A DNA stretch of 49,843 nucleotides, taken from the NCBI GenBank assembly GCA_028705565.1, contig JAQWDH010000008.1:1-49843 (forward strand), given 5' to 3'. Both the position numbers and the translations under genes were made by a program. Positions 1 through 49,843 of the stretch are shown here, piece by piece (within the stretch, counting starts at the first letter, position 1; the number at the start of each line of letters is the position of its first letter). Source of the stretch: Patescibacteria group bacterium. Lineage in GTDB: Bacteria; Patescibacteriota; Patescibacteriia; Magasanikbacterales; GWA2-37-8. The notes beneath the pieces were generated by a model. The model searched no databases. It was not told where the DNA came from and worked only from the letters and a program-made list of their open reading frames with translations.

Positions 1-751
1 TCGCCAAACCCTTTTCTTTCCACTTGCTGTCAGTTGGTTCTATAATTATTTGCATCCATAAATTTTCACCTTGTCCGATTCTTGAAAAATTTTCCAAAAT
101 AGCGGCCATCGGGTCAGAAAAACCGAGTTCCAGTTCTTTGGACATAAAACCTTTGGAAATAAATTCTTCGTAAACGCGAATCGGATACGCCTCATTTTCC
201 GCCAAGCCGAATTCAACCCCGAAAACATCTTGTTCGCTGTCCGGATAAGCGTTGGGAATCGCGTTCACATAATCTTCCACCTCTGTAATTTCAGCTCCTG
301 AATATTGCGCGTAAATCGCCGCTTCAACCAAATCGCGATATTCGGCTTCAGTACGGATTAAAAATTGTATATAACCGCCAATGCTTATAACTTCAAAACT
401 GAACCACTTTTGTTTTTTTCCAATCCAATATTTTTGTCCTATATTTGGCGTTGTATGCGCTCCGCTTAATTGAGCGAATACTTGCTCTACCGCTTTCGGC
501 GTTTGCACGATTGACAGCGGCACATCCACCGCAAGAACAACCCACTGCCACTTGGCGATATATTTGGCCTGCTTATACGCAACCCACAGCTCCGCCCCCA
601 TAAAAAAGAAAACGAGTCCGACAATCGCCCACCCGATTATCACAAAAATCAACCGCACTGTTTCCATCGGTGGCAATTCCAAAAACAACCACTGCCAAAA
701 AGAGAAGTCTAGACCGATTCCGAATGGAGTATCCACCGTGAAAGGCGACAT
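1..751 (-). CDS. Conserved hypothetical membrane-anchored protein (one N-terminal TM, large soluble part); runs off the window edge
   Basis: My own translation of the minus strand from ATG at 751: MSPFTVDTPFGIGLDFSFWQW...VRLIFVIIGWAIVGLVFFFMGAELWVAYKQAKYIAKWQWVVLAVDVPLSIVQTPKAVEQVFAQLSG..., open through position 1. Absent from the ORF track because no stop lies in the window. Resembles a conserved Patescibacteria hypothetical family (from memory). Confidence 0.75.
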   Translation of the reverse strand, partial: MSPFTVDTPFGIGLDFSFWQWLFLELPPMETVRLIFVIIGWAIVGLVFFFMGAELWVAYKQAKYIAKWQWVVLAVDVPLSIVQTPKAVEQVFAQLSGAHTTPNIGQKYWIGKKQKWFSFEVISIGGYIQFLIRTEAEYRDLVEAAIYAQYSGAEITEVEDYVNAIPNAYPDSEQDVFGVEFGLAENEAYPIRVYEEFISKGFMSKELELGFSDPMAAILENFSRIGQGENLWMQIIIEPTDSKWKEKGLA

Positions 752-758
752 ATTGCCT

Positions 759-920
759 TTACTTATTAATCAATTTATAAACTCCGCCATAAATTATAAT
801 AACGCCGAAAGCCGTCCACCACCAACCCATTTTCCCGGAAACATATCCGCTGTAAAAAGCCAATAAACAAACAATCGTGGCGGATAGAGCCACCAAGTGA
901 CGAATAATATTATCGCCCAT
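759..920 (-). CDS. Small membrane protein, 53 aa
   Basis: MGDNIIRHLVALSATIVCLLAFYSGYVSGKMGWWWTAFGVIIIYGGVYKLINK; located just upstream of the previous CDS; below the ORF-track size cutoff. Confidence 0.6.
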   Translation of the reverse strand: MGDNIIRHLVALSATIVCLLAFYSGYVSGKMGWWWTAFGVIIIYGGVYKLINK

Positions 921-975
921 ATATTGAAAATCAAAATTTAATCATTATTATTATATCATATTTATTTGACAACAT

Positions 976-1001
976 AAAATCCCCCTTGTCGGGGGATTTT
1001 A
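976..1001. terminator. Hairpin AAAATCCCCC-ttgtc-GGGGGATTTT downstream of secF
   Basis: Perfect inverted repeat about 27 bp after the secF stop. Confidence 0.6.
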
Positions 1002-1027
1002 CATTTTTGTAAATAATGAAAAAATTT

Positions 1028-1933
1028 TTAATTTCTTTTCCATTTTTCAACCAAAACTAAAAGCGGACTGGCGATGAATACGGATGAATAAGCCCCGCTG
1101 GCGATGCCTATCAATAAAGCGAGGGTAAAATTATGTATGCTCGCGCCTCCGAAAAAATACAAGATAAATAAAGGAAGTAAAGTTGTTAAGGTCGTATTTA
1201 TGGAACGCATTAAAGTTTGATTCAACCCGACATTCACGGTTTCGCCAAAATCTTCTCCGCGGCGACGCAACAAATTTTCTCTGATGCGGTCATATACTAT
1301 AATTGTGTCGTTGATGGAATAACCCAAAACCGTAAGTAGCGCGACAACGAACGCTATATCCACTTCTACGCCATAAAAATGACCCAAGACCGCGAAAACA
1401 CCCATTACCAATAAAATATCATGTATCAAAGCGACGATGGCGAGAACGCCGTATTTCCAGCTTGCGACCGGCGCTGAAACTTTTCTAAAAGCGTATGTTA
1501 CATATAATACAATGCAAAAACTTACGAGAATAATGGCCCAAAGAGCTCGCGTGCGAAGCTGTTTGCTAACAGCCGCGCCTATTGTTTCAAATCTGTCTTC
1601 GCGCAAATTATTGCTATCGGTTTGAAATTTCACGCGCAATTCGCGCAAAACCAACTGATGCTGGTCTTCAGTCAAAAAACTTGTCCTTGCCATCACTCCG
1701 AAATCTCCGGTTTTTTGCAATGTGCTGTTGCTCAAATTCAAATCCGTGAACGCTTTTTGCACATCTTCTATCGCCGGTCTGTTTTGCGAAAAAGAAAATT
1801 CCCACAAAGTGCCGCCGGTAAAATCAATGCCGGGCTTTAAACCCCACATCAATGTTAACACGGAACACACGACAACCGTGGCTCCGCTTATAGCCACCCA
1901 TAATTTAGAATATTTTGCGAATGGAATAATCAT
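1028..1933 (-). CDS. secF: Protein translocase subunit SecF
   Basis: GIDFTGGTLWEF, FVVALLTVLGYSINDTIIVYDRIREN, adjacent to secD. Confidence 0.95.
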   Translation of the reverse strand: MIIPFAKYSKLWVAISGATVVVCSVLTLMWGLKPGIDFTGGTLWEFSFSQNRPAIEDVQKAFTDLNLSNSTLQKTGDFGVMARTSFLTEDQHQLVLRELRVKFQTDSNNLREDRFETIGAAVSKQLRTRALWAIILVSFCIVLYVTYAFRKVSAPVASWKYGVLAIVALIHDILLVMGVFAVLGHFYGVEVDIAFVVALLTVLGYSINDTIIVYDRIRENLLRRRGEDFGETVNVGLNQTLMRSINTTLTTLLPLFILYFFGGASIHNFTLALLIGIASGAYSSVFIASPLLVLVEKWKRN

Positions 1934-1947
1934 AAATATATCGTGAA

Positions 1948-4008
1948 TTAAGAATTCAATTTTTCTTTTTTATAACCCAAAAACATCCAACTTGCTTCGC
2001 CCTTGAACAACGAAACAGCAAATCTCATTATTAAACGGGTAAAAACAATGGCCGTGAACATACTGATTAGCACACCGATTGCTAAAGTAACCGCGAATCC
2101 CTGCACAAATCCCATGCCGAACCAAATTAAAAACGCGCAGCTGATAAGCGTTGTTATATTTCCGTCGCGAATTGATGTCCAAGCGCGCACAAAAGATTCT
2201 TCCATTGCCGAAGATAAACTTTTTCCGGCGCGAAGTTCTTCTTTCAGACGCTCAAAAACCAAAACATTCGCGTCCACGGCCATGCCAATTGACAATATAA
2301 AACCGGCGATACCCGAAAGCGTCAAAGTAACTCCAAGTAATTTAAAAATAGCCAACGTCAATGCCGTGTAAAAAAACAAAGATAAAACCGACAAAAACCC
2401 GGGGAAACGGTAATAAACAATCATAAATAAAGCGACCAGTAATAAACCGAAAATACCGACTTTAAAACTTTTTTGCAAAGAATCAGCGCCCAAACTCGCT
2501 TCAATGGATTGCTGGCTAATAAGTTCAATCGGAACGGGCAAAGCTCCTGAATTAAGCCGTTGCGACAATAATCTCGCTTCAGCCAAAGTGAAACTTCCGG
2601 AAATCACGGCATTGCCATCAGTAATTGGCTCATTCACACGCGGTATGCTGATTGCCTCTCCGTCCAAAAATATTGCGACTGTTTTGTCCACATTGCGAGT
2701 TGTGATGTCAGAAAAAAGCTGTTTGCCTTCATCGTCAAAAGCCAAACTCACTTGCACTTGACCTGTTTGATAATCTTGCGCCACTTCGGCTCGCTTTAAT
2801 TGTTTGCCGGAAAGACCGGTGGTTTTCCATTCGCTCGCCGGAGGAACAATATCGGTTTTTTCTTTTGTTTTAATAAAAATACGCGACATTGCGTATTCCT
2901 TGATGGTTTCCTCGCCTTTTTTATAAATCAAATGATAACCGAATTTTGTTTCAACAATATCTGAGACGGAACCCAATGTAATTTCAAAAGCGACATTTTC
3001 AAATTCCGACACCATCTGCCCTTTCGTAAACCATCCTAAATCGCCTCCGCGATCACCTGCGCCAGGCTCCGTGGAATATTGCTTTACCATTTCCGCAAAA
3101 TTTTGCGTATTTATTTGGCTCTTTATTTCTTCAATTTTCTTTTTGGCTTGTTCCTTTGTATATTGGGCGTTATCGCAGCTTTCAGCCCCCATATAACAAA
3201 TTAAAAGATGAGCCGCGGAAACCTTTTTTTCTCCGTCGCGGGTTGATATTTTTTTCAATACGTTCAAACCTCCTTGGCTTTTTATCAAATCGTAACTTAC
3301 ATCGCCATCACTGTGATTTTGCGCCCAATCATACAATTCCGGATAATTTTGCTTGGTGATATAACCCAAATCTCCGCCGTTATTTTTGCTCGTTTCATCT
3401 TCAGAATATTTTGTCGCGGCTTCGGAAAAATTCATTCCGTTTTTTATCGCCTTAAGCGCTTCTTTGGCTTTCGCGTTCGCCGCTCCGTTATACTCGTTCA
3501 ATTGGTTTAATTCTTCCTGCGTCAAATCGCGCGGCGGGTCGTTGTTTTCTTCTTTAAATTCCAAAATCGGAGTTTCGCCTATCATTTTTATCGCTTCGTT
3601 TACATTTGATACTCCGGGTAATTCAACAATGATGCGGTAATCATCCCCCACTTTCGTTGTTTGCACCAGCGGCTCGCTCACGCCCAAACCTCCGCGCACC
3701 CGTCTTTCAATAATATCGCGAACGCCCTCCACGGAATCGGCTCTGTCTTTGTCCAAAATATTTTCTGTTTTCGCCTGATAAATAAGATGCGCCCCGCCCT
3801 GCAAATCAAGGCCAAGGTTAAAAGTTTTTTCCGGCAACTTTGGAAAACCTAGATTCATCTTTGTATTAACCCAATCAATTCCTCTGTTCGCGTAAGCCGG
3901 CGCGACCGCCAATACGCACAAAATAAAAACAGCAAGAAATACGCACAATTTCCACCTGTTCTGCGACTTTGTTGAAGAAACGTATATTTGTTTTTTTGAC
4001 ATAAGCAA
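1948..4008 (-). CDS. secD: Protein translocase subunit SecD with two tandem parvulin-like (PpiC) domains inserted in the first extracytoplasmic domain
   Basis: LGLDLQGGAHLIY, SIGMAVDANVLVFERLKEE; insert includes AAHLL...GGDLGWFTKGQMVSEFENVAF...TKFGYHLIYK. Confidence 0.95.
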   Translation of the reverse strand: MLMSKKQIYVSSTKSQNRWKLCVFLAVFILCVLAVAPAYANRGIDWVNTKMNLGFPKLPEKTFNLGLDLQGGAHLIYQAKTENILDKDRADSVEGVRDIIERRVRGGLGVSEPLVQTTKVGDDYRIIVELPGVSNVNEAIKMIGETPILEFKEENNDPPRDLTQEELNQLNEYNGAANAKAKEALKAIKNGMNFSEAATKYSEDETSKNNGGDLGYITKQNYPELYDWAQNHSDGDVSYDLIKSQGGLNVLKKISTRDGEKKVSAAHLLICYMGAESCDNAQYTKEQAKKKIEEIKSQINTQNFAEMVKQYSTEPGAGDRGGDLGWFTKGQMVSEFENVAFEITLGSVSDIVETKFGYHLIYKKGEETIKEYAMSRIFIKTKEKTDIVPPASEWKTTGLSGKQLKRAEVAQDYQTGQVQVSLAFDDEGKQLFSDITTRNVDKTVAIFLDGEAISIPRVNEPITDGNAVISGSFTLAEARLLSQRLNSGALPVPIELISQQSIEASLGADSLQKSFKVGIFGLLLVALFMIVYYRFPGFLSVLSLFFYTALTLAIFKLLGVTLTLSGIAGFILSIGMAVDANVLVFERLKEELRAGKSLSSAMEESFVRAWTSIRDGNITTLISCAFLIWFGMGFVQGFAVTLAIGVLISMFTAIVFTRLIMRFAVSLFKGEASWMFLGYKKEKLNS

Positions 4009-4035
4009 AAATATGATAATTGTAAACGTGAAACA

Positions 4036-4064
4036 ATACTACCCTTTTTTTTATTTTTTGGCAA
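4036..4064 (-). promoter_or_regulatory. Putative sigma70-type promoter of secDF (TTGCCA-17-TAGTAT)
   Basis: Minus strand TTGCCA AAAAATAAAAAAAAGGG TAGTAT, upstream of the secD start. Confidence 0.5.
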
Positions 4065-4082
4065 GTGGATATTTCCACAAAA

Positions 4083-4102
4083 AAAGGCCTCTGAAAAGGC
4101 CC
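4083..4102 (-). terminator. Terminator-like hairpin AGGCC...GGCCT downstream of 4119-4616
   Basis: aaaggcctctgaaaaggccctgtatttt. Confidence 0.45.
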
Positions 4103-4118
4103 TGTATTTTACTTGTTT

Positions 4119-4616
4119 TTACGGCATTTTTTTCCACCGAACAATGGCTACCGGATATCCAATATGAATTGGGGAATTAATGTAAAATAACAACAAGAAT
4201 GCGAGATTTTGCGCCTCTTGCTCAAAATTATTAGGTAGTGTAAGTTTTTTGTAAATATTATTTTCTTTATCATTCTTATTCAACGGAATTGGCTTCATCA
4301 TCAATAAATTTACGACATGACGAGCTTTTTCTAAAATCAATCCTTGCGAAATATTTACAAAACTCCCATTCAATTTATCTTCAAAAATTACACCATCAAC
4401 CTTAATCGCCAGTGTTTTTATTCCTTTGCAACGAATATATGCGGCATCATCTCCTCTTATAAAACTTCTGATTGCCGCTCTGGGCTGTCCGCAAACCGGC
4501 AATGATATTATCGCCCATCCTTCTTCTCCTGTTTCAGATTCTATTATTCCTTCCGATATCTCTCCTTTTTTTGAGCATAAAGTTATTAAAGAACATCTGT
4601 CTTTTTTTTCGTCCAT
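4119..4616 (-). CDS. Hypothetical protein; start revised to MDEKKDRCSL
   Basis: ORF 4119..4694; the internal ATG at 4616 is preceded by a strong SD (aaGGAGGcaaaaaATG). Confidence 0.55.
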   Translation of the reverse strand: MDEKKDRCSLITLCSKKGEISEGIIESETGEEGWAIISLPVCGQPRAAIRSFIRGDDAAYIRCKGIKTLAIKVDGVIFEDKLNGSFVNISQGLILEKARHVVNLLMMKPIPLNKNDKENNIYKKLTLPNNFEQEAQNLAFLLLFYINSPIHIGYPVAIVRWKKMP

Positions 4617-4671
4617 TTTTTGCCTCCTTCTTATCCGCCTTTGGCGGATTAAAATTTTAAAGAACATTTCT

Positions 4672-4701
4672 ATTATCCTATAAATAATTGACAAAAGTCA
4701 A
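4672..4701 (-). promoter_or_regulatory. Promoter of 4119-4616 (TTGACT-18-GATAAT)
   Basis: Read on the minus strand; interleaved with the plus promoter at 4688-4716. Confidence 0.5.
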
Positions 4702-4716
4702 GCCGAGCGCTATAAT
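4688..4716 (+). promoter_or_regulatory. Exact consensus promoter TTGACA-17-TATAAT for 4739-5017
   Basis: ttgacaaaagtcaagccgagcgctataat. Confidence 0.75.
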
Positions 4717-4738
4717 TCGCTCAAATAAAGGTGGGTAA

Positions 4739-5017
4739 ATGAGACAAATATTAACAAAGTTCTTTTTACTTTTTTTCGTCGCGTTTATTATTACAACTAT
4801 GATACTGTTCGCGGATATTAACGCGGACCTATATTTCAATTCATGGCTTGTGGGCGCATCCGTGGAATGGCGGTGGTGGAATTACTTCACTTCTCCGGGG
4901 CATTCTCTGTCTGTGCTTTATTTGAAAGGAGACTATTTGTGGTTGATAGCGCCCGCAATATTTTCTTTTTTTGTTTCTTGCGGTGCTATTATTATAGGGA
5001 AAATAACATCTCAATAG
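4739..5017 (+). CDS. Small membrane protein (about 2 TM), 92 aa
   Basis: MRQILTKFFLLFFVAFIITTMILFADINADLYF...LIAPAIFSFFVSCGAIIIGK; consensus promoter and an aaaggtggg SD upstream. Confidence 0.65.
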   Translation: MRQILTKFFLLFFVAFIITTMILFADINADLYFNSWLVGASVEWRWWNYFTSPGHSLSVLYLKGDYLWLIAPAIFSFFVSCGAIIIGKITSQ

Positions 5018-5024
5018 GGGGGTC

Positions 5025-5053
5025 TTGACAAATTTTTCAAGATGTGCTATACT
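5025..5053 (+). promoter_or_regulatory. Promoter TTGACA-17-TATACT driving the 5060-5240 RNA
   Basis: -35 at 5025-5030, -10 at 5048-5053. Confidence 0.75.
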
Positions 5054-5059
5054 ATTTTT

Positions 5060-5240
5060 GATGATGTTGAAATGTCTTAATCCTATTATATAAGACCTTT
5101 ATAAGGTCAAAGGTAGGAGCAAAGGCCAAAAAGGGGTTTGGACTCAACAATCATCAAAAAAAAATGTTCTTTAGGGGGTATTTGACTTTTTTGAGAGATT
5201 CAATTAAAAAATCTCAATAGTCAAATACCCTATTTTTTTT
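5060..5240 (+). ncRNA. Candidate structured non-coding RNA of unknown family
   Basis: No ORF in the track; promoter upstream; closing stem 5060-5070/5144-5155, internal stems TCCTA/TAGGA, GACCTT/AAGGTC and CCAAA/TTTGG; terminator at 5176-5240. Confidence 0.55.
5176..5240 (+). terminator. Terminator: GGGTATTTGACT ... AGTCAAATACCC plus T-run
   Basis: 12-bp stem followed by tatttttttt; an inner GAGATT/AATCTC stem is also present. Confidence 0.75.
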
Positions 5241-5262
5241 ATTTTCATCACGTAAGGGAAAT

Positions 5263-5505
5263 TTATTCACCGACATACTCAAATCTCGGTATTTTCTTTC
5301 CATTAATTTCAATTTTTTCAATAAACATTTTCAATGGTCTCGCCCATAAATCACGATCGCCGCAAAGCGCTTTGTACACAACCAATTTTTCTAATGTCTC
5401 GCTGTGTTTGGCTATTCCAATCACTTCGTATTCCTTTCCTTTGTAATGCCTGTATTTTCCAAATTTAAGTATATTATTTTTCATAAAATTTAATCTTTCA
5501 AACAA
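5263..5505 (-). CDS. DUF1653-family protein
   Basis: GKYRHYKGKEYEVIGIAKHSETLEKLVVYKALCGDRDLWARPLKMF...PRFEYVG. Confidence 0.85.
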   Translation of the reverse strand: MFERLNFMKNNILKFGKYRHYKGKEYEVIGIAKHSETLEKLVVYKALCGDRDLWARPLKMFIEKIEINGKKIPRFEYVGE

Positions 5506-5564
5506 TAATAGAATCGGACTTTTTTATTATGGGACTGTCGCCGTATGACACATCACAGCGAGGA

Positions 5565-5891
5565 CTAAATCAGATCCTCTTTTTTTAATCGCTTTTCAAT
5601 TTCTTGACGTTTTGGATCGTCCGGTTCTTCAAACCCATTTGTGAACCAAATTTTCAGCCCGTCTATTTTTGAATAAGACGCGCGTATGCCGTTCGCCCCG
5701 TCTCTCACGATTGGAAAACCGATTTCCGAAGTTGGGCTATAAAGCGTGTCAATTGTAATTGGATTTTTTACTATTCGCAATCCCATCTCACGCAAAATTT
5801 TAATAATCTTTTGTAAACGATTAAAATCTTCCGAAAGTTTTTGGGTTTCCGATTCATGAGTGTTCTGAGATTTTGATTCAATATTTTTCAT
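5565..5891 (-). CDS. Hypothetical protein, 108 aa
   Basis: ORF with minus-strand context. Confidence 0.5.
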   Translation of the reverse strand: MKNIESKSQNTHESETQKLSEDFNRLQKIIKILREMGLRIVKNPITIDTLYSPTSEIGFPIVRDGANGIRASYSKIDGLKIWFTNGFEEPDDPKRQEIEKRLKKEDLI

Positions 5892-5987
5892 ATTTTTTTA
5901 CGCGTCATGACATTTTTTATAATTTCTAGCGAACCACAGGCAAAAGTTTACTTTCATATATGGCGAGCGACGGAATTTCAAGCGATG

Positions 5988-8699
5988 TCACGCGCCGTGA
6001 CATCGCTTATACTTTTTCCCGCTGCCGCACGGGCACTGCTCATTGCGGCCAACTTTGTTTTTTCCGACTGTCGCGGACGAAACTGATTCTTTTTCCGCGC
6101 CGCTCAAAACCATATTCCCTTTTTGCAAAACACTCGGCGCCATTTTTATTCCGATGTTCACTTTAAAAATCAAATAAACGACTTCTTTTCTGATTAAATT
6201 CAAAAGTTCGCTGAACATTCTGAATGTTTCTTTTTTGTATTCAACCAACGGGTCGTGCTGACCGTAACCGCGCAAGCCGATGCCTCGGCGCAAATGGTCA
6301 ACGGCGACCAGATGGTCAACCCACAAATTATCAATGGAACGCAACAGCACCTGTTTTTCTATTTCCAAACTTAAACCTTTTTCCGGAATCCGACCTATAA
6401 ATTCGTCGTATTTTTTTTCAGCCAAAGATATAAGATATTCAATAAGTTCGGTTCGCGAAACCATGCCATCGTTTTTTTCCTTGCCTTTTTGGCTGAAACC
6501 GGATAATTTTTCTTTTTCTTCGCCATCCAAAGTAAAAATTGTCTGCGCGGTTTCAATTATTTCTTTAATGTTCCACGCGCTTTGGTCCTCGTTGTTCGCG
6601 TGAAAAGAAACGAACTCTTCAATTTCTTCCTCCACCATATTGAGAATGATTTTTCTAAGCGTCTCTTCGGACATTCCATCTTTTTCTTTATTAAAAACCT
6701 CTAAAATTTTCCGTCTTTTTCCATACACAACTTCGCGATGGCGATTCAAAACATCATCATATTCAAGCAAATGTTTGCGCGTGTCAAAATGAAATCCCTC
6801 AACTTTTTTCTGAGCGGATTCAATGATTCGGCTGATGGTTTTATTTTCAATCGGCATATCGTCCGGCACGCGCAAACTTTGCATTACTGAACGGATGCGG
6901 TCTCCGGCGAAAATTCGCATCAAATCGTCTTCGGTTGATAAATAAAATAACGATTCGCCCGGGTCTCCTTGGCGGCCGGCGCGTCCGCGCAACTGGTTGT
7001 CTATACGGCGGCTCTCGTGCCTTTCAGTTCCGATAACGCATAATCCTCCGGCAACGCGCGTTTTTTCTCCTTCCATTGAATCCGGAGGATTTCCGCCCAA
7101 AATAATATCCACGCCTCGGCCGGCCATATTCGTCGCCAAAGTCACCGAACCGGCTCGGCCTGCTTGTGCTATGATTTGACCTTCTTTTTCATGATTTTTG
7201 GCGTTTAAAATTTCATGCTTAATGCCTTCGCGTTCAAGATACAAACTCAAAGCTTCATTTTTTTCCACTGAAACCGTGCCAATAAGCACTGGCTGGCCTT
7301 TTTGATTCAGTTCTTTCACTTTTTGCGCGATGGCCTTGTGTTTTGCTTCTTCGGTTCTGTAAATTTTATCCGGCCCGTCAACTCTTTGACTCGGTTTATT
7401 TGACGGCACAACCACAACTTCCAAAGAATAAATCTTGCCGAATTCCTCCGCTTCTGTCACGGCAGTGCCGGTCATACCGGCTATTTTTTTATACATCCTA
7501 AAAAAATTTTGAAAAGTGACTGTTGCCATCGTGCGGCTTTCGTGCTGAATTTTTACCCCTTCTTTCGCTTCAATCGCCTGATGCAGCCCCTCGCTGTATC
7601 TGCGTCCGGGCAGTTTGCGTCCGGTAAATTCATCTACAATTATAACTTCGCCGTTCTCAACGACATAATCACGGTCCCGGCGAAAAAGCGCGTGCGCGTG
7701 CAGAGATTGTTCAACGTGATGAACCGTGGTAAGTCCGCCTTCAGCATAAATATTTTCAACACCGAGCAATTTTTCCATTTTTTTAATTCCGCTTTCTGTC
7801 AATGTGGCAGTGCGCATTTTTTCATCCACGTTATAATCGTCATTTTCTTTTAAATTTTTAACCAGTCCGGCAAATTTGTAATACATATCCGCCGCTTCTT
7901 CCGCCTGCGCTGAAATAATAAGCGGCGTGCGCGCTTCATCTATTAAAATTGAGTCAACCTCGTCCACAATCGCGTAATTCAAGTCTCTTTGCGACATCTC
8001 GGACAAATCCTGCACCATGTTGTCGCGCAAATAATCAAATCCGTATTCATTATTCGTGCCGTAAACAATATCGCATTTATACGCTTCTTGCCGAGAACAA
8101 GGCTCCAGATATTCCTGCTCAACTTTAAACATTCCTTTCTCGTCTCTTTCTTTGTCAATCTCGCCCCCCTCGTTTAACTCTTGATTTTTTAAAGTTGACT
8201 GCGAATTGTATCTGAAAGACACAAGCTGATTTTGAATCACGCCAATCGTAAGCCCAAGCGCGTCATAAATTTGCCCCATCCACACCGCGTCGCGTTTCGC
8301 CAAATAATCATTGACTGTGACTAAATGAACGCCTTTTCCCGAGAGAGCGTTTAAATATACAGGTAAAGTGGCGACAAGAGTTTTTCCTTCTCCTGTTTTC
8401 ATTTCAGCGATTTGACCGCGATGCAAAACAACTCCTCCAATAAGCTGAACATCAAAATGACGCATGCCGGTCAAACGTTTTGAAACCTCGCGAACAGCGG
8501 CAAACGCTTCGGGTAAAATATCATCCAAACTTTCGCCTTTGGACAAACGCGCTTTGAATTCATCTGTTTTAATTTTAAAATCAGGCAAAATCAGCTTTGC
8601 CATCTCCGGTTCAAAAAAATTTATTTGCTTTACAATCGGCCAAATTCCATCAACGACTTTTTTATTCGGGTCGCCGAAAATTTTAGTTAAAAAAGACAT
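5988..8699 (-). CDS. secA: Protein translocase ATPase SecA; start revised to MSFLTKIFGDPNKK
   Basis: MKTGEGKTLVATLPVYLNAL, DEVDSILIDEARTPLIIS, C-terminal SEC-C zinc motif GRNEQCPCGSGKKYKRCHG. Confidence 0.97.
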   Translation of the reverse strand: MSFLTKIFGDPNKKVVDGIWPIVKQINFFEPEMAKLILPDFKIKTDEFKARLSKGESLDDILPEAFAAVREVSKRLTGMRHFDVQLIGGVVLHRGQIAEMKTGEGKTLVATLPVYLNALSGKGVHLVTVNDYLAKRDAVWMGQIYDALGLTIGVIQNQLVSFRYNSQSTLKNQELNEGGEIDKERDEKGMFKVEQEYLEPCSRQEAYKCDIVYGTNNEYGFDYLRDNMVQDLSEMSQRDLNYAIVDEVDSILIDEARTPLIISAQAEEAADMYYKFAGLVKNLKENDDYNVDEKMRTATLTESGIKKMEKLLGVENIYAEGGLTTVHHVEQSLHAHALFRRDRDYVVENGEVIIVDEFTGRKLPGRRYSEGLHQAIEAKEGVKIQHESRTMATVTFQNFFRMYKKIAGMTGTAVTEAEEFGKIYSLEVVVVPSNKPSQRVDGPDKIYRTEEAKHKAIAQKVKELNQKGQPVLIGTVSVEKNEALSLYLEREGIKHEILNAKNHEKEGQIIAQAGRAGSVTLATNMAGRGVDIILGGNPPDSMEGEKTRVAGGLCVIGTERHESRRIDNQLRGRAGRQGDPGESLFYLSTEDDLMRIFAGDRIRSVMQSLRVPDDMPIENKTISRIIESAQKKVEGFHFDTRKHLLEYDDVLNRHREVVYGKRRKILEVFNKEKDGMSEETLRKIILNMVEEEIEEFVSFHANNEDQSAWNIKEIIETAQTIFTLDGEEKEKLSGFSQKGKEKNDGMVSRTELIEYLISLAEKKYDEFIGRIPEKGLSLEIEKQVLLRSIDNLWVDHLVAVDHLRRGIGLRGYGQHDPLVEYKKETFRMFSELLNLIRKEVVYLIFKVNIGIKMAPSVLQKGNMVLSGAEKESVSSATVGKNKVGRNEQCPCGSGKKYKRCHGA

Positions 8700-8807
8700 A
8701 AAATTTTTTAAATTAAGCGAAATCGGCGTTATTTTAAAAACAAACAAGCAAGCCGGTTTAGCTTGCTTATTTTATCATCAAACATCAAAAATGACAAGAC
8801 GAAATCT

Positions 8808-8963
8808 CTATTTCGTTTCCTTGTGAGTCGTGTGTTTTTTGCAATATTTACAGTGTTTTTTCAGCTCCAAACGATTTTTTAGGGTCTTTTTGTTTTTATT
8901 TGAAAAACAAGTAACCCTTTTGCACTCCGCGCACTCAAATTTGACTAAATTATCTTGCGACAT
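8808..8963 (-). CDS. rpmG: 50S ribosomal protein L33, zinc-binding form
   Basis: My translation: MSQDNLVKFECAECKRVTCFSNKNKKTLKNRLELKKHCKYCKKHTTHKETK; CxxC...CxxC; missed by the ORF track (51 aa). Confidence 0.9.
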   Translation of the reverse strand: MSQDNLVKFECAECKRVTCFSNKNKKTLKNRLELKKHCKYCKKHTTHKETK

Positions 8964-9035
8964 ACTAATTATTTATTGAATAAAATAATTTTTTTTGCGT
9001 CCTTTACACTTGCCATCGCCAATTTTTTTACTCCG

Positions 9036-9117
9036 TGGGTGGGGTAGGATTCGAACCTACGAAGGCGGAGCCAGCAGATTTACAGTCTGCCCCAGTTGGC
9101 CACTTTGGTACCCACCC
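9036..9117 (-). tRNA. tRNA-Tyr (GTA)
   Basis: Acceptor GGGTGGG/CCCACCC, anticodon loop CTGTAAA, long variable arm, T-arm GTAGGTTCGAATCCTAC. Confidence 0.93.
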
Positions 9118-9136
9118 TTTTAATATCACTCCTTTG

Positions 9137-9208
9137 AGCCGCCTCTCGGATTTGGACCGAGGACCTTCACTTTACAAAAGTGTTGCTCTACCACTGAGCT
9201 AAGGCGGC
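9137..9208 (-). tRNA. tRNA-Thr (TGT)
   Basis: Acceptor GCCGCCT/AGGCGGC, anticodon loop TTTGTAA, T-arm CTCGGTCCAAATCCGAG. Confidence 0.93.
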
Positions 9209-9211
9209 ATA

Positions 9212-9270
9212 TTATCACGAGCCGATGAGCGGATTTGCCTGCCCGCCTCTGGCGGGGACCACTGACCTTT
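9212..9270 (-). pseudogene. Truncated copy of the 3' part of tRNA-Thr(GGT), interrupted by a GC-rich palindrome
   Basis: 26-nt direct repeat TTATCACGAGCCGATGAGCGGATTTG (9212-9237 = 9304-9329), then cctgcccgcctctggcgggg, then accactgacct (compare accgctgacct in the intact tRNA). Confidence 0.65.
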
Positions 9271-9311
9271 CGCTACGCTCAACTTACCTTGATAAATTTA
9301 CGCTTATCACG

Positions 9312-9384
9312 AGCCGATGAGCGGATTTGAACCGCTGACCTACTCCTTACCATGGAGTTGCTCTACCAACTGAGCTACATCGGC
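9312..9384 (-). tRNA. tRNA-Thr (GGT)
   Basis: Acceptor GCCGATG/CATCGGC, anticodon loop ATGGTAA, T-arm GCGGTTCAAATCCGC. Confidence 0.93.
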
Positions 9385-9388
9385 GATT

Positions 9389-10288
9389 TCAGATTTTATT
9401 TATCCTGTCTTTAAAACTTTCCAATTTCTGGTTTTCAGGATTAACCAAATGCAAATCTCTATATCCTTTCAACGCCAACTCCTTGTCGCGGCATATTATA
9501 GCAATTTCAATCAAAAAGTCAAGAAATTTAGGATTTTGCGGTTCCAATTCCACCGCTTGTATGATGGCTTCTTTGGCTGTTTCCTGCTGATTTATTTTTA
9601 ACAAAAGTTCGGCCAAATGATAATATCGCGGAGACAAAGAATCGTTAATCATAATGGCTCTCTGATAAAATTCAATTGCTTTTTCGGTTTCTCCTTTCAT
9701 TTCCGATATCTCCGCCAATTTCATAATTACAGTATCGTCATCCTGATCAAGTTTTGAAACGAAAATATATGTTTGATACGCTTCGTCCAAAGAATTTTTT
9801 CCAAAATACGAATCTCCAAGTCCCCTGTACGCGGAAACGGCTTTCGGGTCCAATTTAACGGCTGCGATAAAATTTTCTTCCGCCTTTTCAAAACTATTCG
9901 CGCTCAAGCACTTTTCGCCTTCGTTAATCAACTGTTTTAATTTTTCTTTTTTCTCGTCAACATCCATCGCGCCGCGTAATGTCTTTTCTTTAAGCGCCTC
10001 TTCATGTCTGATAAGCGCTTCCATTTTCCCGACATAAATTCTAAAACGCGTTTGCAGTTTTTCCCAAACACGCGCCAACGGACGCGCGTACTTTTTCCAT
10101 TTATCTTTTACGACGCGCCCATGTTCCGCGATCCGTTTGGATATGATTTCCTTTTTCTTTCGCGAAATTTTTTCTTCCGGCATTTCATTAACATCCAAAT
10201 TTGAAACTTGCGGAAACTTACGCGCAAAAATGACTGCCGTGATAACGACGCAAATGGTTATTACAATCAAAAGAATTATATTCAACAT
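9389..10288 (-). CDS. Membrane-anchored TPR-repeat protein
   Basis: N-terminal TM plus TPR-like repeats (AEENFIAAVKLDPKAVSAYRGLGDSYF, AIEFYQRAIMINDSLSPRYYHLAELL). Confidence 0.85.
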   Translation of the reverse strand: MLNIILLIVITICVVITAVIFARKFPQVSNLDVNEMPEEKISRKKKEIISKRIAEHGRVVKDKWKKYARPLARVWEKLQTRFRIYVGKMEALIRHEEALKEKTLRGAMDVDEKKEKLKQLINEGEKCLSANSFEKAEENFIAAVKLDPKAVSAYRGLGDSYFGKNSLDEAYQTYIFVSKLDQDDDTVIMKLAEISEMKGETEKAIEFYQRAIMINDSLSPRYYHLAELLLKINQQETAKEAIIQAVELEPQNPKFLDFLIEIAIICRDKELALKGYRDLHLVNPENQKLESFKDRINKI

Positions 10289-10292
10289 AAAA

Positions 10293-11057
10293 TTATTTTT
10301 TAACCGATTCTTTTATAATTTCAAGCCAACTTTTCAATTTTGCGGAAGCGCCTCCGACTAAAACCCCGTCAATCGCCGACTTTGCCAAAAACGCGCCAAT
10401 ATTTTTTCCATCCACGCTTCCTCCATAAAGCGCGGCGACATATCCGGCTTTAGGAACTGTTTTTTTCACTGTTTCTTTTATTATTTCCTGAATTTTTTGC
10501 GCTTCTTCAGGGTCGCACGCGTCGCCGGTGCCGATAGCCCAAACAGGTTCATAAGCGATTATTATTTCTTTTCCTTTCGGCCAAGATATTTTTTTTAACG
10601 CCGATTCCAGTTGATTTTTAACGACTCTTTCCGTGATTCCGTTTTTTTTCTCCGCCGATGTTTCGCCAACGCATAACACCGGTGTCAAACCGGCAGCTAA
10701 AACCGCTTCAAATTTCTTTTCAGTCTCTTCCAAACTTTCACCGAACAAATGGCGACGTTCCGAATGTCCAACCAACGCGTATTCGCATCCGGCTTCCTTA
10801 TACATATTAGCTGACACCTCTCCTGTATAACCGCCTTTGTCAACCCAATAAACATTTTGCGCGCCGATTCCGATTCCAACATCGCGAAAAACTTGAGCCA
10901 CTGGATAAAAAGACAAAGCGCTCGGAAAAATCGCCATTTTTATACGCTTGTCAAAATTCTTCGCCTCGCTCGCGAGCGCGTTCGCCAAAATGTTGCTCTC
11001 GTCGTAATCAAGATACATTTTCCAATTGGCAAAGAGATAAATCGCGTTTTTTTTCAT
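10293..11057 (-). CDS. tpiA: Triosephosphate isomerase
   Basis: FANWKMYLD, YALVGHSERRHLFGE, IIIAYEPVWAIGTG, LYGGSVDGKN. Confidence 0.97.
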   Translation of the reverse strand: MKKNAIYLFANWKMYLDYDESNILANALASEAKNFDKRIKMAIFPSALSFYPVAQVFRDVGIGIGAQNVYWVDKGGYTGEVSANMYKEAGCEYALVGHSERRHLFGESLEETEKKFEAVLAAGLTPVLCVGETSAEKKNGITERVVKNQLESALKKISWPKGKEIIIAYEPVWAIGTGDACDPEEAQKIQEIIKETVKKTVPKAGYVAALYGGSVDGKNIGAFLAKSAIDGVLVGGASAKLKSWLEIIKESVKK

Positions 11058-11063
11058 AAATAA

Positions 11064-12362
11064 TCAATCTTTAAATATTTCCAAAATTTCTTTTTTTCCA
11101 TAAGGTCCTATCACCGCCACTCGCATTTTATTCAAAACAAAAATCTGTTTTGCCAAATCGCGCGCTTCAACGGCCGTAACTTTTTCTATTTTTTTCAAAA
11201 CTTCTTCATAAGTTTCCATCTTTGGAGAGAACCAAAACTGTTTCGCGAATAATTCGGCTTGCGCGCTAGAATCCTCCATTGACAAAACCGTTCTGCCCGA
11301 AATATTGCTTTTCGCTTCAGCCAACTCTTTTTTTCCAACCAATTCAGAAGAAATTTTTCTCAATTCGTCTTTTATGACCTTAACCGCCTCTTTCAATCGC
11401 TCGGGGTCTAAACCAGCTTGTATCTGCGCCGCCCCAACGTCCAAATGCCACACAGAACCTGCGCCGATTGAATACGCCAAGCCGCGTTTTTCCCGCACCT
11501 CCACAAAAAGACGCGAGCTCATGCTTCCGCCTAAAATAGACAAAAGAACTGAGGCGGCATATTTTTTTTTATCAAAATAAGATAAACCAGGAAAGCCAAG
11601 AATAACCTGCGCCTGGTCAACTTTTCTTACTCCGACTTCTATTCTTTTTTCCAAAGGCAATATTTTTTCCGGCCAAAAAAATTTTAAAAATTCATTTTGC
11701 TGAAAACAATTTTTTCCACTTGACTCGCTGCGCGGCGTTTCTTTTTCAAAGTACTTTTTCAAATCTTCAATTCCTTTTTTATCCACGTCGCCAGCCGCGA
11801 CCAAAACCATATTATTCGGCCTGTAAGCCGACTTATAATAATCCCAAAGTTCGTTCCGAGTTATATTTTTAACAGATTTTTCAGTTCCGGCTATATCCCA
11901 ACCCAACGGATGCTCGCCGAACATCGCTTTATCAAAAAGATTATCAACGGCCATTATCGGATTGTCATCATACATTCTTATTTCTTCCGTTATCACGCCT
12001 TTTTCTTTTTCAATTTCTTCTGGTTCAAATTTTGAACAAAAAAGCATATCGGAAAGAATGTCATACGCCAATTTCTGCTGTTTGCCGTCTATCTTCACGT
12101 AATAACCTGTGTAATCTTTATAAGTAAAAGCGTTAAAATGCGCGCCTGCCGCGTCCAATTCGCGTGAAATGTCAAGAGATGTTGGCCGCTTTTTCGTGCC
12201 CTTAAACATCAAATGCTCAACGAAGTGGGAAGCTCCTGAAATTTTTTTGTTTTCATAACGAGAACCAATTGGAAACATAGCCAAGACAGTCACCGCCTTT
12301 GTTCCCTTCACGGGAACGGTGATTAAATTGATTCCGTTTTTCAGTTTGGAAATACTATGCAT
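11064..12362 (-). CDS. M16-family zinc metallopeptidase
   Basis: HFVEHLMFKGT (HxxEH), EKGVITEEIRMYDD, EKRGLAYSIGAG. Confidence 0.92.
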   Translation of the reverse strand: MHSISKLKNGINLITVPVKGTKAVTVLAMFPIGSRYENKKISGASHFVEHLMFKGTKKRPTSLDISRELDAAGAHFNAFTYKDYTGYYVKIDGKQQKLAYDILSDMLFCSKFEPEEIEKEKGVITEEIRMYDDNPIMAVDNLFDKAMFGEHPLGWDIAGTEKSVKNITRNELWDYYKSAYRPNNMVLVAAGDVDKKGIEDLKKYFEKETPRSESSGKNCFQQNEFLKFFWPEKILPLEKRIEVGVRKVDQAQVILGFPGLSYFDKKKYAASVLLSILGGSMSSRLFVEVREKRGLAYSIGAGSVWHLDVGAAQIQAGLDPERLKEAVKVIKDELRKISSELVGKKELAEAKSNISGRTVLSMEDSSAQAELFAKQFWFSPKMETYEEVLKKIEKVTAVEARDLAKQIFVLNKMRVAVIGPYGKKEILEIFKD

Positions 12363-12367
12363 AAAAC

Positions 12368-13744
12368 CTAATCGTCAAATTTCTCATCAAAATAATTTTT
12401 CAAATTTCCAATTTCCACTCTTTCCTGCTCCATGGTGTCGCGGTCGCGAACCGTGACTTTTTTATCTTCCAGCGTATCAAAGTCAACTGTAACGCAGTAT
12501 GGCGTGCCGATTTCATCTTGCCTGCGATAACGTTTTCCGATGGAACCGGATTCATCATATTGCGTCATCCGTTTTTTCCAAAGCTCGGCCTGTATTTCCA
12601 AAGCCAATTTTTGCAACGGCTCTTTTTTGGACAAAGGAAAAACGGCTATTTTAATCGGCGCCAAGTCCTTGTGCAAACGCAAAACGATTTCTTTTTCGTG
12701 TTTCGCGTCTTCTTCACCGCTGCGCGCGTCAATCTCATCAAACGCGTCAACCAAAAACATCAAAACCGCGCGGTCCGCCCCGTCGGATGTTTCCACTATC
12801 CAAGGGATGAATTTTTCGCCGGTTTCTTCGTCGCGATAAGTCATATCAACTTTTGAATATTGCCCATGGCGAGACAAATCCCAATCTCCTCGGTTATGCA
12901 CGCCCGCCATTTCTTTCCAACCGCCCCACGGCGTATTGTATTCAATGTCCCACGCGTCCTTCGCGTAGTGCGCGCGCTCATTATCGGCGTGCTGCCGCCA
13001 GCGCATATTTTCTTCTTTCATGCCCAAATTTTTATACCAATTCCATCTTTGCTCTTTCCAATAATTAAAATGCTTTTCAGCGTCTTTCGGGTTCACAAAA
13101 TACTGCTGCTCCATTTGTTCAAACTCGCGCATGCGAAAAGTGAAATTTTTGGTGGTGATTTCATTGCGAAACGCCTTGCCGATTTGCGCGATGCCAAACG
13201 GCAATTTTTTTCTCATTGATTCTTTAACGCTCAAATAATCCAAATAAATACCTTGGCAAGTTTCGCCTCTCATATACGCTTCTTCTTTTTGCCCTTCCAC
13301 AGAACCGAGCTCTGTTTTCATCAGCAAATTAAAATTTTTCGGCTCCGTAAGTTCGCCGCCGCAATCCGGACATTTCAAATCCTTCATCTCAATCGGTTTT
13401 TCTTTTATATAACCGGGCTCCGCTTGTTTAGCCTCCAAAAGATGGTCGGCGCGAAAACGATGATGGCATGATTTGCATTCAACCAATGGGTCGTGAAAGC
13501 TCTGTAAATGTCCGCTCGCTTCCCACACGATGCGCGGAGTGAGTATGGCGCTGTCCAATCCCACCACGTCGTTTCTTTTCGCAACCATTGCTTTCCACCA
13601 CGCTTTTTTCAAATTATTTTTCAATTCAACTCCGAGCGGACCGTAATCGTAGCTCGCGGCCAAACCTCCATAAATTTCAGCCGTTTGATAAATAAAGCCC
13701 CTCCTTTTCGCCAAAGAAATAATTTTTTCAAAATCGTCTGTCAT
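12368..13744 (-). CDS. glyS: Glycyl-tRNA synthetase (alpha2 type)
   Basis: RRGFIYQTAEIYGGLAASYDYGPLGVELKNNLK, GIAQIGKAFRNEITTKNFTFRMREFEQMEQQYFV. Confidence 0.96.
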   Translation of the reverse strand: MTDDFEKIISLAKRRGFIYQTAEIYGGLAASYDYGPLGVELKNNLKKAWWKAMVAKRNDVVGLDSAILTPRIVWEASGHLQSFHDPLVECKSCHHRFRADHLLEAKQAEPGYIKEKPIEMKDLKCPDCGGELTEPKNFNLLMKTELGSVEGQKEEAYMRGETCQGIYLDYLSVKESMRKKLPFGIAQIGKAFRNEITTKNFTFRMREFEQMEQQYFVNPKDAEKHFNYWKEQRWNWYKNLGMKEENMRWRQHADNERAHYAKDAWDIEYNTPWGGWKEMAGVHNRGDWDLSRHGQYSKVDMTYRDEETGEKFIPWIVETSDGADRAVLMFLVDAFDEIDARSGEEDAKHEKEIVLRLHKDLAPIKIAVFPLSKKEPLQKLALEIQAELWKKRMTQYDESGSIGKRYRRQDEIGTPYCVTVDFDTLEDKKVTVRDRDTMEQERVEIGNLKNYFDEKFDD

Positions 13745-13751
13745 AAAATTT

Positions 13752-14303
13752 TTATACTAAATTAATTTCTTTTTCTTTCTTTTCCACGATGTCTTTGATT
13801 TTATCGCTGTTCTCTTTTGTCATTTTATCCAAATCTTCCTGTAATCTGTATCTATCGTCCTCTCCAATTTCTCCATTTTTTTCTTCCGCCAAAATCAAAT
13901 TTTTTACATCGTCCCTTATTTTTCTCAAAGCGATTCTCGCTGTCTCGGCTTTCTGATTCAATAATTTTACCAAATCTTTTTTTCGTTCCACGGTCAAATC
14001 GGGCAAAACCACCCTAATTAACCTGCCATCATTCACAGGATTAAAACCGAGCTCGGAATCACGCACCGCTTTTTCTACCGCAGAAAACAAACCTTTGTCC
14101 CAAGGTTCAATATTAATTGTTTTCGGGTCCGGAATTGAAAGTGAAGCCACCGCCTTTAACGGCTGATACACTCCATACGCTTCCACTTTAATATCCTCAA
14201 CCAAAATAGTAGACGCTCGTCCTGTTCTCAATTGAAGCGTGTCTCTGTTTAAAGAATCAATCACCTGATTAAAATCCGCTTTAAAATCACTTAAACTTAT
14301 CAT
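13752..14303 (-). CDS. frr: Ribosome recycling factor
   Basis: LRTGRASTILVEDIKVEAYG, LTVERKKDLVKLLNQKAETARIALRKIRDD. Confidence 0.95.
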   Translation of the reverse strand: MISLSDFKADFNQVIDSLNRDTLQLRTGRASTILVEDIKVEAYGVYQPLKAVASLSIPDPKTINIEPWDKGLFSAVEKAVRDSELGFNPVNDGRLIRVVLPDLTVERKKDLVKLLNQKAETARIALRKIRDDVKNLILAEEKNGEIGEDDRYRLQEDLDKMTKENSDKIKDIVEKKEKEINLV

Positions 14304-14322
14304 ATAATTTTATTTAATTTTA

Positions 14323-15429
14323 TTAAAACCCTGTGGCTTTGGGTTTTTCCAAAACGGTAAAACCCATTATTAAAACGTCATTTTTTTCAGGATGTATTAT
14401 CATTGAAACCGGTATGGTGTTTGTCGGCAATTTTTTGGTAATCCAATTTTTTCCTCCATCAATTGATTTGTAAAAAGTTGACCTAACATGCTGGTTGTTG
14501 CTGTCCAAAAGCGTTCCGGTGTAATACAATTCTTTTTGGTTGTGCGGACTAATGGCGAAGCTGTATATATTAACACTTCCCGGCGGAGTAAGCAATGACA
14601 TGTCGCTCCAACTCGCTCCTGCGTCATCAGAACGCAAAATACCATATTTGGAAATCCAAAAAATACTATCCTTTTGTCCGGGATTTAAAACAAAACGATA
14701 AAATGTCTTGCTGTCCGTAAAACTTTCAAGCCCATTATTCAAATCAATCCAATTTTCGCCTCCATCGTCTGAGCGGTAGAGTCCGTCGCGATAACCGGCC
14801 GCGTACAGACGTTTTGGAACGAATGAATCGCTGCCGAGATATTGCAAATTGAAATTAAAACGTTTAACCACGCGCCAACTCTGCCCGCCGTCAATACTCC
14901 TCAAAATATCTCCACCCAACTGCGCCGCGTAAACAATTTTTGAATCTCCAAAATCAACTGACACTGACACAAATCTTTGTTCGGTTCTTTCTTCAGTAAA
15001 AATAAGTTTCCAGCTTCGGCTGCAATCATTCGTTTTGAAAAGATGTTGTCCGTCGCTCGCGTAAATCACGCACTTGTCTTTCGGGTCAATCGCCAAACCA
15101 TATATGTATTTGCTTTTCATCGCCGCGACTTCCTGCCAGCTTTCTCCGCCGTTATAAGTGTAATAAAGGCCCTGTCCTCTCGTGCAAGCGTACAAAGCGT
15201 TCGGGTCCGAAGGATCCATTACGATGTTATAGATATTCAAACTCCCCAAGCTTTTAACGCCTTGCGTTGTCGGCATTGACGCTATTGCCGCCCAATTTTC
15301 TCCTTTGTCAACCGATTTATATACTCCGACGCTTCCGACGGTTGCGCCGCCGATCGTCACACAGCTCGCGCCGGTCAAAATCAACGCTCCGGCAAAAAAA
15401 GATAAAAAAATCAGATGCCTTTTTTTCAT
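14323..15429 (-). CDS. Predicted lipoprotein with BNR/Asp-box (sortilin/YCF48-like) repeats
   Basis: Lipobox LTGASC; repeats SVDKGENWAAI, TYNGGESWQEV, SIDGGQSWRVV, SDDGGENWIDL, SDDAGASWSDM, SIDGGKNWITK. Confidence 0.85.
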   Translation of the reverse strand: MKKRHLIFLSFFAGALILTGASCVTIGGATVGSVGVYKSVDKGENWAAIASMPTTQGVKSLGSLNIYNIVMDPSDPNALYACTRGQGLYYTYNGGESWQEVAAMKSKYIYGLAIDPKDKCVIYASDGQHLFKTNDCSRSWKLIFTEERTEQRFVSVSVDFGDSKIVYAAQLGGDILRSIDGGQSWRVVKRFNFNLQYLGSDSFVPKRLYAAGYRDGLYRSDDGGENWIDLNNGLESFTDSKTFYRFVLNPGQKDSIFWISKYGILRSDDAGASWSDMSLLTPPGSVNIYSFAISPHNQKELYYTGTLLDSNNQHVRSTFYKSIDGGKNWITKKLPTNTIPVSMIIHPEKNDVLIMGFTVLEKPKATGF

Positions 15430-15488
15430 ATATCATTTAATTAGCAATATAAAAAAATTTATAATTAAAAATAATTTTTATCGTCCGT

Positions 15489-16397
15489 TTAAAAACCCAG
15501 CACGATTTGTTCAACCAACAATTTCGGATTTATATTTTGTTTTAAAAAAATTTTCGCGTCTTTCAATTTATCTATCATTTTCGCCGCTTGTTTTTTATTT
15601 TCTTCGTTTTTATCGCTAAGCATTTTATTTCTCCACCACATCGTCCAAACTTCAAAAATTTTTTCCAATTTTTCAGACACGGAAACCGCCTCGTCTTTTT
15701 CTTCAAAAATATATTCAATTTCTTTCATTTTGCGGTAAAACGGTTCTCCAACGATTTTTTCCAAAATTTCTCTCTGTTTTTTAAATTCAGCCAAAGCATT
15801 CGCGTCAGCCGCGAAATTTATCGCCCTGCCTGGTCTGCCCCACGCGAACGACGCGACCTCATCAGCGATTTTTCTGTCATAACCCATTTTTTCCAAACCT
15901 TCGGCTATCTTTTTTTCCGACGTAAGCGAAAAATAAAAAATTTGGCATCTTGATTTTATTGTCGGTAAAAGCGTATCGTCATTTTCAGTCAATAAAAAAA
16001 TAATGTTTTTTCCCCCGGGTTCTTCCAAAGTTTTCAAAAGCGCGTTGGACGATTCTTCGTTCAAAAGCTCGGCCTCGTCAACAATCACGATTTGATGCCC
16101 TCCGGCAGACCATGATTTTTTCTGCAAACTATGTTTAATGCCGTCCGCCTGTTCTTTGGAAACTTCTTTTTTCAACTGGCCGCTTTTTTTGTCCCGCGCG
16201 CGTTCAACGCAAAAAAAATCAGGATGCGAGGATAATTTCTCCTCTTCAACGCCAAAAATTTTTGCCGCTATCGCTTTCGCGATTTTTCTTTTTCCAACGC
16301 TTCCGCAACCTGAAAAACAATACGCGTGTGACAGTTTTCCGCCTTCAATAGCCCTGTCAAAAAAAGAGATTATTTTCTCGTGTCCTATAACGGGCAT
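15489..16397 (-). CDS. holB: DNA polymerase III delta' subunit-like protein
   Basis: LSHAYCFSGCGSVGKRKIAKAIA, VIVDEAELLNEESSNALLKTLEEP. Confidence 0.88.
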   Translation of the reverse strand: MPVIGHEKIISFFDRAIEGGKLSHAYCFSGCGSVGKRKIAKAIAAKIFGVEEEKLSSHPDFFCVERARDKKSGQLKKEVSKEQADGIKHSLQKKSWSAGGHQIVIVDEAELLNEESSNALLKTLEEPGGKNIIFLLTENDDTLLPTIKSRCQIFYFSLTSEKKIAEGLEKMGYDRKIADEVASFAWGRPGRAINFAADANALAEFKKQREILEKIVGEPFYRKMKEIEYIFEEKDEAVSVSEKLEKIFEVWTMWWRNKMLSDKNEENKKQAAKMIDKLKDAKIFLKQNINPKLLVEQIVLGF

Positions 16398-16475
16398 AGT
16401 CTTTTAAAATTTTAACCGAAACCGAAATAATTTTGAATTTTATAATTTAAAATTTGATATTTGGATTTGATATTG

Positions 16476-16514
16476 CCTGCCTGCATACCTACGGTATGTA
16501 AACCGGTAGGCAGG
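16476..16514. repeat. Nested short palindrome CCTGCCT...CATACC-tac-GGTATG...AGGCAGG
   Basis: Outer arms 16476-16482/16508-16514, inner arms 16484-16489/16493-16498; intergenic. Confidence 0.65.
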
Positions 16515-16551
16515 GAAATTGGGCATTGAAAATTAGAGTTTATCTCTCTTA

Positions 16552-17685
16552 TTATAACAAATTACAATTTTTCTGCCAACCAAGCAAAATATCGGCCACC
16601 GCGCTTCCTGATTTTTCCCAAGAAAACATTTTCACTCTCTCCAACCCAAAATTCGCGTTTTTTATTCTTAATTCTTTGTTTTTCAACAATTCCAATGTTT
16701 CTTCCGCAATTTCCTCGCTTGACTCGGAATTCGCGTACATAACCGATTCTCCGCCGACTTCAGATAACGAATTTCCGCGCGACGCGACAACAGGACAACC
16801 GCAAGCCATCGCTTCCAAGACAGGAATGCCGAATCCTTCGTAAAAAGACGGAAAAACAAAAACTTCGGCTTTATTAAAAAGACAAGGCAAATCATCCGCG
16901 TCAACCCACCCGGGAGTTAAGATATCATTTTTAAACAATGAATTATCAATTTCAGTTTTAATTTTTTCAAAACCAGCGCCGGGTTTTCCGGCTAAAAGCA
17001 ACTGCATGTCCTCTCCTTTTGACCTTATTGAATTAAAAGCTTTAATGATGCCTGCTGTATTTTTTTTCTCTTCCAGCCGTCCAACTGACATTATAAACGG
17101 TTTGGCGATGCCGTATTTTTTTAAAACTTTTTCCATCGCCGCTTCATCGCATATTTTTTTATATTTATTTTTATCGTATCCTTCCAAAATCATAAAAATT
17201 CTTTTATCTTTGATACCGTAAAATTTTATCAATTCTTTTTTTCCAAATTCGGAAGGAACGATTATTAATTTTGATTTTTTAACGACCAGACGGTTCATAA
17301 ATTTTAAATACATACGGCTGAAAAAACGATAAGCGCTCGGATAAACCAAAAAAGCGCTGTCGTGAACTGTAGCGATTGTGTTTTTTGGACAAAAAAACGG
17401 AACCAATTGCCCGGGAGCGAAAAACGCGTCAGGCGGATTAAATAAAAATTCAAATGATAACCTGATTTGACTCCATCCTTTCTTAAACGGCCATTTTAAA
17501 ATTTTATTTTGCCAATTCGTAGGCAAAACGCCAAGTTCTCCGCGCAATGATTCGTTGGAATACAAAATTACCCTCACGGACGAGGGTATTTGTTTTTTCA
17601 AGGACTGAATAATTTGAAAACAATATTCCTCCACTCCTGTCCTTTGAATTTTATCAGCGTGCGCGGCTTCAATGCCGATCAACAT
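16552..17685 (-). CDS. Glycosyltransferase, GT4 family
   Basis: FIMSVGRLEEKKNTAGIIKAF, VFVFPSFYEGFGIPVLEAMACGCPVVAS. Confidence 0.92.
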   Translation of the reverse strand: MLIGIEAAHADKIQRTGVEEYCFQIIQSLKKQIPSSVRVILYSNESLRGELGVLPTNWQNKILKWPFKKGWSQIRLSFEFLFNPPDAFFAPGQLVPFFCPKNTIATVHDSAFLVYPSAYRFFSRMYLKFMNRLVVKKSKLIIVPSEFGKKELIKFYGIKDKRIFMILEGYDKNKYKKICDEAAMEKVLKKYGIAKPFIMSVGRLEEKKNTAGIIKAFNSIRSKGEDMQLLLAGKPGAGFEKIKTEIDNSLFKNDILTPGWVDADDLPCLFNKAEVFVFPSFYEGFGIPVLEAMACGCPVVASRGNSLSEVGGESVMYANSESSEEIAEETLELLKNKELRIKNANFGLERVKMFSWEKSGSAVADILLGWQKNCNLL

Positions 17686-17701
17686 ATTGCTTAGCTTAAT
17701 T

Positions 17702-18709
17702 TTATTTTGTCGCCAAAATGCTTCTTTTGTAACTGTCCAAATTTTCCAATGCTATACCAGTGCCTTTTGCCACGCATAAAAGCGGTTCTTCCGCGACATA
17801 GGTGGCGACTCCGATTGACTGCGCGATGAGTTCGTCCAAATTACGCAACAACGCGGAACCTCCGGCGAGCACTATGCCTTTTTCCATCACATCGGCCGAT
17901 AACTCCGGCGGTGTGTCATATAAAACTTTTTTTATTTCTTCTATTAAATTTTCCAAATCAATTTTCAACGCTTCCGTGGTATCGTCAGAGGTAACTGTAA
18001 TATTTCTCGGCAACCCGTTGACCATATCCCTGCCCTTTACTTCCATTGACAAAGGTTTTTCCATATACAAAGCCGACCCGATATTTATTTTAATATCCTC
18101 CGATGTTCTTTCTCCGACCGCTAAATTGTATTTATGCCTGATATGCTCTGCTATCGCTTTATCAAATCTGTTGCCGCCTATTCGCACCGAACCCCACGAA
18201 ACTATGCCTCCCAAAGAAATAACCGCGATTTCCGCCGTTCCTCCGCCAATATCTATAATCATGTGTCCTGAAGCGGCGCCAATCGGAATATCCGCGCCAA
18301 TCGCGGAAACTATCGGCTCTTTAATAATGTAAGCCGCGCGCGCGCCAGCGGCGATAGTCGCGTCAATCACCGCTCTCTTTTCCGTGGAGGTAATGCCGGC
18401 AGGAACGGCTACCATAATTTCCGGACGAAAAAGATGCACGCCTCCTAACGCTTTATTGATAAAATAACGAAGCATCGCTTCGGTTGTTTTGTAGCTGGCT
18501 ATGACTCCATCTTTAAGAGGACGTTCGGCAATAATGAAATCCGGCGTGCGTCCTATCATATCCTTGGCTTCCAACCCGACGGCTAAAACTTTTCCGTCAT
18601 TTTTTCCAATGGCAACCACGCTCGGTTCATTTAAAACCACGCCTTTTTTCGGAACATAAACCAAAACATTCGTTGTGCCCAAATCTATTCCTATTTTTTT
18701 TATAAACAT
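17702..18709 (-). CDS. mreB: Rod-shape determining protein MreB
   Basis: IGIDLGTTNVLVYVPKKGVVLNEPSVVA, HMIIDIGGGTAEIAVISLGGIV, GIVLAGGSALLRNLDELI. Confidence 0.96.
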   Translation of the reverse strand: MFIKKIGIDLGTTNVLVYVPKKGVVLNEPSVVAIGKNDGKVLAVGLEAKDMIGRTPDFIIAERPLKDGVIASYKTTEAMLRYFINKALGGVHLFRPEIMVAVPAGITSTEKRAVIDATIAAGARAAYIIKEPIVSAIGADIPIGAASGHMIIDIGGGTAEIAVISLGGIVSWGSVRIGGNRFDKAIAEHIRHKYNLAVGERTSEDIKINIGSALYMEKPLSMEVKGRDMVNGLPRNITVTSDDTTEALKIDLENLIEEIKKVLYDTPPELSADVMEKGIVLAGGSALLRNLDELIAQSIGVATYVAEEPLLCVAKGTGIALENLDSYKRSILATK

Positions 18710-18727
18710 AAGCTAAAATAATTCTCG

Positions 18728-20161
18728 TCAATTATTTTGTACTTTTATGTTGACCTCTCTGTCAACGCTCAAATCGGACGATAATTCATAACGGCTGTCG
18801 TTTCGTTTTTCCGATGTTTTATCCGGAGAAGACGACAATATATTCTTATCAAAATTCAGGTCCAAAGTCAATTTATAATTTCCGGCGCCAATCTGCTTTT
18901 GAATAAATAATGTGTACACCCCGACTTTTAATTTATCGCTGATTATTTCCGGCAAATAATATTTCCAAGTCAATTCCTTCGTATCCCCCGGTTCTATGGA
19001 GATAAAAGTTCCAAACCATTGTTTTCCTTTTTCAATGCCTGAATCAAATAACGCGGAACCGGCGTTTCTTTTTATAGGACCTTCCACTTTCACAAATTCA
19101 CTGCCGACAGGAACGAAAATTCTCGCGTAATCCAAATATCGGCTTGTTCTCCAATCAAACATTCCCTTATGTTCATACTTCATTTTGACAGCGGCCAAAA
19201 TTTTACCTGATTTTTCAGGGGTTAAAGTATAAGAAAGTTCGCGTTTTAAAGAAACGTCTGTTTTCAACGCGCCCATATTGGCGTCAACCCAAAGTAAATA
19301 ATCTCCGCTCGTATTTTTCATTTCTCCGGCCCAGCCCTTTGTTTTTAAAATATTTTCCTTTTCACTATCAATTGAATAAAAGACAAGCTGTTTTTCCGCG
19401 AACATCCGCTCAATCAAAGAAAAATACTCGGACCAATTTTTTAAAATTTCCAACGGCATTTTTGCGACAAAAGCTCCTGTCAAATCAGACAGCGCCTTTT
19501 TTCGTTCAGCAAAATCCGCGCCCTTTTTGGCATATCCGTATTCCACTTCGTATTCAAGTTTTTCCGTAAAATTTTTCGCGTCGTATTTTATGCCTCCGAC
19601 AGTGATTGGACCGCTTAACGCCAATGTTTCTTCAATAAAAGTCGGGGTAATACCGATAACTGCGGTGATTTCGTCAGCCGCGACACCATTTTCCAATTTA
19701 TAAAGCTCCAATGATTTTTTTGACGATTCAATGAAATCCGGCGACCAATTACTGTCGCGGAAACCCCATTTTTTGACTCCCAAATACTTGGCTATCGGCT
19801 CGGGCGGCGTTGGCAAGATTTCTTTATTCGCTGAATTGTCCAAAATTTCCGTTCCTTCCACTTTTAAAATTTTTGGCAGTCCGTTGTTCATACTCATTAC
19901 GGCGTAAGCGCCGATAAATCCCCCTCCTGGCCTGATTTCCGTGTTGTTTAAAAATAAAATTAAAAATGTCTGCGGTTTTTCAAAACCCAAAAAATACGTC
20001 AAAAAATTCCCTTCTGAAAATTTGGCAGGCAGCTTTTTAACCACTTCATTCGCTATTGTCTGCCTAAATTCTCCGGAAGAAAAAAATTTTTTCACTCCAT
20101 AAGAACCGGCCGCGAATAAAGCGATTAAAATCAAACCGGCGACTAATAATTTTTTTAACAT
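18728..20161 (-). CDS. DUF4012-like membrane-anchored protein; start revised to MLKKLLVAG
   Basis: TFLILFLNNTEIRPGGGFIGAYAVMSMNNG, GFRDSNWSPDF. Confidence 0.82.
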   Translation of the reverse strand: MLKKLLVAGLILIALFAAGSYGVKKFFSSGEFRQTIANEVVKKLPAKFSEGNFLTYFLGFEKPQTFLILFLNNTEIRPGGGFIGAYAVMSMNNGLPKILKVEGTEILDNSANKEILPTPPEPIAKYLGVKKWGFRDSNWSPDFIESSKKSLELYKLENGVAADEITAVIGITPTFIEETLALSGPITVGGIKYDAKNFTEKLEYEVEYGYAKKGADFAERKKALSDLTGAFVAKMPLEILKNWSEYFSLIERMFAEKQLVFYSIDSEKENILKTKGWAGEMKNTSGDYLLWVDANMGALKTDVSLKRELSYTLTPEKSGKILAAVKMKYEHKGMFDWRTSRYLDYARIFVPVGSEFVKVEGPIKRNAGSALFDSGIEKGKQWFGTFISIEPGDTKELTWKYYLPEIISDKLKVGVYTLFIQKQIGAGNYKLTLDLNFDKNILSSSPDKTSEKRNDSRYELSSDLSVDREVNIKVQNN

Positions 20162-20166
20162 AAATG

Positions 20167-21651
20167 TCAGCTTCTTTTTTTTATGGAAACATTGAAACCC
20201 AAATATTTTCCGAACATCAAATGCGTGACCGCGTCTATACAGGGAATGGAGGAAAAACACACCAGCGACACCGGCAAAAGAACCCATTGCAAAACCATAA
20301 AAAGATACTTAAAACGCGGATGAGTTTCCGGCCTGGTCGGCAAAAGCAACATACTCATCACCGCTGAAGTGAGGAGCCCGAGCATCGCCAGCATCATCAA
20401 ATTCTGCAAAATATGTGGCGCGTTGAAAAACAAAGCGCTTTGCCGAACCTCGTTGCCGGCGACCCAAAGCGGCAGTTGCCCCAAAAGCGTAATCAAAATC
20501 GCAACCACTCCCCAACTCCATTTTCCTTCCCATTCGCTAAACACCAATTTTAATTTTTTCAGACGATTTATTTCAGGATGAAACCGGAACCGCCAAAGCA
20601 GATATGGAATATGTTCGGTTCCCCAAGCCCAACGCCTTTGCTGAAAATAAAGATTTTTCAAGCTTACTATCAAACTGTCGTCGCGCACCGTGTCCATTGA
20701 AACAGGAACATAAAGCGGGGTTACTTCGTAATCTCCCCCGTAACGCAGCCAGCATAAATAAAATATGCGCGAGTCCTCGCTTACAATGTCTTTTGGATGC
20801 CCGCCGCAGTCAACAATCGCTTTAAAACTCATACTGTGGGAAGAAAACGTGACCAAATTATCCAAACGCGCCAAACTGAAAAGCATCCAAAATGTCGTGC
20901 CGAACGCCATAATTCTCAAAACAGATGGCGACTCCCAAAGATTATTATTGTATAAAGTAATCGGTTGGAACGAACTTCTTTCAGGATGCGGGTGCCGGCA
21001 ATACATATAATTCAAATGCGCGAAAAATTGCGGATGCGCAATCGTGTCAATGTCAAACACCGAAGCGATAATATCTTCATACCGCCATCCGCGCTCATCA
21101 ACGTATTTTTTAAATTCTTTTTCCGCGCTGTGGATGTTGGAACCTTTTCCCGGAATTTCTCCGAGCAAATTCGCCGGATGCGTGAAACAAAGCAAGTCCG
21201 CAAAAACTCCTCCGTATTCTTTCAACGCCTGCTCTTTAATTTTTTCCCAATGTTCTTTTTTTCTTTCCTCGCCTGACAAAATAATATAAATTTTTTCAGC
21301 CGGATAAGTGGATTTTTTTATCGCTTCCAGCGTCATTTTTACCACGCCCCACTCTTCATTATACAAAGGCAAAAAAACCGCGTTTTTGATTCCTTCCCAT
21401 TTTGGAAATTCTTTTCGCAAAAGCGACATCCAGTCATTTTTTGTCGCGCTTCTGAATCTGCGCCAAGACAAAACGACATAAAAAGAAAAATAAATAACAC
21501 GCAAAACCCAATAAACGTCAAAAACCAAAATAAAATAAATCATCCATAATGGCCTGATGAAAGACAAAGAAATTCCCAAAATTAAAGTAAGCCAGATGGA
21601 TAGTCCGGGCAAAATTTCATACAAACGATAACGATGATAATCGGATAACAT
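20167..21651 (-). CDS. Membrane glycosyltransferase, GT2-like
   Basis: Multiple TMs; VFDIDTIAHPQFF, QQRRWAWGTEH (Q/RxxRW-like motif). Confidence 0.82.
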   Translation of the reverse strand: MLSDYHRYRLYEILPGLSIWLTLILGISLSFIRPLWMIYFILVFDVYWVLRVIYFSFYVVLSWRRFRSATKNDWMSLLRKEFPKWEGIKNAVFLPLYNEEWGVVKMTLEAIKKSTYPAEKIYIILSGEERKKEHWEKIKEQALKEYGGVFADLLCFTHPANLLGEIPGKGSNIHSAEKEFKKYVDERGWRYEDIIASVFDIDTIAHPQFFAHLNYMYCRHPHPERSSFQPITLYNNNLWESPSVLRIMAFGTTFWMLFSLARLDNLVTFSSHSMSFKAIVDCGGHPKDIVSEDSRIFYLCWLRYGGDYEVTPLYVPVSMDTVRDDSLIVSLKNLYFQQRRWAWGTEHIPYLLWRFRFHPEINRLKKLKLVFSEWEGKWSWGVVAILITLLGQLPLWVAGNEVRQSALFFNAPHILQNLMMLAMLGLLTSAVMSMLLLPTRPETHPRFKYLFMVLQWVLLPVSLVCFSSIPCIDAVTHLMFGKYLGFNVSIKKRS

Positions 21652-21672
21652 AAATTAAATTTCAAAATCAGT

Positions 21673-22146
21673 TTAAATTTTGGGTTTGCCGATATTCGCT
21701 TCTCCACTGTATTTGGCGCTCACATACAAACCGATTGGGGCTTTTTTAATCAGCGACGCGACCTCATCAAGGTCAAAATCTTTTCCGATGCCGACAACCG
21801 AAATTTTTAAAACATACGCCAAAGTGTTGGCAATCGTGACGACCACGCGCGTGGCAGTGAACCGCCCCACTCCGACGACAACTGCCAAACCTTCCAAATC
21901 AAAAATTTTTTTGCCGGCTTTCGCCAAAAACGAATTAAGAAAAAACAGGACTCCTTTGTTTTTCGGGTCCTTATATTCTTTCTTTTTCCAAATTTTTCCG
22001 ACGGAATAAACAAAAACGATTTTTCCGTCTTCCGAACCGTCCATTATCAAAAACATATTCAACTTTATAAAACGATGTTTTGACAAAAATAAAAAATAAC
22101 ACAGCTTATGTAATTCCTTACCTTCTTCGTTTTCGTATTTTCGCAC
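21673..22146 (-). CDS. tsaB: TsaB-like protein (tRNA t6A biosynthesis), divergent or short
   Basis: MFLIMDGSEDGKIVFV..., DLEGLAVVVGVGRFTATRVVVTIANTLAYVLKI resembles GxGPGSFTGLRIGLATAKGLA; true start probably internal. Confidence 0.65.
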   Translation of the reverse strand: MRKYENEEGKELHKLCYFLFLSKHRFIKLNMFLIMDGSEDGKIVFVYSVGKIWKKKEYKDPKNKGVLFFLNSFLAKAGKKIFDLEGLAVVVGVGRFTATRVVVTIANTLAYVLKISVVGIGKDFDLDEVASLIKKAPIGLYVSAKYSGEANIGKPKI

Positions 22147-22236
22147 CTTTCATAGTTCGTACGTAATTTAATTCGCATGTAATTTAATATCAATTTTATC
22201 TTAATTTGCCAGAAAAATCAATACTATGTCTAAAAC

Positions 22237-22265
22237 AAAACATCCCGACTTGGTCGGGATGTTTT
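22237..22265 (-). terminator. groESL terminator AAAACATCCCGAC-caa-GTCGGGATGTTTT
   Basis: Perfect 13-bp stem just after the groEL stop. Confidence 0.85.
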
Positions 22266-22286
22266 GAAAATTTAATTTGTATTTTT

Positions 22287-24258
<1,972 letters not shown>

Positions 24259-24288
24259 AGGCGTAAAATTAAAATTAATAAATTAATT

Positions 24289-24315
24289 TTATCACTCGCT
24301 TTTATTGAGTGATAA
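24289..24315 (-). promoter_or_regulatory. CIRCE-type operator TTATCACTC-N9-GAGTGATAA upstream of groES
   Basis: 9-bp perfect arms with a 9-bp spacer; differs from canonical TTAGCACTC-N9-GAGTGCTAA by one symmetric change per arm. Confidence 0.8.
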
Positions 24316-24327
24316 ATTCCGTCCGTA

Positions 24328-24356
24328 ATTTTATATCAAACCAAAAAACTTGTCAA
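24328..24356 (-). promoter_or_regulatory. groESL promoter TTGACA-17-TAAAAT
   Basis: Minus strand, directly upstream of the CIRCE-like element. Confidence 0.6.
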
Positions 24357-24384
24357 GGGACATAGCGGCTTTCGCCTTAAAATT

Positions 24385-24419
24385 AAAACAAGCATGGTTG
24401 GGTATGCTTGTTTTAATTA
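24385..24419. terminator. Inverted repeat AAAACAAGCAT-ggttgg-GTATGCTTGTTTT downstream of rplU
   Basis: Long stem with A/T flanks, just after the rplU stop. Confidence 0.65.
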
Positions 24420-24427
24420 GATTATCA

Positions 24428-24733
24428 TTATTTTATTTCAACCGCCGTGTATCTCTGTCTGTGCCCGTAAACTTTGTGAAAACGGACTTTGCGTTTGAAT
24501 TTTTCAACCCTGATGGTGCGGTTCTTTCCTTGCTTGATTATCTCGGCGGAAATCTCCACGCCTTCCAAATAAGGAGCGCCGACTTTCGCGTTGCTTCCAT
24601 CGTCGTCGGCAGTAAGCAAAACTTTGTCAAAAACCGCTTTTTCCCCTTCTTTTTGGAGTAATTTCTCAATTTTTATTTTTTCACCGGTTTTAACCAAATA
24701 TTGTTTTCCACCGGTTTCAATGACTGCTAACAT
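24428..24733 (-). CDS. rplU: 50S ribosomal protein L21
   Basis: MLAVIETGGKQYLVKTGEKIKIEKL, HRQRYTAVEI. Confidence 0.95.
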   Translation of the reverse strand: MLAVIETGGKQYLVKTGEKIKIEKLLQKEGEKAVFDKVLLTADDDGSNAKVGAPYLEGVEISAEIIKQGKNRTIRVEKFKRKVRFHKVYGHRQRYTAVEIK

Positions 24734-24769
24734 AGATTTTGATTATTATTAAAAATTTACAGTGAAAAT

Positions 24770-24798
24770 ACTATATCAAATAAATGAAAAAATGTCAA
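24770..24798 (-). promoter_or_regulatory. rplU promoter TTGACA-17-TATAGT
   Basis: Minus-strand near-consensus hexamers. Confidence 0.65.
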
Positions 24799-24864
24799 TG
24801 CGCGCGGACTTTTAGCGGACTTTTAGACCGCGGACTATTGACTATTTGCTGTTTAATTAAAAAA

Positions 24865-24883
24865 GGAGAGACTGCGTCTCTCC
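24865..24883. terminator. Hairpin GGAGAGA-ctgcg-TCTCTCC
   Basis: Perfect 7-bp stem downstream of 24951-25160. Confidence 0.45.
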
Positions 24884-24950
24884 GATTTTCGCTATTTTTT
24901 TGACAACAGGAAATCTCTATTTTCCATTTTTATATCCTCCTTAAAAAATT

Positions 24951-25160
24951 TTATTTTTTTCTTGCAATGTCTTCTTTGTTATTTGTAAGAAACACTTCTG
25001 CCCCGCACCTCGGACAAAATATATAATATACCACGCCATTCATCCCGAGTTTGTATTTGATTTTTTCTTTGTCCTCATACTCCATTACAAAACGACAGGA
25101 ACAAAATGGACATTTTTTCTGTCCAAACGCTCTTGCTACTTTGTTTTCTAAAATTTTCAT
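24951..25160 (-). CDS. Small zinc-ribbon protein, 69 aa
   Basis: KKCPFCSCRF...IFCPRCGAEVF. Confidence 0.65.
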   Translation of the reverse strand: MKILENKVARAFGQKKCPFCSCRFVMEYEDKEKIKYKLGMNGVVYYIFCPRCGAEVFLTNNKEDIARKK

Positions 25161-25354
25161 CGCATTTCCTCCCCTTCATTCATTTTCCAAAAAACATCCG
25201 GCGGTATTAACAACGGACATTCTTCGTTGTTACAAAAATTTTTTTCTTGTTTTTTACTGTCTGTGTCTGCGTATAATATCCAAAAACTTACAAAAACCAA
25301 CGCCACAAACATCAACAATATTATTAATAACGCTATTTTTTCCTTTTTTTTCAT
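25157..25354 (-). CDS. Small single-TM protein, 65 aa
   Basis: MKKKEKIALLIILLMFVALVFVSFWILYADTD...; stop overlaps the next start; SD-like aaggag upstream. Confidence 0.6.
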   Translation of the reverse strand: MKKKEKIALLIILLMFVALVFVSFWILYADTDSKKQEKNFCNNEECPLLIPPDVFWKMNEGEEMR

Positions 25355-25442
25355 CGTCTTCTCCTTAAAATGTCAAGGTTCCAAATATAAATTTAACACT
25401 CAATCTTAAAAAAGTCAACGGTTTTCTTATGACTGTCTTCTG

Positions 25443-27872
25443 TTATTTTTTATGATTTCCGACTATTTTTATCATTTCCACCCAAAATATGGAAGCAAGC
25501 CCGACAAACAAAACCAAAAGCCAATAAACGGGCTTAAGAGGAACGGTGCCGAGCGCTTTGTTTAAAAACGGCGAATATACCGCCACAAAAATCAAAACAA
25601 ACCCATAAGCCACGCCTCCGAACAAAAATTTGTTTTTAAAAAAATTTTCCATGTGAAAAATGGATTTTTTCAAATTTTTAAAAGCGAAAACAAAAATCAA
25701 ACTAACCGAACCGGCGGACGCGAAAACAATGGTGCGCGCCAAAAATAAATCTCCGACTTTTTCGTAGAAATACCAAAAAAACAAAAGGCACAACGCTCCG
25801 GTGCTCAAACTTACGGTGAATATCAAATATTTCATATACTTGTCCAAAATCGGTTCTTTTTTTATGTCCCTCGGTTTTTCTTCCATCAGTCCGTTTTCTT
25901 TCGGTTCAAAACCGAGCGAGACATCGGGCGGCCCGTCGCAAATCAAATTTATCCAAAGTATCTGCGCCACGGTCAAAGGCGCGGGCAGACGCAAAATCAA
26001 AGCTCCGAATATCAAAGATATTTCCTCAAATGAATTCGCTAAAACATATCCGGCAACTTTTTTAATATTGGAAAAAATAAGCCGACCCTCTTCGCAAGCC
26101 GCCACAATGGTGGAAAAATTATTATCCAAAAGAATTAAATCGCCGGCTTCTTTCGCCACATCCGTGCCATTGCCGACAACCACTCCGATATCGGCTTTTT
26201 TTAAAGCCGGCGCGTCATTGACTCCGTCTCCTGTCATAGCGACAATCTCGCCTTTTTCCTGCAAAACCCTGATTATTTTCATTTTCTGGCGCGGAGTCGT
26301 TCTTGTGAATAAAATTATTTTTCCAATAACCCTTTTTAATTCGCTGTCAGAAATTTTTTCCAATTCTTTTCCTTCCATCACATTTTCCGGCGAAATGTCA
26401 AAACCTAAATTTTTCGCCACTTTTTCCGCCGTGCGTCGGTAGTCCCCGGTCACAATTTTTATCTTTATGCCGGCCATTAAAGCCGACTTTATCGCCTCTT
26501 TTACACCCGGTCTTATCGGGTCTTCTATTCCGACTATTCCAAGCCAAATAAAATTTTCCTTTTCGCGAAAATCTCCTCCGTCTTCTTTACACGCGACGCC
26601 AAGCACCCTTAGCCCTTCGCTTCCCCATTTTTCAATTTTATCAATGATTTTTTCTTTTTCTTCTTTGGAAACGCGGCAAAAATCCAAAACAATTTCAGGA
26701 GCGCCCAAAATAAAAGCAGTATCTTTCTCGCCAAACTTATTCACGCTCATCATATATTTTTTTTCACTGTCAAACGGCTCTTCAAAAATTCTTTTGTGCG
26801 CGTCAAATATATTTTGCGGGTCAATATTTCCGTTTTCGCGCGCGTAATCCCAAAGCGAAATTTCCAAACCGCTTCTCTGCTCATTCGCCAATATCAAAGC
26901 CAACCGCGCTTTTTCAAAATCCAAAAATTCGGCGCGCGCGACTTTCATCACGCCTTCTGTCAATGTTCCGGTTTTGTCCGTGCAAATTACGGATGTTGAA
27001 CCGAGCGTTTCCATTGAAAGAAGCCGTTTTACCAATCCTTTTTTCTTCAAAACTCTGCGCATTCCGATCGCCAAAATAATTGTTATCGCCGCAGGCAAAC
27101 CCTCCGGTATTCCGGCGATTGACAAAACCACCGCCATTTTAAACATATTCCAAGTTTCTTGCCCGAATAAAATTCCAACCGCGAAAACAAAAACGCAAAT
27201 CGCCAAAATCAAAAGCGCCATGTATTTGATGAAAATTTCAAGTTTCAATTGCAATGGCGTTTTCGGTTCTTTAATTTCCGCCAAACTTTGGCTGATTTTT
27301 CCCATTTCTGTTTCATCGCCGATTTTTAAAACTTCCATAACACCGCGTCCGCCGACAATTGTCGTGCCCATAAAAACACTGTTTTTTTCTTTTTGCGCGG
27401 TTTTTTCAACCCCTTCCTCCTCGCCGGTTAAAATCGCTTCCTGCGCGACAAGATTTATTGATTCTATTATTTTTCCATCAGCCGGCAACTTGTCTCCGGC
27501 GCGCAAAGCGACAAAATCTCCTACAACTAATTCTTTCGCGTCAATTTCTTTCTTTTTACCGTCTCTTATTACGGTGGCTTTTGGAGATAAAATTTTTCTT
27601 AAAGCGACAAGCGTTTTTTGCGCCTTATATTCTTGAAAAAATCCGAAAATAGCGTTAAAAAAAGTAACAAACGAAATTAAAACGGCATCAATGTTTTCCT
27701 TAAAAATCAAAGAGATGCCCGCGACAGCGAGCAAAACGTAAACCAGCGGATTTTTAAACTGTCCCAAAAATATCAAAAACAAAGAAACTTTTTCTTTTCC
27801 TGATAAAATATTTTCGCCGTATTTTTTTCTTTTTTCCTCCGCGTCCGCTTCGGTTAAACCTTTGTAAGGCAT
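25443..27872 (-). CDS. Cation-transporting P-type ATPase (PII/Ca2+-type)
   Basis: ICTDKTGTLTEG, IAGIPEGLPAAITI, MTGDGVNDAPALKKADIGV. Confidence 0.94.
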   Translation of the reverse strand: MPYKGLTEADAEEKRKKYGENILSGKEKVSLFLIFLGQFKNPLVYVLLAVAGISLIFKENIDAVLISFVTFFNAIFGFFQEYKAQKTLVALRKILSPKATVIRDGKKKEIDAKELVVGDFVALRAGDKLPADGKIIESINLVAQEAILTGEEEGVEKTAQKEKNSVFMGTTIVGGRGVMEVLKIGDETEMGKISQSLAEIKEPKTPLQLKLEIFIKYMALLILAICVFVFAVGILFGQETWNMFKMAVVLSIAGIPEGLPAAITIILAIGMRRVLKKKGLVKRLLSMETLGSTSVICTDKTGTLTEGVMKVARAEFLDFEKARLALILANEQRSGLEISLWDYARENGNIDPQNIFDAHKRIFEEPFDSEKKYMMSVNKFGEKDTAFILGAPEIVLDFCRVSKEEKEKIIDKIEKWGSEGLRVLGVACKEDGGDFREKENFIWLGIVGIEDPIRPGVKEAIKSALMAGIKIKIVTGDYRRTAEKVAKNLGFDISPENVMEGKELEKISDSELKRVIGKIILFTRTTPRQKMKIIRVLQEKGEIVAMTGDGVNDAPALKKADIGVVVGNGTDVAKEAGDLILLDNNFSTIVAACEEGRLIFSNIKKVAGYVLANSFEEISLIFGALILRLPAPLTVAQILWINLICDGPPDVSLGFEPKENGLMEEKPRDIKKEPILDKYMKYLIFTVSLSTGALCLLFFWYFYEKVGDLFLARTIVFASAGSVSLIFVFAFKNLKKSIFHMENFFKNKFLFGGVAYGFVLIFVAVYSPFLNKALGTVPLKPVYWLLVLFVGLASIFWVEMIKIVGNHKK

Positions 27873-27878
27873 AAAAAA

Positions 27879-28343
27879 TTATTTGATTATTTCAATTTTG
27901 TCTCCTATTTTAAAACCGTTTTTTTCCGCGTAACCGGCAGGCAGTTCCAAAACGAGCGTTGATGGTAAACGCGAATAATATTTTATTAAATCTTTTTCTT
28001 CTTTACCCGGTTCAATCGGAACATTTTTCGCGAAATCAATAATTCCGGTTTCATCCGCCCACACGATATCCAAAGAAAATTTCATATCGCGCATCACGAT
28101 TGAATGCTGGCCTTTGTTCGCGAAAACAAAAAGCATTCCGCCATATTTTCCCAAATCTTTTTTTCCGCTTAATCCTTTAAATCGGTGCGCCGCCGTGTCA
28201 GCGACTAAAACCTTTATTTCTTTGCCGCCGATTTTTACAATCGTCTTCGGCCAATACGCGCCATACGCTCTCAAGCCAATCGCGGATAAAAAAAGCAAAA
28301 CCAAAAAAATAATTTCCCATTTTTTTAAAAACTTTTTTTTCAT
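27879..28343 (-). CDS. DUF192-family exported protein
   Basis: VADTAAHRFKGLSGKKDLGKYGGMLFVF...MRDMKFSLDIVWAD. Confidence 0.85.
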   Translation of the reverse strand: MKKKFLKKWEIIFLVLLFLSAIGLRAYGAYWPKTIVKIGGKEIKVLVADTAAHRFKGLSGKKDLGKYGGMLFVFANKGQHSIVMRDMKFSLDIVWADETGIIDFAKNVPIEPGKEEKDLIKYYSRLPSTLVLELPAGYAEKNGFKIGDKIEIIK

Positions 28344-29380
28344 ATATTTTTAATTTTTTGTTTTTTTTCAATCCAAATTCCGAACACTAGCATTAAAAGT
28401 CCCAAAAAAATCAAAGCAAATAACTTTTGCGCGCTTTGAAAAAACAATGTGGTCGTTCCGAAAACGAAAGCGAAAGCATAAAGAGCGACAACGGTTTTCC
28501 GATGTCCAAACCCCAAATCAAGCAAACGGAAATGCAAATGTTCTCTGTCGCCTCTTCCAACAGGTTTGCCGCGCCTGAAACGCAGATAAACCACGCGCGC
28601 CAAATCAAAAATCGGAATCGCCATCACAAGCAACGCGGTAGCGATTTTTCCTCCGGCTATAACTGATAAAACGCCCAAAATAAAACCCAAAAACAAACCA
28701 CCTCCTTCGCCCAAAAATATCTTGGCCGGATAAAAATTAAATATCAAAAATCCCAAACAAGCTCCGGCAAAAATCAAAGCCAAAAGCGCCACATCCGGCT
28801 GATGCCAACGTTCACCGTTCGCGATAAAATAAATCATCAAAGCCCCAATGGCTGTTATACCGGTTGCCAATCCGTCAAGTCCGTCCAAAATTTTCACCGT
28901 GTAAATCATCCCTAAAATCCAAAAAAATACGATAATGTCCGCGAAAACCAACCAATTACCAAGACGGATAAAGTCCAAATAAAAAATTCCGCCAAATGGA
29001 TTTGTAATTTTTTCCAATCCTACTCCGCCGGCTATGACTATAAAAACCGCGAACGCGGACAATGCCAAACGAGGCAAAACCGGCAAAGAATATTTGTCGT
29101 CAAAATACCCGACCGCCATCAATATCAAACTACCGATAAAAACCCAAAATAATTTATCAACTGACAAATTGCGTCCGAATAAATTCGTAAAACAAAAAAT
29201 ATAACCTATCATTACCCAAAAAACCGAAAAAATCGCGATGCCGCCCAAAAGCGGAACTGGCCGTCCGTGCTTTTTCCGCTCATCGTCGGGCGTGTCAACT
29301 ATATTTAAAAACAACGCCAAACGGCGCGCGGCGAAGGTAAAAATTATTGATAAAATTATAGCGATGAAAAAATACAACAC
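28340..29380 (-). CDS. WecA/MraY-like phospho-sugar transferase (glycosyltransferase family 4)
   Basis: RPVPLLGGIAIF, AVGYFDDKYSLP, KILDGLDGLATGIT, KIFLGEGGGLFLGF, DREHLHFRLLDLG. Confidence 0.9.
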   Translation of the reverse strand: MLYFFIAIILSIIFTFAARRLALFLNIVDTPDDERKKHGRPVPLLGGIAIFSVFWVMIGYIFCFTNLFGRNLSVDKLFWVFIGSLILMAVGYFDDKYSLPVLPRLALSAFAVFIVIAGGVGLEKITNPFGGIFYLDFIRLGNWLVFADIIVFFWILGMIYTVKILDGLDGLATGITAIGALMIYFIANGERWHQPDVALLALIFAGACLGFLIFNFYPAKIFLGEGGGLFLGFILGVLSVIAGGKIATALLVMAIPIFDLARVVYLRFRRGKPVGRGDREHLHFRLLDLGFGHRKTVVALYAFAFVFGTTTLFFQSAQKLFALIFLGLLMLVFGIWIEKKQKIKNI

Positions 29381-29397
29381 AACTTTTTTTTAAAATC

Positions 29398-32193
29398 TTA
29401 ACTTTCTTTTATCGTAATTGTTCCGTTTTCGCCGACAATCACAGTGTCTCTCCTTTTTAATTTTCCGCTCAGCACCAATTCGGCCAATTTATTTTCCACG
29501 CGCTCTTGAATGGCGCGCCTCATTGGGCGCGCGCCAAATTCAGGGTCAAATCCGACATCAGCCAAAAACTCCAAAGCCGCGTCTTCCGCTTTTAATTCAA
29601 CGCCTTTGGCTTCCAAATCTTTCGCAACTTGTTTAAGCATCAGTCCGGCTATTATTTTAATTTCCGATCTGCCCAGCGGCTTGAATAAAACAATTCCGTC
29701 AAAACGATTTAAAAATTCCGGACGAAAATATTGTTTTAATTCACCGCGCAACAATCTTTCTTTTATGGCTTCTGACGAAATTCCGGCGCGCATCTGTTCT
29801 TGCACGAATGTTGTGCCGGCATTTGATGTGGCGATGATTATAGCATTTGTAAAATCAACAACACGACCGATGCTATCAGTCAACCGCCCGTCATCCATCA
29901 CCTGTAAAAATAAATTCAAAATGTCTTTATCCGCTTTTTCCAATTCATCCAAAAGCAAGAGGCAAAACGGATTATGGCGTATTGCTTCGGTTAAAATGCC
30001 GGTGCCTTTTTCGCCTGGCGCCCCAATCAGCCGATATACTCCAGATTTGTCCTGATATTCGCTCATATCCAAGCGCGTCATTCTGTTTTCTCCTCCGAAA
30101 TACACTTCCGCGATTGTTTTGGCAAGTTCGGTTTTACCGACTCCTGTCGGACCTAAAAATAAAAAGTTGGCTATCGGACGATTTTGAGAACGAATTTCCG
30201 CGCGCGCGCGGCGCAAAGCGTTGGCAACCAAACCCACTGCTTCGTCCTGTCCTATCACTCGTTTTCGCATTTCTTCTTCCAAAAGCAAAAGTTTGGCTGA
30301 TTCGTCAGCCGTAACCGAAGTGACCGGAATTTTTGTTTTTTCCGACACCACTTGCGATACCTCTTCGGCCGTAACCAAAGCATTCGCGCCTTTTTTGTTT
30401 CGTGTCAAAGCCGCCGCTTCAGACATTATTTCCAGCGCGCTCCCGGGTAAAGTTATGTCTTGAATGAATTTCAAAGAAAGCTTGACGGCTTTTTCCAAAG
30501 CATCGTAAGAAAAAAACACTTTTTGTTTATATTCGGAGTAACCGACTTTTGATTCCAAAACCTGGATCGCCTGATTTTCATCCATTTCTTTCACTTCAAT
30601 TTTTGTGAATGATCCGCCAATCGGCGAACCTGTGATGATTTGCGCGTACTCTTCCGTGTCAGTGGTCGCAAAAACCATAAAATCTCCTCTGTTTAAATTT
30701 TCAGCCAAAGCGTCAGCTATGCTCAAACCGCGTTCACCTCCTGTGGAAACTCCTGCAAGTTCATGAATGTCTTGAATAAAAAGAATAATATTGCGAGCCC
30801 GCGACGTTTCTCTTAAAATGTTCAGCAATCTTTCAACAGCGCCGGCTGGAGTTGTTCCTGAAAGAAGAGAAGAAACGCTTAAACGCACCAAACGTTTGTC
30901 AAAAAGCCTTTTTGGCACATCGCCTTCCACCATTTTTTGCGCGAGTCCCTCAATAATACTGCGTTTGCCGGAACCGCGGCTTCCAACAAAAATCACCCCA
31001 TGCCTTCCGCTATCCACGACGCGAAAAGCCTCGTTGATTTCGTTTTCTCGCGCCACGCATAAATCAAGATTTCCGAATTGCGCGAGTAAAGTCAAATCTT
31101 CGCTGAATTTATTCAAATACGGAGTTGCCACGGCTGTCATCGCTTTGTCCATTCCTTTTACAGACCGTCCTGCTCCCGCGCGTTGAATTTTTCTATATTG
31201 GCGATATAATCTTTCGCGTATGCGCGCCCACTCAACCGCGTTTAAAAGTTTTTGGCTGTCAACATTCAAATCATATAAAACTTCCTGAATTTCCGCGGAT
31301 TCTTCGGCTGCCGCAAGCAACAACTCCGTCACACTTACATAATCCTGACGCGCGGAAAACGCGTTTTCATATGCCTTAAAAATTACTTGCAAAGCGTCGT
31401 TGGAAAGCCGAGGCTCCGAATTTTTATCAATCAGTAAATTTCCGGAAATATTTTTTATCAAAACAGCCGCCAATTTTGTTTGGATAACGCGCGCTGGCAA
31501 GCCCAAGCGGAGAAAAACATTGCTTACTCTTCCGCGCGACAATAGAACGGAAAAAATATGCAACGGGGTCACCGTATTATGACGATTTTTATCCGCCATC
31601 GTAAAAGCCGCGCCGAGAACCGACAAAGATTCATCAGTGAACGCCTTTGCGATATTTATCTTTTTGGAGGGTGGCAATTTTAATACTTCATCCCAGTTTA
31701 AATTAACTGAAGAAATTTCTTTAATTGGTTCCCCTTCGCGCCGCAAATTATAATCGTGTTTCTCCGTCAAACCGGCGAACTCTCTGCCTCGCATCGTTCT
31801 ATACCAAAAATAACAAAAAGAAACAGCCCCGGCGTAAAATAGAAACACGGTTCCGTCGGAAAGATTTTTATAAAAATCAAACAAGCGGCGCGGATTTTCA
31901 GCGATTGACGCGAAAATGCCTGTTTGATAAATAAAAAATATAAACCACGCCCAAAAATTTACGCCCAAAAGAAACGAGGCGGCCAAACGGACTTTACTTG
32001 AAATTTTTCTTCCTTTTTCCAAAAGCAAATAATATCGCGTCAAAGGAAAATTCCAATACAACCACTTATTACGCGTAAAATAACCGACCGCCATTCCGCG
32101 GCACGAGCGGCATTTTTTCAAACCGAAAAAACCGATTGAGCGGCAGGTCGCGCAAGCGAGAATGTTCAACGGCGGTTTTTTAGCAAACAGCAT
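29398..32193 (-). CDS. Clp-family (ClpB/ClpC-like) double AAA+ ATPase with N-terminal zinc ribbon and TM segments
   Basis: CATC...CRSC, two to three TM stretches, Clp-N-like repeat, D1 GSRGSGKRS, D2 GPTGVGKTELAKTIAE and LLLLDELEKAD. Confidence 0.9.
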   Translation of the reverse strand: MLFAKKPPLNILACATCRSIGFFGLKKCRSCRGMAVGYFTRNKWLYWNFPLTRYYLLLEKGRKISSKVRLAASFLLGVNFWAWFIFFIYQTGIFASIAENPRRLFDFYKNLSDGTVFLFYAGAVSFCYFWYRTMRGREFAGLTEKHDYNLRREGEPIKEISSVNLNWDEVLKLPPSKKINIAKAFTDESLSVLGAAFTMADKNRHNTVTPLHIFSVLLSRGRVSNVFLRLGLPARVIQTKLAAVLIKNISGNLLIDKNSEPRLSNDALQVIFKAYENAFSARQDYVSVTELLLAAAEESAEIQEVLYDLNVDSQKLLNAVEWARIRERLYRQYRKIQRAGAGRSVKGMDKAMTAVATPYLNKFSEDLTLLAQFGNLDLCVARENEINEAFRVVDSGRHGVIFVGSRGSGKRSIIEGLAQKMVEGDVPKRLFDKRLVRLSVSSLLSGTTPAGAVERLLNILRETSRARNIILFIQDIHELAGVSTGGERGLSIADALAENLNRGDFMVFATTDTEEYAQIITGSPIGGSFTKIEVKEMDENQAIQVLESKVGYSEYKQKVFFSYDALEKAVKLSLKFIQDITLPGSALEIMSEAAALTRNKKGANALVTAEEVSQVVSEKTKIPVTSVTADESAKLLLLEEEMRKRVIGQDEAVGLVANALRRARAEIRSQNRPIANFLFLGPTGVGKTELAKTIAEVYFGGENRMTRLDMSEYQDKSGVYRLIGAPGEKGTGILTEAIRHNPFCLLLLDELEKADKDILNLFLQVMDDGRLTDSIGRVVDFTNAIIIATSNAGTTFVQEQMRAGISSEAIKERLLRGELKQYFRPEFLNRFDGIVLFKPLGRSEIKIIAGLMLKQVAKDLEAKGVELKAEDAALEFLADVGFDPEFGARPMRRAIQERVENKLAELVLSGKLKRRDTVIVGENGTITIKES

Positions 32194-32204
32194 AAATCGC
32201 GAAA

Positions 32205-32558
32205 CTAAAAATTATAAACCGCGAACCCGTAAATTACGGCCGCCGGTATTGATACCCAAACCAAAAATAACGCAAAACAAACAGATGCCCAAAAAACCAA
32301 TGCCGCGGCGCGAATAATCACCTGAACCAAACGAATAAAAAAACTCACGATTCTGCCCTGCCAATCGTATTGTCCGTACATAGGCACAAAAATATTGCGA
32401 AGCCAAAGACCTGGCGCTAATTTTAAATTTCCGTAATTTAATAAATTCAAACACAAAATAGCGGCGCGTTTTGCGCCTTTGGTGTACCACCAAAAAGGAA
32501 AATAAATAAAATCCAAAAAAGCTTCCGCAAAAAGCTGTTGGAGAACCAAAACAAACAT
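32205..32558 (-). CDS. Small membrane protein, 117 aa, adjacent to the Clp-like gene
   Basis: Several hydrophobic segments; co-directional, 11-nt gap to the Clp-like ORF. Confidence 0.65.
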   Translation of the reverse strand: MFVLVLQQLFAEAFLDFIYFPFWWYTKGAKRAAILCLNLLNYGNLKLAPGLWLRNIFVPMYGQYDWQGRIVSFFIRLVQVIIRAAALVFWASVCFALFLVWVSIPAAVIYGFAVYNF

Positions 32559-32691
32559 ATTTCTTTCTTTATAAACTCGAACGATAAATAATTATTGAGG
32601 ATCTCTCGCTGTAAATTCTTTTCCTCTATATTATATCACGCGAAATGTTCAAAATAAAATACTTCCGCATTATCGGAATGTCGCGCGCCGA

Positions 32692-33987
32692 CTATTTATT
32701 CGCCCATTCGCCTGTCTGCCTGACCAACAGTTCCTTCGCGCGCAACGGTTCGGCCATCACTTCTTTAACTATTTTTTCCGCGCGCACGCTTTGCGAACCT
32801 TTTATCAAAACCACATCGCCTTTTTCCAATTTTTCCTGTAAAAATCTTCCGGCTGACGCGGAATCGGCAAAAGAAGCCACCTGGTGTTCCGCCAAACCAG
32901 CTTCTTTCGCGGCGATTGCCGTGTGCTTTGACGCCTCTCCGACAGTGATGAGAAAATCAATTTCAAGCTCAGCGACTTTAAAACCGATTTCACGATGAAT
33001 ATTTTCCGTTTCCAAACCGAGCTCAAGCATATCTCCAAGCACCGCGTAATGTTCCGCGCCTTCTTTCAATTTTATTTTTTTCAAAGTTTCCAAAGCCGAT
33101 TTTACGGCTTCAGGCGAAGAATTATACGTATCATCTATAATTAAAGTGTCTTTTATGCCTTTAATCAGTCTCATGTGGCCCGGCAAAGGCGTTAATTTTT
33201 TCAATGCCTCGGCGCCTTCCACCAAATTTATTCCAAACACGGAACCGACCGCCAAACCGGACAACGCCGCTGAAACCAACGGCAAAGAAACCGCGCCGGG
33301 CAAAAATACCGGCACAACGCTGCCTTTATGTTCAACCTTAAAATTCAACCCCGTCGTCCAACCTGTTTCCTCTTCTTCTATAAAATTCAAGTCCATGGCT
33401 TGAAAATCAGCTCCATTTTTTAAACCGTATGTTACTATTTCGGCTTTTGTGGCTGACGCGTTTTGCATTACCAATTCATTGTCAAAATTTAAAATCGCGA
33501 ATCCGTCGTGCGGCAATCTTGAAATTATGATTCTTTTTTCTTGCGCTATTCTTTTTATTGTTTTAAAAAATTCAGTATGCGCGTGAGAAATGCATGTCAA
33601 AACACCCACCTTGCATGGAGCTATGTCGGTAAGATACTGAATGTCTCCGGGTTTGTCAGCGCCCATTTCCAAAACCAAAATCTCCGGATAATTTTTATCT
33701 TTTGAAATTAAGAGCGAAAAACCTCTTATCACGGCTTTTATCCACCCAAAAATTGACCTTGCCGGAGTTTTTTCAATTCCAAGTATCGTGAGCGGAAGAC
33801 CTATTTCATTGTTGTAATTCTTAACACTGGCGCGCGCGTTAAAACGGCTTTTTAAAATAATCGTGATAGTTTCCTTTGTGGAAGTTTTTCCAACCGACCC
33901 CGTGATGCCGATAATTTCCGGGCGGTATTTTACGACAACCAATCTCGCCAAAACGCGCAGAATATAAACCATCGTGGATTTGAGCAT
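32692..33987 (-). CDS. murF: UDP-N-acetylmuramoyl-tripeptide--D-alanyl-D-alanine ligase
   Basis: ITGSVGKTSTKETI, LEMGADKPGDI, IIDDTYNSSPEAVKSALETL. Confidence 0.93.
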   Translation of the reverse strand: MLKSTMVYILRVLARLVVVKYRPEIIGITGSVGKTSTKETITIILKSRFNARASVKNYNNEIGLPLTILGIEKTPARSIFGWIKAVIRGFSLLISKDKNYPEILVLEMGADKPGDIQYLTDIAPCKVGVLTCISHAHTEFFKTIKRIAQEKRIIISRLPHDGFAILNFDNELVMQNASATKAEIVTYGLKNGADFQAMDLNFIEEEETGWTTGLNFKVEHKGSVVPVFLPGAVSLPLVSAALSGLAVGSVFGINLVEGAEALKKLTPLPGHMRLIKGIKDTLIIDDTYNSSPEAVKSALETLKKIKLKEGAEHYAVLGDMLELGLETENIHREIGFKVAELEIDFLITVGEASKHTAIAAKEAGLAEHQVASFADSASAGRFLQEKLEKGDVVLIKGSQSVRAEKIVKEVMAEPLRAKELLVRQTGEWANK

Positions 33988-34007
33988 AAAATAAAATTTT
34001 AATTATC

Positions 34008-34027
34008 ATTCCTGCGCAGACAGGAAT
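34008..34027. repeat. Short intergenic palindrome ATTCCTG-cgcaga-CAGGAAT
   Basis: Perfect 7-bp arms between murF and the PBP gene. Confidence 0.5.
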
Positions 34028-34045
34028 CTTGTTTTAAATTTATTA

Positions 34046-35800
34046 TTATTTTTCTTCTTTTACTCCGTAATAATCCAAAGTTAACGCGGCGACATCCTTA
34101 AATACCGGCGCGACTGTTGATTCTGCCCATTGCCTTTGGGGGGCTTCGTATTTTACCAAAAGAACAAACTTTGGATTTTCTGAAGGCGCGAAACCCAAAA
34201 ATGTATGATTGGTTTCTTCCGTGTATCCGCCCTTTCCCGGTATCTGGGCCGTGCCGGTTTTACCTGCCATATAATAATGCTCCAATTTCGCGTTTACTCC
34301 ATGCCCTTTTTCAATCACGGAAACCAACATGCCTGTAATTAATTTTGACGCGCGCGTGGAAATCACGGTGTCAGACGATTGTGATTTTGTTTTTTCCATT
34401 TTTCCGTTCGCGTAACGAATTTCATCAATAATATACGGTTTGAAAATTTGCCCGCCGTTCGCCAAGGCGGAAAACGCTGTCGCTATTTGCAAAGGCGTGA
34501 CTGTAACTCCTTGACCGAAAGACGCGACCGCCGAATAAATTTTGCCTTTATTTTCCAACTGCGAGACGTCTCCGGCAACCTCGGTGTCAAGGCCTATGCC
34601 GGTTTTTTTGCCAAATCCGAATTTGTCAACATATTCTTTAAATTTTTCTCTGCCTATTTTTTCAACAACCCAAATCATACCGGTATTGATTGAATTTTCC
34701 AAAACTCCTGTCATTGTTTGAACTCCGTAATTTTTATCCAAAGCATTGTGTATCTTAAAACCGTCTATCTCTCTAACTCCCGGGTCGGTAAATGTCGTTC
34801 CCGGACTCACCAATTCCAAATCCAAAGCAATCGCCATCGTAATCGGTTTAAAAACAGACCCCGGCTCGTAAGGAGTAAAAATCGTTGAATTGTTAAAAGC
34901 GGACATTTCTTTGTTATCCGCGTAATTATTCGGGTCAAAATCCGGCAAACTGCACATCGCGATAATCGCCCCTGTGTAAGGATTCATTAAAATCAAAGAC
35001 GCGCTTTTCGCTTTATATGTTTCCATCCCCTGTCTTAATCTTTCGCAAGCCTTGAATTGCAATGTGCGGTCAATGGTTAAAACAAGTTCCGCCCCATTTT
35101 CCGCTTGTTCAACGGTGCGGCCCGCGGAATATATCCAGTTTCCTCTTGCTCCTCTTTCGCCGGATAAAAAACCTTCTTTACCTTTTAAAATATCATTCCA
35201 ATACCCTTCAACCCCATAACTCCCGTCCAACTCCCCACTGTCGTTTAATTTGGTAAAACCAACAACCGTTGAAGCGAGATTGTTTTCAGGATAAAAACGA
35301 TATTCTTGTTCCGCGAAATGAATGCCGGATAAATTCATTTCTTGAATTTTTTTCATCGTTTCATCGTCAATTTTTTTCGCTATCGGTTCGTAGGGGTCGT
35401 TGTCTTTGGAAAGTTTTAGGACGAGCTCGGTTTTTAATTCTTCGGAATATTGAAAAAATTCCGATAAATTTTCAACTATTTCCGTCACTTCTTCTTTTTT
35501 AATTTCAGCCGGAACCGCGAAAATTTCATAATATATTTTATTAACCGCCGCCGGATACTCTTTGTCAGAACGCGTGTCTTGAAAAAAAACGCTTCCTCGC
35601 TCCGGACGCAAAGTTTTATAAATTTCATGAGTGTTTGAAGCGATGTCAGAATAATATTTATGCTCAATGACTTGCAAGACAAAAAGGCGCGCGATAATCA
35701 CAGCGGAAAACAAAAAGAAAAAGACCGACAGCGCTTTGGCTCTGGCGGCGCTTCTTGAATTATTATTTTGTTTAAATAAATACATCGGCAAAAATGACAA
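34046..35800 (-). CDS. ftsI: Class B penicillin-binding protein (FtsI/PBP2)
   Basis: YEPGSVFKPITMAIAL (SxxK), SINTGM (SxN), MAGKTGTAQIPG (KTG). Confidence 0.92.
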   Translation of the reverse strand: MSFLPMYLFKQNNNSRSAARAKALSVFFFLFSAVIIARLFVLQVIEHKYYSDIASNTHEIYKTLRPERGSVFFQDTRSDKEYPAAVNKIYYEIFAVPAEIKKEEVTEIVENLSEFFQYSEELKTELVLKLSKDNDPYEPIAKKIDDETMKKIQEMNLSGIHFAEQEYRFYPENNLASTVVGFTKLNDSGELDGSYGVEGYWNDILKGKEGFLSGERGARGNWIYSAGRTVEQAENGAELVLTIDRTLQFKACERLRQGMETYKAKSASLILMNPYTGAIIAMCSLPDFDPNNYADNKEMSAFNNSTIFTPYEPGSVFKPITMAIALDLELVSPGTTFTDPGVREIDGFKIHNALDKNYGVQTMTGVLENSINTGMIWVVEKIGREKFKEYVDKFGFGKKTGIGLDTEVAGDVSQLENKGKIYSAVASFGQGVTVTPLQIATAFSALANGGQIFKPYIIDEIRYANGKMEKTKSQSSDTVISTRASKLITGMLVSVIEKGHGVNAKLEHYYMAGKTGTAQIPGKGGYTEETNHTFLGFAPSENPKFVLLVKYEAPQRQWAESTVAPVFKDVAALTLDYYGVKEEK

Positions 35801-35812
35801 TAAAAATTTTGT

Positions 35813-36805
35813 TTAAAATTTTTCCAAAAATTTTTCCAATTCCGTTTTCGCGTTCTTATTGTTCCAAACTATCGCAAAAATCATTTCTGCCAAAGGCATT
35901 CTGATTTTATGTTTACGCCCCAAAACGCGCAAAACCTTGCATGCAGACACGCCTTCAACCGTTTGCCCGACTTTTTTAAACGCTTCGTCTTTATTCATTC
36001 CAGAAGCCAAACATTCTCCGAATCTGCGGTTGCGGCTCAAGGGCGCGAGTCCGGTGCCGACCAAATCGCCAAAACCGGACAAACCGAATATCGTTTCCTC
36101 TTTGCCTCCTGCTTTTTTCGCCAAAATAGCCATTTCTTTCAAGGCCGAGGTTAAAATCGCCGATTTTGTGTTCAAAGGCAAACCGAGCCCGTCGCAAACA
36201 CCTATAACGATGGCGTAAACATTTTTAAACGCGCCTCCGATTTCAACGCCGACCACATCTTTTGTCGCTTTCAATCTTAAATTTTTATTCTCAATTATTT
36301 TTTTAATTTTATCAATGGCTTTCAAATCATCCGAAGCCGCGTCCATCGCGGTAAAAAACCCACGCGCCATATCGCCGGCTATGGACGGACCGGAAAGAGA
36401 AACTACGGGGCATCCGCGCAGATGTTTTTTCATCACGTTTGGGATCAAACTTAAAGTTTTCTCGTCCAAACCTTTTGATGTATCCACGCAAACCGTTCCT
36501 TTTTTTACAAATTCCGCGGCTCGTTTAGCAACACTCTCCGTAAAATCGCTCGGAACGCAAAAAAATACTGCTTCAGCGTTCTTTAAAGCTTCTTTTAAAT
36601 TCTGCTCTGGCTTTATATTTTCCGATAATTTTATGCCGGAAAAATATTTTTTATTTTCGTGAAATTCCGCGATTTGACGCAATGGTTCAATGTCGCCTTC
36701 ATGATTCCATAAAAAAACCTCGTTCCCATTCAAAGCCAAAACCTGCGCCACGGCAGTGCCCATATTTCCGGCGCCGAGCACAGATACTTTTTTGATTTTT
36801 GACAT
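35813..36805 (-). CDS. gpsA: Glycerol-3-phosphate dehydrogenase [NAD(P)+]
   Basis: SVLGAGNMGTAVAQVLALNG, SGPSIAGDMARG, KNVYAIVIGVCDGL. Confidence 0.95.
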   Translation of the reverse strand: MSKIKKVSVLGAGNMGTAVAQVLALNGNEVFLWNHEGDIEPLRQIAEFHENKKYFSGIKLSENIKPEQNLKEALKNAEAVFFCVPSDFTESVAKRAAEFVKKGTVCVDTSKGLDEKTLSLIPNVMKKHLRGCPVVSLSGPSIAGDMARGFFTAMDAASDDLKAIDKIKKIIENKNLRLKATKDVVGVEIGGAFKNVYAIVIGVCDGLGLPLNTKSAILTSALKEMAILAKKAGGKEETIFGLSGFGDLVGTGLAPLSRNRRFGECLASGMNKDEAFKKVGQTVEGVSACKVLRVLGRKHKIRMPLAEMIFAIVWNNKNAKTELEKFLEKF

Positions 36806-36831
36806 AAAAAATGATTAATTTTTACATATGA

Positions 36832-36860
36832 ATTATACTTTATTTTGGAATAATTATCAA
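36832..36860 (-). promoter_or_regulatory. gpsA promoter TTGATA-17-TATAAT
   Basis: Minus-strand hexamers upstream of gpsA. Confidence 0.6.
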
Positions 36861-36889
36861 CGAATACGCGATTCGCGATAAAATATAAA

Positions 36890-36920
36890 AAAGAGCGCGA
36901 CTGAAATCGCCCGCTCTTTA
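36890..36920 (-). terminator. Terminator downstream of the dGTPase-like gene: AAAGAGCG...CGCTCTTTTTTATATTTT
   Basis: GC stem followed by a T-run on the minus strand. Confidence 0.75.
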
Positions 36921-36950
36921 TGATATGAATCAAACTTTTTTATAAACACT

Positions 36951-37988
36951 CTACCAATCCAAATCAGGATCGGTAAAATCAATGTATCTTCCTTTCAAAA
37001 ACGGCGCTATCTCGGCTACTGCCGAGCCATCTTTCAAGACATTATTTATCGCTTCGTTGTCTGGCATCAGCGCCAACACGATGGCCGGGTCAACATCACT
37101 TCCGCTTAATTTTTTTGCTATCGTATTATACGCCTTTTCCAGTATTTCAAAGGCATTTTTTATATCCAAATCATAATAAACTTTATACATTTCTTTTTTT
37201 ATCGCGGCGAACTTTTGCGCCGCTTCGCTTTCAGCAAACACAACCGTTCCTTTCTCCGCGGATTCAACACATAACTCTTTTACGCAACAAGCGCAACGCT
37301 CCCGCTGGTTTTTTCCAAACCAGCCCACTAGTTTTTTTAACTCTGGAAAATCGCCGATTTTGAAGGTCTTGGTTCTAAAAAATATATCCTCAATATCATC
37401 CCAAATATACGCGATCTTGTCCGCGCACTTTACAACATTTCCCTCTTCAAATCCGGCGGTCGTTATTAGCTCCCCCGAACCGCTTGAATGATTTTGAATA
37501 CCACTGAGAACTTGATGGGTTAAATTAAGTCCCACCCCTTTTCTTTCAACCTTTTGGGCTACGACAACACCGAATATTTCGTGGCGAAATTCTTTTCCGG
37601 TTATTTGTGTAATGAACTGTTCGCCTAAATGACCGAGCGGCGTGTGTCCGATATCATGTGACAGGGCGATTGCCAAGCAAAGATTTTCATTAAGTCCCAA
37701 TATTCTGGCAATCAGCGTGGAGATGTTCGCCACCTCGTAGGAGTGCGTGGCGCGCGTGCGCACATGTAGGTTTTTATTCATAGTAAAAACCTGTGTTTTG
37801 TTATTCATGCGGCGCATCGCTTTGCTCGGTAAAATCTTTTGCAAAGCGTCTATTGCAAAAGGCGACCCGAAACTTATCATATAATTATCTTGGTCGCCAT
37901 CATAACGGCGGCGAGCGTCTTCGTCGCGCGTTTTCTTCTCGGCGAGACATCCCGAACAATCCTGAAATTTTTTATCCTTTTCATACAT
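36951..37988 (-). CDS. dgt: HD-domain dNTP triphosphohydrolase (dGTPase-like)
   Basis: RTRATHSYEVANI, LSHDIGHTPLGHLGEQ, VKCADKIAYIWDDIED; strong SD AAAGGAGGCAAAAATG. Confidence 0.85.
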   Translation of the reverse strand: MYEKDKKFQDCSGCLAEKKTRDEDARRRYDGDQDNYMISFGSPFAIDALQKILPSKAMRRMNNKTQVFTMNKNLHVRTRATHSYEVANISTLIARILGLNENLCLAIALSHDIGHTPLGHLGEQFITQITGKEFRHEIFGVVVAQKVERKGVGLNLTHQVLSGIQNHSSGSGELITTAGFEEGNVVKCADKIAYIWDDIEDIFFRTKTFKIGDFPELKKLVGWFGKNQRERCACCVKELCVESAEKGTVVFAESEAAQKFAAIKKEMYKVYYDLDIKNAFEILEKAYNTIAKKLSGSDVDPAIVLALMPDNEAINNVLKDGSAVAEIAPFLKGRYIDFTDPDLDW

Positions 37989-38125
37989 TTTTGCCTCCTT
38001 TAAATAAAATTTTTAAAGAGCTTTTTATTTTTGAACACTAACATAAATTAACACAACAGTCAATGCGATTAAATAAAAAAACACGCGCTATGGCGGTATT
38101 GAGGAAAGTACAACAAATTAAAAAA

Positions 38126-40330
38126 TCAGTCAAACGCATTGACCACGCTAACGATTTTGTTTTTTAGGCTGTTTTTATCCAATTCCGCCAATTTATAAAT
38201 CTCTTCGGCCGAGCCGGATTTAAAGTATGAATCAACGCCGATTGTTCTCTCCGAGCAATCAGATGGCAGAATAAACGGATACAAAAACCCTTTCCAGCCG
38301 TTGTGCAGTATGATTGTTTTTTTTCTTTCCTCATCAGGTAAAATTTCCAACGCCTTCCGCGGATTGTTCTTTTGTAATTCTTCAAACAATTGAGGAGAAG
38401 TTACGGCGACTATTTTAACGTCCAGCCCGTCTTGGGCGAGTTCCGGCAAAATTTTTAAAACATTCATCATCATTTGCGCGCCGCTTATCGCCAAAACGAT
38501 TTTTCTTTTTCCGTTATTTTGAAAATCGCGAAAAACATAAGCTCCGTTAATCGCTTCACGCGCCGGAGGAGTCCCGTTCCCCCGTTCAAAAACCAAAGTA
38601 TTTGTTCTCGGCAAAGCCAAAATTATCGGCTCGGCTTTTTTAAGAGCGTAAAAAAGCATTTCCACGCACTCGTTCGCGTCCAATGGTTTGTAAACTTTTA
38701 TCCCGGGCAAAGAGCCGAAAAGAGACATCCAAAAAGTTCCCTGATGCGTTGGCCCGTCTTCTCCTGTTTCGGGCCCGTCGTGCGAAGCCAAAGCGATAAA
38801 AAATCCTTTGTTTTCCGGATTCAAATGATTATTCACCAAAGCCAAACGGATGCAGTGTGAAGATAAAAGAGTAAAAACCGCGTAAGCGCCAAAAACGGAA
38901 ACCGGGTGAAATTCTCCGGGTAAAATATCCTGTGTCATGGCTGACGACATCATCGCCATATTTTGTTCGGCGATTCCGAAACGAATGCCGCGCCCTAAAA
39001 TATTTTTGCGATTTATAATTCCGTAAATTTCTTCCGCCTCGTTCGTCAAAACCGACTTGCTCAAATCTCCGGCGCCAGCATAAAAAAATGCGGTTTTTTT
39101 CATCAACCATTTGAAAAACGCGCTTGATGACTTGCGTATGGAGATTTCTTCGCCGGATTTAAAAATCAATTCCTCTGGCAAAACATCCGGACGCGCAATG
39201 CTTGCCGGATTCACAAGCGGCCTGCCGGATAATTTCTTTTCCATTTTTTTAACCAAAACGCCTTCCGGTTTAATGTTTTCCGCCGCGATTTCCATCCTTC
39301 GCGCTATATACCGCGCGTCTTCTTCATTTAATTTTCCAAAAATATATTCAATATCCAAAATCGTTTTTCCTTCCTCGCCCGGGATGTTAAAACCCAATTT
39401 TTTTACAGCTTTTACATAATCTGAATGGTTCAACATTGAACCGTGCGACCCGGCGGTATTTTCTTTGGCTCCGTAGCATTTGCCTTTTACCGTATGCGAC
39501 AAGACAACTGTCGGTGAATTGTTTTTAAATCCTTTTTTCGCCAGATGATACGCGCGCGCGAGCTGTGACAAATTTTGTCCGTCAACTTCAATCACATTCC
39601 AACCGAAACCGAGCCAATGATTAAGATAACGCGACACGATAACTTCTTCAATCGGACCGTCAACGCCGAAGTGATTGTAGTCCAAACTTACGATTAAATT
39701 TTTCATTCCCGTCGCCGCCAAAACATTGCGCGCCTCATAACTGATTCCTTCCTCGCTTTCAGCGTCGCCGATAAAAACCCAAACTTTCGTGTCCAAACCG
39801 CAAGAGCTATGCGCCAACGCAATTCCTCCGGCAACTGAAAATCCGTGTCCTGACGGACCTGTTGAATAATCAGAAAGAGGATAACAACTTTCAGCGTGTC
39901 CTTGCGGACCGTCAGGGTGGCGGAAACGAATTAAGTCCTCTGGAAAAACGGATTTGATAACAGCGGGAGAAAACTGCCGCCCTTCGCGGCGCATTGTTTC
40001 ATATATCAAAGACAGTCCGGAATATAAAAGCGGCGCGCAATGACCGGCGCTCCAAACAACTCTGTCACGCCCGGGATCTTTCGGGTCCAAAGGATTAAAG
40101 GCTAAAACTCCGCTGAAAATCAAAGACAAAAATTGTTCAACTTTTGAACTGCTTCCGCCCGGATGTCCCGATTGCGACGCTTCCACAGTCGCAAAAATCA
40201 ATCCACGCAAAATCTTGGCGAACTTCTCAATTTTTTTAACATCAAATCCGTCAATCGCGGTTGATTTTTCCTTTCGCAAATCAACATACTCCCCTTCAAC
40301 GGATTTTGAATTTTTTATTTTAAAAACCAT
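38126..40330 (-). CDS. tkt: Transketolase
   Basis: SGHPGGSSSKVEQ, IGDAESEEGISYEA, RFGIAEQNMAMM, DGPTHQ. Confidence 0.93.
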   Translation of the reverse strand: MVFKIKNSKSVEGEYVDLRKEKSTAIDGFDVKKIEKFAKILRGLIFATVEASQSGHPGGSSSKVEQFLSLIFSGVLAFNPLDPKDPGRDRVVWSAGHCAPLLYSGLSLIYETMRREGRQFSPAVIKSVFPEDLIRFRHPDGPQGHAESCYPLSDYSTGPSGHGFSVAGGIALAHSSCGLDTKVWVFIGDAESEEGISYEARNVLAATGMKNLIVSLDYNHFGVDGPIEEVIVSRYLNHWLGFGWNVIEVDGQNLSQLARAYHLAKKGFKNNSPTVVLSHTVKGKCYGAKENTAGSHGSMLNHSDYVKAVKKLGFNIPGEEGKTILDIEYIFGKLNEEDARYIARRMEIAAENIKPEGVLVKKMEKKLSGRPLVNPASIARPDVLPEELIFKSGEEISIRKSSSAFFKWLMKKTAFFYAGAGDLSKSVLTNEAEEIYGIINRKNILGRGIRFGIAEQNMAMMSSAMTQDILPGEFHPVSVFGAYAVFTLLSSHCIRLALVNNHLNPENKGFFIALASHDGPETGEDGPTHQGTFWMSLFGSLPGIKVYKPLDANECVEMLFYALKKAEPIILALPRTNTLVFERGNGTPPAREAINGAYVFRDFQNNGKRKIVLAISGAQMMMNVLKILPELAQDGLDVKIVAVTSPQLFEELQKNNPRKALEILPDEERKKTIILHNGWKGFLYPFILPSDCSERTIGVDSYFKSGSAEEIYKLAELDKNSLKNKIVSVVNAFD

Positions 40331-40333
40331 AAA
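40247..40333. repeat. Transketolase 5'-end segment, duplicated at 42583-42669
   Basis: 86/87 identical by manual alignment; first 80 nt identical. Confidence 0.9.
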
Positions 40334-40372
40334 ATTTTACATTGATAAGTATACATCAACCGATATATATTT

Positions 40373-41059
40373 TTAGCTCTTTAAATTTACAAGGTGAATA
40401 AACTTGTCTAAAAATTTTTTTAAAGAAAATTCGTTTTGAAGTATTTTTTTTGTTTCGGCAGAAAAATCAAAGTCATTATAACTTACAAGTTTCGGATTGT
40501 TATTTTTGTCAAAATCCAACAAACAAACTCCAATTAAGTCGGGTTTGTGCGGGAAATCCATGTCTTTAAATAATTTTATGTATTTTTGTAAATCTTTTTC
40601 ATTAATAATTTCAATTTTTTGTTCTTTTCCTCGTAAATTTCCTTTGTTTTTTGAATAATATGGCGTATGTCCGCGCAATACCAAAAAATGGGCAAAACCT
40701 ACGCCCTGTCTCCTGATGTTTGCCGTCTCTCCCATGAGATTTTCAAAATAATTATTTGCATTCTGTTTGTAGTTTGACGTGACGAATTTAAAACTAACAG
40801 TTGCCACGATTTTTTCTTTTTTGAATATTGCTATATCAAGATCTTTCAAATAATATTTTCCGTCAAACGTCGCTTCTTTACCGTCGCCAATTCCCAATGA
40901 TTTGATAGAAAAACTTTTTCCGAGCTTATTTAAAATTGTTTCGGATAAAAATTTGTGAATTGGCACTAATTTTTTTATGCTTCTGGCGCCGCCTTTCTTA
41001 TTATAAGCCTTAAAGGACGCGCTGATTGCTGATAAAAATTTACTGCCTATCTGACCCAT
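40373..41059 (-). CDS. Putative type II restriction endonuclease, cassette 1
   Basis: DGKYYLKDLDIAIFKKEKIVATVSFKF (PD-(D/E)xK-like), NYFENLMGETANIRRQG; directly downstream of a cognate-looking methylase. Confidence 0.6.
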   Translation of the reverse strand: MGQIGSKFLSAISASFKAYNKKGGARSIKKLVPIHKFLSETILNKLGKSFSIKSLGIGDGKEATFDGKYYLKDLDIAIFKKEKIVATVSFKFVTSNYKQNANNYFENLMGETANIRRQGVGFAHFLVLRGHTPYYSKNKGNLRGKEQKIEIINEKDLQKYIKLFKDMDFPHKPDLIGVCLLDFDKNNNPKLVSYNDFDFSAETKKILQNEFSLKKFLDKFIHLVNLKS

Positions 41060-41073
41060 ATGATTGTTGGTAA

Positions 41074-42534
41074 TTAAAATAAAGCAGGTTGTGTTTTAAA
41101 AAATTGAGGATGTACAAAATCTTTCAGAAAACTTTTGGCGTATGATTTATAACCGCCACGATAACTCTTTGATACTGAGCTGATATGTTCTTTCATTAGG
41201 TCGGAGTTTAAAGCGTCGCACAGTTCATAAAGATCTATACTATTTTTTGGTTTGACACAATACCCGGCATAGAAGCTCGCATTTTCATCTTCAACCACAA
41301 AAAATCTTGGAGAGATGTTCATGGTACTGGTTATAATTTTTTTGCCAAAACTGGTTTTAAGACCTTGGTTTCGTCCAAAAGCGTAAAATTCTTCATAATT
41401 TTTACCGCCCCCCTTATCTCTCATTGCTAAAATATTCTTGTGATTAAGGAAATACTTATATGCTTCAGGGTATTTTTTTTTAAAAGTATCATGATTAATT
41501 ATTTTTTCGTTCTTATACGGGAAAATCAAAAAAAGATTTTGGCTCATACCTTTATATGTAGATGCCTTGATGATTGGTACGCACAAATTTTTTTCTATTT
41601 TATATTCGCCAAAATAGTGATATTGGTTGTCACTTTTGTCTGGTGAAAAAATATAAATATCATCTTTAAGAGTGGCGATTCCGTAGTGAATGTCTGCCAC
41701 CTCTTGAAGCGTAGAATATTTTTTGTTAAGTTTAACTACCTTGTCTAAATATTTTTGGTCAAAAAATTCCCATCGTTCTGTCCGCATGTGTTGGATTGAT
41801 ATTTTTTTAAATTCAATATTTTGAAAATCATTTTTAAAATTTTCCGCATACAAAAAGCCATTGGTTTTTTCTTTTTGCAAGAGTGTAATTGCGGTGTATG
41901 TCGTTGCGTCTTTAAAAATTTGCCAATGATCAAAATTTACGATTTTTGTCAAGTGTGGCAGCATCAAATTGCGTAAATTTTTGCCGGCGGCAGAATAAAA
42001 ATGAGAATTAGGTGTAATGAAAACAATTTTTCCGTTGTCTTTTAGTAATTTTAAAGCTCGCTCAAAGAAACAATAATATAAATCAATTGAACCATTTGAG
42101 GCTGTTATAAAATTATTTTGCAATTGTTCTTTTCTGCCGTTAAGATTTTGAATACGGACATAAGGCGGGTTGCCAATTATAAAATTAAATTTCTCATTAA
42201 AATTGTGGAAACAAAAATCATCATCTATTTCATTAAACTTGGTGATTTTATTTTTTGATAATTTTTGCAAGTTTTGTTTGGTTTTTTCTATATAATCTGA
42301 CGATAAATCAATAAAATAAATATTTTCTTCTATAACTTTGTTTATGGGCTTACCGGATAATTTTGCCAATTTTTTTGCCGCGATTATTGTGAAAACACCT
42401 TCGCCACAACCGGCATCCAATACCTTTTCTTTTCCTGTGATTTTTTGACTATTTAACGCTTCGCCAACCATAAAATCAGCCACCCATTCGGGGGTAAAAA
42501 CAACGCCGTTTTCTTTTTTTATTTTTGCGTTCAT
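41074..42534 (-). CDS. N6-adenine DNA methyltransferase (type II, Eco57I/TaqI-like), cassette 1
   Basis: VLDAGCGEGVFTIIAAK, IIGNPPYVRIQNLNGRKEQL. Confidence 0.9.
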   Translation of the reverse strand: MNAKIKKENGVVFTPEWVADFMVGEALNSQKITGKEKVLDAGCGEGVFTIIAAKKLAKLSGKPINKVIEENIYFIDLSSDYIEKTKQNLQKLSKNKITKFNEIDDDFCFHNFNEKFNFIIGNPPYVRIQNLNGRKEQLQNNFITASNGSIDLYYCFFERALKLLKDNGKIVFITPNSHFYSAAGKNLRNLMLPHLTKIVNFDHWQIFKDATTYTAITLLQKEKTNGFLYAENFKNDFQNIEFKKISIQHMRTERWEFFDQKYLDKVVKLNKKYSTLQEVADIHYGIATLKDDIYIFSPDKSDNQYHYFGEYKIEKNLCVPIIKASTYKGMSQNLFLIFPYKNEKIINHDTFKKKYPEAYKYFLNHKNILAMRDKGGGKNYEEFYAFGRNQGLKTSFGKKIITSTMNISPRFFVVEDENASFYAGYCVKPKNSIDLYELCDALNSDLMKEHISSVSKSYRGGYKSYAKSFLKDFVHPQFFKTQPALF

Positions 42535-42583
42535 GGGTATATTATAGCAAAAATCTTACTTTTCCCAAAATCTTCCCTCCTCT
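42514..42583. repeat. Second copy of the LtaS-like 3' end, promoter and methylase start (= 44721-44790)
   Basis: 70/70 identical by manual alignment. Confidence 0.93.
42541..42549 (-). promoter_or_regulatory. Extended -10 promoter TGCTATAAT, 6 nt before the cassette-1 methylase ATG
   Basis: Minus strand TTTTTGCTATAATATACCCATG. Confidence 0.55.
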
Positions 42584-42666
42584 CCGTCAATCGCGGTTGA
42601 TTTTTCCTTTCGCAAATCAACATACTCCCCTTCAACGGATTTTGAATTTTTTATTTTAAAAATCAT
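42556..42666 (-). pseudogene. Chimeric 36-codon mini-ORF: transketolase codons 1-28 fused in frame to the LtaS-like C-terminus
   Basis: MIFKIKNSKSVEGEYVDLRKEKSTAIDG|EEGRFWEK*. Confidence 0.85.
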
Positions 42667-42712
42667 AAATTAAAAATGAATGTCCGGAACAATGTCCAGA
42701 ACTTAAAATTTT

Positions 42713-43624
42713 TTATTTTAAATCTAAAATAAGATTTTCAAAACCAACTGTATTTACCCAATAATTATTAGGATTACTATTAAGAAATTTTTTTATTTCT
42801 TTTCTTTGCGTGGTTACCTTGTCTCCATATCCATTATCGCCAAGTAAAATATTGGAGTACTTGCCGTCTAAAAAAGAAATGAAAGAAACATTATTTTTTT
42901 CAGTCAATCCCAAAATCTCTATCAATTCTGATATTTGCTTATCTTGTCCGCCGCCGGAAGTATTAAGATGTTTTGCTTCGCAGAGCAAAATTTTATTTTT
43001 TACTTTGATTATTAAATCAAGTCTCTTGTTTTGCTTTTTGGTTTTAATTTTTACGTCTAAATTTTTGCGTACATTTTTTAAGTTAAATTTTTTAGAAAAT
43101 TTTACTACGCAATAATTAGTTTTAAAAAAATTATCCCAATCAAAAACTTCCTTAAATCCTTGTTTTTCTAAAATATGGACGAGCTTGTTTTCTCCGCATT
43201 TTCCTTTTTTACGAGATGAATTCGTGTCCAATATCGCCTGCACCCATTCTTCCGGCGACATTTCATTTAATATTCTTTTGGCAAAATATCTTTCAGTAAT
43301 TTTTTTCAGCAGATTTATTTCTTTTTTTGCTTCACCGATAATATTATCACAAGCGTTTACAAAACAAGCGAATTCGGAGCAGTTGGAGTATTTACCGATA
43401 ATTTTTGATAACTCTAAAAAATATTTATCAACCACGGTCGGTTTTTCTTTTTTACTTCGCAATGTTCTTATTGTAATTAAAATATTTTTTATTTCTTTGG
43501 TATTTTTAATGTATTTATTCAAATCCGGGTGCTTTTCGTCAAATACATAAAAATCATCAAGTAATTTTTCTTGATGATTTTTTGATATTTCAAAATAATG
43601 CAGGTTGTCTTGAATTTTTTTCAT
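42713..43624 (-). CDS. Putative type II restriction endonuclease, cassette 2
   Basis: KRLDLIIKVKNKILLCEAKHLNTSGGGQDKQISELIE (D...ExK); overlaps the end of a methylase ORF. Confidence 0.78.
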   Translation of the reverse strand: MKKIQDNLHYFEISKNHQEKLLDDFYVFDEKHPDLNKYIKNTKEIKNILITIRTLRSKKEKPTVVDKYFLELSKIIGKYSNCSEFACFVNACDNIIGEAKKEINLLKKITERYFAKRILNEMSPEEWVQAILDTNSSRKKGKCGENKLVHILEKQGFKEVFDWDNFFKTNYCVVKFSKKFNLKNVRKNLDVKIKTKKQNKRLDLIIKVKNKILLCEAKHLNTSGGGQDKQISELIEILGLTEKNNVSFISFLDGKYSNILLGDNGYGDKVTTQRKEIKKFLNSNPNNYWVNTVGFENLILDLK

Positions 43625-44741
43625 AATAAATAAGGTTTAAAAATTTATAAGCAAAGTCAAAAGATATCCTTTTGCGATTATTGTCTCTAAAATTAGTAAG
43701 AAAAAATGAAAAATATTTTTCACGATTGGCTGATAATTGGTTATTAAATTTATTCATTAATTCAATTTGTTCATTGATAGATACTTCTTTTTTAAAAATC
43801 AAATGAGCCATATTTCGCGAGGTATTTTTTCCGACAAGACCTGCTATCTTATACTTTCTTATATCTTCAAGCTGTATTTTTTTGCCGTTTTTACTGTCTA
43901 TGGCTCTTAAAAATAAAATGTTTTTTTCAAGTAATTTTTTAATGCTGTCGCTTAATTTTAATATTTTTTTATCTTTGATATTCTGCAACGCAATTTCCAC
44001 CTTATACTCTCCGGACTTTAAATAATCCTCCGTAAGACGAAATACGCCTAATTCATTTTTAGCATCTTTTATTTTATAAATAAATTCTCCGCCAAACTGC
44101 CATCCTGATTTTTTTTCAAGTGTTAATTTAATTTTTTTATTTTCAGGGTATATCGTGGCGTTTATAATGTTTTTTTCGGATATTTTTTGTTTTCTTTTAA
44201 AATAAAATGAAATTACATTGTAAGTTGTATCGTCAAAAACTTGTTCCGAAAAAATATTTAATTTTATAATTTCAAATTTTGCAAAAAATAATTCTCTGAT
44301 TTTTTTTGAATTTTCCGCGCATAAAAAATTTAATGGCACAATAATAATGCCCTCCTCGCAATTTAAAATTGAAAAGATGGAAACTTGGTACAAATCTTCA
44401 AAGTTGGAATTTTTTCCAGAAAAAAATTCTTTCTTAATTTCTTTTGTGGCTTTATTTTTATGTAAGTATGGCGGATTGGTGCAAACGAATTTATAATCTT
44501 TTGGCGAATTTATGGAATCATTTAAAAAGACGTTTTGTTCATCAATATAATTTTTATCATAATCAAAACCTGTAACTTTTTTACATTTATTGCTTTTTGA
44601 CCAACTTAACAAGTCCTGATTACCGGCAAATGGATCTGTAATTTCTTTGTTTTTAACAAATTCACCGAATCCTTGCAATATGCAGTCGGAATTGGTAGTA
44701 AAAAATTGGCCTAAATTGCGTTTTTTTATTTTTGCGTTCAT
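43590..44741 (-). CDS. N6-adenine DNA methyltransferase, cassette 2
   Basis: LGQFFTT, ITDPFAGNQDLLSW, FVCTNPPYLHKNKATKEI. Confidence 0.85.
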   Translation of the reverse strand: MNAKIKKRNLGQFFTTNSDCILQGFGEFVKNKEITDPFAGNQDLLSWSKSNKCKKVTGFDYDKNYIDEQNVFLNDSINSPKDYKFVCTNPPYLHKNKATKEIKKEFFSGKNSNFEDLYQVSIFSILNCEEGIIIVPLNFLCAENSKKIRELFFAKFEIIKLNIFSEQVFDDTTYNVISFYFKRKQKISEKNIINATIYPENKKIKLTLEKKSGWQFGGEFIYKIKDAKNELGVFRLTEDYLKSGEYKVEIALQNIKDKKILKLSDSIKKLLEKNILFLRAIDSKNGKKIQLEDIRKYKIAGLVGKNTSRNMAHLIFKKEVSINEQIELMNKFNNQLSANREKYFSFFLTNFRDNNRKRISFDFAYKFLNLIYYEKNSRQPALF

Positions 44742-44790
44742 GGGTATATTATAGCAAAAATCTTACTTTTCCCAAAATCTTCCCTCCTCT
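44721..44790. repeat. LtaS-like 3' end, promoter and methylase start; duplicated at 42514-42583
   Basis: 70/70 identical by manual alignment. Confidence 0.93.
44748..44756 (-). promoter_or_regulatory. Extended -10 promoter TGCTATAAT, 6 nt before the cassette-2 methylase ATG
   Basis: Identical to the cassette-1 promoter. Confidence 0.55.
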
Positions 44791-47036
44791 AACATTCGCC
44801 TTTTCCATTTGTAAAATTCCATAAATTCACACAATGACAGCGGTGTGGACGCGGAGGACGAAAAATCTTCTGAACCGCAAGTTAAACCGCTCGGAACCGC
44901 GTAATCCGTTTTTATTTCCCCTTTTTCATCGGCCTGATTGATAAAAAGTCCAAACTCGTGCATACCCAAAAGATTCGGGTATTTCGCCCTGTCGTCAAAA
45001 ATAGAATGTCCTTCAAAAGAATTCGGGACATTAATGTCAAGCATTTGTAAAATCGTTGGCGCGAAATCCAAACCTGAAGAATATAAATCAACTTCTTTCG
45101 GCAAAACACTGTTCGGGATATACATCAAAAAAAGGTTTTCGTCATAAAAATTCATTTTATTATATTCATCAGGAAAAGTTTTTTTGTCGTAAGCGGTCGG
45201 AAAAACCGCGTGGTCCGCAATGGCGATAAAAATCGTATTTTCCGACAGCGGACTTGTTTTAAATTCGTCCCAAAATTTTCCGAACGCGTCGTCGGTTGTG
45301 TGAATCGCGTTGAAAAGAGCTGTTTTTCCTTCGCGATACGGAATCGCGTCTTGCGCTGAATTAAACGGAGGGTGCGTGTCAACAGTTGAAATCATTGCCA
45401 AAAACGGCTCGTCGGCTTTTTCGTTTATAATTTTTTTGAACGCCGGAAACATCTGATGGTCTGAGTATCCCCACGCCAAAGGTTCGCCTTGAATATATTT
45501 TTTCAATTCATCCGTGCCATAACTTTCATCCACGCCCATGCTTGCAAAAATAGTATCTTTATTCGCGAAATTTTTTTCCACCGCCGTAACATAAACTCCG
45601 TATTTATATCCGCCGTATTCTTTCAAAATTTTCGGCAAACATAACAAATGGTGGCTCTTTAGCCGTTTTTCCTCGGTGATTTCGTTGTGACCGGTGGGCG
45701 GAAGAAATGAACACAATTGAGACAAGAGTCCTGTCACTGTCGGGGTAGAAGCATTGAAATATTTTTTAAAAATCGTGGTTTGCGGGTCTTCCGCCATTTT
45801 TTTAAGATTTGGCGTCAAAGCGACCGAACGCGGATTATACACGTCCGTCAAACGGGAGGAAAAAGATTCCAAAAACACGATAATGATATTCGGACGCTTT
45901 TCAGCGAAACTTTCAGGCAATAATTTTTTATCCGACGAGTCATAAATTTGTTCTTTGTGATTCACAAAAAATTCGTTCAAATCATAATCAAGCCCGAACC
46001 GTTTCAATTTTTCCAAAATTATCGGAGACAATGCCGCGTTTTCGTCCGCGCCTTTGAAATAATCATAAAAAGATTTTATAACGATTGATTCCGGCGTGTT
46101 TCGGAAAGAAGAAATGCCGACAAGCGAAAGTACCGCCACGCCAATTAAAGAAAAATTGTAAAAAAGCCAATAACGCTTTGGGGCGAGCAGATGCGCGCGC
46201 GCGAATTTTTTGAAAATAAAAATCCAACAGAATAAAAAAATCGCAAAAAGAACGAACAAATACCAATAATTCCAAATTATTTTCCCTCCGCCTTCGGCAT
46301 GCTGTAAAATGACAGGACTTACATAAAGTCCGGCTCCGAACAAAACTCCCAAATTCACAAACCACGCGAATAAAACCGCGGTAAAAAATATGGTCCAAAA
46401 AGACAATAAAAAATATCTCAAAAAATTTTTTGTCTGCCAATAAATTAAGCTCGCCACGCCGAATCCCAAAAGCCAAAACATCGTCATTGACCACGCGCGG
46501 AACAAGGAAATGTTAAAAATTTTCGCGTTCGGGTCCAAAATGTAATAACTGCGCGCGAGATATTGAAAAATTCCGGAAACCAAAAAAATGAAATACAAAA
46601 GCAAAAAAACCGCGCGGTTCACGATGAGCCAATTTTTCGCGGCCGGGTGCAATGATAAAAAATAATGAAACCGCAAAAACAAAATCAAAATAACCGCGGA
46701 AACATAAAAAAAACTCAACAGTTCAAAACGCGAAAAAAATACAAGAAAAATAAGAGAAAAAACGAAAAATAAATTATCCAAAAAACCGCCAAATTCGTTT
46801 CGCCAAAAAGGATGCCGCCTATATTTTTCCGTGAGATGAATAAAAACAAATTTTAAAAAACGGAAGCCAAGATACGCGACCGCCCATGTTGCAAGCGAGA
46901 TAACCACAAACCGCCAGTGAGGGCGGTACTTTATGTGATACCAATTCCAACCGGCGGAAATGATAAAAGAACCGACAATGGCATAAGAGCCGGACTTTAT
47001 TTTCTTAATAAAATTTCCAATGTTTTTAAAATTCAT
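44763..47036 (-). CDS. LtaS/MdoB-like sulfatase-superfamily phosphoglycerol transferase
   Basis: N-terminal TM bundle; NIIIVFLESFSSRLTDVY, NASTPTVTGLLSQLCSFLPP, FIAIADHAVF. Confidence 0.88.
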   Translation of the reverse strand: MNFKNIGNFIKKIKSGSYAIVGSFIISAGWNWYHIKYRPHWRFVVISLATWAVAYLGFRFLKFVFIHLTEKYRRHPFWRNEFGGFLDNLFFVFSLIFLVFFSRFELLSFFYVSAVILILFLRFHYFLSLHPAAKNWLIVNRAVFLLLYFIFLVSGIFQYLARSYYILDPNAKIFNISLFRAWSMTMFWLLGFGVASLIYWQTKNFLRYFLLSFWTIFFTAVLFAWFVNLGVLFGAGLYVSPVILQHAEGGGKIIWNYWYLFVLFAIFLFCWIFIFKKFARAHLLAPKRYWLFYNFSLIGVAVLSLVGISSFRNTPESIVIKSFYDYFKGADENAALSPIILEKLKRFGLDYDLNEFFVNHKEQIYDSSDKKLLPESFAEKRPNIIIVFLESFSSRLTDVYNPRSVALTPNLKKMAEDPQTTIFKKYFNASTPTVTGLLSQLCSFLPPTGHNEITEEKRLKSHHLLCLPKILKEYGGYKYGVYVTAVEKNFANKDTIFASMGVDESYGTDELKKYIQGEPLAWGYSDHQMFPAFKKIINEKADEPFLAMISTVDTHPPFNSAQDAIPYREGKTALFNAIHTTDDAFGKFWDEFKTSPLSENTIFIAIADHAVFPTAYDKKTFPDEYNKMNFYDENLFLMYIPNSVLPKEVDLYSSGLDFAPTILQMLDINVPNSFEGHSIFDDRAKYPNLLGMHEFGLFINQADEKGEIKTDYAVPSGLTCGSEDFSSSASTPLSLCEFMEFYKWKRRMLEEGRFWEK

Positions 47037-47037
47037 T

Positions 47038-47403
47038 TTAAAAAATTCCCGAGTCCTCCTTCGCTTCTCTTCTGATTTTTCTAATATGTTTATTTTCTCT
47101 TCCTGGATTTTGTTTAACTTTTTGTTTCTTTATTCTGTTTTTCAATTCTTTTTCAAGCTCGTCAATCGCTTTATAAATATCATCTTCTTCTATCTCCACA
47201 AAAAGGTCCTTGCCCGGAATTTCCAACTTGCATTCGGCGAAATATTTTTTACCTTTGAGATGATGACTGCTGTTCATTCCGAGAGTTAAATCCGCGCGAA
47301 TGATTTTTTTATAAAATTTATCCAATTTGCCGATTTTCGTTTCGGCGTAAGATTTGATTGCTTCAGTAAGCCCAAATTTTTTTCCCGCGATGAGAATTTG
47401 CAT
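47038..47403 (-). CDS. hpf: Ribosome hibernation promoting factor / sigma-54 modulation family protein
   Basis: MQILIAGKKFGLTEAIKSYAETKIGKLDKFY...IEEDDIYKAIDELEKELKNRIKKQK. Confidence 0.88.
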   Translation of the reverse strand: MQILIAGKKFGLTEAIKSYAETKIGKLDKFYKKIIRADLTLGMNSSHHLKGKKYFAECKLEIPGKDLFVEIEEDDIYKAIDELEKELKNRIKKQKVKQNPGRENKHIRKIRREAKEDSGIF

Positions 47404-47422
47404 ACGAATTAAATTAAAAAAA

Positions 47423-48358
47423 TTATTTGATTATTTCAACTTCCGGCTCCAACTCCACCCCGAATTTATTGTACACTCTTTCCTTCGCCGTCTCAACAAT
47501 CTTCATGACATCTTCGCTCGTCGCTTTTCCGAGATTGATGATAAAATTTCCGTGCTTTTCCGAAAAAGCCGCTCCGCCCGCTCGCATACCTTTTAGTCCC
47601 GCATTCTCGCAAAGCCAGCCGGCTGGAATCATTTTTCGTTCAATGAAAACCGGCGATAATTCGGATTTGTCTCCGCGCCAATTTTCCAATTTTATATTTT
47701 TAAAAAAACTTCCGGCAGACGGCTCGGGCGGAAGTTTCGCCCGCTTTTCCAAATATGAATGAATTGTTTTTAAAATTTCTTTTTTGTCTCCGCGCCGAAA
47801 TTTGAACACAACGCGCAAAATCACTCCGCCGCCATGCTTGAAACCGCTGTCGCGATATCCGAATTCGCAATCTTCTCGCCTTAAATTCAAAACTTCTCCA
47901 TCTCTCCATACTTCAACTTTTTCAACGCAACCGGCGATATCAAAACCCATCGCGCCCGCGTTTCCCCTCGCAGCTCCGCCGACCGAGCCTGGAATGCCGG
48001 CGGCCCATTCCATTCCTGTCAATTCGTTTTCCGCCGCCGTTTCAACTATCGTTCTCAATAAAACTCCGGCATCCGCCTCAATTTTTTCGTCCGATACTTT
48101 ATATTTTTCATTTTGTATTTTAACCACTGTTCCTTCATATCCAAAATCGCTAAAAAGAACATTCGTTCCGCCGCCCAAAACAAAAAATTCTTGACCTTCT
48201 CCGCGCAAAAAATTCAAAAGCCCGACAATTTTTTCCGTCTCTTTCGCTTCAACAAAAAAAGCCGCCGGCCCGCCAATTTTAAAATTCGTATGCCGAGCCA
48301 TCGGCTCATTTACCCTTACTCTTCCGTATTCCTTTAATTTTTTATAAAGTTCGTCCAT
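47423..48358 (-). CDS. murB: UDP-N-acetylenolpyruvoylglucosamine reductase; start revised to MDELYKKLKEYG
   Basis: RHTNFKIGGPAAFFVEA, LGGGTNVLFSD, GMEWAAGIPGSVGGAARGNAGAMG. Confidence 0.95.
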   Translation of the reverse strand: MDELYKKLKEYGRVRVNEPMARHTNFKIGGPAAFFVEAKETEKIVGLLNFLRGEGQEFFVLGGGTNVLFSDFGYEGTVVKIQNEKYKVSDEKIEADAGVLLRTIVETAAENELTGMEWAAGIPGSVGGAARGNAGAMGFDIAGCVEKVEVWRDGEVLNLRREDCEFGYRDSGFKHGGGVILRVVFKFRRGDKKEILKTIHSYLEKRAKLPPEPSAGSFFKNIKLENWRGDKSELSPVFIERKMIPAGWLCENAGLKGMRAGGAAFSEKHGNFIINLGKATSEDVMKIVETAKERVYNKFGVELEPEVEIIK

Positions 48359-48551
48359 AACACCTCTATTATCCCAAAAACCGGATAAAAATTCAAGCAG
48401 CAAGCTTTCGTTTTTACAGTATCATTACAAAAATGTAAAAATAATAAAAATTATTGATATGCTCTAATTTTTTCTCCATCAAAAAACGGCAAAATGCTCG
48501 TTTTTTTTGTTCCATTTTTTCTTTTTGGCTAAAATTAGCCAAGACAGACCC

Positions 48552-48580
48552 TTGACAAAAGCCTTAATTTGGAATTTTAC
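48552..48580 (+). promoter_or_regulatory. Possible promoter TTGACA-17-TTTTAC
   Basis: Good -35, weak -10. Confidence 0.35.
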
Positions 48581-48625
48581 AAAAAAACGTGTCCTCCAGA
48601 AGAGTAAGAGTAATCCAAACCAAAA

Positions 48626-48676
48626 ACCCGCTGATTATATAAAATCATATTTATATAATCAGCGGGTAATTTTTTT
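48626..48676 (+). terminator. Perfect 18-bp hairpin ACCCGCTGATTATATAAA-atcata-TTTATATAATCAGCGGGT followed by a T-run
   Basis: Exact inverted repeat 48626-48667, then aattttttt. Confidence 0.75.
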
Positions 48677-48798
48677 AATAAAGTATTTTATGACATTTTT
48701 TAATAACTTTTATACACTAAATTTACACACTAAATTTTGTCTGTCCAGATTTACAAATCTTTGATATAATATATTTTATAATTCATTGATAAAATAGT

Positions 48799-49554
48799 AT
48801 GATAACATTTTCCACAGCTTCGTTATATCCATATGGACTTAATCGTATATTTGAAATTTCAAACAAAGTCGGGTTTGACGGGATAGAGGTAATGCTGCGG
48901 TCAAAAAACGACATCAGCTATTTGGATACTTGGGATGCCGCATATCTTAAACAATTGGAAATCGCTAATAAAATCAAAATTGTCTCTCTACATGTTCCGT
49001 TTGAATTTGAAGAAGACCAATCATCATTTGACCGAATTATAAAACTCGCCAAACAAATAAAGACAAGGTATGTTATAATTCATACTCCGCGAGAGGATCA
49101 GGTTCAATATAATGAATGGGTAAAAAAAACAATCATACAAAACCGCGCTCTGGCAGAAAAATATGGGATACTAATTGAAAATGTGCATATAAAAACAGGA
49201 AAAGCGAACCCTGTTTTTAAAAACATTGATGATTTTAAAACGTCGCCAGCTGTTTGTTTTGATATCGCCCACGCGCTTCGCTCAAAACAAGACCCAAAAC
49301 TGTTTATAAAAAGCCTTGATAATATCCGGCAGTGGCACTTGTCAAATTGGGACGGAAAAGATGACCATTTATCAATATTGGAAGAAAAAGAAAAATTTTC
49401 TTCGCTTTTAAATATCGGGCCGGCTGAGTGTATTTGCCTTGAACTTTGCCCAAAAGCGTTTCTTGATATTCAAAATCAGGAAGAAATCATTGACGTTTTG
49501 CAAAGGACATTGGCGTTTATAAGGAAAAAAAATATTCAACAAAATATATCATAA
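48799..49554 (+). CDS. Sugar phosphate isomerase/epimerase-like TIM-barrel protein (AP endonuclease 2 superfamily)
   Basis: KVGFDGIEVMLRS, IVSLHVPF, YVIIHTPRED, ILIENVHIKTG, CFDIAHALRS, WHLSNWDGKDDHL. Confidence 0.82.
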   Translation: MITFSTASLYPYGLNRIFEISNKVGFDGIEVMLRSKNDISYLDTWDAAYLKQLEIANKIKIVSLHVPFEFEEDQSSFDRIIKLAKQIKTRYVIIHTPREDQVQYNEWVKKTIIQNRALAEKYGILIENVHIKTGKANPVFKNIDDFKTSPAVCFDIAHALRSKQDPKLFIKSLDNIRQWHLSNWDGKDDHLSILEEKEKFSSLLNIGPAECICLELCPKAFLDIQNQEEIIDVLQRTLAFIRKKNIQQNIS

Positions 49555-49565
49555 AAATATATCTT

Positions 49566-49843
49566 ATGCCTTTTGAATATTACAACTTACAAAAAAATCT
49601 TGAGAATGCCAACCTATCTTCAGAAACTGAAAAGCAAAACAAAGAAACTAAAGAAAAAAAACTATCAATTATTAAAAAACTAAAAGAGTTTTTTAAAAAC
49701 ATTCACGTGCCGCATGCTTTTTTAGTATTCGGCTCGGTGGGTCGTGGCAAGCCACGTCAAGATTCTGATATTGATCTCATGTTTATATTTAATGACCATG
49801 ATACTAAAAAAATAATAAATGACGAATTTTTAAAAAAACTTCC
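49566..49843 (+). CDS. Nucleotidyltransferase-domain (MNT/polbeta-like) protein, truncated by the window end
   Basis: My translation: MPFEYYNLQKN...HAFLVFGSVGRGKPRQDSDIDLMFIFND (GSxxRGxxxxxSDIDL). Confidence 0.75.
   Translation, partial: MPFEYYNLQKNLENANLSSETEKQNKETKEKKLSIIKKLKEFFKNIHVPHAFLVFGSVGRGKPRQDSDIDLMFIFNDHDTKKIINDEFLKKL

What the first reader, a model, noticed from the sequence alone, without database searches (positions are those of the whole stretch)
40247..44790. Two R-M cassettes stacked at one locus, separated by a second copy of both flanking gene ends
On the minus strand the order is LtaS-like tail, M2, R2, transketolase head', LtaS-like tail', M1, R1, transketolase. Each R-M pair is thus bounded upstream by the same LtaS-like 3' end (42514-42583 = 44721-44790, 70/70 nt) and downstream by the same transketolase 5' end (40247-40333 vs 42583-42669, 86/87 nt). 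The simplest reading is that the LtaS-like/transketolase junction is an R-M integration hotspot and two alternative alleles were joined. This could occur by Campbell-type integration of a circle carrying [tail-RM2-head], or by tandem duplication followed by cassette replacement and deletion. The near-identity implies a recent event. This would be R-M accretion without an integrase or transposase.
Basis: partly seen in the sequence, partly recalled or inferred. Interest (0 to 1): 0.85.

Follow-up and report, generated by a model that had tools for sequence, protein, structure and literature searches.

The report
Two restriction-modification alleles stacked in tandem
A tiny uncultured bacterium seems to carry, side by side, two different DNA-cutting defence systems that were alternative versions of the same chromosomal slot; an imprecise recombination that repeated the slot's edges apparently joined them, with no transposon or integrase involved.

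Summary
In a Candidatus Magasanikbacteria (Patescibacteria) MAG, two complete M-R gene pairs lie in tandem between an ltaS-like gene and a transketolase gene (tkt). A partial second copy of both flanks separates them (86/87 and 70/70 nt). The joint between the extra tkt head and the extra ltaS tail shares only one base, so it is illegitimate, and it has the shape of a tandem-duplication joint.
M1R1 (R1 Tsp45I-like) and M2R2 (Eco57I-type methylase) are different systems. Each has an 84-88% protein-identical relative in another family, at another locus. DNA homology starts 12-15 nt before M and ends at the R stop, so each moved as a bare gene pair. All four genes are intact (dN/dS 0.06-0.08). 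No integrase or transposase gene was recognised in the window.
Among nine relatives with ltaS and tkt linked, five have nothing between them and four have unrelated non-R-M genes. The junction tolerates insertions but is not shown to be an R-M hotspot.
Best reading: two alternative R-M alleles of one slot were put in tandem by additive transformation or tandem duplication plus allele swap. This is a new instance of known processes. A strain-chimeric assembly cannot be fully excluded without long reads.

The parts
44763..47036 (-). ltaS-like sulfatase-family membrane protein (757 aa), full-length upstream flank
   Evidence: Pfam Sulfatase 1.5e-29; orthologue linked to tkt in nine relatives
44721..44790 (-). 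First copy of the 70-nt repeat: last 8 codons and stop of ltaS, spacer with TGCTATAAT, first 7 codons of M1
   Evidence: sequence
43590..44741 (-). M1, N6-adenine methyltransferase (383 aa; DPFAG...NPPY motifs)
   Evidence: 88% aa relative in G390; two of four family members match Pfam Eco57I, best 1.2e-7; dN/dS 0.06
42713..43624 (-). R1, Tsp45I/DpnII-like type II endonuclease (303 aa; D...EAK core), overlaps the M1 end
   Evidence: Pfam Tsp45I 8e-8, all four family members match (best 4e-62); dN/dS 0.08
42670..42712 (-). R1-to-head' spacer with an 11-nt direct repeat TTCYGGACATT; resembles the 3' flank of the M1R1 relative
   Evidence: local alignment to L163, shuffle p = 0.007; two motif matches in the window, 0.07 expected
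42583..42669 (-). tkt head': extra copy of the first 28 codons of tkt plus 3 nt upstream
   Evidence: 86/87 to 40247-40333
42583..42583 (.). Novel joint between tkt head' and ltaS tail', one shared base
42514..42583 (-). Extra copy of the 70-nt repeat: ltaS tail', spacer with TGCTATAAT, first 7 codons of M2
   Evidence: 70/70 to 44721-44790
41074..42534 (-). M2, Eco57I/TaqI-type N6-adenine methyltransferase (486 aa)
   Evidence: Pfam Eco57I 5.6e-28; PADLOC MTase_II 8.6e-108; 84% aa relative in G032; dN/dS 0.07
40373..41059 (-). R2, putative type II endonuclease (228 aa); no database family
   Evidence: follows an M2-type methylase in G032 and G362, with a related partner in G035; conserved E62/D75/K91; dN/dS 0.07
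40247..40333 (-). Native copy of the 87-nt repeat at the start of tkt
38126..40330 (-). Transketolase (734 aa), intact downstream flank
   Evidence: Pfam/NCBIfam transketolase; 54-64% aa to orthologues in the same family

Best explanation
The ltaS-tkt intergenic region is a slot into which whole-gene cassettes can be exchanged by recombination in the conserved flanking genes. Two different type II R-M pairs, M1R1 and M2R2, were alternative occupants in this lineage. They were put in tandem when one allele was added next to the other instead of replacing it. One side was joined by ordinary homology (in tkt or ltaS). The other was joined illegitimately, with one base of overlap, between codon 28 of tkt and the last 8 codons of ltaS. 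This is either additive (merodiploid-forming) transformation, in one step, or tandem duplication followed by allele swap. Each cassette thus has its own copy of the promoter-like TGCTATAAT and M start. The locus remains able to revert to a single R-M by RecA recombination between the repeats (deleting 2,336 or 2,207 bp). Shown: the repeats, the one-base joint, intact genes under purifying selection, horizontal movement of both pairs as bare gene pairs, empty or otherwise-occupied slots in relatives, ComEC and DprA in the genome. Inferred: transformation as the vehicle, order of events, activity of both systems, co-residence on one chromosome.
For: Repeats and one-base joint. No other copy of the structure in the assembly. 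M1R1 relative: 84% DNA identity over window 44753-42713; M2R2 relative: 80.6% over 42549-40372. Both start 12-15 nt before M, end at or within 1 nt of the R stop, and lie at unrelated loci in other families, while tkt between genera of the window's own family is only 54-64% identical at protein level. dN/dS 0.06-0.08 for all four genes. Empty slot in five relatives and unrelated occupants in four. The shared 36-nt M 5' block is nearer the M2 relative (5 differences) than the M1 relative (9); likelihood ratio about 8-47 for M2 origin, so M1 probably entered an M2-type allele. ComEC and DprA genes present. Precedents: a 3,276-bp two-allele tandem duplication without flanking repeats among pneumococcal transformants (PMC3784515), and R-M plasmid integration at 1-3 bp of identity (PMC3031569).
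Against: No genome of the same genus with an R-M-only or M2R2-duplicated allele is held. None of the nine comparable junctions carries an R-M. No reads are available: the 81-nt exact overlap in the tkt head could let an assembler splice an M1R1 strain to a strain with a duplicated M2R2. Competence has not been tested in this organism.
Confidence: 0.65

Rival explanations
1. Strain-chimeric assembly: one strain has ltaS-M1R1-tkt, another has a tandem duplication of M2R2 (or a circle with the same joint), and the assembler passed from one to the other in the 81 identical bases of the tkt head.
For: The window is from a 38-contig assembly with 2.95% estimated contamination; the only mismatch between the tkt-head copies lies on the M1R1 side of the 81-nt identity, as a strain variant would.
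Against: A simple mix of two single-allele strains cannot produce the head'-tail' joint, which shares one base only; some molecule must carry it. No second copy or alternative path is seen in the assembly.
Confidence: 0.18
2. Campbell-type integration of a circle carrying [ltaS tail'-M2R2-tkt head'] by homologous recombination in one repeat.
For: Predicts exactly the final sequence; circles of this form could arise by loop-out of a duplicated locus.
Against: Needs a free non-replicating circle that itself carries the one-base joint; no plasmid or phage functions are on the cassette, and no plasmid match to M1 or R2 and only matches below 60% identity to M2 were found.
Confidence: 0.08
3. [quoted passage not shown]
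For: R-M systems are known to insert with long, variable target duplications (PMC3031569; PMC4978471).
Against: The inserted segment also carries the flank of the same locus from the other side (ltaS tail' with M2R2, or tkt head' with M1R1), which a de novo insertion would not bring; the M2R2 relative elsewhere lacks it.
Confidence: 0.07
4. Transposon, integron or integrase-driven cassette insertion.
For: None beyond the presence of direct repeats.
Against: No transposase, integrase or attachment-like gene was recognised among the listed ORFs of the 50-kb window; cassette homology begins 12-15 nt before M and ends at the R stop; the repeats are pieces of the host genes themselves.
Confidence: 0.02

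Closest known systems
Minimal mobile element (Saunders and Snyder 2002; Neisseria)
   Different: Here two R-M cassettes are present at once with an extra partial copy of both flanks; exchange is seen between genera, not between strains; no other R-M allele was found at the slot.
Insertion of R-M systems with long target duplication (Nobusato et al. 2000)
   Same: R-M pair bounded by direct repeats of host sequence tens of bp long, no transposase.
   Different: The added segment carries the second flank of the same locus, which points to joining of two alleles and not to a fresh insertion.
Transformation-generated merodiploids / additive transformants (PMC3784515)
   Same: Two alleles of one locus in tandem, including a 3,276-bp duplication without flanking repeats.
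   Different: Those were laboratory transformants of Streptococcus pneumoniae; here the alleles are different gene pairs and the event is inferred from sequence.
Type II R-M systems: Tsp45I-like (R1) and Eco57I/TaqI-type methylase (M2)
   Same: M1, M2 and R1 carry the expected family signatures and M-R gene order.
   Different: R2 matched no family in Pfam, NCBIfam or PADLOC above threshold and no PDB sequence; target sites unknown.

Membership tests
Minimal mobile element | Flanked by two genes conserved in related genomes | tested here: met
   ltaS and tkt linked in nine relatives of the same family
Minimal mobile element | Different whole-gene cassettes, or none, in different genomes | tested here: met
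   five empty, four with unrelated genes; genus level, not strain level
Minimal mobile element | Chromosomal incorporation solely through homologous recombination | tested here: inconclusive
   No mobility gene recognised near the locus, but one joint is illegitimate with one shared base
Insertion with long target duplication | Direct repeats of target sequence flank the inserted R-M | tested here: met
   87- and 70-nt repeats
Insertion with long target duplication | Inserted segment lacks sequence from the far side of the target | tested here: not met
   Either reading of the insert contains the opposite flank's end
Transposon or integron cassette | Transposase or integrase, terminal repeats or attC-like site | tested here: not met
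   none recognised in the window; relatives' homology ends at gene ends
Tandem duplication / merodiploid | Order A-X-B'-A'-Y-B with a novel B'-A' joint | tested here: met
Tandem duplication / merodiploid | Both copies on one chromosome | not testable with these tools
   no reads held
Type II R-M | Adjacent methylase and endonuclease genes with family motifs | tested here: met
   M1R1: Tsp45I-type R1, Eco57I-type M1 relatives. M2R2: M2 clear
Type II R-M | R2 is an endonuclease | tested here: inconclusive
   Conserved linkage to M2 and E/D/K residues, but no family match and only a low-confidence model (pLDDT 52)
Type II R-M | Cleavage and methylation activity | not testable with these tools
   needs expression or methylome data

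The most novel reading that the evidence does not exclude
Adding one R-M allele next to another at the same gene junction, by recombination between alleles, is a recurrent way for naturally competent Patescibacteria to accumulate R-M systems, with the short flank repeats leaving the cell able to shed either system again and to export it as a circle.
Probability: 0.12. Interest if true: 0.55.

Novelty: new member of a known kind. Interest (0 to 1): 0.36.

Why it matters
R-M genes are known to move without obvious mobility genes, but the intermediate steps are rarely preserved. Here a one-base joint and two partial flank copies record how two competing R-M systems came to share one slot. The two systems should protect different DNA sites, so the arrangement widens defence in a roughly 1-Mb genome, and it makes clear predictions: two methylation motifs, and single-allele deletion products.

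Tried and rejected
TTCYGGACATT near 42679-42701 as a DNA-uptake sequence: only the two adjacent copies occur in the window (k-mer scan), so rejected. R2 fold: single-sequence AlphaFold model of low confidence and no PDB match at E <= 0.001; its helix-strand order is compatible with a PD-(D/E)XK core but proves nothing. M1, M2 relatives in IMG/VR: none; in plasmids and phages: M2 only below 60% identity, M1 and R2 none in plasmids. The exact joint in viral contigs: none. A truncated tkt start caused by R-M insertion: the window's N terminus is shorter than most, but another short one exists (L066), so not claimed. The tkt dN/dS was mis-framed and is disregarded. Furuta et al. 2010 was not held.

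Full report
What was checked. The longest exact repeat in the window is 80 nt against 16-20 nt in random sequences of the same composition. The gene order on the minus strand is ltaS - M1 - R1 - tkt head' - ltaS tail' - M2 - R2 - tkt. ltaS and tkt themselves are full length. The structure occurs once in the 931-kb, 38-contig assembly.

Anatomy of the repeats. The 70-nt repeat holds the last 8 codons and stop of ltaS, a short spacer with TGCTATAAT, and the first seven codons (MNAKIKK) of the following methylase gene. The 87-nt repeat holds the first 28 codons of tkt and 3 nt before them. At 42583 the extra head runs into the extra tail with one shared base: the joint reads GATTGACGGA-GAGGAGGG, where native tkt continues GATTGACGGA-TTTGATG and native ltaS reads GCGAATGTTA-GAGGAGGG. 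This is the joint expected from a tandem duplication whose ends lie in codon 28 of tkt and 8 codons before the end of ltaS. It cannot be made by merely mixing two single-allele strains.

Where it lives. The transketolase is 54-64% identical to Candidatus Magasanikbacteria orthologues in the same family; no other genome of its genus is held. Among nine relatives with ltaS and tkt linked, five (L061, L064, L069, L110, L044) have nothing between them, and four (L059, L060, L062, L065) have unrelated genes there, none recognisably an R-M. So the junction tolerates insertions, but no evidence makes it an R-M hotspot. The 50-kb window is a core-gene region and no transposase or integrase was recognised among its listed ORFs (read from the translations, not an exhaustive family scan).

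The two systems. M2 is an Eco57I/TaqI-type N6-adenine methylase. R1 is Tsp45I/DpnII-like. M1 has the motifs of an N6-adenine methylase, and relatives match Eco57I. R2 has no family, but homologues of it follow an M2-type methylase in three other genomes (85, 40 and 36% identity) and share conserved E62, D75 and K91; its endonuclease role is inferred. The closest relative of M1R1 is in another family (G390), 84% identical in DNA over exactly 44753-42713. That of M2R2 is in another family of the same order (G032), 80.6% identical over exactly 42549-40372. Neither relative lies between ltaS and tkt. Both pairs therefore move as bare gene pairs. dN/dS of 0.06-0.08 for all four genes against these relatives says that both methylase and endonuclease functions have been kept.

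Order of events. The 36-nt block from TGCTATAAT to codon 7, identical before M1 and M2, differs from the M2 relative at 5 and from the M1 relative at 9 positions. A simple likelihood comparison favours an M2 origin by about 8 to 47 to 1, so M1R1 probably replaced M2R2 in one allele through this block. On the other side, the R1-tkt spacer resembles the 3' flank of the M1R1 relative (shuffle p = 0.007), so M1R1 brought its trailing sequence up to the tkt start. The R2 spacer shows no such resemblance to the flank of its relative. The swap made alternative alleles; a later or intervening event put both in tandem.

Mechanism. Three routes give the same sequence: additive transformation (homology on one side, one-base illegitimate joining on the other), tandem duplication followed by swap of one copy, or integration of a circle. 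The first needs the fewest steps once two alleles exist. The genome encodes ComEC and DprA, and competence is proposed for Patescibacteria in general (PMC12455944). Precedents are a 3,276-bp two-allele duplication without flanking repeats in pneumococcal transformants (PMC3784515) and R-M plasmid integration at 1-3 bp of identity (PMC3031569). R-M insertion with long target duplication is the nearest named R-M process, but it does not explain why the added segment carries the other flank of the same locus. Minimal mobile elements (PMC3898611) describe the slot well.

Limits. Without reads, a chimera of one strain carrying M1R1 with another carrying a duplicated M2R2 remains possible, because the tkt head copies share 81 identical bases. 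Strain-level comparisons are missing. Activity of either system is untested. The likelihood comparison rests on 36 positions and two relatives.

Verdict. The hotspot claim is not. It is a well-preserved instance of known processes, of moderate interest.

Noticed in passing
window 1948-4008 (-): A SecD homologue carries two PpiC-type peptidyl-prolyl isomerase stretches inside its periplasmic part (Pfam Rotamase_3 1.3e-41, two stretches, with SecD/SecF domains on either side).
   Followed up: partly
L140 2257-4104 (+), i.e. G000:C21: A LexA-like repressor (LexA DNA-binding plus S24 peptidase) is fused to an N6-adenine DNA methylase; next to it lie an unassigned ORF overlapping its end, a small HTH protein and a serine recombinase-like ORF. 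This suggests a methylase under SOS-type autocleavage control.
   Followed up: partly
L137 524-2569 (G035:C15): An M2 orthologue (83-85% aa) is paired with a different R (40% to R2), next to a GAPDH-like gene fragment upstream and a cysteine desulfurase-like gene downstream: partner exchange within an R-M pair. The contig has an N gap in the M gene.
   Followed up: partly
L163 4465-8104 (G390:C84): The M1R1 relative is followed directly by another methylase (N6_N4_Mtase 5e-58) and a small ORF, possibly a second R-M pair.
   Followed up: partly
window 43590-43607 and 41074-41091 (-): Both methylases, although from different families of type II system, end in QPALF (QSALF in the M1 relative), which resembles a sliding-clamp binding motif (from general knowledge, not tested).
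   Followed up: no
window 44742-44756 and 42535-42549 (-): TGCTATAAT lies only 6 nt before the M start codons, suggesting near-leaderless M transcripts; similar TATAAT elements precede M in the relatives at other loci.
   Followed up: partly
window 42679-42701 (-): An 11-nt direct repeat TTCYGGACATT in the R1-tkt head' spacer, expected 0.07 times in the window by chance; function unknown.
   Followed up: partly
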